The position numbers and the translations under genes were made by a program. This document shows positions 1 to 64,000 of a stretch of DNA of 64,000 bases, piece after piece. The notes beneath the pieces were generated by a model. The model was given only the letters and a program-made list of their open reading frames with translations. It had not been told where the DNA came from and ran no database searches. How positions within the stretch are numbered: the first letter of the stretch is position 1; the number at the start of each line of letters is the position of its first letter. The stretch is taken from contig CALMMX010000078.1 in the NCBI GenBank assembly GCA_937868545.1, forward strand, positions 1 through 64,000, given 5' to 3'. Origin of the DNA: an uncultured Bacteroidota bacterium. GTDB taxonomy: Bacteria > Bacteroidota > Bacteroidia > B-17B0 > Aurantibacillaceae.

Positions 1-1074
1 ACTATAGTTAGAGCTAGTAAGCGGCTTACAGAGAAAGCTATTTATATTGAAGATTCAGCGCGTTTTGCTTTAGATGTTGCCTCTGATTTGCAAAAAAACG
101 AAGGCCGTAAATTGTTTTTAAGAGGCATGGATTTATTAATAAATAATAAAAATGCTAAAGAGAGTATTCCGGTATTTAAGGAGGCAATAATGTTTTTTCC
201 TGACCCAAATTTTTATTATTATTTATCTAGAGCATTTATAGAAGAAAATGATGTTGCTAATGCTACCTTATCAAACGCAATGTGTTCTAATTTGAATTAT
301 TCTCAATATAATCAAATATTGTATAACGATGCATTGATAGCAGCTATAAAGATGGATACTAATACTTGTATTAATAGTATGTATGGTGCAATTGATGAGG
401 GTTTTTTAAATAAAGACATGATTCTTAATGAAAAAAAGTTTGATTTTATTAGAGAACACCAAAAATATATAAGCTTAATGGTGAATGTATTTGGTAATGA
501 TGAAAAGTTAAAAGCTCGATTGTTTTCAAACTACATGAAGCTTTTCCCCGAATTAAAAACACCTTACAATGAAACTATTGATAGTGTTGCAAACCATTCT
601 TTTGATAATTATATTAATTATGATTATGCTGTGTTTATTCCAGGAATGGAAGATGGTAGTTTTTCGAGAGATGTTACAAATGAGTACATGTATGTTGGGA
701 AAATAAAACTCGAAAACAATTTTCAAGCGCTTATTTATAAAACATATTTAGCAATTGCAGACACGCTTAATCCAGTAAAAACATTTGTAATAACTTATGA
801 TTCACTAGGTAATGTAGTAGACAATGAGATGATTGGTTGTTTTTGCTCTCCAACAAATTCTCAAGCATATACAATTTTACCAGATTACACAATTGAAACC
901 ACATCTTATAATTACAAATGGAAATATGAACCATTAGAAAAAGGTTTTGCAGGAAATCAAATAGAGTCGTTTGAGATTGAAAAACCGAAACAAATACAGG
1001 TTGCTAAGGATGGTATTATAAAACGAGAAGGAATTGTGAAAACCCCTACAGGCAAAGAAAAATCAGGAGGATAG
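1..1074 (+). CDS. Hypothetical protein, TPR-like N-terminal part (5' partial)
   Basis: The reading frame is open from base 1, so the gene begins upstream of the window. The TTG at 88 is only an internal codon. The first half is helical and resembles TPR-type repeats: residues after 88 read as alternating helices with a motif like FPDPNFYYYLSRAF, where a pool of units becomes 'events'. The second half is beta-rich, with a YDSLGNVVDNE stretch and a charged Lys-rich end. I do not recognise a named family and no catalytic motif is visible. The stop overlaps by 12 bp the stop of the convergent DUF2306 gene. An envelope or periplasmic role is possible, but the N-terminus that would carry a signal peptide is missing. 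Confidence 0.7.
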   Translation, partial: TIVRASKRLTEKAIYIEDSARFALDVASDLQKNEGRKLFLRGMDLLINNKNAKESIPVFKEAIMFFPDPNFYYYLSRAFIEENDVANATLSNAMCSNLNYSQYNQILYNDALIAAIKMDTNTCINSMYGAIDEGFLNKDMILNEKKFDFIREHQKYISLMVNVFGNDEKLKARLFSNYMKLFPELKTPYNETIDSVANHSFDNYINYDYAVFIPGMEDGSFSRDVTNEYMYVGKIKLENNFQALIYKTYLAIADTLNPVKTFVITYDSLGNVVDNEMIGCFCSPTNSQAYTILPDYTIETTSYNYKWKYEPLEKGFAGNQIESFEIEKPKQIQVAKDGIIKREGIVKTPTGKEKSGG

Positions 1075-1689
1075 TTTTTTAAAGTAAATTATACTTTCGG
1101 CAATGACCAAGTTAATTGTCCAACTAAGCCAAGCAATTGTAGCATATTCAGTATGTGCACTCAAGTGAAAAAAATGAGGAAAGATTAAGGCCATTAGTCT
1201 AAGTGAAATAGCTGATAAAGTAAGTGCATAACTTCGTATCATCCATTTTTGGTGTTCTATTAAATCTTTTTTGTAAATCTTTATGATGGCAAAAGCTGTA
1301 AATGCAATCCAAAGTAATGATAGAATTATAAAACTAGATTTAGCAAGTGTTGTTCCGTTAGCATAGTAGGCCATAATTAAACCAGATGGCCCCGCAATAA
1401 GCAAAACATCAAACACATAAACATAGCCCATAATTTTATGAAGGCGTTTTTGTTTTTTTAAAACATAATTAGAAAACTGAGTGAGCCCAGCAATTAATGT
1501 AAGAATTGAAAACAGTATATGAAGATTAAAGGCATAGCGCCAATGTTTTAGATGGATAATTTTTTGTTTGGTAAGTAAAAAATCTACATCATAAGTAAAA
1601 GTTAAATATGGTATTGTTAAACCAATCATCAGCCAACAGAATAAGGCAATTGCTCCTATCCAAATCACTGAACTAATTGATTTAAGCAT
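1063..1689 (-). CDS. DUF2306 family integral membrane protein
   Basis: This is a 208-residue protein with about six hydrophobic segments. It carries the DUF2306 pattern: a YAFNLHI segment, an RLHKIMGYVYV stretch, an AGPSGLIMAYYA segment and HQKWMIRSYALTLSAI near residues 147-162. The conserved His and Arg residues lie at membrane edges, as is usual in this family. The biochemical function of DUF2306 is not established. The ATG at 1689 lies 1 bp downstream of the kynureninase stop, so the two genes are very probably one transcription unit. Whether the membrane protein contributes to tryptophan catabolism is unknown. The 3' end overlaps the convergent upstream gene by 12 bp. Confidence 0.85.
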   Translation of the reverse strand: MLKSISSVIWIGAIALFCWLMIGLTIPYLTFTYDVDFLLTKQKIIHLKHWRYAFNLHILFSILTLIAGLTQFSNYVLKKQKRLHKIMGYVYVFDVLLIAGPSGLIMAYYANGTTLAKSSFIILSLLWIAFTAFAIIKIYKKDLIEHQKWMIRSYALTLSAISLRLMALIFPHFFHLSAHTEYATIAWLSWTINLVIAESIIYFKKLSS

Positions 1690-1690
1690 A

Positions 1691-2956
1691 CTATAATAAT
1701 TTGTTTAGAATTTCACCAAATCTGTATATGTCTTCAAATGAATTGTACATTGGAACTGGTGCACAACGAATTACGTTTGGTTCTCTCCAATCTGGTATAA
1801 CACCATTTTCTATTAAACTATTATATAAAGCCTTGCCTTTACCATGCGCCACAATGCTAATTTGGCAACCACGATTTGCTTTAGGAGTAATAATTTCTAA
1901 GCAATTGTTTTTTTGTTTATTAATTTCTCCAACTATAAACTCTAAATATTCGGTAAGGATTTTACTTTTTTCGTTTAATTTATCCATTCCAACCTCATCA
2001 AATATATCTAATGATGCTTTGTAAGCCGCCATTGATAATATCGGAGCATTACTCATTTGCCAACGTTCAACAGTCTCAATAGGTTTAAATTCTTTATCCA
2101 TTTTAAAGCGTGTATCTTTATCATGTCCCCACCAACCTGCAAATAGTGGCATGTCTGTATTTTTGTGATGATGCTCATGAACAAAGGCCCCAGCTACACT
2201 ACCAGGTCCAGCGTTTAAGTATTTATAGGAACACCAAGCGGCAAAGTCAACATTCCAATCGTGTAAGTGTAATTTTAAATTACCTGCACCATGTGCTAAG
2301 TCAAAACCAACAATTGCACCAACTTTATGTCCCGCTTCAACAATTGCTTTCATATCAAATACCTGACCGCTAAAATAGTTTACACCTCCTATCATAATCA
2401 GTGCTAACGAATCTTTATTTTCTTCAATTGCTTTGTAAATATCTTCGTGCCTAACTTCATATTCTCCTTCGCGAGGGGCAATTTCAATTAAAGCATCATT
2501 AATAGCGTAGCCATGAAACTTTACTTGTGATTGCAGAGCGTATTGGTCGCTAGGAAAAGCCTTTGCTTCACATAAAATTTTATAACGTTGCTTGGTTGGT
2601 CTGTAAAACGACACCATTAACAAATGTAAATTAACTGTTAATTGGTTCATCATAACAACTTCGCTAGGTAATGCCCCAACTATTTTAGCCGTTTTATCAG
2701 TTAAAATTTCGTGGTAACTCAACCAAGGATTTTTTGCTAAAAAATGACCTTCTACGCCAAATGTAGCCCAATCATTTAATTCTTGTTGTAAATAGTCTTT
2801 GGTTGTTTTAGGCTGTAAACCTAATGAATTACCTGTAAAATAGACCATATCAGCACCATTGTGTTGAGGTATATGAAATTTACTTCTATAAGAATGTAAA
2901 GGATCTTGAGCATCTAATTGTTTTGCAAATGCAAGTGAATTAATAAATTGTGTCAT
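1691..2956 (-). CDS. kynU: Kynureninase
   Basis: This is a PLP-dependent fold-type I enzyme that cleaves L-kynurenine to anthranilate and alanine (or 3-hydroxykynurenine to 3-hydroxyanthranilate) in tryptophan breakdown. Its 421 residues match the family length. Visible landmarks are YFTGNSLGLQP near 39-50, the cofactor-binding Asp in FDLAHGAGN (D219), and the Schiff-base lysine in WCSYKYLNAGPG (K245). The C-terminal domain includes PDWREPNVIRCAPVPMYNS. The start is ATG at 2956. It is followed after 1 bp by the DUF2306 gene and diverges from the radical SAM gene at 3019. An ACMSD gene at 26.4-27.4 kb would act further down the 3-hydroxyanthranilate branch, which supports a complete kynurenine route elsewhere in the genome. 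Confidence 0.97.
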   Translation of the reverse strand: MTQFINSLAFAKQLDAQDPLHSYRSKFHIPQHNGADMVYFTGNSLGLQPKTTKDYLQQELNDWATFGVEGHFLAKNPWLSYHEILTDKTAKIVGALPSEVVMMNQLTVNLHLLMVSFYRPTKQRYKILCEAKAFPSDQYALQSQVKFHGYAINDALIEIAPREGEYEVRHEDIYKAIEENKDSLALIMIGGVNYFSGQVFDMKAIVEAGHKVGAIVGFDLAHGAGNLKLHLHDWNVDFAAWCSYKYLNAGPGSVAGAFVHEHHHKNTDMPLFAGWWGHDKDTRFKMDKEFKPIETVERWQMSNAPILSMAAYKASLDIFDEVGMDKLNEKSKILTEYLEFIVGEINKQKNNCLEIITPKANRGCQISIVAHGKGKALYNSLIENGVIPDWREPNVIRCAPVPMYNSFEDIYRFGEILNKLL

Positions 2957-3005
2957 AATGTATTATTATAAAATCAGGTTAAATTTAATAATAAATTATA
3001 ATCTT

Positions 3006-3013
3006 TATCTTTG
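3006..3013 (+). promoter_or_regulatory. Candidate -7 box TATCTTTG before the radical SAM gene
   Basis: The octamer is a perfect match to the Bacteroidota -7 consensus TAnnTTTG. No clear TTG lies 19 bp upstream, so the -33 element is weak. The box ends 5 bp before the GTG start at 3019, which would place the transcription start at or very near the first codon. Confidence 0.5.
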
Positions 3014-3018
3014 GTTAG

Positions 3019-4035
3019 GTGTCTTTATCTAATAACATACAATTACTTAAAAAACTTAGTTTTACTAAGCTTATTAATGCATGTAAGGTGTGGATGAGTT
3101 ACCATGTTTCAAAAGGTTCTAAAAAGAACTTAAATAAAGGGTTTCCAATAAGTTTAGCAATAGAGCCTACTACTAGTTGTAATTTACGTTGTCCTGAATG
3201 CCCTAGTGGTTTGCGCCAATTTACAAGGCCTATTGGCATGTTGGAGCCAAGTTTTTTTAAACACACAATTGATACTGTTTATAAAGAATTAATTTATCTA
3301 ACTTTTTATTTTCAAGGTGAACCCTATTTAAACCCTCATTTTTTGGATATGGTTAAATATGCGGCTGATAAAAAGATTTACACATCTACTTCTACCAATG
3401 CCCATTATTTAACTCCTGAAATGGCTGAAAAAACAGTAAAAAGTAAGTTAGATAGATTAATAATTTCTATTGATGGTACTACACAAGAGACCTATGAACA
3501 ATACAGAATTGGTGGCTCGTTAAGCAAAGTTATAACTGGTACTAAAAACATTATTGAAGCTAAGAAAAAACTAAAGAGTAAAACCCCACACATAGTTTTT
3601 CAGTTTTTGGTAGTAAAGCCAAACGAACATCAATTAGAAGATGTGAAAGTACTAGCAAATGAATTGGGGGTTGATGAAGTAGTATTTAAAACAGCCCAAG
3701 TATATGATTTTGAAAACGGTAATGCATTAATTCCTGACAACATTAAATACAGTAGGTATAAAAAAAATGCAGATGGCACTTATTCTATTAAGAATAAATT
3801 ATTAAATCAGTGTTGGCGCATGTGGAGTAGCTGTGTTATTACATGGGATGGTTTGGTAGTGCCCTGTTGTTTTGATAAAGATGCAAAACACCAATTAGGA
3901 AATTTAAAAACAGAGGACTTTAAAACTGTTTGGAAATCTAATTTATACCAGAGCTTTAGAAAATCTATTTTAAAATCGCGCAGTGAAATTGATATTTGCA
4001 AAAACTGCAGTGAAGGCACAAAGGTTTGGGCTTAA
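3019..4035 (+). CDS. Radical SAM protein with SPASM-like C-terminal domain
   Basis: The protein has 338 residues. The SAM-binding [4Fe-4S] cluster motif CxxxCxxC is C54-x3-C58-x2-C61 in EPTTSCNLRCPECPSG. The C-terminal part carries further cysteines (NQCWRMWSSC, VPCCFDK, then DICKNC) in the pattern of SPASM auxiliary-cluster domains. Such proteins modify peptides or act on small substrates, and the substrate cannot be deduced here. The start is GTG at 3019. Choosing the next ATG (3094) would remove an N-terminal stretch (QLLKKLSFTKLINACKVW) that I recall as conserved in this Bacteroidota subfamily. No peptide precursor gene is seen beside it. It is divergent from kynU, and a hairpin terminator follows. 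Confidence 0.9.
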   Translation: MSLSNNIQLLKKLSFTKLINACKVWMSYHVSKGSKKNLNKGFPISLAIEPTTSCNLRCPECPSGLRQFTRPIGMLEPSFFKHTIDTVYKELIYLTFYFQGEPYLNPHFLDMVKYAADKKIYTSTSTNAHYLTPEMAEKTVKSKLDRLIISIDGTTQETYEQYRIGGSLSKVITGTKNIIEAKKKLKSKTPHIVFQFLVVKPNEHQLEDVKVLANELGVDEVVFKTAQVYDFENGNALIPDNIKYSRYKKNADGTYSIKNKLLNQCWRMWSSCVITWDGLVVPCCFDKDAKHQLGNLKTEDFKTVWKSNLYQSFRKSILKSRSEIDICKNCSEGTKVWA

Positions 4036-4061
4036 GGGTTTAACAAATACTTTAAAAATAA

Positions 4062-4088
4062 AAAGCCCATGCAATTTGCACGGGCTTT
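4062..4088. terminator. Bidirectional hairpin between convergent genes
   Basis: There are 11-nt arms (4062-4072 and 4078-4088) with a 5-nt loop, sequence core AAAGCCC / GGGCTTT. On the minus strand one position is a G-U pair and the hairpin is followed by a T-rich run, so it best serves ettA. On the plus strand the same position is an A-C mismatch and the T tail is poorer. Confidence 0.75.
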
Positions 4089-4107
4089 CAAATAAATTTA
4101 GTTTTAA

Positions 4108-5796
4108 TTATACAACTAATTTTTTGTAGCGTGGGCGTTTTGGCTCAACATTACCTAAACGTTTTTTACGGTTTTCTTCGTATTCGCTATAACCTCCTTC
4201 AAACCAGTAAACACTACTATCTCCTTCAAATGCTAAAATGTGTGTACAAACACGATCTAAAAACCATCTATCGTGGCTAATAATAACCGCACAACCAGCA
4301 AAGTTTTCTAAACCTTCTTCTAAGGCACGCAAGGTGTTAACATCTAAATCATTGGTAGGCTCATCCAGTAATAACACATTACCTTCATTTTTTAATGCCA
4401 TTGCTAAATGTAAACGATTTCGCTCTCCACCCGATAACACACTCACTTTTTTACCTTGGTCGCTACCAGCAAAATTAAAACGCGAGATGTAAGCCCTTGC
4501 ATTCATTGGTTTACCACCTAAGGTAATGTTATCTAAACCACCACTCAACACATCGTAAACGGTTTTGTTTGGTTCTAATTCAGCATGATTTTGATCTACA
4601 TAAGAAATTTTAACAGTTGGCCCTACTTTAAATTCTCCGCTGTTTGGTTTTTCTTCACCCATAATCATACGGAATAAAGTTGTTTTACCAGCACCGTTTG
4701 GCCCAATAATGCCTACAATTCCAGCTGGTGGCAATTTAAAGTTTAATCCTTCATATAACAATCTATCTCCAAATCCTTTTGAAACATCAATAGCTTCAAT
4801 AACTTCGTTACCAAGGCGCGGACCGTTAGGAATAAAGATTTCTAATCTTTCTTCTTTATCTTTGATATCCTCGCTCATCATTTTATCGTAGTTATTTAAA
4901 CGGGCTTTTTGTTTTACACCACGGCCTTTAACACCTTGGCGAACCCAGTCTAACTCACGAGCTAATGTTTTTTGACGCTTGCTTTCTGTTTTTTCTTCTT
5001 GTTTTAAACGATTACCTTTTTGTTCTAACCATGATGAGTAGTTTCCTTTCCAAGGAATACCTTCCCCACGATCTAATTCTAAAATCCAACCGGCAACGTT
5101 ATCTAAGAAATACCTATCATGCGTTACTGCTATAACAGTTCCTTTGTAGTTTTGTAAATGTATTTCTAACCAATCTACTGATTCAGCATCTAAGTGGTTG
5201 GTAGGCTCATCTAATAATAAAATATCTGGTTCTTGTAATAACAAACGGCATAAAGCCACACGACGACGCTCACCACCTGATAAAATTTTGATTGGCGTAT
5301 CGCTTTCCGCACAACGCAATGCATCCATCGCGCGTTCTAAACGAGTATCTAAGTTCCATAAATCATGTTGGTCAATTAAGTCTTGCAATTGAGCTTGACG
5401 ATTAATTAACTTATCCATTTTATCTGGATCGTTTAATATTTCTTCGTCCATGAACTTGTTGTTCACTTCTTCAAACTCATTTAAAATATCAACGTGTTTT
5501 TGTGCGCCTTCGCGAACAATTTCAATCACTGTTTTTGTTTCATCTAAATTTGGTTCTTGTTCTAATAAACCAATGCTGTAGCCAGGTGATTGGTGGATTT
5601 CTCCTAAATAATCTTTATCTAAACCAGCCATTATTTTTAATAAGGATGATTTACCAGAACCATTTAAACCTAAAACACCAATTTTAGCGCCATAATAAAA
5701 TGATATGTAAATGTCTTTTAAAACTTGTTTTTGAGGCGGATGTATTTTTGATACATTCACCATACTGTAAATTATTTGTCTTCCTACTTCTGACAT
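4108..5796 (-). CDS. ettA: Energy-dependent translational throttle protein EttA (ABC-F)
   Basis: This is a soluble ABC-F ATPase with two nucleotide-binding domains and no membrane domain, 562 residues against about 555 in the family. The first domain has Walker A GLNGSGKS (43-50), signature LSGGERRRV and Walker B LLLDEPTNHLD. The second has GPNGAGKTT, LSGGERNRL and LLLDEPTNDLD. A linker rich in Arg and Lys (around ELDWVRQGVKGRGVKQKARL) joins them. EttA binds the ribosomal E site and gates translation according to the ADP/ATP ratio. The C-terminal NRKKRLG followed by a basic PKRPRYKK tail fits EttA rather than other ABC-F members. The gene is monocistronic, with the convergent terminator directly behind it. 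Confidence 0.95.
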   Translation of the reverse strand: MSEVGRQIIYSMVNVSKIHPPQKQVLKDIYISFYYGAKIGVLGLNGSGKSSLLKIMAGLDKDYLGEIHQSPGYSIGLLEQEPNLDETKTVIEIVREGAQKHVDILNEFEEVNNKFMDEEILNDPDKMDKLINRQAQLQDLIDQHDLWNLDTRLERAMDALRCAESDTPIKILSGGERRRVALCRLLLQEPDILLLDEPTNHLDAESVDWLEIHLQNYKGTVIAVTHDRYFLDNVAGWILELDRGEGIPWKGNYSSWLEQKGNRLKQEEKTESKRQKTLARELDWVRQGVKGRGVKQKARLNNYDKMMSEDIKDKEERLEIFIPNGPRLGNEVIEAIDVSKGFGDRLLYEGLNFKLPPAGIVGIIGPNGAGKTTLFRMIMGEEKPNSGEFKVGPTVKISYVDQNHAELEPNKTVYDVLSGGLDNITLGGKPMNARAYISRFNFAGSDQGKKVSVLSGGERNRLHLAMALKNEGNVLLLDEPTNDLDVNTLRALEEGLENFAGCAVIISHDRWFLDRVCTHILAFEGDSSVYWFEGGYSEYEENRKKRLGNVEPKRPRYKKLVV

Positions 5797-5872
5797 GATT
5801 AAAAATTTTAGGCAATAAAGTTAAGACAAGTTTTTGAATAAAAAAGCAAGGAATTGTGCTAAATAAGGGGTT

Positions 5873-8800
5873 CTATTTTAAAACGGTTACATGACCAACG
5901 TAAGCATGGTTATCACCAAACACATCAGTTAGTTTTACCTTCCAAACGTACACATCTTGTTGCACATAGTTAGGTTTTCCGGTCATTTTGCCATCCCAAC
6001 CTACATTAATATCGTTAGTGTAAAATATTTTGTCGCCCCATCTATTAAAAATCCACATTTCATATTTTGCTATGCCCATTCCCATTCCTGTAAACACATC
6101 ATTAATACCGTCTGCTCTTTCGGGCGTAAAGCAATTTGGAATATAGAATGCAAATTCAGGTTTTACTTCAACACAATGCGATGTTGTGTTTAAACAACCG
6201 TATGCATTATCAACAGTGAGCTCAATACAGTAGGTTCCAATTTCGGAATAGGTATGAGAAGGATTTAATAAGTTACTTGAATTATTTGTTTGATTAATAT
6301 AGTCTCCAAAAATCCATGATGAATTAATAAAATCGATAGAAGTATTTGTGAAATTAATAGTTGGTTCTAGTATACTCACAAATTCAGGAGCGTTAAAAGC
6401 TGCTGTTGGCCCAGGATAAACATTTATGGTTAATGTATTATTAATTAATGATGTACACCCATTGTTATCAATTGCAGAGACACCAACTGTATAAAGTCCG
6501 GCACTATTAAAACAAACCGATGGGTTTTGAATTGAAGATGTGGAACCATTACTGAAATTCCAACTCCAAGATGTGATGGACGAAGTGCCAGCGGAGGAAA
6601 GTCCTGAAAAATCAACACACAATGGCGGACATCCTGACGTAACACTTGTATTGCCAGATGCAACAGGAAGGGGTAAAACAGATACATTTGCTGTAGCGGT
6701 TGATACACATAGGTTTGCATCGGTACCAATTACTGTGAAAGTGATTGGTGAAGTAGGGGAAACTGAAATTGAGTTTGAAGTTATGCCATTACTCCATAAG
6801 TAGGAAACAGCACCAGTTGCAGTAAGTATGGCTTGTGTGCCTGTACATACAGTAGTTGATGTTGCAGATACTGGGGGTAAATTAAATACATGCACGGTTG
6901 CTGTAGCAGAACTAATACAACCATTTAAATCGGTACCTTGTAATGTAAATAGGGAATCGGTGTTATGGGCAGTAACTGTAATTGGATTAATAGATGAGCC
7001 AATTCCCCAAGTATAACTTACTACTCCAGAACCTGTGAGAACCGCTGTTTGGTGTGGACAAATTGTAGGTGAGTTTACTGTAATTGATGGCAGTGAGTTT
7101 ACTATAACTGTTGCTGTTGTTGGAAGTGAATAACAATTATGACTATCTACAGATTGCACTGTAAAAATTTGTGTTGCTGCTGGAGATGTTGCCAAGGTTG
7201 ATGTAGTTGCACCATTATCCCATAAATAGCTTGCACCGCCCGATGCTGTGAGAGTAGCTGTTTTTCCGACACAGATAGAAGAAGATGTAACTGCTACTGT
7301 TGGTTGAAAAATAGAAATGATGGTTGTAGTAGTATCTCTAGAAATACAAGTATTATTGTTTTGAGCTATTAATGTAACAGTATAAGTTCCAGTGGTTGTA
7401 TATGAATGAACTGGAGTTACAGAAGTTGAGGTGATACCATCTCCAAAATCCCAATAATATGAAGTTGAGTTTGTTGAACTGTTTGTAAATGTATTTGCAA
7501 CATTTACACAACCAACACTTGATGAGGTAATAGCTGCTACAGGTGGTGAAAGAATTTCTAAATCAAATTTAAAAACAGCATTATTACAATTTGTACTGTT
7601 GTTGGTTGGCGAGTATGCTCCTGGAGTAACAGGGAAACCAGAAGACGTGCCGCCACAACTTGCGCAAACTGCCTGATATACAATACCTTGGTCATCAAAC
7701 AAACTTGTTCCCCCATCTACATGATCAGCTGTACCACCAACTTGACCAAAAAAAGTGGAGTATAACAAAGTACTACCAGACCTATCTAAAACTATAAAAT
7801 AAAAATCACCACCATCTGTTGTGGTTCTATATGCCCCAGCAGTAGTTGCCATACCTATAGATGTTCCACCGTCAAAAGCTCTTCCCCATCCACAAGCATA
7901 AATGTTTCCACAAGTATCTACCTCAAACGCAGTAGGTGAAATGTTAGGATTTGCACCACTTCCAAAAACGGTAGAAAATAGAGTTGTATTTAATGCTGGA
8001 TTAAGGGAGTGTAAAAACTGAGCACTTCCTGTGTTTGAGTATGAACCAGCTGTTACAGGGTAAGTTCCTCCAGTGCTTAAACCATAAACAAAAACATTTC
8101 CCGTAATATCTAGATCAACATACATTGCGCCATCTTTATTTGTTGTACCTAAAAAAGTAGATGCAATGAGAGATGAACCAGTTGGATCTAAAATAGAAAC
8201 AAAACCATCAGAACTACCATGTATGGTTGTTGACAATACACCTGCTGTAGTTGGAAAATTAGCACTTGATGTAATTCCACAAACGTAAACATTATTTGTT
8301 GCGTCTATTTGTAAACTAGTACAAGCCTCATTTACAGTTCCACCTAAAAAGGTTGAAAATATTAGGGTAGAGAGATTAGGATCTAATTTCACTACAACAC
8401 CATCTAAGCCACCATTGAACAGAGGACTTAAAACACCAGCAGTAGTTGGAAAATTACTTGATGCAGATGATGATGCAATAAGCACATTACCTAAGTTGTC
8501 AATTCTAATTTGGCTTCGATTTTCATCTGAGTAAGAGTATCTTGTATCTGATGTAGCAGTAAAATTATAAGCATCATCAGCAGAACCACCAATATATGTA
8601 GATGCAACAAGTGTTGTGAATGTAGAATTTAGCCTAAAAACAACCATATCTCTGTTCCCATTATGAGTAGGGTCAAAGGCACCAGCTGTTACAGGAAAAT
8701 TAGTAGATGTTGAAACACCCACTACTAATAAATCGCCGCTTGGGTCTGTAATTAAACTATAAGGAATATCTTTTAAAATCCCTCCCACGTAAGTTGAAGC

Positions 8801-9748
8801 AAGCAGAGTAGTTCCAGTTGGACTAAATGCACTTACCGAAATATCCCAATCACCATTAAAAGAAACATCAAAAGCACCAAGACTAGTAGGATACCCAATA
8901 CCAAATGAAGTTCCTGCAACGCGCATAGAGCCTCCAGGACCAGGACAAGCAGTGTTTCCCCAATTATCTGTAAGAGCTCCTGAGTATGTTGATGCAACTA
9001 AAAAAGGATCAATTATTAAATCATAATTTGTATTGTAACCATTAGGAAAATCAAATGAAACAGTATTATTTTCAACTTTAAATTGAGTTTTAACCTCAAT
9101 TTTTTTACCATTTATAATTTGGTAAGAGTATGGTTTTTGTTCAATTATTTCGCCCAAACTATTAGCACAAATTAAATTTCCAGCTTTATCGCAATATAAT
9201 TTTTTGTGAAATTCATAACTTACTTTATAAGAATTAGGGCTAGCGCCTACATGTATTAAAACATCATATTTAATATTCGAAGAATTTGAGGTATATCGCA
9301 AATCTATGCCATCATAAAGGTTTTCATAAATTATTTCATCGTATAATAAAACATTACTTGCCCATTTACTTTTATCATTTCCAATAAAGTAATTTCTGTA
9401 ATAGCTCGAACCACCTTTTTTTGATATGGATACATTTGGATTTGACCCAACAAAGTAAGTGCGAAACGCCTCCTCTTTTACCATTAAATTTTCATTTTCA
9501 ATGGGTTTAGAGTGGTGTGCTTTTTCTGAAACATCATTTAAATTTGTGAAAACAGTTGTAATTCCATTATTTTCGAAAAACAAGGCACCATTTACAATTT
9601 CGGTTTTAAATTTCACATTAGTATGCCATTGTCCTTTATTTTCTTCAAAACGGGCTAAAGCTACTATGCTATCATTTGCACAAAACACACTTTTAGACAT
9701 AAAATTAATTATGAATAAGGTAATTATATGAAATGCTTTTTTTGTCAT
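5873..9748 (-). CDS. Giant secreted SBBP/PKD-repeat protein with T9SS type B sorting domain
   Basis: The protein has 1291 residues with an N-terminal signal peptide ending near FCA. Residues about 30-250 match the DUF7948-type domain that begins ENKGQWHTNVKF. Residues about 255-720 are SBBP-type repeats, each with a core like GNVFVYGLSTGG or NNVYVCGITSSANFPTT followed by GAFD/GVLS. These form a predicted beta-propeller. PKD domains follow (YYWDFGDG; SWSWNFSNG; SWIFGDY), separated by three Ig-like repeats of the SYLWxNG type. The last 85 residues (IPNCFTPERADGINDVF, FNRWGDKIFY, QDVYVWKV) are a gliding-associated type B sorting domain. It is probably a cell-surface or released adhesin-like protein. 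Repeated segments give visible internal DNA similarity. The gene stands alone, and the stop at 5873 lies 76 bp from the start of ettA. Confidence 0.93.
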   Translation of the reverse strand: MTKKAFHIITLFIINFMSKSVFCANDSIVALARFEENKGQWHTNVKFKTEIVNGALFFENNGITTVFTNLNDVSEKAHHSKPIENENLMVKEEAFRTYFVGSNPNVSISKKGGSSYYRNYFIGNDKSKWASNVLLYDEIIYENLYDGIDLRYTSNSSNIKYDVLIHVGASPNSYKVSYEFHKKLYCDKAGNLICANSLGEIIEQKPYSYQIINGKKIEVKTQFKVENNTVSFDFPNGYNTNYDLIIDPFLVASTYSGALTDNWGNTACPGPGGSMRVAGTSFGIGYPTSLGAFDVSFNGDWDISVSAFSPTGTTLLASTYVGGILKDIPYSLITDPSGDLLVVGVSTSTNFPVTAGAFDPTHNGNRDMVVFRLNSTFTTLVASTYIGGSADDAYNFTATSDTRYSYSDENRSQIRIDNLGNVLIASSSASSNFPTTAGVLSPLFNGGLDGVVVKLDPNLSTLIFSTFLGGTVNEACTSLQIDATNNVYVCGITSSANFPTTAGVLSTTIHGSSDGFVSILDPTGSSLIASTFLGTTNKDGAMYVDLDITGNVFVYGLSTGGTYPVTAGSYSNTGSAQFLHSLNPALNTTLFSTVFGSGANPNISPTAFEVDTCGNIYACGWGRAFDGGTSIGMATTAGAYRTTTDGGDFYFIVLDRSGSTLLYSTFFGQVGGTADHVDGGTSLFDDQGIVYQAVCASCGGTSSGFPVTPGAYSPTNNSTNCNNAVFKFDLEILSPPVAAITSSSVGCVNVANTFTNSSTNSTSYYWDFGDGITSTSVTPVHSYTTTGTYTVTLIAQNNNTCISRDTTTTIISIFQPTVAVTSSSICVGKTATLTASGGASYLWDNGATTSTLATSPAATQIFTVQSVDSHNCYSLPTTATVIVNSLPSITVNSPTICPHQTAVLTGSGVVSYTWGIGSSINPITVTAHNTDSLFTLQGTDLNGCISSATATVHVFNLPPVSATSTTVCTGTQAILTATGAVSYLWSNGITSNSISVSPTSPITFTVIGTDANLCVSTATANVSVLPLPVASGNTSVTSGCPPLCVDFSGLSSAGTSSITSWSWNFSNGSTSSIQNPSVCFNSAGLYTVGVSAIDNNGCTSLINNTLTINVYPGPTAAFNAPEFVSILEPTINFTNTSIDFINSSWIFGDYINQTNNSSNLLNPSHTYSEIGTYCIELTVDNAYGCLNTTSHCVEVKPEFAFYIPNCFTPERADGINDVFTGMGMGIAKYEMWIFNRWGDKIFYTNDINVGWDGKMTGKPNYVQQDVYVWKVKLTDVFGDNHAYVGHVTVLK

Positions 9749-9886
9749 GATTAAGTTAACCGTATTATAACCAATTAGCCTATCATCAAACTTATTAACA
9801 ATTAATTAAAAATCCAATAGTTTTAAAAACTAAAACCTCGGTTTTACTCAATTTAACCTCGTTTTTATGTATAATTATTAGAAAAA

Positions 9887-10534
9887 TTAGCCCTTTGGAA
9901 AATACACTGGATGTTTTTCGTTATAAAGCCTAAGGTATTTAAACGCTTCGCTTTTTTTCTTTTTTCTATTTAAGGCCATAAATTCTTTGTATAAAATGGG
10001 ATCTCTTTTTAAATATTCTTCTAATTTTTCTATAGAAAACTGAGTAATTTCGCCTGAATAAAAATCAAACATATATTGCCTAATTTCTTTTGTTTTGTAT
10101 GGAGTACTGGTAATTGGAGCTTGCGTATATGGATTATAACCATTTGTATAATTAGTTACTTCTACTGTACCTATAAAATTACTGATTGCACCAAAAACAG
10201 GGATTCTAAAAAAGCTATTATCCTGAAAAATAAAAACTACATTGTTCTGGCAATATCCCCAAATTTTATCCGATTTTATTTTAACAATTGATCCATCTCG
10301 CTCTTTGTATTCAATAACATCGTATTCAGTAAGTTTGCTAAAAAAATCAAGTTGATCTTTAGGTATTTTGGTTATGATTTTATCTTTATCAATTGGCCAA
10401 TTGAACCTAAACTCTTGGTAACTTGCATAAATCCCTTCATATAGCCTAAAATCTTTGGTATACTGTATAGAGTCTTGAGCGTTTATGTTTGTGAAAACAA
10501 AAACAAAAAAGAATATTATGCCTAATTTTTGCAT
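9887..10534 (-). CDS. Exported hypothetical protein
   Basis: The protein has 215 residues with a clear signal peptide (MQKLGIIFFFVFVFTNINAQ) cleaved before DSIQY. The mature part is mixed alpha/beta. It contains a segment around residues 85-115 that reads as a beta-rich core (WGYCQNNVVFIFQDNSFFRIPVFG) and a basic helical end (LNRKKKKSEAFKYLRLYNEKHP). I do not recognise a named family. I have seen comparable small exported proteins in Bacteroidota, but no function can be given. It is divergent from the subtilase gene, with 49 bp between the two start codons. Confidence 0.75.
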   Translation of the reverse strand: MQKLGIIFFFVFVFTNINAQDSIQYTKDFRLYEGIYASYQEFRFNWPIDKDKIITKIPKDQLDFFSKLTEYDVIEYKERDGSIVKIKSDKIWGYCQNNVVFIFQDNSFFRIPVFGAISNFIGTVEVTNYTNGYNPYTQAPITSTPYKTKEIRQYMFDFYSGEITQFSIEKLEEYLKRDPILYKEFMALNRKKKKSEAFKYLRLYNEKHPVYFPKG

Positions 10535-10583
10535 TAGGTAAATATCTAAAAAAATTGTAACTTAATGCTATTAAATTTAATCA

Positions 10584-12689
10584 ATGAAACAATTTTTAGC
10601 ATTTATTATCATAGTTTTTTCTTTGTGCACTGTAAATGCACAAACGGTTTTAAACGCCGAACTAATTGATATATTAGAAAAAGATGCAACCATAGAAAAA
10701 CTTAATATTTTAGTATTGGTTGATCCTGTTCAATTTTCTAATGTTGAAGAGAGCAATTTATTTAAAGTAAATTATAGAAATGGAAATATTTATTCTATCA
10801 ACATAGATGGAATAAATATAAAAAACTTGGCAAAGAAAAAAGGGGTATTGCGTATAGAGTATCATAAACATAATTTGCATTTAATGGATGATACGAGTGA
10901 TGTAAGAAACAGAATAAACCCCATAAAACTTGGAGCTGCGCCACTTAGCTCAAGTTATGATGGAACAGGAATTATTATTGGTATAATAGATTCTGGAACA
11001 GATTTTTCTCATCCAGATTTAAAGGATGCTAGTGGCAATTCGAGAATTAAATTTTTGTGGGATATGACAAAACCTATTGCGGCAAATACTCCCACGGCAT
11101 TTGGTTATGGACAGGAGTGGACTAATTCTGAAATTGATTTAGGTTTGTGTACACATGATGATACTCCTCATTTTGGACATGGAACGGCAAGTTCTGGAAT
11201 TGCTGCAGGTAACGGATTGGCAATAAACCATCACGCTGGAGTTGCACCAAAAGCAGATATTATTGTTGTAGCTATGGATTTTAATAGACCAGGATTTACT
11301 ATAGCTGACGCAGTGCAATACATTTCAACAAAAGCAGCTTTATTAAACAAACCGTTTGTAATAAACGCAAGTGTTGGAGAGTATTATGGAAGTCATGATG
11401 GAACCGATTTAGAAGCACAAATTATAAATGGTATGGTGAGTGGTTCTGGTAAATGTATGGTGGCATCTGCTGGTAATGCAGGTTCTATTCCTTTTCATGT
11501 TGGGTATAATGTGGTTCCAACAGACACTAATTTTTCTTGGATTTCAACCACTTCACATACTATTCAAGTAAGTGAATTTGCAGATACCTTACAATTTAAG
11601 AATGTGAAGTATACTGTTGGTGTAAATAACACCGGTTATACAAACCTTGGAAACATTGGGTTTAAAAATTATTCTTATGCCTTAGGCACATTAAAAAGAG
11701 ATACTATTTATAATGGAATTAATAGAATTGGAATTGTTGAAAGTATAGCAAGTGTTAATACGTTTGGTGTTTATGAGTTAAAGTTTACTATTCTGGCAGA
11801 TAGTCTAAATTATTTATGGAGAATAGAACATACAGGAAATGGTAGAATTGATTCTTGGAATTTTGATTATATAACTTCAAGTTTGCCAAGTGCTACACTA
11901 TTTCCTAAAATTTCAAAGTATAAAATTGCCGATACAACTCAAACAATAGTTAGTAGTTTTCAGTGCAGTGACGAAGTAATTACCGTTGCTAATTATGTTA
12001 ACCGAAATAAATATTTAGATGTAACAAGCACCTTACAAATTACAACAGAAACACCTGGTGAAATAGCAGCTAGCAGCAGTGTTGGCCCAACTCGAAATAA
12101 TAAAATAAAACCAGATATTGCATCAACAGGAGCAACTGTTTTAGCTAGTGCAGCTATGGCAATGCTGCCTGGATTAATTTCTGGAGCACCATCTGTTGTA
12201 GCCCAAGGTGGTTATCATATTACAGCAGGGGGAACGTCTGCATCTAGTCCAGTAGTTGCTGGTTTAGCAGCATTGTATTTGCAAAAGAACCCAAGCGCTA
12301 CAAACATTCAAATAAAACAGGCTATTACAAATTGTGCGTATACCGATGCTTTTGTGAGTTTGCCAGTTCCAAATTACAGATGGGGATATGGAAAGTTAGA
12401 TGGTTTCCATGCTTTGACTTGTGGGATGGTAGTAACTAACATAGAGGTAAACTCTTCTAGTGTAATTAATGTTTATCCTAATCCTATAAGTAATGAAGCT
12501 AATATATTATTTAAAGATGATCAACTTAGAACATTAAAATTGATAAACTCTGTTGGACAAATAGTGTTTATTGAAAAGGTAAAATCTAACACATATAAGT
12601 TAGTATGTAAGGATTTAACCCCTGGTATGTATATATTGGTAAGCGAGGAGAAAGATGCTATTAATAAAATAAAAATTGTAGTTTTGTAA
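10584..12689 (+). CDS. S8 family serine peptidase with T9SS type A sorting domain
   Basis: This is a secreted subtilase of 701 residues with a signal peptide ending at NAQ (about residue 20). The catalytic triad is visible: Asp136 in GIIDSGTDFSHPDL, His199 in HFGHGTASSG and Ser552 in AGGTSASSPVVAGLAA. The oxyanion Asn is in ASAGNAG (N298). Between the oxyanion Asn and the nucleophile lies an insertion of about 200 residues, which is common in Bacteroidota subtilases. The last 80 residues (VYPNPISNEANI...LTPGMYIL...KIVVL) form a T9SS type A sorting domain. The enzyme is therefore probably exported across the outer membrane and released or anchored. The DUF6089 gene begins 39 bp downstream and may be co-transcribed. 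Confidence 0.95.
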   Translation: MKQFLAFIIIVFSLCTVNAQTVLNAELIDILEKDATIEKLNILVLVDPVQFSNVEESNLFKVNYRNGNIYSINIDGINIKNLAKKKGVLRIEYHKHNLHLMDDTSDVRNRINPIKLGAAPLSSSYDGTGIIIGIIDSGTDFSHPDLKDASGNSRIKFLWDMTKPIAANTPTAFGYGQEWTNSEIDLGLCTHDDTPHFGHGTASSGIAAGNGLAINHHAGVAPKADIIVVAMDFNRPGFTIADAVQYISTKAALLNKPFVINASVGEYYGSHDGTDLEAQIINGMVSGSGKCMVASAGNAGSIPFHVGYNVVPTDTNFSWISTTSHTIQVSEFADTLQFKNVKYTVGVNNTGYTNLGNIGFKNYSYALGTLKRDTIYNGINRIGIVESIASVNTFGVYELKFTILADSLNYLWRIEHTGNGRIDSWNFDYITSSLPSATLFPKISKYKIADTTQTIVSSFQCSDEVITVANYVNRNKYLDVTSTLQITTETPGEIAASSSVGPTRNNKIKPDIASTGATVLASAAMAMLPGLISGAPSVVAQGGYHITAGGTSASSPVVAGLAALYLQKNPSATNIQIKQAITNCAYTDAFVSLPVPNYRWGYGKLDGFHALTCGMVVTNIEVNSSSVINVYPNPISNEANILFKDDQLRTLKLINSVGQIVFIEKVKSNTYKLVCKDLTPGMYILVSEEKDAINKIKIVVL

Positions 12690-12728
12690 ACGCAATAATA
12701 GCTAATACTGCTGCGTTATATAGGTAAA

Positions 12729-13541
12729 ATGAAAATTATTTACGTCATATTGTTTGTTTTTAGTGTTGTGTGTATAAACGCTCAAACTAAAAAACGAAAT
12801 TTCAGACAACATGAAATGGGAATATTAATTGGTGGCTCTTATTATATTGGCGATTTAAATCCTGGTAAACATTTTAATATGGCCCAACCTGCATTTGGTG
12901 CATTTTACCGTTTTACACCAAATTACCGTTATGCATTTAGGGGTGGAGTAAACTTTGGAGAAATTAGAGGTGATGATTCTCAAAGTGATAATATTGATCA
13001 AATACAAAGAAACTTAAATTTTAAATCCCAAATTACTGAGTTTAATGTGTTGGCTGAATTTAATTTTTTAGAATATAGAATTAGTAATGATAAATTTAAG
13101 TTTACAACATTTTTATTTTTAGGAATTGACGTGTTTAATTTTAAACCAAGAGCTGAAATAAACAATAATTGGGTTGATTTACAGCCTTTACGTACAGAAG
13201 GTCAAACAAAAAAATATAAATTAACACAAGTTGCAATTCCTTTTGGAGTTGGTGTTAAAATGAATGTATCTAAACAAGTTGGTATTGGTTTAGAGTGGGG
13301 ACCACGTAAAACTTTTACTGATTATTTAGATGATGTAAGTGGCACTTATCCAGATATTATTGCTAATCCATTTAAAAGCGAACTTGCAAAAAAACTATCA
13401 GATAGATCTAAAAATGCAGGAAGTAATATAAATGAACAAAGAGGTAATCCACGTACAAAAGACTGGTATATCTTTTTTGGAGTATCGCTAAACGTTAAGC
13501 TTAATCCAAAGCCTGCTCCTTGTCATGCTTACGACCATTAA
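12729..13541 (+). CDS. DUF6089 family outer-membrane beta-barrel protein
   Basis: The protein has 270 residues with signal peptide MKIIYVILFVFSVVCINAQ. The mature sequence has the family pattern: HEMGILIGGSYYIGDLNP near residues 28-45, FGAFYRFTPNYRYAFRGG, then alternating amphipathic strands ending in KDWYIFFGVSLNVKLNP. Many members lie near envelope-biogenesis or T9SS genes, but a precise function is not established. The C-terminal tail contains Cys and His residues (PAPCHAYDH), whose significance is unknown. The start is ATG at 12729. Its stop lies 8 bp from the stop of the convergent CDIC barrel gene. Confidence 0.85.
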   Translation: MKIIYVILFVFSVVCINAQTKKRNFRQHEMGILIGGSYYIGDLNPGKHFNMAQPAFGAFYRFTPNYRYAFRGGVNFGEIRGDDSQSDNIDQIQRNLNFKSQITEFNVLAEFNFLEYRISNDKFKFTTFLFLGIDVFNFKPRAEINNNWVDLQPLRTEGQTKKYKLTQVAIPFGVGVKMNVSKQVGIGLEWGPRKTFTDYLDDVSGTYPDIIANPFKSELAKKLSDRSKNAGSNINEQRGNPRTKDWYIFFGVSLNVKLNPKPAPCHAYDH

Positions 13542-13549
13542 TAGATTAG

Positions 13550-14527
13550 CTATTGGCTTTTACTATTGAAACTATAATTTAGTCCAACACTTATTCTACC
13601 AACATTTTTTAATTGTCCTACAGAAACTTCCTCATGTGCAGTTAATTGAAAAGATGTATTAATAGATATGTTTTTATAGTATAAATCTAAACCTGGTCCA
13701 ACCATTAATGTATTTACTTTCAATCCATCAACCAAATTATTTTTGGCATACAATCCTTCTGAATATTCATAATTAAACTGTACAGATGGATATAAAATAA
13801 TTTTTTTAATGGGTACTTTATAAAACACAGTAGCAAAGTTTGTTGTACTTGGTGCTAGTTTTTCGGCATAACTATTTTTACCATTGTATTTAAAATTGCA
13901 GTTTATGTTTGCCCCCCAATTTTTTATCATTAGTAAATAATTTGTGTTTAATAGTAAATCCCAAGAACCTGTTCCCGGCTGCATTTCAAATGGCAATCTA
14001 TTACTAAAATTGTCGTGTGCATAATAGTTACCAGTTGGAGTCTTTATTCCTAAACCGCAAATTAATTTGTGTTTTATTTTATCATCAACTTTAGGTGAAA
14101 TAAAATGATAACCAATGAGCATAGAAACATCACCTAAGCCGGTGTGCGATACAGACTGATTATTGTTTTTGGATTTATTATTTAGTACTGGAATAAAAGC
14201 ATTTATTTCTAATCGTTTTAGTGCAAAATATTTTAATCGTAACTCAAACACCTTATAAGATTCAAAATCTTTACTTGAATACGTTTTATTTTGCAATGAT
14301 GAATCTGTTGGCGTATCATGTGTTACTTTATATGCCGCAGTTGGAAAAAACTGACCATGTGTTTGGTAGTTTCTATAACCATTGTAAACTCTATATCTAT
14401 GCAAAAATGTAACCATGTTTTTATTGTCATAAGGAGTAAGACCCATATAACTGCCACATATATCACAAGATAAAGTTGTGAGTGTGTTTATTAAAAACAC
14501 ACTCACAAATAAAAATTTAAAATACAT
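13550..14527 (-). CDS. Outer-membrane barrel protein with N-terminal CxxC, MbnP-associated type
   Basis: The protein has 325 residues. The signal peptide is followed directly by CDICGS (C21, C24 of the precursor). The rest is a run of amphipathic strands (LRLKYFALKRLEINAFIPVL; GLGDVSMLIGYHF; ISVGLNYSF at the end) typical of an outer-membrane beta-barrel 'transporter' family. In Bacteroidota, barrel proteins beginning CDICGC occur next to MbnP. The mature N-terminal CxxC could bind a metal, and Cys at position 1 could alternatively be lipidated, although the preceding residues (TLS) make a loose lipobox. The gene lies 5 bp downstream of the MbnP gene. I infer a role in copper or other metal handling at the outer membrane, which is not proven by sequence. 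Confidence 0.75.
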   Translation of the reverse strand: MYFKFLFVSVFLINTLTTLSCDICGSYMGLTPYDNKNMVTFLHRYRVYNGYRNYQTHGQFFPTAAYKVTHDTPTDSSLQNKTYSSKDFESYKVFELRLKYFALKRLEINAFIPVLNNKSKNNNQSVSHTGLGDVSMLIGYHFISPKVDDKIKHKLICGLGIKTPTGNYYAHDNFSNRLPFEMQPGTGSWDLLLNTNYLLMIKNWGANINCNFKYNGKNSYAEKLAPSTTNFATVFYKVPIKKIILYPSVQFNYEYSEGLYAKNNLVDGLKVNTLMVGPGLDLYYKNISINTSFQLTAHEEVSVGQLKNVGRISVGLNYSFNSKSQ

Positions 14528-14532
14528 TTTAA

Positions 14533-15321
14533 TTAGTTATGTATATGTTCAATTGTAAACATATCTGCATAATTATCTGCAATTTTTTTAGCAGTTGGAC
14601 TAGGCATTGTAACTGAATTAGTACTTGAAAAATTTATAATATTAGGTGCAGCAAACCATTCAGCAATGTTTGCAGATAAATGAATTTGAGGAGTAATACT
14701 AGATGTTACATGTGCTGTATCTGTGTTAAAAGAAGGAGATACAGTTTTTAACGTTTTGTTTGATCCAGAGAAACCACCAATATGAAATTCGAGTTTATTT
14801 GCAGGAGCAGTTGATTGCGGTGAGGTTCCTTCAACTTTTGCCATAATATAACCAGAACTCCATGACCAAAACATGCCTTTAGCAGGATCTAATGCGCCTG
14901 TTTGAGCACCAGAAACGTTTCTTGCACTGTCAACACCAATCATAAATTCTATAGATTTGTAATCACCCAAAGGAACTCCAGCAACTGTAAATGATGTTGA
15001 AGCAACATCTGATAAATCTATTAAATGATAACTATTACTTTCTGTGAAAATAGAGTTATCCATTTTTGTAAGCTTAACATTGCTAATGTAAAATTTTACC
15101 ATAGAAACATTAAACGTGTTTCCAGCTTGATTTGTGTAAGTATCAGTTGAAAATACTAATGGGCTGCTACCAACCATACCTTCAAACATTAATGAAAGAC
15201 TACCTGCTGCAGGTACAGTAGGTTCTGGAATTGGTTCAGGCACTGTGTTTTTATCTTTTTTACAGTTTGTTAAAGTAATTGCAAGTAAAGCTATTGTTAT
15301 AAATTTTAGAGTTGTTTTCAT
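14533..15321 (-). CDS. MbnP family copper-associated lipoprotein
   Basis: The protein has 262 residues with lipobox LTNC (Cys20), so it is a probable lipoprotein. The mature part has MbnP hallmarks: an opening strand (GSLSLMFEGMVGSSPLVF), then FNVSMVKFYISNVKLT near 70-85. The motif GMFWSWSSGYIMAKVEG (W152, W154) follows, then LEFHIGGFSG (H180). In characterised MbnP a tryptophan is oxidised to kynurenine by the diheme partner MbnH, and the protein then binds copper. No diheme CXXCH protein is present in this window. Its neighbours are a Cys-rich exported peptide upstream and a CDIC barrel protein 5 bp downstream, so the set looks like one transcription unit for periplasmic copper. Confidence 0.85.
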   Translation of the reverse strand: MKTTLKFITIALLAITLTNCKKDKNTVPEPIPEPTVPAAGSLSLMFEGMVGSSPLVFSTDTYTNQAGNTFNVSMVKFYISNVKLTKMDNSIFTESNSYHLIDLSDVASTSFTVAGVPLGDYKSIEFMIGVDSARNVSGAQTGALDPAKGMFWSWSSGYIMAKVEGTSPQSTAPANKLEFHIGGFSGSNKTLKTVSPSFNTDTAHVTSSITPQIHLSANIAEWFAAPNIINFSSTNSVTMPSPTAKKIADNYADMFTIEHIHN

Positions 15322-15323
15322 TT

Positions 15324-15515
15324 TTAATTATAGTTTAATTCGTTATTTAATAGTTTTTGAATTGAGTTATTTATGTATTTGTATGTTTTAATAAATAACA
15401 CTGTTAGTTTTGAAGGCGTTTTACCCTTTGTTTTGTCAACGTATAGTTTAATTAAGCGACATTCGTTTAACAACAATAGAAGTAACGCCACAAAAATTAA
15501 TGCAATAATTTTCAT
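15324..15515 (-). CDS. Small hydrophobic-N-terminus protein upstream of mbnP
   Basis: This is a 63-residue frame with ATG at 15515 and a stop 2 bp before the mbnP start. The N-terminus (MKIIALIFVALLLLLLNEC) is a signal peptide or membrane anchor. The NEC could act as a lipobox-like site, and the remainder is basic. I do not recognise it. The tight spacing to mbnP and to the Cys-rich gene (74 bp) argues for a real gene, but the length leaves room for doubt. Confidence 0.45.
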   Translation of the reverse strand: MKIIALIFVALLLLLLNECRLIKLYVDKTKGKTPSKLTVLFIKTYKYINNSIQKLLNNELNYN

Positions 15516-15589
15516 TTTTGTTAATTTTTAAGAAAAATAATGATAATCCTAAAAACCCATATTTTGGATTAATAAATTAGGCTTTAATA

Positions 15590-15979
15590 CTAAGAAAGGT
15601 TATCCTTAGGTGGTTGGAAAATAGATTTAGTAAAACTAATTGGTTTATTTTCAACATATAAAAAATTAGGAGTTTCGTTGCTTACTTTAGGTATAAAAAC
15701 ACATAAAAGATAAGTAGTTAAAATTTCGGTTTTTTCAACTTTATCTTTTAATCCATTTGGCAAGTTGTTTTGGCGATTATCTTCTTTTTTTAATTCTTTA
15801 CTTAAATAACACTTTGCCTTACAACAACTTTTGGGTTTGTTTTTATTTTCACAAACCGTATTAGCCAGTTCTGTTTGGTTTTTTTTGAAATTGATAAAAA
15901 TAATACTCTTTGCAACAGATTGCCAGCTAAAGCTTAGTAACAAGATAATTGAAAAAAGTATATTGATTTTGTTTTTCAA
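15590..15979 (-). CDS. Exported Cys-rich protein with CCxxxC motif (putative metal binding)
   Basis: The protein has 129 residues. The start must be TTG at 15979: an in-frame TAA lies just upstream, and this codon gives a well-formed signal peptide (MKNKINILFSIILLLSFSW). The mature part has cysteines at 43, 52, 53 and 57 in NKPKSCCKAKCYLSKEL, a motif I associate with small exported Bacteroidota proteins near copper or heavy-metal genes. A second hydrophobic stretch (TTYLLCVFIP) lies near residue 90. A -7 box TACCTTTG sits about 20 bp upstream, supporting this start. Together with MbnP downstream it suggests a role in periplasmic copper binding, which is an inference. Confidence 0.65.
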   Translation of the reverse strand: MKNKINILFSIILLLSFSWQSVAKSIIFINFKKNQTELANTVCENKNKPKSCCKAKCYLSKELKKEDNRQNNLPNGLKDKVEKTEILTTYLLCVFIPKVSNETPNFLYVENKPISFTKSIFQPPKDNLS

Positions 15980-15998
15980 AATTTACATTATTATTACG

Positions 15999-16006
15999 CA
16001 AAGGTA
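15999..16006 (-). promoter_or_regulatory. -7 box TACCTTTG for the copper-type cassette
   Basis: This is a perfect TAnnTTTG on the minus strand, with the expected transcription start about 7 nt downstream and a leader of only about 13 nt before the TTG start at 15979. No TTG lies at the ideal 19-bp spacing, so the -33 element is poor. Confidence 0.5.
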
Positions 16007-16167
16007 TTAATAATTTTAAATTTTATTATGTTTTAATACATAAAAACCATTTTGAGTATTTTTTGGCTTTTAAGTTTTGAATTAATACAATGACGATGCG
16101 GTGATGAAATCTAATTTTTAATAGAATTAAATAGAAAAGCTCATAACTCCTTTCAAATACGCAAAAA

Positions 16168-18180
16168 TCAATTAACAATTAGTTTTTCGGTTTTAGTTTT
16201 TCCTGTTTCGGTTGTTATGTTTATAAAATAAACCCCTTTGCTATAATTTGAAACTGATAGTGTAATTGAACTTGAATTATTTGGTTTAGTTTGATAAATT
16301 ATTTTTCCCATAATATCTAAAATAATTATTTCTGTAATTGCCTCTTGAGAAGAAACAATAAACTCATCTGCTGTGGGATTTGGACTTACAATTACATTAG
16401 TTTGTTTTTCATTTTCTAAAACTAAATCTACTGATGATGTTTTTAAAACTAAATGGTATACCGATTTTGGTTGCATTTGATAAGTTAAAGTGTTTCCAGA
16501 AATAGTGCTGTTACCAGTAAGTAAGTTAATTTTAGATTTCACTGTTAGCAAGTTGTTTCCATCAGCTTCAGCAATTCCATAGGCATCTGTAAATTGAGTG
16601 TAAATGCTTGGACCAGTGATGGTAATAGAGGCTGTTGTTGCAACTGAGTTTTTATTAATTAATACAATGTGCATAATGTTTGCAGTAGCGTCATCTATAG
16701 ATGAATATATGGAAGTTGTTGTGTTATTTGATGTACTACTTTCTAAAGAAATACTTCCAAATGTTTTTTTAGTACCATCATAATTTCTGTAAATTTTAAA
16801 AGCTGGAGAAATGTATTGATCTGCTATTCCAAAGTAAGTTGCATAGTAAACATCATTTTTGCCAAATATTCCTAGTGCATCTGCTTGCGCAATTGTACCC
16901 GAAATGTTTGTTCTTCCGTAAAAGTCATATTCTGTAATAGCTAATTTTGTTCCAGGATAAAAATCATTAATAGCTCTTTGGGTTAATGGAATCATTCTTA
17001 ATCCTCTGCCTTCCGTTAAACCATTTCCTATTTGTGTTATCCAAGATGATTCTACGTAAGTACTATCCCATAAACTACGTGGAGCTTGCATTCTATCAGC
17101 ATCAGACGAAATTCCTTCTGGGTAATAATGCATTGCATAAACATCTATTAAACGTTTGCCTTCTATAATTTCTTTTTGCTTCATAGATGCTAAAAAAGCA
17201 TTTTGCCAAGTCATTTGATTGTATCTATATGTGTTTCCTGTAGAATTTGTTTTATACGGTTCAATATTAAAAGTACTCCAATCACTCGGTTGATGTGATG
17301 TTCCGTCCCATACACTCCATAAACTATATGCTTCCATATAGCCCCACCTACCAGCTGAAAACACTTTTGCATTAGCATCAGTGTTTTTTATGGTTTTAGC
17401 TAATTGATACGTTTTATTAATTACTTCATTACATGTAGTAAAACTTGGATGTAAAACAGAATGTGTTCCATCTGTACCACCACCAGTTAAATAATGTGCC
17501 CATAAACCAACTTCATTATCTGTTTGATAAAACTTGATACCATTTGTAGTTGATGCATCGCCAAATTGATTTTTTAAAAAATTGATTTCTTCATCCACAT
17601 AAATATTTCCATCAGCTAAATCGGGAGTTAACGAAAATGCAGTTGGTTTTGTATTAACAACTTGTTTCCAGCGAGTTGGCGTGCTTACAGGAGTTCCACA
17701 AGTGGAATTTGTAATATCTGCCGCAACGTATCCTGCCATTGGTAATTGAATAAGAGCAGCAGCACCTATTGTTAATGCATGGTTTTGTGTAGTAACTAAT
17801 GCTTGCGCAGGTGTATAAAATGCTGGTGCTGCAGATGCGCCGGAACTTGTAACCATATATGATTGAAAGTTGCTGTTTTTGTGAGCATCATCATTACCAC
17901 CATTATTTGCACCTTGCTCCCAATTATAAGATGTCATGGAATTGCCACCAACTCTCCAAGCGGTTACATTCATTGCACTTAAATTAGCTGAGCCCCCATG
18001 GTTAGATAAACCTGTTGCCCATGTTGAACCCCATGTGTTATCATATACATAACCATTTAAACCATATATATATGGACTAATGGGTTTTTGACTAGCTGTT
18101 GAGGTATTAATTTGCATGTTTACTTGCGCATTAGATGCAAATCCAAATGCTATTAGAAATGTATTTAATATTGTTCTCAT
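16168..18180 (-). CDS. Glycoside hydrolase family 44 protein with T9SS type A sorting domain
   Basis: This is a secreted glycanase of 670 residues with a signal peptide ending SNAQ. GH44 (endoglucanase/xyloglucanase) landmarks occur in order: ISPYIYGLNGY (34-44), AWRVGGNSMTSYNWEQG (74-90), the acid/base region QTDNEVGLWAHY with Glu223, DVYAMHYYPEG (346-356), and the nucleophile region KLAITEYDFYG with Glu417. Both catalytic glutamates are present, but the usual ENEPDLW is degenerate (DNEVGLW). A small all-beta domain follows. The last 80 residues (VIVSPNPTADEFIV...YSKGVYFINITTE...KLIVN) are a type A sorting domain. It is the last gene of a minus-strand run with an esterase, a SiaB-like protein and a collagen-like lipoprotein, which suggests use of plant-type polysaccharide. 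Confidence 0.88.
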   Translation of the reverse strand: MRTILNTFLIAFGFASNAQVNMQINTSTASQKPISPYIYGLNGYVYDNTWGSTWATGLSNHGGSANLSAMNVTAWRVGGNSMTSYNWEQGANNGGNDDAHKNSNFQSYMVTSSGASAAPAFYTPAQALVTTQNHALTIGAAALIQLPMAGYVAADITNSTCGTPVSTPTRWKQVVNTKPTAFSLTPDLADGNIYVDEEINFLKNQFGDASTTNGIKFYQTDNEVGLWAHYLTGGGTDGTHSVLHPSFTTCNEVINKTYQLAKTIKNTDANAKVFSAGRWGYMEAYSLWSVWDGTSHQPSDWSTFNIEPYKTNSTGNTYRYNQMTWQNAFLASMKQKEIIEGKRLIDVYAMHYYPEGISSDADRMQAPRSLWDSTYVESSWITQIGNGLTEGRGLRMIPLTQRAINDFYPGTKLAITEYDFYGRTNISGTIAQADALGIFGKNDVYYATYFGIADQYISPAFKIYRNYDGTKKTFGSISLESSTSNNTTTSIYSSIDDATANIMHIVLINKNSVATTASITITGPSIYTQFTDAYGIAEADGNNLLTVKSKINLLTGNSTISGNTLTYQMQPKSVYHLVLKTSSVDLVLENEKQTNVIVSPNPTADEFIVSSQEAITEIIILDIMGKIIYQTKPNNSSSITLSVSNYSKGVYFINITTETGKTKTEKLIVN

Positions 18181-18258
18181 TTGTTTTTTTGTGCTACTAA
18201 GTTAATGATATAGTATTTAATTAAATAGAAGAATGAATAATATAAAATTATTTAAATT

Positions 18259-18747
18259 CTATACTGTTATGTGAGTACTAAATAATTTTTTATTTAAATA
18301 TGATTTGGTGATACTAAAATTAATGTTTGATTTTGAGTTTAGTTTCATGCACAAAAACCCTAAGCCAGCGCCACCTTTATCGTTAAACATACCGTTAGAA
18401 AGCGTATTTAAATATTCGGTTTTCAATTCGGTTTTAGTATAACTATTAATTGAATTTAGTTTTGACTCGAGTTTTTCTTGCTGAGATTGAGTAATATAAT
18501 TTTTACAGGAAATTATAAAAGTGTTGTTGTGTAATTTAATAGAAAAAAAACAAACAGGCGTTTGTTTTTTTTCTACTACCCCATAATTATATGCATTTTG
18601 AAGTAGTTCAATGGCAATAAATTTTAAACGTTTTTTTATTTGGTCAGAAAGATTAAGCGCTTGTGTTTTTAGTTTAAGAGTATTTACTATTTCATTAATA
18701 TAAAAAGGATTTATGTTACCTGAAAAATTAATGATATCTGTTTTCAT
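18259..18747 (-). CDS. SiaB-like / DUF6272 GHKL-fold protein
   Basis: The protein has about 162 residues and a degenerate histidine-kinase-type ATPase fold. It has an N-box-like IAIELLQNAYNYG, where E and N are the metal and ATP contacts, and a G-box-like DKGGAGLGFLCMKLNSKS. This is the SiaB/DUF6272 type, related to anti-sigma-factor kinases that work with PP2C (SpoIIE-type) phosphatases and STAS-domain proteins. The start chosen is ATG at 18747. The longer frame begins at a TTG (18777) overlapping the preceding stop and lacks support. It sits between an esterase (22 bp upstream) and the GH44 gene (78 bp downstream), an unusual place for a signalling protein. A SpoIIE phosphatase is encoded at 44.3 kb. 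Confidence 0.75.
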   Translation of the reverse strand: MKTDIINFSGNINPFYINEIVNTLKLKTQALNLSDQIKKRLKFIAIELLQNAYNYGVVEKKQTPVCFFSIKLHNNTFIISCKNYITQSQQEKLESKLNSINSYTKTELKTEYLNTLSNGMFNDKGGAGLGFLCMKLNSKSNINFSITKSYLNKKLFSTHITV

Positions 18748-18769
18748 TTTATTATTAAAGTAATAAGAG

Positions 18770-19915
18770 TTATTCAACTATTATTTTTTTTATGGAATAC
18801 CTGTTGTATTCAAAAGAAATTTTAATGAAATACACACCTTTATCTGTGTTATTAAGGGAATATGAATTTTCAGAAAGTTGAGTTATGTTTATTTTATTTC
18901 CTAAGACATCATATACAATAATTTCTGATATAGTTTTATTTGTTTTGATAGTAAACAATCCACTGGAAGGATTTGGAGATAACACAAATTCATTGTTCGA
19001 AGAAAATGTGTCAACGCCTGTTGCAGTGCTGCATATAGCTGTAGATGTTAAGCTATAAGAATTACAAAAGTTCCAAATTGACAGTGCAGGATTGTATCCA
19101 CCAACACTTGGCCAACCATGACCACCACCTATAATTCTTACTAAAGAAACTTCTTTAACAGTTGCTGTAGGCAAGCAAAAATTTAATTTAGAAACACTTC
19201 CTGCAACAATTGATGATATAGAAATATAAGTATCGTTACCACAATTAGGATAGCTAAAACCTGACAGTGGCCATTCTCCCCAAGCTACAGGCGTGTTATC
19301 AGGGTCTGGATACGAAACAGTACCATCAGTATCGCCATGAATATGATAAATTGGAACAGGAACATATGATGTAGAAAAGTAATTAGTTATGTATGCATTA
19401 TCTCCCCATAAGCTAGCTGAAACTGGTGCAAAGGCTGCAATTTTAGATGACAGTTGCACTGCTAAACAGTATGCCATAAAACCACCAGCCGAATGCCCAG
19501 TTGCATATACTTTATGAGAATTGATGTGATAGTTTGTACATAAATATGAAATTAAATCACTTGTAAATTGAACATCATCTGGAGCTCCTGGGTTTACTAA
19601 GCCAGCATCACCTGGCACATTATCTACATATCTGTTCCAAGAAGTAGCAATGGCATCAGGATAAACTGCTATAAAATTTTGTGCGTCAGCAACTGCATCA
19701 AAACCTGAATAACCTTTTACGCCTGCTCCAGAACCACCATCGCCATGGTAAACCAACATTACTGGTAAATTTGAAGCAATACTTGTACCTGGAGCATGAT
19801 ATGCAAATGTTCTTGTAATACCACCAGATGTAAAAGAGCCTGTACCATCAATAGCTAAAGCAATATTGCTTAAACTAATAAGTGTTGTAATCGTAAGTGA
19901 TTTTAATAATTTCAT
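18770..19915 (-). CDS. PHB-depolymerase/feruloyl-esterase-like (CE1-type) esterase, T9SS type A cargo
   Basis: This is a secreted alpha/beta hydrolase of 381 residues with an N-terminal signal peptide. The triad is visible: Ser142 in ATGHSAGGFMAYC, an Asp in HIHGDTDGTV (D195 or D197) and His266 in IIGGGHGWPS. The oxyanion region VYHGDGGSG is at 55-63. The arrangement is that of the LpqC/polyhydroxybutyrate depolymerase and feruloyl or acetylxylan esterase group. The C-terminal 75 residues (VLSPNPSSGLFTIKT...NTDKGVYFIKISF...KIIVE) form a type A sorting domain. Beside a GH44 glycanase, an esterase that removes acyl groups from hemicellulose is the more likely role than polyester degradation. 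It begins 30 bp after the collagen-like lipoprotein gene. Confidence 0.88.
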   Translation of the reverse strand: MKLLKSLTITTLISLSNIALAIDGTGSFTSGGITRTFAYHAPGTSIASNLPVMLVYHGDGGSGAGVKGYSGFDAVADAQNFIAVYPDAIATSWNRYVDNVPGDAGLVNPGAPDDVQFTSDLISYLCTNYHINSHKVYATGHSAGGFMAYCLAVQLSSKIAAFAPVSASLWGDNAYITNYFSTSYVPVPIYHIHGDTDGTVSYPDPDNTPVAWGEWPLSGFSYPNCGNDTYISISSIVAGSVSKLNFCLPTATVKEVSLVRIIGGGHGWPSVGGYNPALSIWNFCNSYSLTSTAICSTATGVDTFSSNNEFVLSPNPSSGLFTIKTNKTISEIIVYDVLGNKINITQLSENSYSLNNTDKGVYFIKISFEYNRYSIKKIIVE

Positions 19916-19945
19916 ATTGATGTTTTTAAAAGTTAACTTTTTTGA

Positions 19946-20467
19946 CTAGTCCTTTATGTTAAAGTATTTAGCAACTTCTGCATAATTACTATAATCTATG
20001 TTTGCTTTTCTAAATATGGAGCCTGTTGGTGCAATAACAACTCTAACTTTTTGCCATGTTACTGTTCCTCCAGAATAAGGCGAACCATTAGCATTTTTAA
20101 GGTATACATTTACACTTGCATCAGATGGTTCTGTGTATTGTATTGTAGCATAAGTTGCTCCTGGGCCTAATCCATTTGCCATATTCCATTGAGAACCATC
20201 GGCGCTAAAGTAAACTAAAATTAAGCTAGAATCAATTTTTTGAGCTGTTAATCCTGCCGGTTTAAATGATGTATAAAAGGCATTAGCTGACTCTAATACT
20301 GTACTTCCATAATTGTAAATTTTTACATTGGCATTACCTTGTGCACCTGTTGCACCTGTTGCACCTGCTGCACCTGCTGGGCCAGTAGGTCCTGTAGTTG
20401 ATTTTTTACATGATGCAAATAGGGCAATTGCTCCTATAAATAAAATGGTTGCGATTTTTGTTTTCAT
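19946..20467 (-). CDS. Lipoprotein with short collagen-like Gly-X-Y repeat
   Basis: The protein has 173 residues with lipobox LFASC (Cys20) followed by KKSTT. A collagen-like stretch, GPTGPAGAAGATGATGAQG (residues 26-44, six triplets), comes next, then a beta-rich domain to the end (NVKIYNYGSTV...VTWQKVRVVIAP). Such lipoproteins are common in Bacteroidota, and the C-terminal domain has no assigned function. The repeat is encoded by nearly identical 9-bp units and so could vary in length. It is the first gene of the unit with the esterase, SiaB-like and GH44 genes and has a very good promoter (20500-20529). Confidence 0.85.
   Translation of the reverse strand: MKTKIATILFIGAIALFASCKKSTTGPTGPAGAAGATGATGAQGNANVKIYNYGSTVLESANAFYTSFKPAGLTAQKIDSSLILVYFSADGSQWNMANGLGPGATYATIQYTEPSDASVNVYLKNANGSPYSGGTVTWQKVRVVIAPTGSIFRKANIDYSNYAEVAKYFNIKD
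20344..20379 (-). repeat. Four tandem 9-bp units encoding Gly-Ala-Thr/Ala triplets
   Basis: Units CACCTGTTG, CACCTGTTG, CACCTGCTG and CACCTGCTG (plus-strand reading) lie head to tail inside the collagen-like lipoprotein gene. Slippage would change the number of Gly-X-Y triplets without a frameshift. Confidence 0.85.
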
Positions 20468-20499
20468 TTTTTTAAGTTTTTAAGTTTTTTTTGATGTGT

Positions 20500-20529
20500 C
20501 AAAATTAGCTTGTATAAAAAACATAACAA
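20500..20529 (-). promoter_or_regulatory. Bacteroidota-type promoter, TTG-N19-TAATTTTG
   Basis: On the minus strand a -33 TTG (20529-20527) and a perfect -7 box TAATTTTG (20507-20500) are separated by exactly 19 bp, the consensus spacing. The predicted transcription start is near 20493, giving a leader of about 26 nt before the lipoprotein ATG at 20467. It probably drives the four-gene unit down to GH44. Confidence 0.8.
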
Positions 20530-20530
20530 T

Positions 20531-20544
20531 CACATAAGTATGTG
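20531..20544. promoter_or_regulatory. Palindrome in the kinase/lipoprotein divergent region
   Basis: CACATA-AG-TATGTG is a perfect 6-bp inverted repeat with a 2-bp centre. It lies immediately upstream of the minus-strand -33 element and 37 bp before the sensor-kinase start. It is a plausible operator for a dimeric LuxR/NarL-type regulator such as the one encoded at 23538. No binding data exist. Confidence 0.4.
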
Positions 20545-20580
20545 GTTTTTTGATTATTACTTTTTAAGTACTTTTATAAA

Positions 20581-23538
20581 GTGAGAATTAAACCATTTAC
20601 CATATTTATGTTAATTGTACTTTGTTTGCAACAGGGTATTTCTCAAAACAAGCTCTATAACTATATTTTTGAAAACCCAAATTTTCAAAACTACAGCATG
20701 AAAACAGGGCTACCATCTAGTTTTTGTTACAAAGTATTGCAAGATAAAAAAGGGTATATGTGGTTTGCAACTTTAGCGGGTGTAGTAAGGTTTGATGGCA
20801 GACATTATACTTATTTTCAGGAACAAAGTCCTAGTAATTATAAAATCCCAAGCAATTGGGTAATTGATTTAACAGAAGATGCGATTGGAAACGTATGGAT
20901 AAATACAAATGAAGGAATTTGTAAATATGATTATGATACAGATAAAATAAGAGTTTATAAAAAAATTGTGCGCGGCTGGGGAATGATTTGTTTTACTGCC
21001 CCTAATACAATTTATGTTTCGTCATGGATAGGAATAGACCGTTATGCTATTGATAAAGATTCTTTGATTTTTGTAAAAAATTATACTGAAACACAAAATA
21101 ATAGTATTAGTTCATTAACCAATATAAATAATACATTGTATGCAACTCCCGAAGACAATCCATCGTTAATTGCAATAGAAAATGGTGTTTTAAATTACTC
21201 TAAAAACCTTAAGTGTAAAAAAGATTCAACTGCAATTGTATTAAATACTGTTTGTAAAAATGGCAAAAAATTATTGCTTAATACTAGAAAGCATGGCTTG
21301 TTGAACTATGATTTACAAACAAAAGAAATACAAGCAATTTTTGAGAATGAATTGCATTTTACAAGAAGCATTAACTGTTCAAACTATTATTATTTAAATA
21401 ATGACACCTTTTTGATTGTGGGAACAGGAGGAAATGGTTTGTATATAATAGATGTTAAAAGTAAAGCAACCTATCATTATAAACACAATGATTTTGATTT
21501 AAGCAGTATATGTTCAAATGTTATTAATTCTGTTGTAATTGATAGCAATAATGGGATTTGGTTAGTTACTGATAAAGGAGTGTCTTATTTTCATGCATCT
21601 TTGCAAAAAACCAAATTAAATTATTTTTATAGCAACTCTGTTATACCAAGCGATTTGCAAATAAATTGCGTAAAGAAGATAAATTCAAATCAAACGTTAT
21701 TAGGAACAGCAAATTATGGTTTGTTTTTACAAGATAAATCCAATGGGCTTTCAACGTGTTTGTTAAAGGACTTAAACATTACTAGCATTGAAGAATCTAT
21801 TAACAACGGTTGTTTTATAGGAACAAATAGAGGTTTATATATTTTTCAAAACAATAAACTAGCAATTAGTAATTACGAGAAAACTGCATCTATTTTTAAC
21901 GTAAAAATGTTGAATGATACACTGCTAGGTGTGTGCACTCAAACAGGTTTTGTGTTGTATAATTTAAAAACAAGTAAAATTCTTTTTAGAGAGATTAACC
22001 CAAATGCTAATAGCTCAGAGCTTATAACTAAAGATGCGCTTATCGACAAAAATGGTATAATTTGGGTTTTGAAGTTCTTTAATGGATACTGCATCTTAGA
22101 CCTAAAAAAAAATACATTTAAAAATATTACTGCAAGTAATATGAAGGATAGACCTATAGATTTCCATAACCTGATTGTAAATTCAAAAAACAATACCGTG
22201 TTAATTAGCAGTACATCTGGTATAATAGAACACAATATAGACAATCCTAATTTGTATAAAACTTATACATCCGCAAATGGGTTAATTGGCAATACTATTG
22301 AGCAAGTTACAATTGGTTTTAACAATACACTATATTATAATACCTCAGTAGGATTGTATGAATACTCAACCAGCCTTCAACAAAGTAAATTGATATTTAA
22401 TTATGATAATTATCCGCAAAAATGGTTTAATCAACTTTCGTTTTCTTACGATAGTATTTTAACAGCTAGTATTTCTAATTATTATATTAATTATTCACCC
22501 GTATTAAATTTCAAAAACTTACAGAGACCAAAAACATACTTAAGTAAAATTAGGATTAACAAATCCAACAGGAAGTTTAGTGAAGGTGAAGTGTTGAAAT
22601 TAAGTAATGGTGAGAATAATCTTGAGTTTGATATTAGTTCATGTGTTTATGTTGATGCTGAGAAGAACACATTGTATTATAAATTGAACACTGATACAAG
22701 CTGGACTGCTTCATCAAATGGAACGATAGTGTTTAATAATTTATTGCCAAATAATTATACGCTCAACTATTATGAAACTAATAACGAAGGAATAAAAACA
22801 GATGGCATTAAAGCGTTTAGTTTTTATATTGCAAATCCTTTTTATAAAACATGGTGGTTTTATGTATTATTATTATTTGTTGTAGTGGTTATAGTTTATG
22901 TTTTAATTTTAATACGACAAAAATCTCAGAAGCGAGTTGCGTTGATTCGACAACAAATTTCTAGGGATTTACATGATGAGTTAGGAGCAAATGTAAGTAG
23001 TATAAACATTTTAGCACAGCTTATAAAAAACAATAAAGAGTCGAGTGATTCCATAAAACCATTTATTGATAAATTATCTTCCAACTCTAATCAAATAAGC
23101 CAAACTATTAATGATATTATTTGGAACGTTAACCCAAAATTTGACAATTTAGAATCACTTATAAATAAAGTAACGCGTTATGCGTCTGATGTATTTGATT
23201 CATCTGAAATAAAGTATGTGTTTGATACAACACAGTACAACACAAACCTAAAACTATCAAATGTTGTAAAGTATAACCTCTATTTAATTTGTAAAGAAGC
23301 AATAAATAACATTGCTAAATATTCTAAAGCAAGTTATGTAACGGTTACAATATTTAATAATCAGCAATTTGCTACTATTATCATAAAAGATAATGGTGTT
23401 GGTTTTGATTCAAGTGCTTATGACATAGGAAATGGCTTAAATAATATGACTCAAAGAGCAGAAAGTATTAAAGCAGAATTTAAAATTGAGTCGGAGATAA
23501 ATAAAGGAACTAGTATTAATATTAAAATAAAACTATAA
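20581..23538 (+). CDS. Triple-tyrosine (Y_Y_Y) beta-propeller sensor histidine kinase, HisKA_3 type
   Basis: The protein has 985 residues. The start is GTG at 20581, which gives a signal peptide MRIKPFTIFMLIVLCLQQGIS. The next Met would lose its basic residues. The large exported region contains two-component-regulator propeller repeats (GYMWFATLAGVVRFDG, GNVWINTNEGICKYD, NGIWLVTDKGVSYFH) and a Y_Y_Y domain near 640-740. One membrane helix follows (near 750-775). The cytoplasmic kinase has the HisKA_3 phosphoacceptor His798 in ISRDLHDELGANVSS and a HATPase domain with KEAINNIAKYSKA and DNGVGFD...GNGLNNM. The stop and the response-regulator start overlap by one base (TAATG), so the two are translationally coupled. 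The ligand is unknown, and the adjacent glycanase unit suggests an oligosaccharide, as an inference. Confidence 0.93.
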   Translation: MRIKPFTIFMLIVLCLQQGISQNKLYNYIFENPNFQNYSMKTGLPSSFCYKVLQDKKGYMWFATLAGVVRFDGRHYTYFQEQSPSNYKIPSNWVIDLTEDAIGNVWINTNEGICKYDYDTDKIRVYKKIVRGWGMICFTAPNTIYVSSWIGIDRYAIDKDSLIFVKNYTETQNNSISSLTNINNTLYATPEDNPSLIAIENGVLNYSKNLKCKKDSTAIVLNTVCKNGKKLLLNTRKHGLLNYDLQTKEIQAIFENELHFTRSINCSNYYYLNNDTFLIVGTGGNGLYIIDVKSKATYHYKHNDFDLSSICSNVINSVVIDSNNGIWLVTDKGVSYFHASLQKTKLNYFYSNSVIPSDLQINCVKKINSNQTLLGTANYGLFLQDKSNGLSTCLLKDLNITSIEESINNGCFIGTNRGLYIFQNNKLAISNYEKTASIFNVKMLNDTLLGVCTQTGFVLYNLKTSKILFREINPNANSSELITKDALIDKNGIIWVLKFFNGYCILDLKKNTFKNITASNMKDRPIDFHNLIVNSKNNTVLISSTSGIIEHNIDNPNLYKTYTSANGLIGNTIEQVTIGFNNTLYYNTSVGLYEYSTSLQQSKLIFNYDNYPQKWFNQLSFSYDSILTASISNYYINYSPVLNFKNLQRPKTYLSKIRINKSNRKFSEGEVLKLSNGENNLEFDISSCVYVDAEKNTLYYKLNTDTSWTASSNGTIVFNNLLPNNYTLNYYETNNEGIKTDGIKAFSFYIANPFYKTWWFYVLLLFVVVVIVYVLILIRQKSQKRVALIRQQISRDLHDELGANVSSINILAQLIKNNKESSDSIKPFIDKLSSNSNQISQTINDIIWNVNPKFDNLESLINKVTRYASDVFDSSEIKYVFDTTQYNTNLKLSNVVKYNLYLICKEAINNIAKYSKASYVTVTIFNNQQFATIIIKDNGVGFDSSAYDIGNGLNNMTQRAESIKAEFKIESEINKGTSINIKIKL

Positions 23539-24179
23539 TGATTAAAATTTGTGTTTACGAAGATCGTTCTGTAATGCGAGAGTCATTAAAACTGTTGTTA
23601 GAATCGGTTCCTAATTTTAAAGTATTAGGAATGTTTCCTAATTGTAAAAAGGCTGATACACAAATATTGGAATTGTGTCCTGATGTTGTATTAATGGATA
23701 TTGATATGCCTGAGGTAAATGGTATAGAAGGCGTAAAGCGTATTAAAAATGTAAGGCCTGAAACACAAATTATTATGCTTACAGTTTTTGAAGATGATGA
23801 TAAAATATTTGATGCAATAAAAGCAGGTGCAGATGGTTATTTATTAAAAAACACTATTCCTTCAGATTTAATAAATGCTATTATTAATGCAACAAGTGGT
23901 GGTTCATCTATTAGTCCTGGAATTGCTTCAAAGGTGTTGAATGCCTTTAGAGCTATTTCTAACACTAAAATTAAGAACAATTTTGATTTGAGTAAACGCG
24001 AACAAGAAGTGTTAGAGGCTTTGGTAAAGGGCTTTACTTATAAAAAAATTGCAGAAACTAGTTTTGTTTCGGTAGATACTGTGCGCTCACATATAAAAAA
24101 TATTTATTTAAAATTGCAAGTGAACTCTGCAACCGAAGCGGTTTCTAAAGCACTAAAATTAAAAATCGTGGAATTGTAA
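23538..24179 (+). CDS. NarL/LuxR-family response regulator
   Basis: The protein has 213 residues. The receiver domain has acidic E8/D9 and phosphoacceptor Asp54 in VVLMDIDMPEVNG, a Thr in IIMLTVFEDDD and Lys in GYLLKN. The C-terminal LuxR-type helix-turn-helix is SKREQEVLEALVKGFTYKKIAETSFVSVDTVRSHIKNIYLKL. It is the partner of the sensor kinase that overlaps it by one base. Palindromic sites near 20531 are candidate targets. The stop codon is directly adjacent to the stop of the convergent T9SS protein gene, with no room for a terminator between them. Confidence 0.95.
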   Translation: MIKICVYEDRSVMRESLKLLLESVPNFKVLGMFPNCKKADTQILELCPDVVLMDIDMPEVNGIEGVKRIKNVRPETQIIMLTVFEDDDKIFDAIKAGADGYLLKNTIPSDLINAIINATSGGSSISPGIASKVLNAFRAISNTKIKNNFDLSKREQEVLEALVKGFTYKKIAETSFVSVDTVRSHIKNIYLKLQVNSATEAVSKALKLKIVEL

Positions 24180-25805
24180 TTACTCTTTAATAATTTTTTT
24201 ATAAATTAATTTTGAGGAAGTTTTAATCTTTAAAATATAAACTCCTTTTGCAAGATTTGAAACTTCAATGTTTTGGTAACTAGATTGGTTTAATAATACC
24301 TTGCCAGTAATGTCAAGTAGTTCCACATACTTTATATCGTCGTTGTTTTGTAATTCTATTTTTAAATTAGTGCTTGTTGGATTAGGGTAAACAGTTATTT
24401 CTGACTCATCCTTTATTTCTGTTATTCCAGCGCTGATACAATTATCATTATCAAAAAAGCTTGTAAGATTTGTAATGCTTGGAGCTAATGATGTTAATGT
24501 ATATGAATACATATCATAAACAGTTAGTGGAAATGAAGTTGAGGATGTTGGAATGGCTCCACCAGGGTGAGATGTAATAGTGAAATTATCAACAGGTGTT
24601 TGTGTAGTAGTACAAACAGTTGTAAAGGTTAGATTCATGTTTTTCCAAATTGGGTTTGAAATATCTGCTCCATTAGCAAAATAAACAAACTTATCCGCGT
24701 AAGTATTTGTTAAATTTGTTTTTAGTTTTTCTGTTGCAATAGGTGAAGTAGGGTAGTTATTTAAAAAATTAATTTGTGTAATAGGTTTTACTCCATTTGA
24801 ATCTAACACATAAGCAAATTTAGTATAAGTTTTATATCCAAACTTAGATATGGGACCTTCAGACATTGAAAAATAGCAGTTTTTATTCTCATCTTCTTCA
24901 AAACTTTCGGCAATTCGCGAATCCGAGCTTTCATGAAAATAGTAAAATGCTTGTGCGCTCCAATTACTGTAAGGATCATTTAATTTAAACAAAGACATAT
25001 AAGTTGTGGGACACCCAACACAGCCCCAATTAGGAAAAAACTTGTAATAGCCAAAAATTGTATTTGGATTGTATTTGGATTTAAAAAAAGAGCACTTTTC
25101 AAAAACAGAATGAGTATTTCCAGATGCTATTCCGCTACTTATAGTAGCTGTATTTAATGCATCATTATACTTATGTATCACAACTATAGAGCTTTCAAAA
25201 ACGTGCGCCATTGACGCTAGTGTGTATATACCTGCAGAATCATTAATAATATTATAATTTTGGTCGGCTACAAATCTATCGTAAACAGCCTTAAATTTTA
25301 TTACATTTCCTAAAGTATCTAATTTTAAAATTAAATTTTTCCCAGCAGAATTGCCAGTAATTCCAGAGGCTATTAAGTTATTATTTCTATCTAAAAACAA
25401 TTGATGGAAATTTCCAGTTGTATTCGAAATGGTTGATGTAGCAGTGACAAAGGAATTTCCGCCAAGTTCTTTCACCCAATTAAGATTTCCATCAGCTTCT
25501 ATTTTCCCAACTCTATTGGTATTGTTATAGGCAGTACCATTATCAGCAGCTATAAAATACAAGCTTCCTGTTTTGCTTAATAATAAACTATAAAAATATA
25601 GATCAGTGTACGATTTTTTCCAAATGGAAGTATAATTTTTATCAAGCTTTTCAATAACCTGCCCATAAAAAATAAAAATATTTGTATCCTTATCTACAAC
25701 AAACTGTCCTTTGTTTCCTGTTGAAGCATTTAAATAAGGATAATTTTGGGCAGTAAGTGTTTTTATTAAAACACATAATACTAATATGAATAACTTCTTT
25801 TGCAT
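24180..25805 (-). CDS. Secreted protein with T9SS type A sorting domain
   Basis: The protein has 541 residues with signal peptide MQKKLFILVLCVLIKTLTAQ. The body contains repeated propeller-like segments: an opening FVVDKDTNIFIFYGQVIEKLDKNYTSIWKK, then IEADGNLNWVKELGG and LDTLGNVIKFKAVYD. These resemble the observation-type SBBP propellers seen elsewhere in the window. The C-terminal region (ITVYPNPTSTNLKIEL...LLDITGKVLLNQ...NLAKGVYILKIKT...KKIIKE) is a type A sorting domain. No catalytic motif is seen. A surface or released binding protein is likely. It is convergent with the response regulator, and the stop codons abut. Confidence 0.88.
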   Translation of the reverse strand: MQKKLFILVLCVLIKTLTAQNYPYLNASTGNKGQFVVDKDTNIFIFYGQVIEKLDKNYTSIWKKSYTDLYFYSLLLSKTGSLYFIAADNGTAYNNTNRVGKIEADGNLNWVKELGGNSFVTATSTISNTTGNFHQLFLDRNNNLIASGITGNSAGKNLILKLDTLGNVIKFKAVYDRFVADQNYNIINDSAGIYTLASMAHVFESSIVVIHKYNDALNTATISSGIASGNTHSVFEKCSFFKSKYNPNTIFGYYKFFPNWGCVGCPTTYMSLFKLNDPYSNWSAQAFYYFHESSDSRIAESFEEDENKNCYFSMSEGPISKFGYKTYTKFAYVLDSNGVKPITQINFLNNYPTSPIATEKLKTNLTNTYADKFVYFANGADISNPIWKNMNLTFTTVCTTTQTPVDNFTITSHPGGAIPTSSTSFPLTVYDMYSYTLTSLAPSITNLTSFFDNDNCISAGITEIKDESEITVYPNPTSTNLKIELQNNDDIKYVELLDITGKVLLNQSSYQNIEVSNLAKGVYILKIKTSSKLIYKKIIKE

Positions 25806-25897
25806 CAGCCTCTATTTATAATCTAAATTAGTAAGAAAATGCTGAATAATGTAATTAATAAAATTGGATAATAATTATTAATGTTTAAATTATATAA

Positions 25898-26359
25898 CTA
25901 ATCCTCCCAATAATCAATAATTAATCCATCACTAGGGCTTATTCCAATAGTTCTTTTTTCTTTAAGACCAAAGTTTACAATGATAGCATCATTTAAATAA
26001 TCTTCTCCGTCTTTAGTCAAATCAATAGATTCAATTGTTTCACCAATTACATCTGTCCACATTTTTGTTGTGGATGCATCAATAGGAATAATTTTTATTT
26101 TACCTGCAAACTCTTCTTTTAATTGAGCTTGTTCATCAGCTAAATTAAAATCTGTTAGAGCTTCTATTCCTGTACTGTCTTCATTACATGTAATTACAAG
26201 GCTTGTAGAGTCTGTAAAAAATAATTCCACGTTATCAATTAAATCTACATGCGCTTCTGGATTAAAACGATTAACCCAAAAATAGATTACCACCTTTTGT
26301 AATGTTTTTCCTTCTGCTGAAGTTAGATTTTTTAATTGTTGATCTGTAAAGTGTAGCAT
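25898..26359 (-). CDS. Hypothetical acidic cytosolic protein
   Basis: The protein has 153 residues, is acidic and has no signal peptide or membrane segment. The pattern is of short beta strands with helices (VELFFTDSTSLVITCNEDSTGIEAL; SDGLIIDYWED at the end). I do not recognise a family. It lies 36 bp downstream of the ACMSD gene and is probably its co-transcribed neighbour. Nothing in the sequence indicates an enzyme. Confidence 0.65.
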   Translation of the reverse strand: MLHFTDQQLKNLTSAEGKTLQKVVIYFWVNRFNPEAHVDLIDNVELFFTDSTSLVITCNEDSTGIEALTDFNLADEQAQLKEEFAGKIKIIPIDASTTKMWTDVIGETIESIDLTKDGEDYLNDAIIVNFGLKEKRTIGISPSDGLIIDYWED

Positions 26360-26395
26360 TATAATAAAATTAGAAAAGTATTTTGAGTTTTAAGA

Positions 26396-27385
26396 TTACA
26401 AAGATAACCAACCTTTTGCAGCATCTCCCATTATTGTTTTTTTATCTGTTTCAGATAAGGGTGATGTGCGCACTAAATCTCCTGGTACTGCTTCACCTAA
26501 AGGAAACGGGTAATCAGAACCTTGTACTACTTTATCTGCACCCACTAAATCTATAACATATTGTAACATTTTATGATCACACACATGAGAATCTACCCAA
26601 AACTTTCCTAAATATTTTTTTGGATTAAACTCATTATCAATAGCAACTAAATCTGGACGACAATCCCAGCCGTGTTCAATGCGGCTAATAGTAGGTAAAA
26701 ACGAACCACCACCATGTGCAAAACACACTTTAAGTTTGGGGAATTTTTCAAAAATCCCACCAAAAATCATTGAACATATTGCACGACTAATTTCTGCTGG
26801 CATACCAACTAACCAAGGTAACCAGTATTTACTCATGTGCTCTTGCCCCATCATTTGCCAAGGATGCACTAATATAGCCGCGTTTGTTTTTTCACAAGCT
26901 GCCCAAAAATCGTAAAATCGAGGATCATCTAAATTTATGTTATTTACATTGCTTCCAATTTGTACACCTTTAAAACCAATATTCATACATCTTTCTAATT
27001 CTTGAACCGCAAGGGCTGTATCTTGCATTGGAACTGTAGCTAAGCCAATAAATTTATCGGGATAGGCCTTTACAGTATTTGCAATATCATCATTTAAAAA
27101 TTGTGAAATTTTTAAGCAATCATTTGGTTTTGCATCGTAATTAAACATTACAGGAATTGTACAAATAACTTGCATATCTGCTTTATGTTCAGCCATTTCT
27201 TTTATTCGCACTTCAGGATTCCAGCAATTTTCAACTATTTCTCTAAATCGCTTGTCACCTTGCATCATCCATGCTCTTCCTGGTTCATGATGATCTAATT
27301 GTATAAAATTTCCATAACCAAATTTTTTTGTAAAATCTGGAATGTGTTTAGGTATAATGTGTGTATGCGTATCTATTGTAAACAT
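26396..27385 (-). CDS. 2-amino-3-carboxymuconate-6-semialdehyde decarboxylase (ACMSD)
   Basis: This is an amidohydrolase-superfamily metalloenzyme of 329 residues. ACMSD diverts the kynurenine pathway intermediate ACMS away from quinolinate/NAD and towards complete oxidation. Metal ligands are visible in DTHTHIIP (H7, H9), ILVHPWQM, CFAHGGGSF and GSDYPFPLGE. Strong family landmarks are ENCWNPEVRI, IPVMFNYDAKP, YWLPWLVGMPAE, FEKFPKLKVCFAHGGG and NPKKYLGKFW, closely similar to what I recall of the animal enzyme. It is 6 bp downstream of the DUF885 gene. Kynureninase at 1.7 kb lies earlier in the same pathway. Confidence in the specific activity is good but rests on remembered motifs. Confidence 0.93.
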   Translation of the reverse strand: MFTIDTHTHIIPKHIPDFTKKFGYGNFIQLDHHEPGRAWMMQGDKRFREIVENCWNPEVRIKEMAEHKADMQVICTIPVMFNYDAKPNDCLKISQFLNDDIANTVKAYPDKFIGLATVPMQDTALAVQELERCMNIGFKGVQIGSNVNNINLDDPRFYDFWAACEKTNAAILVHPWQMMGQEHMSKYWLPWLVGMPAEISRAICSMIFGGIFEKFPKLKVCFAHGGGSFLPTISRIEHGWDCRPDLVAIDNEFNPKKYLGKFWVDSHVCDHKMLQYVIDLVGADKVVQGSDYPFPLGEAVPGDLVRTSPLSETDKKTIMGDAAKGWLSL

Positions 27386-27391
27386 AGTGTA

Positions 27392-29209
27392 TTAATTATT
27401 AGTTTTTAATTCTGCAGCTGTCATCAACTCCTTAATGTATTTAACTGGTGCACTGCCGTAACTTAAAAATTTTTCGTGGAATTGTTTTAAGTTAAATTTA
27501 TCTCCTTGTTGTTGTTTTAATTCTTCTCTAAAATCATAAATTTCTTTGAAGCCAGTAAAATAAGAACATAATTGAACTTGAGTTACTGAAACTCTTTTCC
27601 ATTTACCTTCTGCTTCCGCTTGTTGTTGAAAGGCCTCGTCTACAAGTAAATGTATGGCATCTTCTTTACTTAAATTATTTACATGAACCCCATAATCTAA
27701 AATGGTGTTGCATGTTGTACGTAAATTCCATTTATAATACATTAACCACATTTCATCTTCAGGTTCCCCTGAGCCTGTCGAAGGGTTGTTGCCATAACCG
27801 TTTTCTAACATCATACGTTCTGTATATACCGCCCAACCTTCTACCATTGCGCCATTTCCAAAAATTGATTTTATTAAACTAGGAGATTGATTTGAATAAA
27901 TGAGTTGAGTGTAATGACCAGGAATTGCTTCGTGTATATTTAATATTTGTAATATATAATGGTTGTATTCTTTTAAATAACTTTCAATACGGTCTTTTTC
28001 CCAACCAGAAAAACTACCAACATTATAATACGTGTTTCCGTTTTTATCATAAGGTCCAGGTGATGAAATGGACGCACCTGCTACACCTGCCATGTATGCT
28101 GGTTCTTTGCGCACAACAAGTGGTTTAGACGGATCTAAATAAATTAAATTTTTGTCTTTAATAAATTTTACTAATGTTGGAATTTGATGTTCTATTTCAA
28201 CCTGAAAGGAATCTGCATTAACATGTTTTTCAGAAATTTTATCAATCACCATTTTTGTTAGCAATAATTTGTCTGTTGGCTTTGGTGTAAAGCCTTTTTT
28301 ACCAACTGTTAGTTTTTCTTTTTCTGTATAATACTTATCCCATAATTTATCTGCTAGTTCAAACATTTTTTTGTGAAGTTCAATTTTATGTTCAACCGCT
28401 TTTTTATAAATATCGTGTGCTGTGTAACTAGATTGAATATCATTTTCAAATTTTTTAGCATAAAGGTCTTTGCCAATTCTAAAACTTCGAGGTGTTTCAT
28501 TTTTTAAGTTTTTAAGAAAACCGACGTAGTCTTTAATTGCTGCCACTGCTTCTTTGGCACTAATCATAAACGCATCACGTATTTCTTTACTTGGATTATC
28601 TTTGTTTAATGCATTTACAAGGTCTTCTTCAAAAACAGAAATGCCCCCTAAATTTTGGTCAATTGCAAGTTGAGTATGTTCTATTGTTGGGTTTTTAATA
28701 TTTTGTTTTGCTGCTTCGTAAAATGATTTAACATGTTGCATTTTTAAATAAAAATTATGCAAGCGCATTGGCAAAGTATCATAATTATTGTTTAGTATTT
28801 CGGCAAAGCTTCCACAAACATTGTAATCAGAGGGGTTCCATTCGTATGATTTAAACTCATTGCTATACCATTGTGTTGATTTTAACTGTGACTCAATCAT
28901 CTGGAAATCAATTTTGTTATTATCAGATAATGAACTTAAGTCAAATTGCTTTAATGAATCTAAATGTTGAGAACAAAAACTTAATTCTTGTTTTCTTGCA
29001 GCTTGGTTAGGAATAACTAGCATACTATCATAATTATGATAACCTACACTACTTGCCCAGCCTGGATATTGTTTCCAAAGTGATAAAACAAAACGTTCTT
29101 TATAAGCATCAAATTGTTTGTCTTGGTTATTAGTTTTTTCTGATGTTGTTTTATCTCCACCACATGAAGCAAATAGGGTAACGATAGCAATGATTAATAG
29201 GTTTTTCAT
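27392..29209 (-). CDS. DUF885 family lipoprotein, predicted zinc metallopeptidase
   Basis: The protein has 605 residues with lipobox LFASC (Cys16). The zinc site is NIHEAIPGHYTQ (H426, E427, H432) with the following Glu in MVEGWAVYTE (E457). The family is related to thermolysin-like/DUF885 carboxypeptidases, with mixed helical architecture across the full length. The end has the usual EDAIHLLVDEAFQQQAEAEGKW region. An unusual feature is the residues PSTGSGEP (476-483). They are encoded by a REP-like sequence at 27762-27787 and look like an in-frame insertion just after ENGYGNN. The gene follows urocanate hydratase by 52 bp and precedes ACMSD by 6 bp. A role in peptide supply to the amino-acid catabolic genes is an inference. 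Confidence 0.85.
   Translation of the reverse strand: MKNLLIIAIVTLFASCGGDKTTSEKTNNQDKQFDAYKERFVLSLWKQYPGWASSVGYHNYDSMLVIPNQAARKQELSFCSQHLDSLKQFDLSSLSDNNKIDFQMIESQLKSTQWYSNEFKSYEWNPSDYNVCGSFAEILNNNYDTLPMRLHNFYLKMQHVKSFYEAAKQNIKNPTIEHTQLAIDQNLGGISVFEEDLVNALNKDNPSKEIRDAFMISAKEAVAAIKDYVGFLKNLKNETPRSFRIGKDLYAKKFENDIQSSYTAHDIYKKAVEHKIELHKKMFELADKLWDKYYTEKEKLTVGKKGFTPKPTDKLLLTKMVIDKISEKHVNADSFQVEIEHQIPTLVKFIKDKNLIYLDPSKPLVVRKEPAYMAGVAGASISSPGPYDKNGNTYYNVGSFSGWEKDRIESYLKEYNHYILQILNIHEAIPGHYTQLIYSNQSPSLIKSIFGNGAMVEGWAVYTERMMLENGYGNNPSTGSGEPEDEMWLMYYKWNLRTTCNTILDYGVHVNNLSKEDAIHLLVDEAFQQQAEAEGKWKRVSVTQVQLCSYFTGFKEIYDFREELKQQQGDKFNLKQFHEKFLSYGSAPVKYIKELMTAAELKTNN
27762..27787 (-). repeat. REP-like element inside the DUF885 coding sequence
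   Basis: On the minus strand the core reads CCTTCGACAGGCTCAGGGG, with CCCT/AGGG ends inverted around an 11-nt centre. This matches a short palindromic repeat family I recall as dispersed in Flavobacteria and many other bacteria (CCTTCGACAxGCTCAGG). Here it is in frame and encodes NPSTGSGEP. I saw one copy in this window. Confidence 0.6.
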
Positions 29210-29261
29210 ATTATATATGTTTGTACTAATGTGTTTAAATGTAAAATAGGAATTGTTTAGT

Positions 29262-31295
29262 TTAAAATAAATTATTTAAAATAGATTCGTCAACCAAATT
29301 AGCAACAGTAACTTTTAAGTTTGGAGTGCGTTCCATTTCGCGTTTAATTGCAAAGTTAGCTTCTTTGTTTCTGGCCCAAGCTCGTCGTGCTATTCCATTA
29401 TTAACGTCCCAAAACAACATTGATTTTAATTTTCTATCGGCATCGGCACTACCATCTAATACTAAACCAAATCCTCCATTAATTACTTCGCCCCAACCAA
29501 CACCACCGCCATTGTGTAAGCTTATCCATGTTGCGCCTCTAAAACCATCACCTACAAAATTTTGTACAGCCATATCAGCCGTATATTTTGAGCCATCGTA
29601 AATGTTTGATGTTTCGCGGTACGGAGAATCAGTTCCACTTACATCATGATGATCTCTACCTAAAACAACAGGTGCTGAAATTTCTTTATTAGCAATAGCT
29701 TTATTAATTGCCTCAGCAATTTTCACCCTACCTTCGCTATCAGCATACAAAATACGTGCTTGAGAACCTACAACTAAATTGTTTTTCATAGCATCTCTTA
29801 TCCAAACTATGTTGTCATTTAATTGAGGTTTAATTTCTTGTGGAGCAGTTTTGTATATTTCTTCTAATACATGTAATGCTATTTCATCTGTTTTACGTAA
29901 GTCGTTTTCGTTAGCACTAGTGCAAACCCATCTAAAAGGCCCAAATCCATAATCAAAACACATTGGCCCTAAAATATCTTGTACATAACTATTGTATTTA
30001 AATGTTGCGCCTGTTATACCACCATATGTTGCAGCTTCGGTTTTATAAACATTTCCTCCAGCTCTTCCAACCTCTAATAAAAAGGCATTACCATAATCAA
30101 AGAAATACATACCTTGAGAGGTTAGGGTATTTACAGCATTTATATGTCTTACTAACGTATCTTGAACTAGTTCTTTAAATTTAGTGGGGTTTGAAGCCAT
30201 TAACTCGTTACTTTCTTCTAAAGAAATACCAACGGGGTAATAACCACCAGCCCAAGGGTTGTGCAATGAAGTTTGATCAGAGCCTATATCAACTTTTATT
30301 CCTTCTTTTACTATTCTTTCCCATAAATCAACTATATTTCCTTGGTAAGCAATTGATACAGCTTCTTTATTTTTTTGTGCCTCTTTTACGCGTGGTATAA
30401 GTAAATCTAAATTCTCAAATACTTCATCTACCCAACCTTGAGATTTTCTTGTATTTACAGCTTTAGGATTAATTTCAGCAGTTATTGAAACTAGGCCAGC
30501 AATTTTAGCAGCTTTTGGCTGAGCACCACTCATACCGCCTAAGCCACAGGTAACAAATAATTTCCCTATTCTATCCTCTTCTGATTTTGACACTTTGCGT
30601 GCTGCATTCATAACTGTAATACAAGTACCATGAACAATACCTTGTGGACCAATATACATGAATGAACCAGCTGTCATTTGTCCATATTGAGTAACACCTA
30701 GAGCATTAAATTTTTCCCAATCATCTGGCTTACTATAATTTGGAATCATCATTCCGTTTGTTACAACAACTCTTGGTGCATCTTTATGCGAAGGGAATAA
30801 ACCCATAGAATGGCCACTATATAAAACCAAGGTTTGCTCATCAGTCATTGTCGCTAAGTATTGCATAGCAAGTAAATACTGTGCCCAATTTTGAAAAACC
30901 GCCCCATTACCACCGTATGTAATTAGTTCATGAGGGTGCTGTGCAACAGCATAATCTAAATTATTACTAAGCATGTGCATGATTGCGGCTGCCTGTATGC
31001 TTTGATGTGGATAATCGTGAATAGGACGAGCATATATTTTATAATCTGGACGAAAACGATACATGTATATTCTACCATAGGTTTTTAATTCTTCAGCAAA
31101 TTCTTTTGCCAGAACAGCATGATGTTTAGCATCAAAATAACGAAGCGCATTTTGTATTGCTAATTTTTTTTCTTCTACATTTAAAATATCTTTTCGTTTT
31201 GGAGCATGATTAATAGAACTCTCAAAAGGTTTAATTGAAGGTAGTTCATTTGGAATACCATTTAATATGTGTTGTTGAAATTGTATAGTGTTCAT
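29262..31295 (-). CDS. hutU: Urocanate hydratase, long form
   Basis: This enzyme converts urocanate to 4-imidazolone-5-propionate in histidine breakdown, using NAD+ as a catalytic cofactor. The start chosen is ATG at 31295 (677 residues), because the longer frame begins at a TTG. Landmarks include YGGNGAVFQNWAQYLLAMQYLA, GAGSFMYIGPQGIVHGT-like GSFMYIGPQGIVHGT, CGLGGMSGAQPKAAKIAG and DQTSLHNPWAGGYYP. The C-terminal part has GRDHHDVSGTDSPYRETS and SLHNGGGVGWGEVINGGFG. The length resembles animal urocanase (about 676) rather than the 555-residue pseudomonad form. No hutH, hutI or hutG is in the window. It lies 36 bp after the response regulator at 31332. Confidence 0.95.
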   Translation of the reverse strand: MNTIQFQQHILNGIPNELPSIKPFESSINHAPKRKDILNVEEKKLAIQNALRYFDAKHHAVLAKEFAEELKTYGRIYMYRFRPDYKIYARPIHDYPHQSIQAAAIMHMLSNNLDYAVAQHPHELITYGGNGAVFQNWAQYLLAMQYLATMTDEQTLVLYSGHSMGLFPSHKDAPRVVVTNGMMIPNYSKPDDWEKFNALGVTQYGQMTAGSFMYIGPQGIVHGTCITVMNAARKVSKSEEDRIGKLFVTCGLGGMSGAQPKAAKIAGLVSITAEINPKAVNTRKSQGWVDEVFENLDLLIPRVKEAQKNKEAVSIAYQGNIVDLWERIVKEGIKVDIGSDQTSLHNPWAGGYYPVGISLEESNELMASNPTKFKELVQDTLVRHINAVNTLTSQGMYFFDYGNAFLLEVGRAGGNVYKTEAATYGGITGATFKYNSYVQDILGPMCFDYGFGPFRWVCTSANENDLRKTDEIALHVLEEIYKTAPQEIKPQLNDNIVWIRDAMKNNLVVGSQARILYADSEGRVKIAEAINKAIANKEISAPVVLGRDHHDVSGTDSPYRETSNIYDGSKYTADMAVQNFVGDGFRGATWISLHNGGGVGWGEVINGGFGLVLDGSADADRKLKSMLFWDVNNGIARRAWARNKEANFAIKREMERTPNLKVTVANLVDESILNNLF

Positions 31296-31331
31296 GGGTA
31301 ATATAATTATGCTTTGAATATACAAAAAAAC

Positions 31332-31970
31332 TTACTTCTTCATTAAATCTCTGTATATATTAACAGCATCAACTTTATTATTAACATGTAGTTTAGTGTA
31401 TATGTTTTCAATATGTTTTCCTACTGTTTTGGTGCTAATAAAAAGTTTATCCGCAATTAATTTATAAGATAATCCAAGTGAAATTTGTTCTAATATTTCC
31501 AATTCTCTGTCTGATAAATTGTAATTTGTAATAGGTTGTTTTTTAGTGCTTATGAAATTAAAGTATTTTAATAGTTTTTGGGCAATACTTGGTGTTATTG
31601 GAGCGCCACCGTCTATTACGTCTTTTATAGCTTCTATAAGTTTTTGCGGTTTCTCGCTTTTTAATATGTATCCATTTGCTCCTAACATAATACTTTCAAT
31701 TATTGCCTCATCGTTATTTAGAACTGTATGCATTAAAACTTTAATTACAGGAAACTTTTCTTTAATATATTTTACAGATTCTATACCATTCATTTTAGGC
31801 ATCTGTATATCCATTATAATTAGTTGCGGCAATGAAACCTTAAGGCATTCCATTAATTCTAAGCCATTATGAGCAACAAACAACACTTTAAAATCTCCAA
31901 AAGAGGAAAGGATTTCTTCAAGCGTATTCGCTATTTGTTTATTATCTTCAACAATTGCTATAGTTGTCAT
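31332..31970 (-). CDS. NarL/LuxR-family response regulator
   Basis: The protein has 212 residues. The receiver domain has E8/D9 acidic residues and phosphoacceptor Asp54 in LIIMDIQMPKMNG, and the conserved Thr in VLMHTVLNNDE. The helix-turn-helix is SDRELEILEQISLGLSYKLIADKLFISTKTVGKHIENIYTKL. Its start abuts the stop of the sensor kinase (no gap), and urocanate hydratase follows 36 bp later. Sequence and architecture resemble the regulator at 23538, so the two systems are probably related by duplication. Because of the gene order, hutU and downstream genes are candidate co-transcribed or regulated targets. Confidence 0.95.
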   Translation of the reverse strand: MTTIAIVEDNKQIANTLEEILSSFGDFKVLFVAHNGLELMECLKVSLPQLIIMDIQMPKMNGIESVKYIKEKFPVIKVLMHTVLNNDEAIIESIMLGANGYILKSEKPQKLIEAIKDVIDGGAPITPSIAQKLLKYFNFISTKKQPITNYNLSDRELEILEQISLGLSYKLIADKLFISTKTVGKHIENIYTKLHVNNKVDAVNIYRDLMKK

Positions 31971-34910
31971 TTATAATTGTGCGGTTAGATTAATAGTTGT
32001 TCCACTTTCTTTCGAAGAATTTATTTCAAATTTAAAACCCGACTTTTGTGCTCTTTCATGCATATTATCTAAACCATAGTGTGCTTTTTTACGATGTGTA
32101 ACATCAAAACCAATTCCATCATCTATAATATTTGCAGTTAGTATTTTATCTAATTTTTTAATTTTTACTTGCAATGATTTACATTGTGAGTGTTTTAAAG
32201 CGTTGTTTGCAGCTTCTTGCACAATGCGATAAAACATTAATACTTGTTGAGGGTTAAAGTTATGGTTTTTGTCATAAGTAAACTCAAAATTAATATGAAC
32301 AAATTCATAGTTAGTTCGTAATTCAAATACAAGATCCTCAAATTTTTGCTTTAGTTTTATTAAATCTATTTCTGTAGTATTTAATGCCCAAATTGTTTCT
32401 CTAAGTTCCGAAAGTGTATTTCTGGCGTAATCTGATAAACGCTCTGCACTTTCTGCTTTTTGAGTTATTGTTATTTTATCAATACCTGAAATAAGCATGG
32501 AAATTTGCGAACCAATGTTGTCGTGTAAGTCTTTTGATATTCGATCTTTTTCTTCAAACACAGATTGTATAATTTTCATTTCAATTAATTGTTTTTTTAT
32601 TTTAATACGAGATATGTACCAAACAATATATACAATAAGAGTAATACAAAGAATTGAGCTTAAAACAATAAACCAAGTTGTTTTCCAAAATGGTGGACTA
32701 ACAATTAGAACTAATTCTGAACTTTGTTGCCAATTATATTCTGGCAATTCACCTTTTACATATAAATGATATTCGCCATAATTTAAGTTTGTAAATGTAA
32801 TGGGCTTTCCGTTTTCAAAACTTCGCCATTCATCATCAAAGCCTTTTAACTTATATTGAAGTTTTATTTTTTTATAATACCTAAAACTAGGAACATTAAA
32901 AGTTAATGATACAATTTTATCTGTGTATGTTAATGCGACAATGTTTGAAGGCTCAATTGTATCAGTATGATTTTTAAATATAGAAACTAAATTTAGATTT
33001 AATTTCTCGAGAAGATTGGAGTTTAAAACAACTTCGCTATTAAATGCTACTACTCCCGAATTACTACAAAAAAACAACTGATTCCCTTTTTGAAACGACC
33101 CATTTGTAATAAATTCAGGTGAAGAAACGGCTATTTCTTTTGTAAATTGTAACACATAATTATTGGGTTTAATACAATTAATACCATTGTTAGTGCTTGC
33201 CCAAACAACACCATTTAAATCAGTTTTTAAAGCTGCAATTACATTATTGCTTAATCCATTTAATTGATTAATTTGAGTAAACGAGTCGTTTCGAAAACGA
33301 TAAATACCATTGCCTAATGTGCCATACCAAACAATATTGTTTTGATTAATTACGACGTCAGTTATCATAATTTCACTTTGACTTTTGTATTTGAAATTTT
33401 TAAACGGCTTATTTTTTATACCTAGTTGTTCATTAAGTGTAATACTTCCGCTTGTACTATTTATGTAATAGTTATTCTCTTTATCAATAGTTGTATTAAA
33501 TATGTAATTACTAGTTAATATTGGTTTGCCATCAATAATTGTTTTTTTATCAAGATGGTAAATAATAGTATTGTTGGCATCTAAAATAAACACCCCCACG
33601 ATAGATGAAACTATAAGTTGATTTTTCGCATTTGATTTTATATCAAAAATGGTTGGAGATTTTTTTTGTAGTTCAATGTCAGCAAAACCTGAGTTTGCTA
33701 AACTAAATAATCCATTAGTTGTGCCTATATATAATTGATTTTGTTTGTAATGCAGTGCGGTAATTTTGTGATTATAAAAGGTATTGCATTTATAAACCCA
33801 TATGTCATTTTTTAAGTTAAATTCATCTATGCCATTACTTGTGCCTACAAATAGAGTACTATCATTTTTTAAACAACAACAATTAGATATGTATGGTTTG
33901 TTTTCTTCAGGTTTTATGATTTTAAATGGAATGGATTTTTCATCAAAAACACTTAAGCCTGAATTTGAATGTCCAATCCAGAGTAAACCATCATGAGTTA
34001 TACTGATGCTTAATATTTTATTTTCTGAAATAGAAAACGCATTAGAATCATGAGTTTTGTAAATATTAGTTAGTTTTTGATGATTATCAAACACAAAAAG
34101 TCCGTCATCGGTGCCAACATAATAGTGTTTTTTAAATTTTGTTATGCAATTAATTTTAGTGTTACTAAGTTGAGTTTTAAATAATTGATGCACGCTATCA
34201 TTTTGAATAGTATATAATTTATTGTTAGTAAGAATAATATATTCATCTTCACATTGAAATAATATGCGAGAATCAGCTTGTGCAAATTCACTTGCTTTTA
34301 TTTTTTTTTGTAATACACATTTATTTTTCTCTAAATTATATTTATAAATAGTGTCTTTTATTAATCCAACAAATTCATTTTGAACAATGTATGCTAAGGA
34401 AAAAACCGAATTGTTATTTAATACGTATTCTAATTTAGGCGATTTAGCAGACTGTTGTTGTTTATTTATTTTTAAGAACCTCCCACCAGAACTAAATACA
34501 ATGTTTTTTTGTGAATCAGTAAATAAATGCCATATAGAATTGTGTCCAAAGTGAATCCCTTTAATTGTATCCGTATTTAAAGTTAAAAATGTTTGCGTAG
34601 TAGAATTATATCTACAAATGTTGTTTCGTGTAGCAAACCAAATATTTTTTTCTGCATCTTCAACTGCTTTTAAAATAAAATTATCGGCCAGTTGCGAAGT
34701 GTTGTTTGCATAAATGGTTGTTATGTTTTTACCATCAAATTTATTTAAACCAAATTGAGTACCAATCCAATAGTATCCATTTTTATCTTTAATTACACTA
34801 TTCACTGAACTTTGAGATAAACCATCTTCCACTTTAATATGCGTAAACCTCATTTGAGATGCACCACAAATGGAGTACAAAGTGAAAAGTAATAATACCA
34901 CAAAACGCAT
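31971..34910 (-). CDS. Triple-tyrosine (Y_Y_Y) beta-propeller sensor histidine kinase, HisKA_3 type
   Basis: The protein has 979 residues with signal peptide MRFVVLLLFTLYSICGAS. Exported propeller repeats include NGYYWIGTQFGLNKFDG, KNIWFATRNNICRY, DGLLWIGHSNSGLSVFD and GVVWASTNNGINCI. A Y_Y_Y domain near 640-730 precedes one membrane helix (near 738-760, IVLSSILCITLIVYIVWYI). The phosphoacceptor is His796 in ISKDLHDNIGSQISM. The ATPase has QEAANNALKHSQCKS and DDGIGFD...HYGLDNM. It has the same order and nearly the same length as the kinase at 20581. An inverted repeat (34917-34938) lies 6 bp upstream of its ATG. Its stop abuts the start of the cognate regulator. Confidence 0.93.
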   Translation of the reverse strand: MRFVVLLLFTLYSICGASQMRFTHIKVEDGLSQSSVNSVIKDKNGYYWIGTQFGLNKFDGKNITTIYANNTSQLADNFILKAVEDAEKNIWFATRNNICRYNSTTQTFLTLNTDTIKGIHFGHNSIWHLFTDSQKNIVFSSGGRFLKINKQQQSAKSPKLEYVLNNNSVFSLAYIVQNEFVGLIKDTIYKYNLEKNKCVLQKKIKASEFAQADSRILFQCEDEYIILTNNKLYTIQNDSVHQLFKTQLSNTKINCITKFKKHYYVGTDDGLFVFDNHQKLTNIYKTHDSNAFSISENKILSISITHDGLLWIGHSNSGLSVFDEKSIPFKIIKPEENKPYISNCCCLKNDSTLFVGTSNGIDEFNLKNDIWVYKCNTFYNHKITALHYKQNQLYIGTTNGLFSLANSGFADIELQKKSPTIFDIKSNAKNQLIVSSIVGVFILDANNTIIYHLDKKTIIDGKPILTSNYIFNTTIDKENNYYINSTSGSITLNEQLGIKNKPFKNFKYKSQSEIMITDVVINQNNIVWYGTLGNGIYRFRNDSFTQINQLNGLSNNVIAALKTDLNGVVWASTNNGINCIKPNNYVLQFTKEIAVSSPEFITNGSFQKGNQLFFCSNSGVVAFNSEVVLNSNLLEKLNLNLVSIFKNHTDTIEPSNIVALTYTDKIVSLTFNVPSFRYYKKIKLQYKLKGFDDEWRSFENGKPITFTNLNYGEYHLYVKGELPEYNWQQSSELVLIVSPPFWKTTWFIVLSSILCITLIVYIVWYISRIKIKKQLIEMKIIQSVFEEKDRISKDLHDNIGSQISMLISGIDKITITQKAESAERLSDYARNTLSELRETIWALNTTEIDLIKLKQKFEDLVFELRTNYEFVHINFEFTYDKNHNFNPQQVLMFYRIVQEAANNALKHSQCKSLQVKIKKLDKILTANIIDDGIGFDVTHRKKAHYGLDNMHERAQKSGFKFEINSSKESGTTINLTAQL

Positions 34911-34916
34911 ATTTAA

Positions 34917-34938
34917 AAATAAGGAATTTTCCTTATTT
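34917..34938. promoter_or_regulatory. 22-bp perfect inverted repeat before the sensor-kinase start
   Basis: Arms AAATAAGGAA and TTCCTTATTT (10 bp each) flank a 2-bp centre, located between the divergent kinase (minus) and T9SS protein (plus) genes, 6 bp from the kinase ATG. On the minus-strand RNA it would be a hairpin followed by U residues. It could be a protein-binding operator or a hairpin in the leader. Nothing proves either. Confidence 0.5.
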
Positions 34939-34992
34939 CTTCTTTTAGTTGCTTGGATTATTTTTACTCACAAAATTTATATTTTATTAGTT

Positions 34993-37203
34993 ATGAGAAA
35001 TTTACTATTAATTATTTTAGGGTTGTTTACACCAGTATTATTTTCCCAACAAGGTGGATTGCATATACAATGGCATAAAGATGCGAGCGGACAGTTTGTT
35101 AGAAGTGCAAATGATACTATTTACTTGCCAGTAAAAATTGCAAATACAAGCACTTATAATGCAATTGCAACTATTAATTTGAATACTGAAGGTTGGAGTT
35201 ATATAACAAATAGCAGTGTTTTTACTTTTAGTTCTGCAATAAATCCAAAAGTATTTATGAAAAATGCTAATGAAGGTGTTTGTACCGAAGGTGGTTATGC
35301 TCGCTATGTTACAACTGATAGATGGGAGAGTTCCTCAATGTTGACACCATCTGTTACCTTGTTGGAAACTACTCCATTTGGTTACTTAGGTTATACAAGT
35401 TCATCAGGTACTTATACCGCTGTCTTTTCTGCAGACGCATATTCATGGACTGGATTGTATACTACTACCTTAGTACCTCAGTTTTCTAAAACTAGTAATA
35501 AAGTGTTTACTTGTCATAATGGCGCATTAAAGGTATCTACAAATGGAGGAGCAACTTTTTCTGTTTTAAATCCTACTGTTGCATTAGTTGGTAGTCACAT
35601 TTATTCTCCTAATAATGATACTTTGTTTATTTTTTCTAGCCAATGGCTTCAAAGTTTTGATGGTGGTATTAATTGGGTTAATGTAGCACTACCTTCAACT
35701 AGTATTTCACAAGTAGCCTGTAAGAATGGTAAAGAAATTATGTTGTTAGATAATTTTTCATTAATTAAAAAGACCCATTACAGTAACAATAGTGGAACTA
35801 GTTGGACAACTTATACAACTGTCAACACCTTTTATTCTGGAGAGAAGTTAGAAGTTAATGGATCTAAATTTTATTTATTACCTGGATATAGGTCTACTGA
35901 TGGAAATTTGTGGGATAATTTTTTGGCATCAGCACCAGCTCCTTTTCCTAATGATATTACACATACAAATGACCTTGTTTTGGCTGGTTTCAAACAGGGA
36001 TATTTCGGCTATTCAACTAATAAGGGATATAATTTTACATTTTTACCTAATAAAATTTCCAGTAGTGAAGATATTATGTCGGTAAAAGCTATTGATATTA
36101 ATACATTTATTGCGGCGGATAGAAAAGGACAAATTTATGTGAGTATAAATCAAGGTGCAACATGGAGTCAAAAAACAACTTCAACTATAAATACAATTCC
36201 ACGTAAAATATGTTTTTCTCAAGATAAATCAACTATTGTTGTCACCTCTGTTGGTTCGGCCTACATGTCTGGTAATGGTGGTTCAACTTTTACATGGTTA
36301 AATACAACAGTTGGTAGTGGTCACTATCAAAGTATAAAACCTACTCTTAATAAAATTGTAGATGTTGCCCCGCTTTATACAGCACCATCTTTTACACTTT
36401 CTGGATTTGAATTTTATGATATAAATAGCAGTAACATAAGAACATTAACTGGTTCAGTAAGTGTAAGTGTTGCTCAAGATATTGTTGATGTTCATATGAT
36501 AAATGATAATGTAGGTTATTTGTTAACTCGCAATACAGTTAGTAATGAAACAATTGTGTATAAAACAACAAATGGTTGGGTAAGTACGAATACTATTTCG
36601 GTTGTTTCATCCCCTTCTGTTGGTATAAGAGCTTATGATTCAAAGTACGGGTTTCTGCAAAATTTTGGAAGTGACACACTAATTTTAAGTGGTTCTGGCA
36701 ACCCAATTAATAATCAAACAAATTATTATCATGTTTCATATAATGCTGGTTTATCTTGGGAAGTAAAAAGTACAAATTTTTCTACTCCTGCAAGTAATTT
36801 AGGGAATAGAGTATATAAAATGGAATTTTTTACACCTAATCAATTTATTTCATTAGTTTCAAATACACAATGTGGAAGTATACAATCAAGTGCTGGTGTG
36901 TTTATTGGAACTACCAATTTAGTTGCTGAAAGCGTTTCTATTAACGAACATTATAAAGGTGCTGAGAACACAGAGATTGTGTTTTTTCCAAATCCTGCTT
37001 GTGAAATTTTGAACATTAAACTATCATTAGCCAGCGAACCTGCAAGCTTGTTCATTTTTAATACTTTAGGACAAGTTGTATTATCTCAATCTGTTAGTAG
37101 TCAAACGGAGGTGTTAAATATTCAACATTTGAAAAGTGGAATTTATTTTATTAGTATATGTCAAAACAACAAGTGTATAACAGAAAAATTTATAAAAAAT
37201 TAG
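34993..37203 (+). CDS. Secreted Asp-box-like repeat protein with T9SS type A sorting domain
   Basis: The protein has 736 residues from ATG 34993, which gives signal peptide MRNLLLIILGLFTPVLFSQ. The longer frame from 34870 overlaps the divergent kinase and is not used. Asp-box-type motifs recur: STNGGATFSVL, SFDGGINWVNV, SNNSGTSWTTY, STNKGYNFTFL, SINQGATWSQK and SGNGGSTFTWL. These indicate a sialidase/Vps10-like beta-propeller, though no sialidase catalytic residues are apparent. The end (VFFPNPACEILNIKL...NTLGQVVLSQ...HLKSGIYFISICQ...EKFIKN) is a type A sorting domain. The next gene begins 5 bp after its stop, so the two are a pair. The function is probably surface binding. Confidence 0.87.
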   Translation: MRNLLLIILGLFTPVLFSQQGGLHIQWHKDASGQFVRSANDTIYLPVKIANTSTYNAIATINLNTEGWSYITNSSVFTFSSAINPKVFMKNANEGVCTEGGYARYVTTDRWESSSMLTPSVTLLETTPFGYLGYTSSSGTYTAVFSADAYSWTGLYTTTLVPQFSKTSNKVFTCHNGALKVSTNGGATFSVLNPTVALVGSHIYSPNNDTLFIFSSQWLQSFDGGINWVNVALPSTSISQVACKNGKEIMLLDNFSLIKKTHYSNNSGTSWTTYTTVNTFYSGEKLEVNGSKFYLLPGYRSTDGNLWDNFLASAPAPFPNDITHTNDLVLAGFKQGYFGYSTNKGYNFTFLPNKISSSEDIMSVKAIDINTFIAADRKGQIYVSINQGATWSQKTTSTINTIPRKICFSQDKSTIVVTSVGSAYMSGNGGSTFTWLNTTVGSGHYQSIKPTLNKIVDVAPLYTAPSFTLSGFEFYDINSSNIRTLTGSVSVSVAQDIVDVHMINDNVGYLLTRNTVSNETIVYKTTNGWVSTNTISVVSSPSVGIRAYDSKYGFLQNFGSDTLILSGSGNPINNQTNYYHVSYNAGLSWEVKSTNFSTPASNLGNRVYKMEFFTPNQFISLVSNTQCGSIQSSAGVFIGTTNLVAESVSINEHYKGAENTEIVFFPNPACEILNIKLSLASEPASLFIFNTLGQVVLSQSVSSQTEVLNIQHLKSGIYFISICQNNKCITEKFIKN

Positions 37204-37208
37204 GAATC

Positions 37209-38936
37209 ATGAAAAAATTCATTTTAACATTAGTAGTTATCCCCCAATTTATTTTTGCTCAAATTAATTTTCAGTGGGCGGGATCTTTTGCTGGAAACAG
37301 TGGTGCAAATTCTACAAACGATCTTGTAATAAATAATAACGGACATGTATTTTGTACTGGTTCTTTCATAGCAAAGACAGATTTTGATCCTTCTCAAAGT
37401 ATAGCTGATACATTTTTTTTAAACGGCTCAACAAGCATTTATAATTCAAACATTTTTGTGACGAGGTTAAATAAAATAGGAAAACATGTTTGGACAAAAG
37501 AAATTAAGGGGAGCGCACAAAATGTTGGAAAGTCAATTGCTATTGATAAGGTTGGGAATTTATATATAACAGGTTATTATTCTGGAGCAACTGATTTTGA
37601 TCCAAGCTCTGGAGTTTCTAATTTAATAAACACTGGTTGTTTTGTTTTGAAGCTTGACTCTACAGGTAGTTTTGTTTGGGTAAAAGAATTTAAAGGGGCT
37701 TTTTCTGGCAGCGTTTCTGGTAATTCAATTGAGGTTGACAAAAGTGGAAACATAATTATTGGTGGTCATTTTACAAATACTGTTGATTTTGATCCTGGTG
37801 TGGCTGTTGTTAATTTAGTTAATACAGATGGGTTTGGTTTTAATGATGGATTTGTTGCAAAGTTAGATGACAATGGAAACTTTTTATGGGTAAAGCATAT
37901 TGCTAGCTCTAAAGAAGATGCTGTACAGTCTAACATATGTGATAATGCAAACAACATTTATAGTTTTGGTATATTTAGCGGAACAGTTGATTTTAATACA
38001 GGAGTGGGAACAGAAACCATCTCAACTAATGGACAAAAAGATATATTTATAATTAAGCATGATTCTGCAGGAAATTATTTGTGGGTAAAAACTATAGGAG
38101 GGGTTGCAGAAGAAACTTCTGGAGCAATTACTTTAGATATAAATCAGAATATTTATATTGCAGGAGGTTATAGCAATAAAGTTGATTTTAATCCATCAAT
38201 GGCATCAACTGATACTTTATATCTCACCGCAACAGATCAAAAGGATTGTTTTGTTTTAAAGTTAAATAATACTGGAACTTTTATGTTTGCAAAAAGCTTT
38301 GGAAATGGAATAGGGGTAGCTGAGGCAAAAGATATTGCAGTTGACAAGTTTGAAAACATTTATACATATGGGCAGTTTGCTAATAATTGTGATTTTGATC
38401 CCAGCATAGGAGTAACGTCTCTGGTTGCAGATGGTGGTAATGACATGTTTGTATGTAAATTAAGTAATCTTGGAAATTATAGTAGTGCATTTAGAGTGGG
38501 AGGAAGTAATTACGCAGATAATGCTAAAGCTATGAAATTGGATACACTTGGAAACATTTATGTGTGTGGTTCATTTTTTCAAGTAGTTGATTTTAATCCT
38601 ACCATCGCAACGTATACTTTAAATTCTTTAGGCTATGATGATGGTTTTGTTGCAAAATATGGACAAACAGGTTTTGTAGGATTAAACGAGTTAAGAGCAG
38701 ATGCTGATTTATTCTCTTTTTATCCTAATCCTACAAGTGGAATTGTGCACATAAATTTAAAAGAAAGTATATCATCAAACATTATTATTAGTGATATAGT
38801 TGGGCAAGAGGTTTTTACTAAAACAATTTCAAGTAAGAATGAAACCATTGATTTAAGCCACTTAGGAAGAGGGATCTACTTTATTTCAATTATAGCTGAA
38901 AATAAAATTTATAGTAGTAAATTTATTAAAGAGTAG
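37209..38936 (+). CDS. Secreted SBBP-type beta-propeller protein with T9SS type A sorting domain
   Basis: The protein has 575 residues from ATG 37209, with signal peptide MKKFILTLVVIPQFIFAQ. The earlier Met at 37158 lies inside the upstream gene. About seven repeats have the form GNLYITGYYSGATDFDPSSG / WVKEFKG, each with an FDPS or FNPS segment, forming a propeller. The end (FSFYPNPTSGIVHIN...DIVGQEVFTKT...HLGRGIYFISI...SKFIKE) is a T9SS type A sorting domain. It starts 5 bp after the gene above and probably shares its transcript. No enzymatic motif is seen. Confidence 0.88.
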   Translation: MKKFILTLVVIPQFIFAQINFQWAGSFAGNSGANSTNDLVINNNGHVFCTGSFIAKTDFDPSQSIADTFFLNGSTSIYNSNIFVTRLNKIGKHVWTKEIKGSAQNVGKSIAIDKVGNLYITGYYSGATDFDPSSGVSNLINTGCFVLKLDSTGSFVWVKEFKGAFSGSVSGNSIEVDKSGNIIIGGHFTNTVDFDPGVAVVNLVNTDGFGFNDGFVAKLDDNGNFLWVKHIASSKEDAVQSNICDNANNIYSFGIFSGTVDFNTGVGTETISTNGQKDIFIIKHDSAGNYLWVKTIGGVAEETSGAITLDINQNIYIAGGYSNKVDFNPSMASTDTLYLTATDQKDCFVLKLNNTGTFMFAKSFGNGIGVAEAKDIAVDKFENIYTYGQFANNCDFDPSIGVTSLVADGGNDMFVCKLSNLGNYSSAFRVGGSNYADNAKAMKLDTLGNIYVCGSFFQVVDFNPTIATYTLNSLGYDDGFVAKYGQTGFVGLNELRADADLFSFYPNPTSGIVHINLKESISSNIIISDIVGQEVFTKTISSKNETIDLSHLGRGIYFISIIAENKIYSSKFIKE

Positions 38937-38971
38937 TTATTAAACCTTATCTTAGTTTAATTGTTTGAACT

Positions 38972-40297
38972 ATGATGAAGAAAGTTACAGTATTTTGGTT
39001 TAGGAGAGACTTGCGTTTAAATGATAATGCAGGGCTTTATAGAGCATTAAAAAATGGAAAAACAGTTTTGCCTGTTTTTATATTTGATAAAACGATTTTA
39101 GGCAAACTTGAAAACAAAAACGACAGAAGGGTGGAGTTTATTCATAATGCTATTACAAATTTAAGTAATGAGTTAAATGAACTTGGATCTTCTCTTAAAG
39201 TTTATTACAGCACACCACTAGAAGCATTTAAAGATTTAGTGAATAACTATAGTATTGAAAGTGTTTATTCAAATCATGATTATGAACCTAATGCAATAAA
39301 ACGTGATGATGAAATAAAATCGTTTTTAGAACAAAAAAACATAATTTTTAAAACCTATAAAGACCAATGTGTTTTCGAAAAGTTTGAAATAACAAAAGAC
39401 GATGGAAAACCATATACTATCTTTACTCCTTATAGTAGAAAATGGAAATCTAAATTGACGGATTATCATTTAAAACCTTACCCTACATCTAAGTATTTTT
39501 CCAACTTTTTAAAAACCGAATCTTTCAAAATCCCTTCTTTATCTGAAATGGGTTTCGAAAAAACAGATTTAGATTCCCCATCAAAAACAATTAGTAAAAC
39601 TATAATTACAAATTATAAAGAACAACGCGATTTTCCTGCAATAAAAGGAACTAGTAAATTGAGCGTGCATTTGCGTTTTGGTACAGTTAGCATCAGAGCA
39701 TTAGCAAAGCAAGCGCAATTGTTAAACGAAACTTGGTTGAATGAATTAATATGGAGGGATTTTTATATGATGATAATTTATCATTTTCCACATGCAGTAA
39801 ATAATTCATTTAAACCACAGTATGATAAAGTGGTTTGGAGAAATAATGAACATGAGTTTAAAGCTTGGTGCGATGGAAAAACGGGTTTCCCTATTGTTGA
39901 CGCTGGAATGCGAGAACTGAACAAAACTGGCTTTATGCACAACCGTGTAAGGATGATAGTTGCTAGTTTTTTAATTAAAGATTTATTAATTGATTGGCGT
40001 TGGGGCGAAGCTTATTTTGCTGAGAAATTATTGGATTTTGATTTAAGCGCTAATAATGGTGGCTGGCAATGGGCTGCAAGTAGTGGTTGTGATGCGGCAC
40101 CTTATTTTAGAATTTTTAATCCAACTGAACAAACTAAAAAATTTGACCCAAAATATGAATACATTAAAAAATGGGTGCCAGAGTTTGGAACCCTAAGCTA
40201 CCCATTACCTATTGTAGATCATTCGCAGGCTCGCTTAAGAACTTTGGCGGCATACAAAGAAGCATTAACTGAAACTAAACAAACGAAGTTGTTTTAA
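38972..40297 (+). CDS. phr: Deoxyribodipyrimidine photolyase / cryptochrome family protein
   Basis: This is a flavoprotein of 441 residues that uses blue light to split pyrimidine dimers. The N-terminal alpha/beta antenna domain begins VTVFWFRRDLRLNDNAGL. The FAD-binding domain has KLSVHLRFGTVSIR, WLNELIWRDFYMMI and TGFPIVDAGMRELNKTGFMHNRVRM. The region DLSANNGGWQWAASSGCDAAPYFRIFNP follows. These fit the class I CPD photolyase group, and a signalling cryptochrome cannot be excluded from sequence alone. Two ATG codons stand in tandem at 38972 and 38975. The stop overlaps by 4 bp the stop of the convergent DUF4139 gene. It follows the T9SS pair by 35 bp. Confidence 0.93.
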   Translation: MMKKVTVFWFRRDLRLNDNAGLYRALKNGKTVLPVFIFDKTILGKLENKNDRRVEFIHNAITNLSNELNELGSSLKVYYSTPLEAFKDLVNNYSIESVYSNHDYEPNAIKRDDEIKSFLEQKNIIFKTYKDQCVFEKFEITKDDGKPYTIFTPYSRKWKSKLTDYHLKPYPTSKYFSNFLKTESFKIPSLSEMGFEKTDLDSPSKTISKTIITNYKEQRDFPAIKGTSKLSVHLRFGTVSIRALAKQAQLLNETWLNELIWRDFYMMIIYHFPHAVNNSFKPQYDKVVWRNNEHEFKAWCDGKTGFPIVDAGMRELNKTGFMHNRVRMIVASFLIKDLLIDWRWGEAYFAEKLLDFDLSANNGGWQWAASSGCDAAPYFRIFNPTEQTKKFDPKYEYIKKWVPEFGTLSYPLPIVDHSQARLRTLAAYKEALTETKQTKLF

Positions 40298-41994
40298 AAA
40301 GATGGAGAAGAAATTGTTCTATATTTTTTCTTTCTTGGTCTAAGTGTTTTTGGATATTTTGTACTATAGCCTAATTTAATAACTTTAGTTTCTCCTGCAT
40401 TAAGCATAAATTTCCAAATTAATTTTCCAGAAGCTTTATCATATTGTGCATTTGATATATCACCAACACTAATTTCTTGATCAGAGTTAGAAGCAACTGG
40501 TACTTGGTCTTCAACAGTTATAAAAATAGGCTCTTCACGAGTGTTTTTAATGGTAGTTTCATATTTTAAAACTTCCTTTTCAAAATTACCTACAAAGCTT
40601 CTTTGGTAATCTTGTTTAGATTCTTTACGAAGCATTTGTATTTTTTTATCTCTACCAAGCGATATAGTTAATGAATCTTCTAAATCAATAGTTTTTATAG
40701 AGGTTTTACCAATATAGGAACCACTAAAATAAACGCTTGCCTCTCCACTTACTAAATCTGGTAAATCTTTAAGCGCTAATTTTGTTTGTAAGAAAACATC
40801 TTTTTCTAAAGCTGGTACAGCTAAGTATTCATAATTAGCATTCACACTTTTTTCTAACACATCAACTGTATAGGGTTTAGAGTCTGCATAAATAGTATAC
40901 GGTTGGTCAATTGTATATTCTGTACTTAACATATCTACTTCAATTTTTTTAAATTGAACTTGACTCTGTTTTTGATTAGCTTTTTTTAAAGCAGCATATC
41001 TATTTTTACCATCACTAATTTCTTCTTCATCACCTACAATTTGAACTTCACTTAGTTCTAGTTTGTCAATATTAGAAGCAACAACTCCAGGTTGCACTTG
41101 TAGGTATTGCGCAATATCATTTTGTTCTGCAGATTGTTCGTTACCCAAATACCATTTTGCTAGTTTTGGCGTATTTATGCCCACTTCCGGATTTGCAGTA
41201 GATAAAATAATTTTTATGTCTTTCCAATCTAAACCAGAGTTGTTAAATAAAATGGCTCTATATACTAATTTTACTTGGCTTCCACTACCATCAGTTCTTA
41301 TATCATATTTAGGTGTCCAGCCAGCTGTAGGAATAATATATTTAAATACTATAGTTGCTTCAATATCTTTATTAGAAACAAACGTTGCGGTAATATCACT
41401 AGTTGGTGGATTAACCTCTGCATCAAGTTCTAATAATTGTTTTTTGTATTGAGCTTTTTGTTTTTCTAATTTATATTTTACTTTATTATTTTTAAAAATA
41501 AGTAGATTAATTTCTGTGCTTCTCTTTCTATAAAAATCGGCAGACTTTTCAACCTCAGCAATTGTAACCCCAGCTTGCCCACCAATAGATTGGTTTTTAA
41601 ATAAGAGACCTTTTTCAGTTTCTAATTCATCTTGTTCAAACTTTAACATGGCTAATTTATCTTTATATAACTCAACACTATCTTTTAGATTTTGAATTTT
41701 TTGATTATCTTTTTTTTCATCTAAATAATTAGTATGTGTATTAATATACAATACGTTAATGTCTGAAGTTCCGGGGTCAAGATTAATACTACGTTCATCT
41801 AATCTTGGAGATAAACCATTAAATGTTACAATGTTTTTCCCTTTTTTTAATTTTACTTTTGCTTCATGGTTTAGTTCTGCCCCAGTTAAAAAAACAGTTA
41901 CTTTTTTAACTTCAGATGGAGCGTTTAGTTTATTTTCTTGGGCAATAGTTTTAATTGAAAAAACTAATAGAATACCTAAAATTGATTTTTGCAT
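40294..41994 (-). CDS. DUF4139 (mucoidy inhibitor MuiA-like) exported protein
   Basis: The protein has 566 residues with signal peptide MQKSILGILLVFSIKTIAQ. The N-terminal DUF4140-like part reads VKKVTVFLTGAELNHEAKVKLKKG. A coiled coil follows (about 85-195, e.g. YKDKLAMLKFEQDELETEK). Then comes the DUF4139 beta-rich domain with PTAGWTPKYDIRTDG, SGLDWKDIKIILSTANP and KLIWKFMLNAGETKVIKLGYSTKYP near the end. The function of the family is unknown beyond a genetic link with mucoidy. The usual carboxypeptidase-like linker domain of many Bacteroidota members is not apparent here. It ends in a 4-bp overlap with the photolyase and lies 4 bp downstream of the PorP/SprF gene. Confidence 0.88.
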   Translation of the reverse strand: MQKSILGILLVFSIKTIAQENKLNAPSEVKKVTVFLTGAELNHEAKVKLKKGKNIVTFNGLSPRLDERSINLDPGTSDINVLYINTHTNYLDEKKDNQKIQNLKDSVELYKDKLAMLKFEQDELETEKGLLFKNQSIGGQAGVTIAEVEKSADFYRKRSTEINLLIFKNNKVKYKLEKQKAQYKKQLLELDAEVNPPTSDITATFVSNKDIEATIVFKYIIPTAGWTPKYDIRTDGSGSQVKLVYRAILFNNSGLDWKDIKIILSTANPEVGINTPKLAKWYLGNEQSAEQNDIAQYLQVQPGVVASNIDKLELSEVQIVGDEEEISDGKNRYAALKKANQKQSQVQFKKIEVDMLSTEYTIDQPYTIYADSKPYTVDVLEKSVNANYEYLAVPALEKDVFLQTKLALKDLPDLVSGEASVYFSGSYIGKTSIKTIDLEDSLTISLGRDKKIQMLRKESKQDYQRSFVGNFEKEVLKYETTIKNTREEPIFITVEDQVPVASNSDQEISVGDISNAQYDKASGKLIWKFMLNAGETKVIKLGYSTKYPKTLRPRKKKYRTISSPSF

Positions 41995-41998
41995 AATT

Positions 41999-42910
41999 TT
42001 AAATTTTAAAAGTGAAACTAAGTTCGTGAATTATTTCCGAATATTTGGCATGCATCCAATAAGGTTCAATACCATAAACTATCTGCCATTTTTTTGCATT
42101 AAAGCCAAGTTTAGATATAAAAGAAGTATAGTTAAAGTCTGTGATTCTACAACCTATTCCAGCTATTATTCCTCGTTTACCGGACACATGAACATTTAAT
42201 GCATGTGATTGTATTTTATCTTGAGCTATTTTGCTTGCAATAGTTTGTAAATTATTTATACTGTTCCAATTGGCATTATACCAAATAGTGGCATTTATAT
42301 TTCGACTTATTGGTTTTTTATATTTTAAATATATTGAGCCTGTAGAATAATTTGTCCCTTTTTTATTAGATGTATTAAATATACATTGCTTAGGTTGATA
42401 AGAAAAACCAAGCATAAGTCTGTCGTAATTTATAAGGCCACCAAAGTTCAGTGAGGCGTAGTTTGAATTTTGTAGTTTTCCATTTCTAGTTTCGTTATAT
42501 ACAGAAAAGTTGGTGTTAGAATCGGTTTGTAAGGTATTATAATTTAAACTTATGCCCCAGCCAGTGCTTACTTCGTTAAAAAAAATGAGGTGGTGTGATA
42601 CACCAATTCCCATTATTTGATAATTACTGTTTTTTTGATTTATATAATTATAGTGTGCAGATAGCCCTAAATTTTTATCAAGAAAGTAATACTGCCCAGT
42701 CATAGTAAAATCACTTTGTTTTTCGGCTACTCTAAATGATGCATTAATTTGTTTTGGGATATAGTTATTATTAAACCCACTTCTAATGGCAGAAAAGGCT
42801 GGATTAAATAAAACGATATGATTAGAAGGATTATTCAAAAACAGCAGTTGTGCTTTAACATGGTTGTTAAGCAACATAATAGCTAAAATATATTTTATGA
42901 GTTTATTCAA
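41999..42910 (-). CDS. PorP/SprF family type IX secretion membrane protein
   Basis: This is a barrel protein of 303 residues. The pattern HIVLFNPAFSAIRSG (about 31-45), then GLSAHYNYINQKNSNYQIMGIGVSHHL and the ending LSFTFKI are typical of PorP/SprF. The family provides outer-membrane partners of the gliding/T9SS apparatus and often sits next to type B cargo. The start is TTG at 42910: it is preceded by an in-frame stop and alone gives a signal peptide with Lys residues (MNKLIKYILAIMLLNNHVKA). It lies 4 bp upstream of the DUF4139 gene and 96 bp after the histidine-kinase gene. No SprB-like adhesin is adjacent. Confidence 0.85.
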   Translation of the reverse strand: MNKLIKYILAIMLLNNHVKAQLLFLNNPSNHIVLFNPAFSAIRSGFNNNYIPKQINASFRVAEKQSDFTMTGQYYFLDKNLGLSAHYNYINQKNSNYQIMGIGVSHHLIFFNEVSTGWGISLNYNTLQTDSNTNFSVYNETRNGKLQNSNYASLNFGGLINYDRLMLGFSYQPKQCIFNTSNKKGTNYSTGSIYLKYKKPISRNINATIWYNANWNSINNLQTIASKIAQDKIQSHALNVHVSGKRGIIAGIGCRITDFNYTSFISKLGFNAKKWQIVYGIEPYWMHAKYSEIIHELSFTFKI

Positions 42911-43006
42911 TCAATTTAGCTTATAGACGTTTATTATATAAAATTCCATAATGTAAATTAAACACCTAAAATTTGTAGTATTGAAATTACAATAAATTTA
43001 TTAATA

Positions 43007-44239
43007 TTACTTTTTAAATGTAATAACTAGGCTCGTGCCATTTTTAAAATTAAATTCTGTATTGGCATCTATTTGGTCGGCTAATGATTCAATAAGGGAC
43101 AAGCCTAAAGATTGGTCTTTATCACCAATAGTAACATTACTACCAATTCCATTATCAATTAAAGATATTTTTGTACTATCATTTATGTTTTTCATTTCAA
43201 TTGTAATAGTTGGGTTTTCAATGTTTTGATTAAACGCATGTTTTAGTGAATTTGTAATAGCTTCATTAATAATTAAACCAATGGGTACTGCTTTAGTAAT
43301 TTCTAGTTCTAAATTATCGAGTTCTTGTATTACTTTAATTTGTTTTTTTCTTACTGGAAAACTTTCCATTATTTCTGATACAAGTTCTGATACGTATGTT
43401 TTAAAATCAATAGTGGATAAATTTTGATGTTTATACAACCTATTGTGCACCATGGCAATGCTCATTACTCTGTTTCTTGATTCTATCATTAAATCTTTTG
43501 AAATGTTGCATGGTGCTTTTTCTGTTTGTAAATTGAGTAAACCTGTTATTACAGCTAAATTGTTTTTTACTCTATGTTGTAGTTCTGCTAGTAACACCTC
43601 TTTTTCTTTAAGTGATTGCGATATTTTTATTTGAGCTTCTTTTTCCTTGTCTAACAATATTAGTGTTTCTTGGGTTTGTTTATTAATTAGTTTAACAACA
43701 AGGTAAACCAACACAATTGATAATGTAAATGCTATTATCTGATTATAAAACAACAGTACTTCTACATCTCCTTCAGATGTACCTGGTAAAAGAAGGCCAT
43801 TAAAAGTGAATAGCTTTGTAGAAAGAAAACTAATGAAAATTATGCAAAAAAAGAAAATGGTTCTATAGTTTGATCTTGTAGGGTTATGAAGGGCCGCAAC
43901 ACAAAATATAATAAGAAAAAAGTATAAATAGTTGCCAACGCTTTCGTCGTATTGGTGACATAAAATAAACACATTTATATTTATTGGAATCACAAAGAAA
44001 TAGGTTGCAACATCGTATTTTTTGTAATAGTTAAAAAGCAATACTAATATGGATGTAGATGTAGTAAATAGTACAATTGGTGATGGGTATTTAACTGAAA
44101 CAAATAGTATGTTTGTTAGGCCAAATAAAAGAGACACTAAAGTAATAAGTGCAAATAAATTTACAATTCTAATTTCTCTTTTTTGATAAAACTCTAATTC
44201 GTTTGTTACACCTAAATTAATTAGTTTATTAAGTATCAT
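43007..44239 (-). CDS. Membrane histidine kinase, HisKA_2/HWE-like type
   Basis: The protein has 410 residues. Roughly six membrane segments lie between residues 28 and 185 (e.g. LFALITLVSLLFGLTNILFV; IIAFTLSIVLVYLVVKLI). A coiled-coil linker (about 187-215) leads to the HisKA_2 phosphoacceptor His222 in LAELQHRVKNNLAVITGLLNLQ. The ATPase has GLIINEAITNSLKHAF and LIDNGIGSN...LGLSLIE. The membrane sensing domain has no recognised family. No response regulator is adjacent. The gene follows the SpoIIE phosphatase gene (95 bp apart, same strand), which may supply a signalling context. Confidence 0.9.
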   Translation of the reverse strand: MILNKLINLGVTNELEFYQKREIRIVNLFALITLVSLLFGLTNILFVSVKYPSPIVLFTTSTSILVLLFNYYKKYDVATYFFVIPININVFILCHQYDESVGNYLYFFLIIFCVAALHNPTRSNYRTIFFFCIIFISFLSTKLFTFNGLLLPGTSEGDVEVLLFYNQIIAFTLSIVLVYLVVKLINKQTQETLILLDKEKEAQIKISQSLKEKEVLLAELQHRVKNNLAVITGLLNLQTEKAPCNISKDLMIESRNRVMSIAMVHNRLYKHQNLSTIDFKTYVSELVSEIMESFPVRKKQIKVIQELDNLELEITKAVPIGLIINEAITNSLKHAFNQNIENPTITIEMKNINDSTKISLIDNGIGSNVTIGDKDQSLGLSLIESLADQIDANTEFNFKNGTSLVITFKK

Positions 44240-44334
44240 TTAAAATTTTTCTTTGTGGTTTTTATTAGGAGTAAGTGATGTGTTTGTATATAATATTTTT
44301 AACCCAGTAATAGTTATGTTTTTCAAAAATAGAA

Positions 44335-45735
44335 TTAAAACTTTAAACCTATTAATAAAACATCATCAATTTGCTCGTAGTTACCTTTATATTTGACAAA
44401 GAAATCTTTTAAAATTTCTTTTTGAGTTGACAATTCTTCGGTAGAGTTTTTTTGAATTAATGAAATTAAGTTCTTACTCATTATTTTTTTATTTTTTTCA
44501 CCCCCAATTTGGTCATAATAGCCATCAGTAAAACAATACAATAAATCCCCCTGTTTAACTTGTATTTCAATGTCTGAGAAGTTGGTTTTATAGTCAAATT
44601 GTGTTCCTCCAATTGGTCTTTTAGTGCCCTTATAATCTTTAAGTTGATTTTCACTTATATGTAGCAACGTTCGGTTTGCCCCAGAATAAACAATATTATT
44701 AGTGTCGTTGTTTATTTGAATAATTCCAACATCCATCCCATCATTGTTATGATTATTGTTTAAATCATCTTGGTTCAGTGTTTTTATTATTGAGGTGTGA
44801 AGTTCTGTTAATATTTCACAGGGTGTCTTTGCTCTTTCGGTACTTAAAATAATTTCAAAAAGAAAGTGACCTACAATTGATAATAAAGCACCAGGAACAC
44901 CATGCCCTGTACAATCTGATACAGCTATATAAATTAAATTATTTTTTTTATATCCCCACAAAAAATCCCCACTAACCTTGTCTTTTGGCATAAATAATAC
45001 AAAAGATTGTTTATGTAATTTTTGTAGCTTAATTTCATTTGATAAGATTGCTTCTTGAATATTTTTAGAGTAATCAATGCTATTGTCAATTTCCATTTTA
45101 CTTTGTTCAATTTGGTCTTTTTGTAATGCAAGTAGTTTATTTTTTTTATTAGTTTTAATAAAAAAGTAAATAAGAAATAATATAAACAAGAACAATACTA
45201 TAAAAGAAATGTAAGTAAGTTTTTCTATCTTTTTTTTCTGTATCAACTTTAGTTTGTTGTTTTCCTCTATTTCTTTTTGTAAGGCACTGTTGTTATAGAA
45301 AACACTATATGCTATTGAGGCCGTTAGGTCATAACGTTCTACAGATTCTAATATATTTAAACAGTTGTTATAATATGTAAATGAAGTGTCAAAATGTTTT
45401 CTTAAATCATATATATAACCAATATCAAGTGTTAATGATTTTAAAGTGTCATACTTTTCGAGCTCAACCGATAAATCTATTGCTTGTTTAGCAAAACTGG
45501 TGTTAAATTTAAAACAGTTTTTTTCATTTAGTTCACCCAATAATGCTAATTGATAATAATGGATTTCAAACAGTAAATCTAATTGTTGTGATGGAGAGCT
45601 TGAAAGTTGAGCCTCTTTAATTAGTAGGTCAAATTGTTTTAATGAATCTTTATGTGTTTGGGAATTTAAAAATTGGATAGAAGTAAATAGTAGTACAATT
45701 AATAAATGACATTTACTTCTTCTTACCGCAAACAT
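44335..45735 (-). CDS. Membrane-anchored SpoIIE (PP2C) serine/threonine phosphatase
   Basis: The protein has 466 residues. An N-terminal hydrophobic signal/anchor precedes a helical, TPR-like region (about 30-150). A membrane helix lies at 175-195 (ISFIVLFLFILFLIYFFI), followed by a coiled coil and the PP2C domain at 240-466. Metal ligands are Asp257 in KVSGDFLWG and Asp274 in AVSDCTGHGVPGA, and a later Asp lies in CFTDGYYDQIGG. Enzymes of this type dephosphorylate STAS-domain anti-anti-sigma proteins opposite SiaB/GHKL kinases. A SiaB-like protein is encoded at 18.3 kb in this window, but no STAS protein is visible. It is divergent from YceI. Confidence 0.9.
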   Translation of the reverse strand: MFAVRRSKCHLLIVLLFTSIQFLNSQTHKDSLKQFDLLIKEAQLSSSPSQQLDLLFEIHYYQLALLGELNEKNCFKFNTSFAKQAIDLSVELEKYDTLKSLTLDIGYIYDLRKHFDTSFTYYNNCLNILESVERYDLTASIAYSVFYNNSALQKEIEENNKLKLIQKKKIEKLTYISFIVLFLFILFLIYFFIKTNKKNKLLALQKDQIEQSKMEIDNSIDYSKNIQEAILSNEIKLQKLHKQSFVLFMPKDKVSGDFLWGYKKNNLIYIAVSDCTGHGVPGALLSIVGHFLFEIILSTERAKTPCEILTELHTSIIKTLNQDDLNNNHNNDGMDVGIIQINNDTNNIVYSGANRTLLHISENQLKDYKGTKRPIGGTQFDYKTNFSDIEIQVKQGDLLYCFTDGYYDQIGGEKNKKIMSKNLISLIQKNSTEELSTQKEILKDFFVKYKGNYEQIDDVLLIGLKF

Positions 45736-45821
45736 TATAATTTTACTTTTAATTGATGTCTTTAAGTTATAAATATAAATGATTATTTTTACATTATTGA
45801 CTATGGGTTGATTCTATTTAT

Positions 45822-46358
45822 ATGAAAAAATTATTTATTTTAATTCTTACCTTTTCCTTTTATTTTGCTAATGCTCAAAAAGGTGCATTAACAGTTAAAA
45901 AGTACACTGTTGGGTTTAAAATTAAAAATGCTAATATTTATGTAAGTGGGGTTTTTAACGGAGTAACCGCAGATTTAAATTTTGACCCATCAAATCCTGT
46001 ATTAGGAAGTTTCGAAGGTAAGCTAGATGTATCTTCTTTAGCAACTGGTATAGAAATGCGCGACAAGCATTTAAAAAAAGCAGAATTTTTTGATGTTAAA
46101 AACAATCCTTTTATAATAATTAAATCTGTTTCAATTACTAAAGTCAAAGAAAACACATATTCTGCAAAGTGCAGTTTAACCTTAAAAGGAAAGACAAAGG
46201 AAGTTGTATTACCTTTTACTATTGTTAATAATGGTACAACTTATGAGATAAAGGGTGTTTTAAGTTTAAAACGATTAGATTTTGGAATTGGTTCTCCTAG
46301 TGTTATCATGTCTAATAATGTAGAAGTTTTATTAAATTTTACAGTTGCGCAAAATTAA
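45822..46358 (+). CDS. YceI family periplasmic protein
   Basis: This is a lipocalin-like exported protein of 178 residues with signal peptide MKKLFILILTFSFYFANAQ. Family features are VGFKIKNANIYVSGVFNGVTADLNFDP, a GIEMRDKHLKKAEFFDVKNNPFI segment and KLTLKGKTKEV-like LTLKGKTKEVVLPF. It ends with LDFGIGSPSVIMSNNVEVLLNF. YceI proteins bind isoprenoid-like lipids, and their physiological role is poorly defined. It is monocistronic. The convergent GNAT gene ends 22 bp away, with no clear terminator hairpin between them. Confidence 0.92.
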   Translation: MKKLFILILTFSFYFANAQKGALTVKKYTVGFKIKNANIYVSGVFNGVTADLNFDPSNPVLGSFEGKLDVSSLATGIEMRDKHLKKAEFFDVKNNPFIIIKSVSITKVKENTYSAKCSLTLKGKTKEVVLPFTIVNNGTTYEIKGVLSLKRLDFGIGSPSVIMSNNVEVLLNFTVAQN

Positions 46359-46380
46359 AGCACCAATAATTTATTGTTAG

Positions 46381-46875
46381 TTAAATACGTTTACCTACAA
46401 TTATAAGCCCTCTTTCTGCGTCTATCATGTTTGCAATCTTTGGTAAATGCGCCCATTTTTGAAAACCCATATTATAAAATAGTTTCAAACTTGGTTCGTT
46501 ATGGTCAAAGATAAAACCTAGTAAAGTTTTTATTTTTAATCTTGGACTCTCATCAAATGCTTTTTGAATACAATGTTTACCTAGCCCTTTTCCTCTATAT
46601 GTGGGTTCTAAATAAATACTAATTTCAACAGTTCCATCATAGGCAGGTCTTCCGTAAAACGAATTAAAACTCAACCATCCAGCATAATTGCCACCTACTT
46701 CTAGTATCCATAAAGGCCTACTGTTTTCATTGTGGTTATCAAACCAAAGTTGTTTACTTTCAATGGTAACGGGTTCTAAATCGGCTGTAACTAACCTCGA
46801 TTCTATGGTAGAATTATAAGTTTCAACTATTCTTGTTAAATCATCTTGTTGGGCAATTTTAAAAATAACATTCAT
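46381..46875 (-). CDS. GNAT family N-acetyltransferase
   Basis: The protein has 164 residues. The acetyl-CoA loop is the EISIYLEPTYRGKGLGKHCIQ region (about 86-106), with VGGNYAGWLSFNSFYGR before it and NEPSLKLFYNMGF after it. This arrangement resembles phosphinothricin/L-methionine sulfoximine-type acetyltransferases. The substrate is unknown. It lies 4 bp downstream of the alpha/beta hydrolase and is the last gene of a four-gene minus-strand run. Confidence 0.9.
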   Translation of the reverse strand: MNVIFKIAQQDDLTRIVETYNSTIESRLVTADLEPVTIESKQLWFDNHNENSRPLWILEVGGNYAGWLSFNSFYGRPAYDGTVEISIYLEPTYRGKGLGKHCIQKAFDESPRLKIKTLLGFIFDHNEPSLKLFYNMGFQKWAHLPKIANMIDAERGLIIVGKRI

Positions 46876-46879
46876 ATGT

Positions 46880-47677
46880 TTACAAATAACAGGCTCTTAA
46901 AAATTTCCTTAAATGTTTATTACAAACCATCGGACTCTCTAAAAACCCCATGTGTCCATCATATTCTAAATATAAAATATGTTTTTGTTTTATCAACTCA
47001 GCTTGTTCTAATAATTGTTGATATGGTAATACATTGTCTAATTCGCCTATTACCATCATTACAGGATAATTTACCATGCCTAAAATGATATCTCTATTTG
47101 GCCTATCCTTCATGCCCTCAAGCGATGCAATAATACTTTGTTTTGAAACAGATGATGCTATTTTCTGAGCAAATACAATTTCGTCTTTTAAATATTTAAT
47201 GTTTTTTGAGGCAAATAAATTTTTTATAACTTCAGTTGTAAAAATTTTATGATTGGCTTTAACAACCTTGATAGATCGTGTTCTATCTCTTTTTTTGTCA
47301 GGACTATCTTCATAGGCAGTTGAATGAAATAAACACAAACCTCTTAAATTATCTGGGAACAATTCGGCAAAAGCAAGGCCTGCATAACCACCCATACTGT
47401 GCCCAACTATAACGTATTTTTTTAAACGCAAACTGTCCATTACTGCTTTTACGCATTTAGCCATTAGTTCAACTGTATGCACATAACCAAAACATTCCGT
47501 ATCTCCATGTCCTGGCAAATCAATGGCAATTACTCTATACGATTTAGATAAATTTGAAATGGTATTTTGCCATATTTTATGTGAACCTAAAAAGCCATGC
47601 AGCAAAACTACCACACGCCCCTTTCCTGTATCAGAAAAACTTACATGTCCTTTTTTAAATAAAGCTGTTTTTTGCAT
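46880..47677 (-). CDS. Alpha/beta-fold hydrolase
   Basis: The protein has 265 residues. The triad is inferred as Ser94 in VGHSMGGYAG, Asp214 in VIGELDNVLP and His242 in EYDGHMGFLESP. The oxyanion region is LLHGFLGSHKIW (24-36). The sequence most resembles the MhpC/haloperoxidase-type broad hydrolase group, and the substrate is not predictable. The start codon directly abuts the J-protein stop, which suggests translational coupling. Confidence 0.9.
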   Translation of the reverse strand: MQKTALFKKGHVSFSDTGKGRVVVLLHGFLGSHKIWQNTISNLSKSYRVIAIDLPGHGDTECFGYVHTVELMAKCVKAVMDSLRLKKYVIVGHSMGGYAGLAFAELFPDNLRGLCLFHSTAYEDSPDKKRDRTRSIKVVKANHKIFTTEVIKNLFASKNIKYLKDEIVFAQKIASSVSKQSIIASLEGMKDRPNRDIILGMVNYPVMMVIGELDNVLPYQQLLEQAELIKQKHILYLEYDGHMGFLESPMVCNKHLRKFLRACYL

Positions 47678-48619
47678 TTACTGTTTTCTAAAAAAATCAT
47701 TAGCGTCACTAATGTAAGCGATATATTTCGAATTTCCGTTTAGCACAGTTAAAATTTCAATTGTTTCTGAATTTGAAAATTGTACTGGTTTTTTTTCCCA
47801 ATTTTGAAATTGCACAACCTCATTAAAACCTCCCACCACATTTTTATTTAGACTAGTATTGTTTGGATCCCAATGATTACCCAACATACATTTCCAATAA
47901 ACCCCTGTATTAGGTAAAAAAGAAAACTCAATCAAATAATCTTTTTGCAAATAAGCGTACTGTAAAAAGTTGTTGGTTTTATTTTCATACACACAAATTA
48001 CAGCATCACAACCACTTGAATTGTTTATCTTTAAAACATTGTTTGTTTCAAATGTTTTGGGTTCACCAAAATAAGAAGCATATGGTTTATCGCCATTTTT
48101 CAATACTGGCGCAGGGTTTTCAGAAACAATTTTTATTGCTTTATTTTCATGCGCAGTTGGTTCTTTAGAAAATATTGAAACGATTAATAGCAACAAACCT
48201 ACAGCTATTGGAGTTGCAAACATTACATATTTGTAATCTGAATATTTATTTGTTTGTTGTTGTTGAGTATTACTTTCCTGTTTTTTTGCATTGTAATAAT
48301 CTTTGTAATACTGCCTCTGTTTTAGCTCTTCTTGCGTTACATCCCAATTTTTTTTGTTTGCTTGGCGCTGATGGGCTCTACTAACGTTTTTGGAACTTGT
48401 TGCATTTGATTGTGAAATTAAATAGTCGTACCTTCTTTTTTTATCAGGATTAGATAGAACGTCATAAGCAACTAAAATGTTTTCAAACAAGGCTTTCGCA
48501 TTAGGATTATTAGGGTTTTTATCTGGATGATAAATTTTTGCTAATTTCCTAAAGGCAGTTTTTATTTCGACAATTGATGCGTTCTTAGTTAAACCTAATA
48601 TCGAATAGTAATCGGACAT
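47678..48619 (-). CDS. Membrane-anchored J-domain protein with extracytoplasmic-type C-terminal domain
   Basis: The protein has 313 residues. The J domain occupies residues 4-66 with the HPD motif at 31-33 (KIYHPDKNPNNP). A basic linker follows, then one membrane helix (131-151, VMFATPIAVGLLLLIVSIF). A beta-rich C-terminal domain has SYFGEPKTFETNNVLKIN, AVICVYENKTNN and WKCMLGNHWDPNN. The J domain would recruit DnaK in the cytoplasm, while the C-terminal part would lie on the other side of the membrane. It lies 10 bp after an orphan substrate-binding lipoprotein gene and directly before the hydrolase. The client is unknown. Confidence 0.87.
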   Translation of the reverse strand: MSDYYSILGLTKNASIVEIKTAFRKLAKIYHPDKNPNNPNAKALFENILVAYDVLSNPDKKRRYDYLISQSNATSSKNVSRAHQRQANKKNWDVTQEELKQRQYYKDYYNAKKQESNTQQQQTNKYSDYKYVMFATPIAVGLLLLIVSIFSKEPTAHENKAIKIVSENPAPVLKNGDKPYASYFGEPKTFETNNVLKINNSSGCDAVICVYENKTNNFLQYAYLQKDYLIEFSFLPNTGVYWKCMLGNHWDPNNTSLNKNVVGGFNEVVQFQNWEKKPVQFSNSETIEILTVLNGNSKYIAYISDANDFFRKQ

Positions 48620-48629
48620 TAAGCAGATC

Positions 48630-50324
48630 TTATTTTACCTTATACGCTTTTGTTAAATCGTAATAGCGCATTGCATTTAAATGCAAACCTTTAACTTTGC
48701 TTGTAAGTAAACGGTAAGACCCTTCGTACCAAAGCGGAATAATTACAGCATCATTCATAAGCTGTTGTTCTGCTTTCATAAAATAATAGTATGATGTGTC
48801 TTTATTATTTGCAAACTTACCTTTTGTAAAGTAAGTATCGTAATCTTTATTTTGGTATCTTGATGTGTTTGGATAGCTGTATATAGTATCTACACTAGGA
48901 ACTCCACTACCATAAAATAATGTCAAATAAGTTTCAGGACTAGGATAATCAGCAACCCAAGCATCTCTATAAATGCTGCCTTTGCCAATCATTTGTAAAT
49001 CAGTTTTTTGTTTATTTGGTAATGATTCAAAATTGATATTAATGTTTAAATTTTCTTTAAGTTGTTTTTGTATTTCAACTGCAACACTACTGTTTCTTGA
49101 GTTCCCAGAGTTTACTATTACAGTAGTTTCTGGAAAACCTTTACCTTCAGGATATCCTGCTTCTGCTAATAATTGTTTTGCTTTTGCAATATTTAAAGAA
49201 TATCCAATAATAGATTTTATGTCGTAACCAGAAAATGTATTTGGTGTAATTCCATTAATAGCAGATGCAATAGCTTGGCCTTGTAAAATATTGTTTATAA
49301 TTCTTTCCCTATCAATTGCATAATTTACAGCTTGCCTTACTTTTACATTATTGAATGGTGCTTTCTTTGTGTTAAAAGTATAGTATTGGCTAATCATTTC
49401 TGGCTCATGATGTAATATTGATTTTGGCGGATTACTTTGAAATTCATTAATGTTTTTTTCTAGCATGTCTTTTACTCTTAATGAAGGTAAAGTGTTTACT
49501 AAATCGGTTTTCCCATTTTCAAAACTAGTTAAACCTTCTTCAATAGAAGAAAACAAATTAATTATAACTGTATCTAAATATGGTAAAGAGCAACCTGCGC
49601 TATCAGTTCTATAATAATTTTTGTTTTTAACTAAAACACACTGTGATGCATTTGAAGATGGGTCATAAATAAAAGGGCCTGCACCTACTTTCATATTTGT
49701 GCCATACGCTTTATATGCAACTTCACTAATGATAGAAGCTGCTGGATGCGCCAACAGCTGTATAAAGCTTAAACTTGGTTGTTCTAATAGTATTTGTATG
49801 GTGCTTTCATCAATAACTTTTACTCCAGCCAATGAGTTTGCTTTTTTGTCGTAAAAATCATTCGCTCCAAGCAATTTATCTTTTAAAACTGTTTCAAACT
49901 GGAAATTAAAATCCGATTTAGTAGATAATAATTCTAAAGAAAACTTCACGTCATTACTTGTAATTACAGGGCCTTTTCCATCTGGAAAGCATTTGTCATC
50001 ATGAAAACGAGCGTTTTTATTTAAATGAAAAGTAATAGTTTTTCCATCTGCCGAAACTTCCCACTTTTCTGCAATTCCAGGAATAGCATCCAATGTATGA
50101 GGATTAAGCCTTACAAGGCATTCATGCATTTGCGAAGTAATAAGAGCCTCGGTTTGGGCTGTAATTAGCAATGGAAATACAGATCTAATCTCTGTGTTTT
50201 CTGCAATTGAAAAGGCACCGCCGTTTTTTTCAGATTGTTTTTTTTCACCACCGTTATTTTTTTCGTTGCAAGAAAATAATAAAACCGAAAAAGTTATAAT
50301 GGAAATATTTAGTAATGATTTCAT
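48630..50324 (-). CDS. Oligopeptide-type ABC transporter substrate-binding lipoprotein (SBP_bac_5)
   Basis: The protein has 564 residues with lipobox LFSC (Cys19). The DppA/OppA-like fold is marked by LVRLNPHTLDAIPGIAEKWEVSADGKTITF-type strands (TLDAIPGIAEKWEVS, TITFHLNKNARFHD). Further landmarks are ITSNDVKFSLEL, YYTFNTKKAPFNNVKVRQAVNYAIDRERI and KQLLAEAGYPEGKGFP. It binds a solute, probably a peptide, at the membrane surface. No permease or ATPase gene lies nearby, so it is an orphan binding protein here. It is the first gene of the run leading into the J-protein gene (10 bp gap). A TAATTTTG -7 box lies about 40 bp upstream of its ATG. Confidence 0.92.
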   Translation of the reverse strand: MKSLLNISIITFSVLLFSCNEKNNGGEKKQSEKNGGAFSIAENTEIRSVFPLLITAQTEALITSQMHECLVRLNPHTLDAIPGIAEKWEVSADGKTITFHLNKNARFHDDKCFPDGKGPVITSNDVKFSLELLSTKSDFNFQFETVLKDKLLGANDFYDKKANSLAGVKVIDESTIQILLEQPSLSFIQLLAHPAASIISEVAYKAYGTNMKVGAGPFIYDPSSNASQCVLVKNKNYYRTDSAGCSLPYLDTVIINLFSSIEEGLTSFENGKTDLVNTLPSLRVKDMLEKNINEFQSNPPKSILHHEPEMISQYYTFNTKKAPFNNVKVRQAVNYAIDRERIINNILQGQAIASAINGITPNTFSGYDIKSIIGYSLNIAKAKQLLAEAGYPEGKGFPETTVIVNSGNSRNSSVAVEIQKQLKENLNININFESLPNKQKTDLQMIGKGSIYRDAWVADYPSPETYLTLFYGSGVPSVDTIYSYPNTSRYQNKDYDTYFTKGKFANNKDTSYYYFMKAEQQLMNDAVIIPLWYEGSYRLLTSKVKGLHLNAMRYYDLTKAYKVK

Positions 50325-50363
50325 AGGTCGCTTTACCTTTAAGTTAAAAACCGCTTAAATATA

Positions 50364-50371
50364 CAAAATTA
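50364..50371 (-). promoter_or_regulatory. -7 box TAATTTTG before the binding-protein operon
   Basis: This is a perfect TAnnTTTG on the minus strand, 39 bp from the ATG at 50324. No TTG at 19-bp spacing is present, so only the -7 element is supported. Confidence 0.45.
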
Positions 50372-50501
50372 TCGATAACATAAATAATATATCTGTTTAT
50401 TTTAGTTTTGACCCTAAAAAAAAGGTGTTTTTATTTTGTTTTTTCCAAATATCCTTTTAATATTGCATGACTTTTAGCTAAGGCTTAAAATTTACTATAC
50501 T

Positions 50502-51311
50502 ATGAAGAATTTTTGTTTATTAATACTTTTATCTGCTATCCTTAACATTAAAGGCTTTTCACAGGGCGGTGTTATAATTTTAGAAGGAAATTATCAAGGT
50601 AAAAACCTTTATATACAAAACCCGTTTGGTAGTGGTGGCGTAGGTTTTTGTATAACTGAAATTTTAGTTAATGGAAATATTACTACTGATGAGATTAACT
50701 CAAGTGCTTTTGAAATTGATTTTAAACCACATAAATTAACTATTGGAGAAAAAGTTGAAATTAAAATAAAACATAAAGTTGATTGCAAACCAAAAGTTTT
50801 AAACCCAGAAGTTTTAAAACCAAAAAGTACATTTGAAGTTGTTTCTATGACAATTGATAAAGATGGTACAGTGAAATGGTCAACTCGTTCTGAGACAGGA
50901 AAACTTACTTTTGCTGTTGAACAGTTCAGATGGAACAAATGGGTGAAAGTTGGAGAAGTTGAAGGTGTGGGAACGCCAAGTAATAATAATTACTCTTTTA
51001 AAATAACACCTCATTCTGGTAAAAATCAAATTCGTGTTCGTCAAACAGATTATACTGGCCAACCACGTTTATCTAAACCAGTAGATTTCATATCGGATGT
51101 TCCAGATATTACATTTGCTCCTGTAAAAGTATCTAAAGACATTAATTTTGTTGCTTCTGATAAGCCAGTAGAAACTATGTATGAAATTTATGACCAATAC
51201 GGTAATGTTGTAAAAAGAGGTTTTGGTTCAACAATAGATGCATCTAACCTAACAAAAGGTGGGTATTTCTTAAATTACGATAATAAAATGGGTGAGTTTA
51301 TTAAAAAATAA
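50502..51311 (+). CDS. Exported hypothetical protein with sorting-domain-like end
   Basis: The protein has 269 residues with signal peptide MKNFCLLILLSAILNIKGFSQ. The mature N-terminal part has GGVIILEGNYQGKNLYIQNP, and a central Ig-like segment contains TVKWSTRSETGKLTFAVEQFRWNKW-type strands (KLTFAVEQFRW). The last 65 residues (MYEIYDQYGNVVKRGFGSTIDASNLTKGGYFLNYDN) resemble a short Por-type sorting fold but lack the usual YPNP signature and basic end. I do not recognise a named family, though similar proteins are widespread in the phylum. A strong terminator follows. Confidence 0.75.
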   Translation: MKNFCLLILLSAILNIKGFSQGGVIILEGNYQGKNLYIQNPFGSGGVGFCITEILVNGNITTDEINSSAFEIDFKPHKLTIGEKVEIKIKHKVDCKPKVLNPEVLKPKSTFEVVSMTIDKDGTVKWSTRSETGKLTFAVEQFRWNKWVKVGEVEGVGTPSNNNYSFKITPHSGKNQIRVRQTDYTGQPRLSKPVDFISDVPDITFAPVKVSKDINFVASDKPVETMYEIYDQYGNVVKRGFGSTIDASNLTKGGYFLNYDNKMGEFIKK

Positions 51312-51330
51312 ACCATTCAGAAACACTTTA

Positions 51331-51356
51331 AAAAGCGCCTTATAGGCGCTTTTTTT
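51331..51356 (+). terminator. Intrinsic terminator
   Basis: A perfect 9-bp stem AAAAGCGCC / GGCGCTTTT with loop TTATA is followed by T residues, 20 bp after the stop of the exported protein gene. Confidence 0.9.
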
Positions 51357-51385
51357 ATGCAATACAATTACATCAAATTAATACA

Positions 51386-51775
51386 ATGACACAACACATT
51401 GCTCATACAACTGTTTTAGTAAAGGAATATGATGAAGCTATTTCATATTTTACCCAAAAGTTGAATTTTAAACTTATTCAGGATATAAATATAAGCGAAC
51501 TAAAGCGTTGGGTAATAATTTGTCCTCCTGGCTCAATAGGAGGCAGTTTGTTGCTTTCAAAAGCCACAAACGACAAACAACTCACATTAGTTGGAAATCA
51601 AGCTGGAGGAAAAGTGTTTTTGTTTTTATATACTGATGATTTTTGGAGAGATTATAAAGTGATGTCAGAAAATCAGATTAAATTTTTGGAGTTACCAAGA
51701 GTGGAGCCTCATGGAACCGTAGTTGTTTTTGAAGATTTATACGGTAATAAATGGGATTTTATACAGCCTAAATAG
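51386..51775 (+). CDS. VOC (glyoxalase/bleomycin-resistance) family protein
   Basis: The protein has 129 residues. It has the paired beta-alpha-beta-beta-beta fold pattern: HTTVLVKEYDEAISYFTQKLNFKLIQD at the N-terminus and VEPHGTVVVFEDLYGNKWDF at the C-terminus. Candidate metal ligands are His6 and a Glu in VFEDLYGN. Family members bind a divalent metal and act on varied small molecules, so no substrate is predicted. It stands alone after a terminator. Confidence 0.9.
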   Translation: MTQHIAHTTVLVKEYDEAISYFTQKLNFKLIQDINISELKRWVIICPPGSIGGSLLLSKATNDKQLTLVGNQAGGKVFLFLYTDDFWRDYKVMSENQIKFLELPRVEPHGTVVVFEDLYGNKWDFIQPK

Positions 51776-52085
51776 TGTTAATTTAATTTCGATTAAATGT
51801 GATACAAATTTTATTCAATCTTATTTTAAATCTCTAAAACGCCATTATTATTGATGTTCTTTAACAGTAGAATTTGCTGTGAATCTATTACTAAACATAA
51901 ATATAAAAGCCAATTGAGCCTCACAACGATGTTAACCAATTAATGTAAATGTGGTTAATTATTAAATACAAATTGGTTTATAAATGAATTGGTTAAAGTA
52001 TATAGGTGTTTTAAAATGCTTTATATAAAAAAACCTCGAAAGATATTTCTTTCGAGGTTTTTTTTATAATGTTTAATGTTATTTA
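51776..52085. other. 310-bp non-coding region
   Basis: No credible gene is seen between the VOC and OmpA genes. It contains a perfect 10-bp inverted repeat TTAACCAATT (51932-51941) / AATTGGTTAA (51987-51996) separated by 45 bp, plus a third AATTGGTTT copy at 51971. Its right end holds the strong convergent terminator of the OmpA gene. No tRNA or known small RNA is apparent. Confidence 0.6.
52027..52065. terminator. Strong bidirectional intrinsic terminator
   Basis: A 16-bp perfect stem, AAAAAAACCTCGAAAG (52027-52042) paired with its complement at 52049-52064, has a 6-nt loop and T-rich runs on both strands. It ends the OmpA-family gene on the minus strand, 21 bp past the stop. Confidence 0.92.
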
Positions 52086-53435
52086 CTATTGCTCATAAGT
52101 AACAACAAATTCAACACGACGGTTTAAAGCACGTCCTTGTGGAGTTTTGTTATCAGCAATTGGTTTTTCAACACCGTAACCAGCAGGTTTCATTTTGTTA
52201 GTTACACCTTTTGCTTCTAAGTATTTCATAACTGCAATAGCTCTACGGTTAGATAAATCTTTGTTTTTATCAGCATTTCCAACGTTATCTGTGTGTCCGT
52301 TAATTTCAGTTCCCCAAGTTGGGTTTGATTTTAAAACAGAAGCAACGTTATCTAAAATACCATAAGATGTTTTCTTAATTACATCTTTACCTGATTCAAA
52401 TTGAATACCAGCCATAGCTTTTTTGAATACTTCAGCTGATTTTTTATCAACTTCAACAACTGGACATCCTTTGTTTGCAGCAGGACCATTAACTTTAGGA
52501 CAGTTATCTTCAGCATCAGTAATACCATCACCATCAGTATCAGGGCAACCCATAAATTTAGAAATACCAGCTACGCTTGGGCATTTATCATCTGCATCAG
52601 TAATACCATCACCATCAGCATCTGGGCAACCAGCTAAACTAGCTACACCGTATGTATCAGGACATTTATCGTCTTTATCTAAAACACCATCTTTATCTCT
52701 ATCCATTGGCACTTCTTTTACTATAATAGAAGAAATATAGTAGTATGCTTTGTTTCCAGCAAAACCACTTCCACCACCTACGTTTTCTAATTTATAGTTT
52801 TTGTTAAATACACCTAAAGTGATAAATTTTTCAGAACCTGTAGCAGTAAATTTTGCTTTTAATTCTGTCCAACCACTTTTGTCTTTTACAACCTCAGAAA
52901 AAGAAACTTGAGGAGTAACTGTTAAACGTTGGTTAGTTTTTTCATTTGTAGCTTTATCAGCAAAATAAGCACCAAATCCACCAGTTGCATAACCAGCTTT
53001 ATCAGCTAAACTTACTTTAAAAGAAATTTCATATTCTTTACCAGCACCTAATGCATTTGGTAAAGCTGTTTGAATAAATTCAGCATAATTAACTGCCTCT
53101 TCAGAACTGAAATCAGTTAAACCCGATTCAATAGTTTTTTCTAAGCTAAATCCACCAGTACCATAATAAGAAATAATACCAAAGTAATTATCTCCTGTTG
53201 CAGCTTCTTGAGACCCAACGTAGTTGTTTGGTATAGATACTATATCTTTACCGTTTTTTCCAAATAAATCAACTGTAGCTGCATTAGCATTTGAATACCC
53301 ACCTGCTAAAGTTACTTGATGATAATATGTTGGGGGAACTGTTGCATTAACTTTAAGTTCCATTGTTTCTTGCGCTATAGCAACACCTGAAGCTAAACAA
53401 GAAGTAATAATAAGTGACTGTAAATTCATTTTCAT
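52086..53435 (-). CDS. OmpA family protein with thrombospondin type 3 repeats
   Basis: The protein has 449 residues with signal peptide ending AIAQ. Residues about 25-240 are a jelly-roll-like domain (YEISFKVSLADKAGY; KFITLGVFNK; YYYISSIIVKEV) rather than the eight-stranded OmpA barrel. Three TSP3-type calcium-binding repeats follow (240-320; DRDKDGVLDKDDKCPDT, DADGDGITDADDKCP, DTDGDGITDAEDNCP). The peptidoglycan-binding OmpA_C domain (335-449) has GIQFESGKDVIKK, EINGHTDNVGNADKN, LSNRRAIAVMKYL and GYGVEKPIADN. It would link the outer membrane or surface to peptidoglycan. The repeats are visible at DNA level (81-bp period). Confidence 0.93.
   Translation of the reverse strand: MKMNLQSLIITSCLASGVAIAQETMELKVNATVPPTYYHQVTLAGGYSNANAATVDLFGKNGKDIVSIPNNYVGSQEAATGDNYFGIISYYGTGGFSLEKTIESGLTDFSSEEAVNYAEFIQTALPNALGAGKEYEISFKVSLADKAGYATGGFGAYFADKATNEKTNQRLTVTPQVSFSEVVKDKSGWTELKAKFTATGSEKFITLGVFNKNYKLENVGGGSGFAGNKAYYYISSIIVKEVPMDRDKDGVLDKDDKCPDTYGVASLAGCPDADGDGITDADDKCPSVAGISKFMGCPDTDGDGITDAEDNCPKVNGPAANKGCPVVEVDKKSAEVFKKAMAGIQFESGKDVIKKTSYGILDNVASVLKSNPTWGTEINGHTDNVGNADKNKDLSNRRAIAVMKYLEAKGVTNKMKPAGYGVEKPIADNKTPQGRALNRRVEFVVTYEQ
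52513..52618 (-). repeat. 81-bp-spaced direct repeat encoding TSP3 motifs
   Basis: A 25-bp segment (beginning GCATCAGTAATACCATC) is identical at 52513-52537 and 52594-52618. It corresponds to the DGDGITDA calcium-binding motif, so the similarity reflects a protein repeat of 27 residues. Confidence 0.8.
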
Positions 53436-53541
53436 AGGATGATTTTTTTTATTCAGGGTGAAAAATTACAATTATTATGCCAAGAACAAAGTAATTTTTC
53501 CTAATATATATCATAGTTACCAAATTTGTCATGTTAAAAAC

Positions 53542-53549
53542 TACATTTG
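53542..53549 (+). promoter_or_regulatory. -7 box TACATTTG before the EamA gene
   Basis: This is a perfect TAnnTTTG, 15 bp before the ATG at 53565. The nearest TTG upstream (53526-53528) has only 13 bp of spacing, so the -33 element is doubtful. Confidence 0.45.
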
Positions 53550-53564
53550 TGGTTTTTTATTTCA

Positions 53565-54449
53565 ATGAATAACAAAACAATACAGTGGTTGCTTTTAATA
53601 TCCTTGTCTTTTATTTGGGGAAGTTCATTTATTTTGATGAAAGAGGGCTTGAAAGGCTATACTAGCGACGAGGTAGCAGGTTTACGCATCACAATAGCCT
53701 CAGTTTTTTTGCTCCCATTTTTGTTCAAATATTATTCTGTTGATTTAAGGAAGTACTTTAAAGGCTTAATGTTTTCGGGTGTTTTCGGAAACTTATTGCC
53801 TGCTTTTTTATTTACAAAAGCCGAAACTCAAATTAGCAGTAGTTTAACCGGAATGCTCAACGCATTAACACCTGTATTTACCGTTATTGTTGGCTATCTA
53901 TTTTTTAAGCAGAAAATCAGCAAATTTCATATTATTGGGGTTTTGTTGGGTTTTATTGGGGCAATTGGCGTAGTGTATTTTGGTTCAGGCTCAGAATCCT
54001 CTAAGAATGCTTTGTATTGTTTGTTTGTGTTACTGGCTACCTTGTTTTATGCCTTAAGTGTTAATGGGATAAACACCTTTTTAAAAGGATTAAATCCATT
54101 TACCGCTACAGTTTGGTCTTTTACCATGATTGGACCTATTGCCGCCATATATTTATTTGGTTTTACAGATGTTGTAAAACACACCATAGAAAATCCACAA
54201 GCTGGCAAGGCACTACTATTTATTTCTATTCTGGCTATTTTTGGATCGGCACTATCTGTAATTGCTTTTAATAAGTTGATTCATTTGTCGGGGGTTGTAT
54301 TTGCATCAAGTTGCACCTATTTAATTCCAATTTTTGCAATAGCTTGGGGCTTAGTATATAATGAGGAGGTAAAATGGCTTCAAATTGTAATGATAAGCTT
54401 TGTGGTTTTAGGAATTTGGGTAATAAATTTAGGCAAAAAGAAGGTTTAG
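53565..54449 (+). CDS. EamA/DMT superfamily transporter
   Basis: This is an integral membrane protein of 294 residues with ten predicted helices in two EamA halves. It starts at ATG 53565, because the longer frame begins at a TTG next to the promoter. Typical landmarks are LLISLSFIWGSSFILMKEGL in helix 1, SSLTGMLNALTPVFTVIVGYLFF near the end of the first half, and GVVFASSCTYLIPIFAIAWG in the second. The substrate is not predictable; members export amino acids, metabolites or drugs. It is divergent from the OmpA gene and is followed by a probable terminator and rplU. Confidence 0.92.
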   Translation: MNNKTIQWLLLISLSFIWGSSFILMKEGLKGYTSDEVAGLRITIASVFLLPFLFKYYSVDLRKYFKGLMFSGVFGNLLPAFLFTKAETQISSSLTGMLNALTPVFTVIVGYLFFKQKISKFHIIGVLLGFIGAIGVVYFGSGSESSKNALYCLFVLLATLFYALSVNGINTFLKGLNPFTATVWSFTMIGPIAAIYLFGFTDVVKHTIENPQAGKALLFISILAIFGSALSVIAFNKLIHLSGVVFASSCTYLIPIFAIAWGLVYNEEVKWLQIVMISFVVLGIWVINLGKKKV

Positions 54450-54456
54450 GAAGTGT

Positions 54457-54482
54457 AGACTCTTTAAAAAGGGGGCTTTTTT
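54457..54482 (+). terminator. Probable terminator after the EamA gene
   Basis: An imperfect stem AG-a-CTCTT / AAGGG-gg-CT (with a G-U pair and a small internal loop) is followed by six T residues, 8 bp after the EamA stop. Confidence 0.45.
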
Positions 54483-54503
54483 GTTAAAAAGTAATGAAAA
54501 CCT

Positions 54504-54533
54504 TTGGCAGATTAAAAAAACCGTGTATCTTTG
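54504..54533 (+). promoter_or_regulatory. Bacteroidota-type promoter of rplU-rpmA, TTG-N19-TATCTTTG
   Basis: A -33 TTG (54504-54506) and a perfect -7 box TATCTTTG (54526-54533) have 19-bp spacing. The expected start is near 54540, giving a leader of about 33 nt before the rplU ATG. The leader is A-rich with no Shine-Dalgarno, as is usual for ribosomal-protein mRNAs in this phylum. Confidence 0.85.
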
Positions 54534-54572
54534 CCGTCCTTAAAAAAATTATTAACTTAAAACCAAAACCCA

Positions 54573-55058
54573 ATGTACGCAATAGTAGAAATAGCAGGGC
54601 AACAATTTAAAGTGGAACGAGGCAATAAAGTTTACGTTCACCGCCTAGATGCTAATGAGGGTGCTAAAGTAGAGTTTGACAAAGTTTTCTTATTAGATAA
54701 CGGCGGAAAAATCTCTGTTGGAGCCCCAACTGTTGATGGCGCAAAAGTTGCAGCCACAGTAATTGAACACTTAAAAGGCGATAAAGTTATCGTGTTTAAG
54801 AAAAAAAGACGTAAAGGTTACCAAAAATGGAATAATCACCGTCAACATTTAACTCAAATCTTAATTCAAGGAATTCTTGGAAAAGGAGAAACTTTAAAAG
54901 AAGAGTTAAAAGCAGAAAAATCTGTAAGAACATTTTTAACTCCATCTGCTCGTAACAAAGCAGAAGTTGTAGAAGTAGTTGCTGAAAAGAAAGCTCCAGC
55001 AAAAAAAGCAGCAGCTAAAAAGGCTCCAGCTAAAAAAGCAGCTAAGAAAGAAGATTAA
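54573..55058 (+). CDS. rplU: 50S ribosomal protein L21 with Ala/Lys-rich tail
   Basis: The protein has 161 residues. The L21 core (1 to about 103) has MYAIVEIAGQQFKVERGNKVYVHRL, a VIVFKKKRRKGYQKWNNHRQHLTQI rRNA-binding segment and ILIQGI. Residues 103-161 are an extension ending in AKKAAAKKAPAKKAAKKED, a low-complexity basic tail of the sort common in Bacteroidota L21. In several Flavobacteriaceae, as I recall, L21 also carries a helix-hairpin-helix module. Here that module is absent from L21 and found on L27 instead. It is the first gene of rplU-rpmA. Confidence 0.97.
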   Translation: MYAIVEIAGQQFKVERGNKVYVHRLDANEGAKVEFDKVFLLDNGGKISVGAPTVDGAKVAATVIEHLKGDKVIVFKKKRRKGYQKWNNHRQHLTQILIQGILGKGETLKEELKAEKSVRTFLTPSARNKAEVVEVVAEKKAPAKKAAAKKAPAKKAAKKED

Positions 55059-55082
55059 TAATAAACATTAAAACTAAATAAA

Positions 55083-55682
55083 ATGGCACATAAGAAAGGC
55101 GCGGGTTCCACAAACAACGGCCGCGAATCGCACAGTAAACGTTTAGGAGTTAAAATATTTGGAGGTCAAGCTTGTATTTCTGGTAACATTATTGTTCGCC
55201 AAAGAGGTACTCGCCACAACCCAGGTGTAAATGTTGGTATGGGAAAAGATCATACTTTATTTGCATTAGTTGATGGAACTGTAGTTTTTAAAAAGAAAAA
55301 AGACGATCGTTCATACGTTAGCGTATTACCTGCAGGACAAACTACTGGTAACGCAACAAAATCTGCAACTAAAACAGCTCCAGCTGTAAAATCAGCACCA
55401 GTTGCTAAAGCTGCAAAAGCTTCAGCTTCAATAATTGATGATTTAAGAATCATTGAAGGTATTGGACCAAAAATTGCAGAAATTTTTAACGTAGCAGGTA
55501 TTAATACATTTGCTGAATTAGCAGCTACTTCAGTTGATAAATTAAAAGAAATTTTAGCTTCAGCTGGTTCGCGTTATTCAATGCACGACCCAGCAACTTG
55601 GCCAAAACAAGCAGAATTAGCAGCTGCTGGTAAAATGGATGAGTTAAAAAAATGGCAAGATGAATTAAACGGAGGAAAATAA
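55083..55682 (+). CDS. rpmA: 50S ribosomal protein L27 fused to a C-terminal helix-hairpin-helix module
   Basis: The protein has 199 residues, against about 85-90 for ordinary L27. Residues 1-84 are a complete L27: [44 protein letters not shown] and [21 protein letters not shown] low-complexity Ala/Lys linker (85-117) follows. Residues 118-199 form a helix-hairpin-helix domain ([15 protein letters not shown], 121-135) ending in [13 protein letters not shown] and [12 protein letters not shown]. No frameshift or stop separates the parts. L27 sits at the peptidyl-transferase centre, so a large C-terminal addition is notable. The gene begins 24 bp after rplU and is closed by a strong terminator. 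Confidence 0.95.
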
Positions 55683-55700
55683 TTTTCTGTTTATATATTT

Positions 55701-55737
55701 AAAACCTCATCTGCTAATGTAGATGAGGTTTTTTTTT
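55701..55737 (+). terminator. Strong intrinsic terminator after rpmA
   Basis: A 12-bp perfect stem, AAAACCTCATCT (55701-55712) paired with 55721-55732, has an 8-nt loop and a T9 run. It separates rplU-rpmA from serS. Confidence 0.93.
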
Positions 55738-55800
55738 AATTTAAATCATTTTATTAATACCTTACAACTATTAAATTTACAACATTAAAAAACTATAATT

Positions 55801-57075
55801 ATGTTACAACTAAGCTATATAAGAGAAAATAAAGAAGATGTATTAAAAAGATTAGACATTAAAAATTTTAAAGATGCAGAGTCTGTTATAAATACCATAT
55901 TAAGTTTAGATGATAAACGTAAATTAGCACAACGCCAAGCAGATGATGTAAAAGCAGAAGCAAATGGACTTGCCAAACAAATTGGCGAGTTGATGAAAAC
56001 TGGCAAAAAAGAAGAGGCTGAAACACTTAAACTTAAAACAACAGAGTTAAAACAAAGTGAAAAGCAATTTGACGAGGAATTAAAAAACATTGAAGCAGAA
56101 ATTCAAAAGATATTAGTTACAGTTCCTAATACACCTAATTTAACTGTACCAAGAGGTAAAACACCTGAAGACAATGAAGTTGTTAATGAACACGGCGTTA
56201 TTCCTGAATTGCACGCTAATGCAGTTCCTCATTGGGAGTTAACCACAAAATTTGATTTAATAGATTTTGAATTAGGTGTAAAATTAACAGGTGCTGGATT
56301 TCCAGTTTACAAAGGAAAAGGAGCACGCTTACAAAGAGCTTTAATTAATTATTTTTTAGATAAAGCAACATCAAAAGGTTATTTAGAAGTTCAACCACCA
56401 ATATTAGTAAATGCTGATAGCGGATATGGCACAGGGCAATTACCAGATAAAGAAGGACAAATGTACCATTGCCAAGTTGATGATTTATATTTGATACCAA
56501 CTGCTGAGGTTCCAATTACAAATATTTACAGAGATGTAATTTTAAAAGAAAGTGATTTACCAATTAAAAATTGTGGCTACACACCTTGTTTTAGAAGAGA
56601 AGCAGGTAGTTATGGAAAAGATGTACGTGGTTTAAATCGTTTGCACCAATTTGATAAAGTTGAAATAGTACAAATAACAAACCCTGAAAAATCATACGAA
56701 ACATTAGAAACAATGCGTGAGTTTGTTTCTAGTTTATTACAAGAATTAGAATTGCCCTACCGCACATTAAAATTATGTGGTGGTGATATGAGTTTTGGTT
56801 CTGCTTTAACCTATGATTTAGAAGTGTGGAGTGCTGCACAAAAACGCTGGTTAGAAGTGAGCTCTGTTTCTAATTTTGAAACGTTTCAAACAAACCGTTT
56901 AAAATGCAGATACAAAGATGCAAATGGTAAAACACAACTAGCACACAGTTTAAATGGTAGCGCTTTAGCTTTACCTCGTATTGTAGCTTCTTTATTAGAA
57001 AATAATCAAACTGAAAACGGAATTAAAATACCAAAAGTATTAGTGCCTTATACTGGTTTTGATTTTATTGGGTAG
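55801..57075 (+). CDS. serS: Seryl-tRNA synthetase
   Basis: This is a class II synthetase of 424 residues charging tRNA-Ser. The N-terminal coiled-coil tRNA-binding arm covers about residues 1-110 (many Lys/Glu heptads). Motif 1 lies near GAGFPVYKGKGARLQRALINYF, motif 2 is CFRREAGSYGKDVRGLNRLHQFDKVE and motif 3 is GSALALPRIVASLLENNQ. The serine-binding TAEVPITN segment is present. The start is ATG at 55801, 63 bp after the rpmA terminator. Nothing appears missing. Confidence 0.98.
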   Translation: MLQLSYIRENKEDVLKRLDIKNFKDAESVINTILSLDDKRKLAQRQADDVKAEANGLAKQIGELMKTGKKEEAETLKLKTTELKQSEKQFDEELKNIEAEIQKILVTVPNTPNLTVPRGKTPEDNEVVNEHGVIPELHANAVPHWELTTKFDLIDFELGVKLTGAGFPVYKGKGARLQRALINYFLDKATSKGYLEVQPPILVNADSGYGTGQLPDKEGQMYHCQVDDLYLIPTAEVPITNIYRDVILKESDLPIKNCGYTPCFRREAGSYGKDVRGLNRLHQFDKVEIVQITNPEKSYETLETMREFVSSLLQELELPYRTLKLCGGDMSFGSALTYDLEVWSAAQKRWLEVSSVSNFETFQTNRLKCRYKDANGKTQLAHSLNGSALALPRIVASLLENNQTENGIKIPKVLVPYTGFDFIG

Positions 57076-57109
57076 TGTTTAATATATTATTAAATATCAT
57101 TTCTTAGAT

Positions 57110-58273
57110 ATGTGCAAAAACAAAATATTTCTTTTAGTGATTTTAATCTCTATTCAAGTAATGTTTTTTTCATGTAAGGAAAAAAAATATGCCTATGATA
57201 ATATTGAAATATTTTATAGGGATATTTCAAACAGTGGAAGGTCATCAACAAAGAACAACTCAAAAGTTAGTTTTAAAACTGAAATTATCTATATTTTTGC
57301 AGATGGCAATGGTTGGCAAATTCTAGATGAAAGAAGTAAAGAAAATATACAAGATATTTTAGACGAAAAACTAATGTCTATAAAAACTGATGATATAGAA
57401 AATTATAAAAATAATATTTGCAAGGTAAAAAAAATAAAAATTGATCAACATAATTTTATTGTAACTTTTTCTAGTTTGGCATATCCAGGGTTACATTATA
57501 AAGTAAATCAACCTCTAAATTCAGATAAATTAAAATATAAGCAATTCATAATTGAAAATGGTGACACCCTTAATATTAGAGAAAATGATAAAGACACAAC
57601 TGGCATATTTTATTTTGAATTATTCAATTTCAAAAAGAATGAAATAGGAACTGGACACATTAGAGATATTACTTCTGAAGAGCCGAAGAATAAAACATTA
57701 TCATATGAGGAGGAATTAAAAAAACAGGCAACTTTTGAATTTGTTAAAGTTGGTAATTTGAATGAACTAAAGGCCAAATTTAGTGATAAAAAATTTGTAA
57801 TCAATTTTGTAACTTTTGTAAAACTTAATGAAGGAGATTTTGTACAACAAATTTTAGTATCTGATGATTCACTAAAGCTTTCATTTGTGTCAACTTTAGA
57901 AGAAAAAATAAATTATAAAGAATATTTACGTTTAAAACCCAATGAGTTAAAGAAGATAAAAGAACTTTTGGCGCAATGTAAAATTTCTCAATCAAAAGTA
58001 GATTTAGTCCCTAAACCAACAGAAGATTATGTCTGTTTGAATACTATGGTTTTCATCAAAAATAGAGGAAATACTTTAATAGGCGGTTTGCTGGACCCTC
58101 TTTTGTTGAGTGAAAAATTAACAGCTCAGAAAACTCCTGAAATTGTTCGAAAAGATTACAGGAAATATAGTTCGACATTAAATGGAGATTATGAATTACT
58201 AATGGCGAATCTTTCAGATCGTTTTGAAAAATTAGATAGTCTGAATAAAATCCTTTATTCAACTATGCATTAG
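57110..58273 (+). CDS. Hypothetical lipoprotein
   Basis: The protein has 387 residues with a signal peptide and lipobox FFSC (Cys22) followed by KEKKY. The mature protein is charged and mixed alpha/beta, with segments IEIFYRDISNSGRSS, ADGNGWQILDERSKENIQDILDEK and a later DFVQQILVSDDSLKLSF. I do not recognise a named family and see no catalytic motif. It follows serS by 34 bp without a clear terminator and could be co-transcribed. Its base composition is, if anything, more AT-rich than that of serS, as expected for an accessory gene. Confidence 0.75.
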   Translation: MCKNKIFLLVILISIQVMFFSCKEKKYAYDNIEIFYRDISNSGRSSTKNNSKVSFKTEIIYIFADGNGWQILDERSKENIQDILDEKLMSIKTDDIENYKNNICKVKKIKIDQHNFIVTFSSLAYPGLHYKVNQPLNSDKLKYKQFIIENGDTLNIRENDKDTTGIFYFELFNFKKNEIGTGHIRDITSEEPKNKTLSYEEELKKQATFEFVKVGNLNELKAKFSDKKFVINFVTFVKLNEGDFVQQILVSDDSLKLSFVSTLEEKINYKEYLRLKPNELKKIKELLAQCKISQSKVDLVPKPTEDYVCLNTMVFIKNRGNTLIGGLLDPLLLSEKLTAQKTPEIVRKDYRKYSSTLNGDYELLMANLSDRFEKLDSLNKILYSTMH

Positions 58274-58314
58274 GTTATAATCATTTAGTTGTTATATTTT
58301 AGATATTAATATCA

Positions 58315-58881
58315 TTACTTTTTACAATACACATCGCTTTTATCAACTGGTTGTTGGTTATCCCAATCAATATTATTAAAGCTTTTTTTATTTCCCCAAT
58401 TAAATAGTTTTTCAAAATAGGGTAGGAGTTTGTTGTTTTTTATTTGTTTTAAGAAGTACTCTTCGTGTTCTTTTTCTTTCATTCCCATTTCATAAAGCAA
58501 TACATCATGCTCTATTATGCCGAGTGAATTAAAGTAATATTTCATTCTAAAGTATTCGCACACATTGCCACTTTCTAATCGTCCAGCAAAATAAAAGGGC
58601 ATAAACCAACCAATAATTAAACAACTTGCCGAAATAATTTTTCCAATTATATAAAAGCGGATTTCGTAGTATTTAGAAACAGGCACATTATAAAGTTGCA
58701 TCAATTTTAAAACTTCAGCACGATGATTCCATTCATCTATTTCAATTTGTTTAATAGCAATTTTTTCTTCGTTATTTTTAACTGAGGCCGCATGCCCAAT
58801 ATAAGCAAAGGATGCAGCTCTTTCGGCAGAATACGCCTGTTGCAAAAGCTTTATTAGTTTTGGATGATTAAGCTGTGGCAT
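58315..58881 (-). CDS. COQ7-like diiron ferritin-fold protein
   Basis: The protein has 188 residues from ATG 58881, because the longer frame starts at a TTG. Four-helix ferritin-fold diiron ligands are visible: Glu20 (AYSAERAAS), Glu50-x2-His53 (EIDEWNHR), Glu103 or Glu109 (RLESGNVCEYF) and Glu136-x2-His139 (MKEKEHEEYF). The spacing of the first three groups (30, 3 and about 53 residues) matches what I recall of COQ7 hydroxylases. The region 79-100 (IGKIISASCLIIGWFMPFYFAG) is hydrophobic, as in membrane-bound COQ7. Bacteroidota make menaquinone, so a ubiquinone-pathway role is unlikely and the substrate is unknown. It overlaps the upstream radical SAM gene by 14 bp, which indicates coupled expression. 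Confidence 0.75.
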   Translation of the reverse strand: MPQLNHPKLIKLLQQAYSAERAASFAYIGHAASVKNNEEKIAIKQIEIDEWNHRAEVLKLMQLYNVPVSKYYEIRFYIIGKIISASCLIIGWFMPFYFAGRLESGNVCEYFRMKYYFNSLGIIEHDVLLYEMGMKEKEHEEYFLKQIKNNKLLPYFEKLFNWGNKKSFNNIDWDNQQPVDKSDVYCKK

Positions 58882-60520
58882 AAACAATTTCAGCCTTTGT
58901 GGTTCCGTTATATTGAATTATTAATGGTTGTTTTTCTTTAACTATATTCAGGTTTTGGGCAAAGTGTTTAAAATCAAAATCGATAGGCAAAATCACAAAA
59001 CGGTATTTGTGATGATTTAATTTTAACTCATTAATTACTTTTGTTTTTTCGGCTTGAGAAAATTCTTCGAGGAATAATGATTTTGGTTTTACTTTAAAAT
59101 GTAAATAATAATCAATAGCTATCATTTGCTTTAAAATCAAATCATCTGGATGATTGATGTTTGCATAAGCGGTTAAAATTTCAAACACATCATTTAACGA
59201 ATATTTGTGATAATCTTTTTGAGTACCAAAATAGGCGCCAAGGTTAAGTAAAAAATCAAAAACACTGTAATGAGCAGTTACATATTTCAATGTGTTAATC
59301 GCTTTTTTTCCATTCCAGTATATTTCTAAAGCATGTTCTAATTTTACAATTTGAGCTAATTGTTCTTTAGATAAATAGTTGCTTTCAATAATTTGATACG
59401 GAGGCAAGGGGTCATACACAAAGCCATGATCGTTAGATTTATCTCTAACAGGCGTACCTTTTAAAAATTTTAAAAATCCTAATTGCATTTCAGGTGCAAA
59501 TAACTTAAATACTTCTTCAATACTGTATTTAATATCATCCCACTCATCTAGCGCTAAGCCCACAATTAAATCAAGGTGCATTTCAATTTTATCCTGTAGA
59601 TTTAAAATGATGCCTTTTGTTTTTTCGAAACTTTGTTTTCTACTTACTTGTAAATTTGCTTTTTGGTTTACAGTTTGAATCCCAATTTCAAAACGGAATA
59701 AATTTTTTGGAACTTTTTCGTGAATATATTTTATTATATCAGGGTGTAATATATCTGCTGTTATTTCGAATTGAAAAACATTATGAGGTTTGTAGTTGGC
59801 TAAAATAAAGTCAAAAATATCTAAGGTAAAATCTTTCTTAATATTAAAAGTTCTATCTAAAAATTTAATAACCTTACCATGTTCCATCATATAAAGCAAT
59901 GTTGCTTTTATGCTTGCGTTTGGTAAGTAGCGCACTTTGTTATCTAAACTAGCTAAACAAAACTCACATTTATAGGGGCAACCACGAGATGTTTCAATGT
60001 ATAATACTTTTTTTGATAAATCTTCTGGCTTATCAAAACGATATGGCATGCTTGTTTCAAAGTTTTTTAAATCAAACATTGGGGCTGTATTATTCACCTG
60101 TATTTGATTGTTTTTTTTGTAAACTAAACTTTGAACATGTTCTACATTAGGGAAACTATTAATAAATTCATTAAATGGAGTTTCTCCTTCACCAACAATA
60201 ATGTAATCTACATCATTTCTACTAATTACATCATCGTATTCGTAACTTACTTCTGGGCCACCCAATAAAATTTTAGTGTTTGGGTTTATTTCTTTTATAC
60301 GTTTTGTAACAGCTAAAGTTTGTGTAATATTCCAAATATAACAGCTAAATGCAACAACATCATATTTAGAACACTCTTCTGCTATTTCATTTGTATCTTC
60401 TTTTATGGTAAATTCTTTCCATGCTAATCCTTCAAAATTTTGATTTAATTCATACAATAATCTAATAGCTAAATTGGTGTGTATATATTTAGCATTAAGA
60501 GTGGTTAAAAGGATTTGCAT
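58868..60520 (-). CDS. B12-binding-domain radical SAM protein with DUF4080 C-terminus
   Basis: The protein has 550 residues from ATG 60520. Residues 1-130 are a cobalamin-binding-type Rossmann domain (MQILLTTLNAKYIHTNLAIRLLY, then ILLGGPEVSYEYDDVI and DYIIVGEGETPFNEF). The DxHxxG base-off motif is not apparent. The radical SAM cluster motif is C181-x3-C185-x2-C188 in TSRGCPYKCEFC. After about residue 390 comes a DUF4080-type helical region. Members of this class perform methylations or C-C chemistry, and the reaction of this subfamily is unknown. The stop overlaps by 14 bp the COQ7-like gene, which suggests a two-enzyme module. Confidence 0.87.
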   Translation of the reverse strand: MQILLTTLNAKYIHTNLAIRLLYELNQNFEGLAWKEFTIKEDTNEIAEECSKYDVVAFSCYIWNITQTLAVTKRIKEINPNTKILLGGPEVSYEYDDVISRNDVDYIIVGEGETPFNEFINSFPNVEHVQSLVYKKNNQIQVNNTAPMFDLKNFETSMPYRFDKPEDLSKKVLYIETSRGCPYKCEFCLASLDNKVRYLPNASIKATLLYMMEHGKVIKFLDRTFNIKKDFTLDIFDFILANYKPHNVFQFEITADILHPDIIKYIHEKVPKNLFRFEIGIQTVNQKANLQVSRKQSFEKTKGIILNLQDKIEMHLDLIVGLALDEWDDIKYSIEEVFKLFAPEMQLGFLKFLKGTPVRDKSNDHGFVYDPLPPYQIIESNYLSKEQLAQIVKLEHALEIYWNGKKAINTLKYVTAHYSVFDFLLNLGAYFGTQKDYHKYSLNDVFEILTAYANINHPDDLILKQMIAIDYYLHFKVKPKSLFLEEFSQAEKTKVINELKLNHHKYRFVILPIDFDFKHFAQNLNIVKEKQPLIIQYNGTTKAEIVYATA

Positions 60521-60584
60521 AATAAAGTAAAAATACAATTTTTAAATTAAAATACTTTATTATACCTATGTAAATCCAATAAAA

Positions 60585-61718
60585 TTAGTTCATGACTAAC
60601 GTGTGTGTAATACTTTGTTTTGGGAGTAACATTTTTATTTTTGATTGCTTCTCAAGAGCAACAATTTCTTGTTCTTTGGCATTGGTTAATTCTCCATAAC
60701 ATGCATCAAGTGTTTGTTGAGCTTTAGCTTCTTCTCTCATCTCTCTGCTTATTTTTATAGCGTAATCGGCTTCATCTATTAAGTTTTGAATATCGTTAAA
60801 CTTTTTGGTTTTACTAGATAATTCATTTAATACAGCTAAAATTGCTTGCTTTGTTTGGTTGTAATACTGGAGAGTTATTTGTCCTTCTAAATCAGATAAT
60901 TCTATTTTTCGTTTTAAATAGTCTTGTTCTAATTCGTTAGCCTCTTTTAGCATTATTGTAGCTTCTCCTAAGGGCTTATTAATTGCATTATTTCTTATTT
61001 CGTCAATTGTAACTTTTAAATTGTCGGCATTTTCTATGAGTTGTTTTATAGCTTGGTTTGTAGCATTATCTTTTGAAATTATGCTTACTGTATTAGCTAA
61101 GTAACTTTTAGAGTTTTCTGCTTTTGTATTTTTAGAAACAATTTGTGATTTTTGATTTTGAATAGACTCTTCGTATAAAACGTAAAGGGCCTTTTTTTGA
61201 ATTGCAAGAGCTTGCATTTCTTTATAATTTGCATTAGTTAAGCCCTTTAGTTTTGCCGAATTGTCTATTTGGGATGTTGCATCTTCAATCATTTGTAAGC
61301 CAATTTTTATAAGCATTTCGGCTTCATTGTTAAAGTATGCAGCATTTTTTTTAACCTCGTTAACTGTATTTTGTTCGCTTAATTTTTTTAATATTAGTTG
61401 CTTATTAGTATTATAGGTAGAATAGTTTTTTTCAATTTGAAATGAAGCAAGATTGATGTTTAATTCTAAGGTTTTGTTTTCTAATTGAATTAAATTATTC
61501 TTTAAATTATTTTGACTTTCACTTAACAAGTTTGCTTCTTTTATTAGCAAATCCATATTAGTTTCGTTACTGTTTAGCGAAATAGTTGTGGGATTTGTAA
61601 TTTTACTTCCCATAATATCTTCTCTAATTTTAAGAGCTTGGTTCTCTTGTGTTTGGCCGTATACCATTGCTTGGAAGGTAATAGCCAACAATGTTGGAGT
61701 TAAAGTAAAAGTTTTCAT
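60585..61718 (-). CDS. Exported coiled-coil protein
   Basis: The protein has 377 residues with a signal peptide (MKTFTLTPTLLAITFQAMVYGQ). The mature part is almost entirely helical with long coiled-coil segments (LLIKEANLLSESQNNLKNNLIQLE; MLKEANELEQDYLKRKIELSDLE). One Cys occurs near the end (LDACYGE). I do not recognise a family. Its repeats of about 70 residues, each beginning near 'xLIxEAxxLx', suggest duplicated helical units. A structural role in the periplasm is plausible but not shown. It is preceded by the 330-bp gap described separately. Confidence 0.7.
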   Translation of the reverse strand: MKTFTLTPTLLAITFQAMVYGQTQENQALKIREDIMGSKITNPTTISLNSNETNMDLLIKEANLLSESQNNLKNNLIQLENKTLELNINLASFQIEKNYSTYNTNKQLILKKLSEQNTVNEVKKNAAYFNNEAEMLIKIGLQMIEDATSQIDNSAKLKGLTNANYKEMQALAIQKKALYVLYEESIQNQKSQIVSKNTKAENSKSYLANTVSIISKDNATNQAIKQLIENADNLKVTIDEIRNNAINKPLGEATIMLKEANELEQDYLKRKIELSDLEGQITLQYYNQTKQAILAVLNELSSKTKKFNDIQNLIDEADYAIKISREMREEAKAQQTLDACYGELTNAKEQEIVALEKQSKIKMLLPKQSITHTLVMN

Positions 61719-62048
61719 GGCTTAAGTTTTTTAAATGGGTTTGATTTTTCATTCGTGGTATGTTTTATTTTTTATTGATTATTATGGGCAATACATTTTC
61801 ACGCGTTAAAAAACGATTATTATTAAGCACGAAAAAACGAATTGAATGTTGCTACTTTTTTACCAGCCCCGCATTAAAAATTAATGTTGGGTACCTAGTT
61901 CTTTTTTGTTTAGTTACTTGTTTGTACTCTAAAAAATAAAAAAGGTTATCATTTTAACATTCACTTTATAAACTTTTTTTAGTTAATAAACTTTTGAAAC
62001 CTTGTAAATATTAATCTTAAAGGTTCAATGCAGGAGAAGATAAAAACA
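61719..62048. other. 330-bp non-coding region
   Basis: This region lies between the coiled-coil gene and the EamA gene, both on the minus strand. Two copies of AAAAAACGA (61808-61816 and 61832-61840) lie 24 bp apart. A 6-bp stem AACCTT / AAGGTT (61998-62003 and 62020-62025) with a 16-nt loop lies just past the EamA stop and might be a weak terminator. No TAnnTTTG box, gene or known RNA is evident. Confidence 0.5.
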
Positions 62049-62930
62049 TTAATTTAAAAGTATAGGGAGTAAACCAAGTATTAAAATGGCCATTATACTT
62101 AGCCCAATTCCGAACCAGTTTTTCTTAGATAATTTTTCTTTGAAAACTATCACTGATATAATGGTTGAAACAGTAAGTATACTTAAATTATTAATTGGAA
62201 ATAATGCTGATGATTCTAATATGCCAGAACCTAATGCCTTTGCCAAGAAAAACATGGTTCCATAGTTAATTACTCCTAATACTATTCCTGCGGGTATAGC
62301 TTTTACATCAATTTTTTCTTTCTTAACAAGTATTTGATACGCTAATACAATAGCTCCAAAACAAAATGCTGTAGAGAAAATGGTAGATAGAAAAACATCT
62401 AAATCGTTACCTTGAAGTAAATTGCTTTGAACATGATTTATGGATGAGTCAATAATACCACTGGCAATAAAAATTACAAGCGGAAATAACCACCAGTATT
62501 TAGATTCATTTTTCTTACCAGCTTCTTTATGTGACACAAAATACACGGCGAGTATGGCTAATAAAACGCCTATTACTTTTGTAAGCGTTAGTTTATCGTT
62601 ATAAAAAATAATGGCAAGACTTATTGGTATTACAACCGACATACGCTGTGACACTTGAGCAACAGATATCCCTTGTTTTGCAGTAGTTTCAGATATTACA
62701 AATAAACTTCCAATAAAAACTAAACCTAAACCTAGAGCAAAGGTAATCCATACTTGATCAAACACGTTTAACGGCGTTACATTTGATTGTGTTGTTAAAA
62801 AGCCTAACGACCCAGCAATGATGTAGTTTACAATAATTGTTTGAAACGAATTAATGTTTTTTATTGCAATAATTTTAAATGATATCCCAAATAATACGGA
62901 TACCAAAATAGAGGAAATTAAGAAAATCAT
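62049..62930 (-). CDS. EamA/DMT superfamily transporter
   Basis: This is a membrane protein of 293 residues with about ten helices in two halves. Landmarks are LISSILVSVLFGISFKIIAIK in helix 1, GISVAQVSQRMSVVIPISLAIIFY closing the first half, and GILESSALFPINNLSILTVSTIISVIVFKEK in the second. The protein ends with a hydrophobic LILGLLPILLN. The substrate is unknown. Its start overlaps the stop of ribD by 4 bp (ATGA), so it is co-transcribed with ribD. A riboflavin-related substrate would be a guess from position only. Confidence 0.9.
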   Translation of the reverse strand: MIFLISSILVSVLFGISFKIIAIKNINSFQTIIVNYIIAGSLGFLTTQSNVTPLNVFDQVWITFALGLGLVFIGSLFVISETTAKQGISVAQVSQRMSVVIPISLAIIFYNDKLTLTKVIGVLLAILAVYFVSHKEAGKKNESKYWWLFPLVIFIASGIIDSSINHVQSNLLQGNDLDVFLSTIFSTAFCFGAIVLAYQILVKKEKIDVKAIPAGIVLGVINYGTMFFLAKALGSGILESSALFPINNLSILTVSTIISVIVFKEKLSKKNWFGIGLSIMAILILGLLPILLN

Positions 62931-63973
62931 AGGGGAGTATTTTTTATTATGTATAAATTATCATTTCCTATTTGTTGAAATGATTGGTTTTTGAATTCGA
63001 GTTCAGGAGCTTCTAAACCTGAATGAAAATTAAGATTAGGATTTACAAACACTCTTGCTTCATCCCATTGATTAGTATCTATAAAGTGAGTAAGTGTTCT
63101 AGTGCCGCCTTCAATTATTACAGAATTAATATTTTGCTTGTATAAATAAGCAAGGAGTTCATCAATAAAATTTGTGAAATCTATTTTAATATAATGCAAA
63201 TTGTTTTTTCTTTCAGTCTTAATTGAATTAAATATTAAGGTTGTTGCATCATCATTAAAAATATGATGCTGTAAATTTAATTGCAAGGTTCTATCAATAA
63301 CAATTCTTATAGGGTTGTTACCAGAATGTAAACGTGCTGTAAGTTTTGGGTTATCTGCAAGTACTGTATTAAAACCTACTAAAATAGCCTGTTCCTCTGT
63401 TCTCCATTGGTGAGAAAGAGTTTTGCTTTCATAACCAGTTATCCAATTTTCTTCTGTGTTTTTTGGAATAGGCATTTTACTTATATACCCATCATTTGTT
63501 TGCGCCCATTTTAAAATAATGTATGGACGTTGTGTGTTGTGAAATGTAAAAAAACGTTTATTTAATTCTTTGCATTCATTTTCTAAAACTCCATGTATAA
63601 CCTCAATTCCTGCAGCTTTTAATTTTTCAATGCCTTTGCCTGCAACAAGAGGATTAATATCTAAATTACCAACTACAACTTTTTTGATGCCTTTACTAAT
63701 TATTAAATCGGCACAAGGTGGTGTTTTGCCATGATGTGAGCATGGTTCTAAATTTACATATAGAGTTGACTGTTTTAATAAATCGTCGTTTACTTTTTTT
63801 ATTGCATTAGGCTCAGCGTGTTCATTTCCATATTTACTATGAAAGCCTTCTGCAATTATTTTATTATCATGAACTAAAACGCATCCAACCATAGGGTTTG
63901 GTGCCACATTGCCAAGTCCTTGTAACGCAAGTTCAATGCAACGGTTCATGTATGTTTCGTGTATATTAATCAC
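62927..63973 (-). CDS. ribD: Bifunctional riboflavin biosynthesis protein RibD
   Basis: This is a two-domain enzyme of 348 residues. The N-terminal deaminase (1 to about 145) has the zinc site His52/Glu54 in HAEPNAI with Cys78 and Cys87 in EPCSHHGKTPPCAD. The C-terminal reductase (about 150-348) contains PYIILKWAQTNDGYIS, AILVGFNTVLADNPKLTAR and SVIIEGGTRTLTHFI. It performs the second and third steps of riboflavin synthesis. The start is GTG at 63973, because the HETYMNRCIELA segment just after it is conserved in Bacteroidota RibD; ATG at 63949 would cut it. An in-frame stop lies at the window edge upstream, so the gene is complete. Confidence 0.96.
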   Translation of the reverse strand: MINIHETYMNRCIELALQGLGNVAPNPMVGCVLVHDNKIIAEGFHSKYGNEHAEPNAIKKVNDDLLKQSTLYVNLEPCSHHGKTPPCADLIISKGIKKVVVGNLDINPLVAGKGIEKLKAAGIEVIHGVLENECKELNKRFFTFHNTQRPYIILKWAQTNDGYISKMPIPKNTEENWITGYESKTLSHQWRTEEQAILVGFNTVLADNPKLTARLHSGNNPIRIVIDRTLQLNLQHHIFNDDATTLIFNSIKTERKNNLHYIKIDFTNFIDELLAYLYKQNINSVIIEGGTRTLTHFIDTNQWDEARVFVNPNLNFHSGLEAPELEFKNQSFQQIGNDNLYIIKNTPL

Positions 63974-64000
63974 TATAAATTTATTAGTTGAATACTTCTA

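Follow-up and report, generated by a model that had tools for sequence, protein, structure and literature searches.

How did a DUF885 family protein come to carry eight residues that are missing from several related proteins and are encoded by DNA that recurs elsewhere in the same genome? We addressed this at one locus of the window, the whole 64,000-nt stretch of DNA analysed here. The answer we favour, and consider highly probable, is that the residues come from a mobile hairpin repeat (REP-like, short at about 21–24 nt), a copy of which landed in the DUF885 gene and was tolerated there. The features of the locus are as follows.

27392..29209, minus strand: host gene, DUF885 family protein of 605 aa (ORF and Pfam PF05960, residues 49–596)
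27914..27934, minus strand: HEAIPGH, residues 426–432, metal-binding type motif of the host, conserved in the alignment
27761..27784, minus strand: in-frame insert of 24 nt, PSTGSGEP (residues 476–483), delimited by gaps in homologues; exact edges ambiguous
27784..27785, minus strand: outer arm CC, pairing with the GG of 27767–27768 (pairing across copies)
27769..27783, minus strand: core CTTCGACAGGCTCAG, family A (other strand CTGAG-CCTGT-CGAAG), exact match
27767..27768, minus strand: outer arm GG (pairing across copies)
27762..27764, minus strand: ACC (GGT on the other strand), putative family A tag, two bases beyond its consensus place (+3 to +5)

The insert lies in a predicted loop of the host

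The host ORF belongs to the DUF885 family, matching PF05960 with 317.7 bits against a cut-off of 32.4 (3.7e-94), the only Pfam match at E ≤ 1e-10. An earlier note, made from the letters of this DNA, had placed the core in frame on the minus strand, coding PSTGSGEP at residues 476–483 after ENGYGNN and about 45 residues after the zinc motif. Exact matching and residue numbering agree with this: ENGYGNN occupies residues 469–475, directly before PSTGSGEP, and the insert begins at 476, downstream of HEAIPGH at 426–432, which we take to be a motif of the zinc-binding type. The string CCTTCGACAGGCTCAGG occurs exactly at 27768–27784 on the minus strand, its sole place in the window at up to three mismatches; 3 of 100 shuffled windows contained a match at that tolerance. 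Judged from its letters, the displaced ACC at 27762–27764 is likely the family A tag.

The same note had assigned the insert to a loop. In an AlphaFold model of the host (mean pLDDT 74.9, built on 17 sequences), the segment is predicted without secondary structure: residues 476–481 have pLDDT below 50 and no helix, and lie between helices 453–469 and 485–509. The model thus fits a flexible loop at the insert site; residues 362–429, including part of HEAIPGH, also have pLDDT below 50. An Rfam scan of window positions 27000–29500 gave nothing above threshold. A sub-threshold match to RT-17 within the DUF885 gene (27963–28056, minus strand; 23.8 bits against a cut-off of 40.4) is likely due to chance.

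Homologues with and without the insert

We searched 60 relatives and obtained 29 DUF885 matches (25 genomes and the window's own), aligned here as 20 near-full-length sequences, the window's included, and 9 partial ones. Opposite PSTGSGEP, a gap is found in L019, L021, L023, L026, L028 and other homologues, which read NN-xx-EMW; relative to these the window's gene has 24 extra nucleotides, bearing out the proposal of an insertion whose length is a multiple of three. Nine of the 20 genus genomes have the DUF885 gene. The suggested alignment with close relatives divides these nine sequences into four with the insert (G000, G016, G011 and G008, each with PST[G/S/D]SG and a further two residues, making 24 nt), four in which NN runs straight into xxEMW (G014, G012, G017 and G007) and one, G006, with a different filling. 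Among 80 named loci, an ST-x-S insert is present in three; two of these match the contigs of G011 and G008, and in the third, L209, the DUF885 loop contains a tandem pair of 24-nt copies, PSTGSRQANSTGSGQA. Several homologues from other genera have fillings of 6–8 residues without the DNA core (TGSEEASD, SGSNEASP, AGSAQASP), so the loop tolerates changes of length in general.

In a tree computed with the loop left out, presence of the insert requires at least four changes over 28 rows, a count that does not tell gain from loss. The grouping of the four insert-bearing genus sequences as one clade was rejected (p-AU 0.007), and a clade of L020, L022 and L024 alone was borderline (p-AU 0.048); the tree was known before both tests. 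The DUF885 loop therefore appears to have switched state on more than one occasion. Separate gains are favoured by the sequence after the core, which is GGGAACCT in the window copy and GACAAGCT in the other three insert-bearing genus copies.

DUF885 proteins close to those of Bacteroidota also turned up in records titled Candidatus Saccharibacteria and Bifidobacterium breve (L185, L244), which are perhaps mislabelled MAGs.

The core is a dispersed repeat with paired flanks

A second check proposed by the earlier note was a count of core copies in the genome. In the window's own genome (a MAG 83% complete in 384 contigs, analysed from the assembly without reads), the core occurs at 17 places at up to two mismatches and the reversed control pattern at none. 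Across the genus it is found at up to one mismatch in 18 of 20 genomes (129 places against 2 for the control, summed), and for the wider pattern CTTCG-N4-7-CTCAG the totals are 817 places and, in the control, 84 (20 genomes, summed). These near-identical copies, well above chance, qualify the core as a dispersed repeat. Its distribution across the class is patchy: 146 of 395 Bacteroidia genomes contain it exactly, and one of these, G381, has 204 copies. Viral contigs (IMG/VR, L442–L521) also hold exact copies, in at least 120 stretches and in some cases as inverted pairs; we draw no conclusion from this raw count, and host flanks may explain part of it.

From 185 contexts of all loops we distinguished three families that have the arms CTGAG and CGAAG in common and differ in loop and tag. 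Family A (61 copies) has the loop CYTGT and the tag YGGT, family B (17 copies) the loop GCTCT, and family C (36 copies) the loops CGGAGT, CGAAGT or CGTAGT and the tag TGTCA; B and C were sampled narrowly, mainly from loci of G006 and G003. On the tag strand, family A reads YGGT-NN-CTGAG-CYTGT-CGAAG-N'N', where NN and N'N' vary by copy and are mostly complementary. A CTGAG/CGAAG hairpin would comprise two Watson–Crick pairs, a tandem G.A and A.G, and then a G-C pair.

Pairing extends beyond the core. Over 126 distinct contexts at up to one mismatch, the flanks had on average 1.84 consecutive paired bases, compared with 0.45 in shuffles (largest 0.74); copies shared by descent are counted separately here and in the following figures, which therefore overstate independence. 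In the 61 exact family A copies, arm positions 1 and 2 were paired in 53/61 and 53/61 (shuffle means 19.8 and 15.5, maxima 33 and 26), and positions 3 and 4 in 18/61 and 20/61, near the shuffle means of 14.2 and 18.9. Both outer pairs are formed in 46/61 family A and 30/36 family C copies. Family A nevertheless has 12 different outer dinucleotides beside an identical 15-nt core. The three bases before the outer pair on the tag strand tend to GGT (G in 48, G in 33 and T in 32 of 61).

Across copies, then, the arms are complementary, as in an imperfect hairpin. Standard DNA folding was less uniform: a B-like copy and one family A copy folded better than most shuffles (z −2.31, with 5/200 shuffles as good, and z −1.67, with 12/200), whereas one family C copy (z 0.89) and the window copy itself (z −0.57) folded no better than shuffles, which leaves the stem proposed for the window without support from standard folding. 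The description of the element as REP-like and palindromic thus holds in that it is a repeat with flanks that pair across copies, but the palindrome is imperfect and the fold of the window copy is unexceptional.

Copies inside genes favour one reading frame

More than half of the exact family A copies (35/61) lie in ORFs of at least 200 aa, and 26/61 lie outside such ORFs. The core has five stop-free readings, of which [A/T/P/S]ST[G/S]S[A/V/G] is by far the commonest in long ORFs: 28 of the 35 copies are in this STGS frame (binomial against one in five, 4e-14, for copies that are not all independent) and 7/35 are in others. Family C behaves similarly, with 12/36 copies in ORFs of at least 200 aa and 8 of these 12 in the LSGVE frame (p 6e-4); for family B, 5/17 copies are in such ORFs. 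The frame preference is most simply explained if small polar residues disturb proteins least. At up to one mismatch, the STGS frame accounts for 44 coding contexts, and chance may explain some of these, such as L107 and L131 in Ser/Thr-rich repetitive proteins. The in-frame capture described for DUF885 is real, but it is not a lone case, as other genes hold copies in the same frame.

The hosts are diverse. Of 20 host proteins scanned with Pfam, the window's included, one had no match; the others include proteins that are, or look like, a class I tRNA synthetase (which we take to be ValRS by its motifs), MetRS, PheRS alpha, GcvP, PGK, TsaD, FtsZ, a DNA topoisomerase, an amidase, an AIR-synthase-related protein, a 2-oxoacid dehydrogenase E2, a DPP-IV type peptidase, an M1 peptidase, a SpoIIE phosphatase, an amidohydrolase, a PD40 protein and an HTH_40 protein. 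In GcvP, PheRS, FtsZ and the topoisomerase the insert position is common to two or more species; hence some insertions are old. Where two genes encode the same amino acid, codons were identical in 22/31 pair comparisons inside the insert and 1344/2590 outside, a weak difference from pooled pairs that are not independent.

Filled and empty sites in other conserved genes

In-frame insertions absent from homologues were found in unrelated conserved genes: DUF885, PGK, ValRS (at two sites) and GcvP. In PGK, the insert is present in G002 only, reading KDASTGSATSSNSKYSL; 15 of 17 genus rows are short, with a 7-residue linker (for example, KEGPTNK before YSL), and 1/17 was not parsed. At ValRS site 1, the 15 genus rows parsed comprise three with a family A element, one with another palindrome, two with other fillings and nine short. 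The other palindrome, in G008 (L259), is a fourth, C-rich one, CTCACCCCAGCCCTCTCCGAAGGAGAGGG, in frame as NGLTPALSEGEGSE; the filling in G002 contains GAGGCTCTCGAAG, possibly a family B element with a single change.

ValRS site 2 is the most varied. Among 15 genus rows parsed, five are short and the own-genome row falls in no class. Family A is present in G003 and, with one mismatch, in G016; family C is present in G008 and G011, with changed C-like DNA in G007, G001 and G014; and family B is present in G009 and, as an altered tandem pair, in G002. Three families thus use one ValRS loop in different species. Tandem-like copies were seen in the ValRS of G002 (L270) and the topoisomerase of G006 (L068).

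The net gain varies between genes: +7 residues in PGK (G002), +8 in DUF885, +5 to +6 at ValRS site 1 and +3 in GcvP. As it is not constant, flanks must be lost or edges vary, and the gain of merely three residues in GcvP indicates that an insertion can go with loss of neighbours. There, the nearest empty gene reads GCCGGTGCCGC and the filled gene GCGG-core-CCGCC.

Competing explanations for the insert

If a hairpin repeat landed in the gene for the DUF885 protein, the copy would have been retained owing to a length divisible by three and its position in a loop. An improbable alternative is that the ancestral loop was long and some lineages lost it, the likeness to a repeat being the remnant of one old, inherited insertion. 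The fillings of similar flavour in other genera speak for this, L020, L022 and L024 do have a common GACAAGCTTCC after the core, and the number of changes on the tree is compatible with losses as well as gains. Against it, those fillings lack the DNA core, the window copy differs from the other three in what follows the core, and the clade tests gave rejection for four sequences (p-AU 0.007) and a borderline result for three (p-AU 0.048). The PGK insert, confined to one genome, also argues against inheritance of an old insertion.

Slightly less probable still is that the motif is not mobile and instead marks a selected functional site, such as a peptide signal or a signal for DNA uptake or recombination. 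Retention of the exact core in hosts of different species would be expected of such a site, as would the somewhat higher codon identity inside the insert (22/31 against 1344/2590, not independent). Yet 26/61 exact copies lie outside ORFs of at least 200 aa, 7/35 are in frames other than STGS, the host proteins have unrelated functions, and the same ValRS loop accommodates two other families with different peptides. That a low-complexity STGSG loop merely happens to look like the repeat has a negligible probability. The motif is short, and some of the 44 coding contexts (L107, L131, one-mismatch copies) may be of this kind; for the window copy, however, chance similarity is refuted by the window shuffles and by the exact 15-mer, which has 17 places in the genome when the reversed control has none.

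Insertion of a mobile hairpin repeat therefore remains our preferred reading. Counting against it are the lack of a link to a transposase in the genus (below), the uneven net gain, the unexceptional fold of the window copy, statistics inflated by copies shared by descent, and the incomplete, fragmented assembly. The interpretation in the earlier note is supported and was largely right, both of its refutation tests having gone in its favour. We infer that the surviving copies have been filtered by purifying selection and are not kept for a function of the peptide.

The outer pairs themselves might be made at insertion and not copied from a master. This would explain identical cores with varied yet pairing dinucleotides. 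In one variant, the element would be inserted at the midpoint of a very short palindrome in the target (NN|N'N'); in another, one arm would be written by fold-back copying of the target. In one case, the empty and filled GcvP genes, the arms may pre-exist, and the report of REPs inside larger palindromic sequences in three organisms (PMC3733652) offers a precedent for insertion into a small palindrome. If true, and taken with the ValRS loop used by three families, certain protein loops would be standing landing pads. We regard the whole proposal, pairs made at insertion together with loops as landing pads, as speculative and rather unlikely.

Relation to known intragenic repeats

The element represents a new hairpin family of a kind already known, that of intragenic REPs and Rickettsia palindromic elements (RPE). 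Its letter strings were found in no paper of the open PMC literature, a search that strings printed in figures escape. According to PMC10969869 and PMC2229807, RPE are palindromes inserted in frame in unrelated conserved genes, and one RPE-bearing protein has been shown to be made and active. The likeness lies in palindromic repeats in frame in unrelated conserved genes. Compared by description, RPE as presented there are longer, at 105–150 bp, than the 21–24 nt (7–8 residues) seen here in Bacteroidota.

Di Nocera 2013 (PMC3733652) sets out GTAG and CGTC REPs together with intragenic units, including some in tRNA synthetase genes; in recB of two Xanthomonas species, different REPs occupy about one site. 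CGTC REPs, including TGTC variants, are described there from five phyla including Bacteroidetes, seemingly without a dedicated transposase. As in our families, these are short tagged hairpins that can be intragenic, tRNA synthetase genes included. By the definitions given there, our repeats are not GTAG REPs, having the tags YGGT (A) and TGTCA (C). A CGTC-type tag (CGTC/TGTC/CCTC) is present in family C and at most ends of the G381 dimers described below, and absent from family A of the window's genus. Nor does family A have the stem of 8–9 bp, loop of 4–5 and CCA tail given for CGTC REPs: it has 2 + 5 stem positions (two of them G.A/A.G), a loop of 5 and no conserved CCA tail that we could see. 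Relative to both classes as characterized there, its stem is shorter, with mismatches and variable outer pairs, and family C combines a TGTC tag with a 6-nt loop unlike that of CGTC REPs. What is unusual in our families is that the outer pairs vary yet match, and that several families occupy a single loop.

Palindromic repeats that code for protein within the central enzymes of one Bacteroidota genus broaden a phenomenon familiar chiefly from Rickettsia. Because filled and empty genes, several families and tandem copies occur together, one can measure how small in-frame insertions are gained, lost and tolerated, a question that a 2024 review (PMC10969869) calls unexplored for Rickettsia. The repeats also carry a warning: a short STGSA, LSGVE or PEALEG segment in such a protein may come from a repeat, in which case it is no conserved motif.

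Transposases and inverted dimers

Copies may move as single-stranded hairpins through an HUH-type transposase acting in trans, a possibility that we put forward tentatively. Y1_Tnp profiles gave 24 matches in 12 of 20 genus genomes. No core copy at up to two mismatches lay beside any of these 24 loci within the fetched flanks, some of which were ended by contig ends; two loci had a core match at three mismatches. Two genomes, G016 (93% complete) and G019 (76% complete), have core copies without any Y1_Tnp match. Within these flanks we found no tie to RAYT in the genus, that is, no copies beside a Y1/RAYT gene as in REP/REPIN systems. Open frames of 181–229 aa with weak Y1_Tnp matches, presumably RAYT-like in size, occur at L162–L165, L170–L172 and L177 and do not adjoin repeats.

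REPINs are REP doublets moved by RAYT transposases. The repeats of the window's genus depart from this in that most copies stand alone (close pairs, of whichever family, number 11 among the collected loci) and no RAYT tie was found there. In G381, by contrast, the same core forms inverted dimers that, by their arrangement, appear REPIN-like: 30 loci read of 204 places gave 15 distinct inverted dimers of 82–84 bp, along with some single copies. On the tag strand, their ends are mostly TGTCACC-CTGAGCYTGTCGAAG-GGC or GGC-like, and no ORF above 160 aa spans them. The G381 dimers (L412–L441) also have further inverted flanks, for example ttcgcg...cgcgaa.
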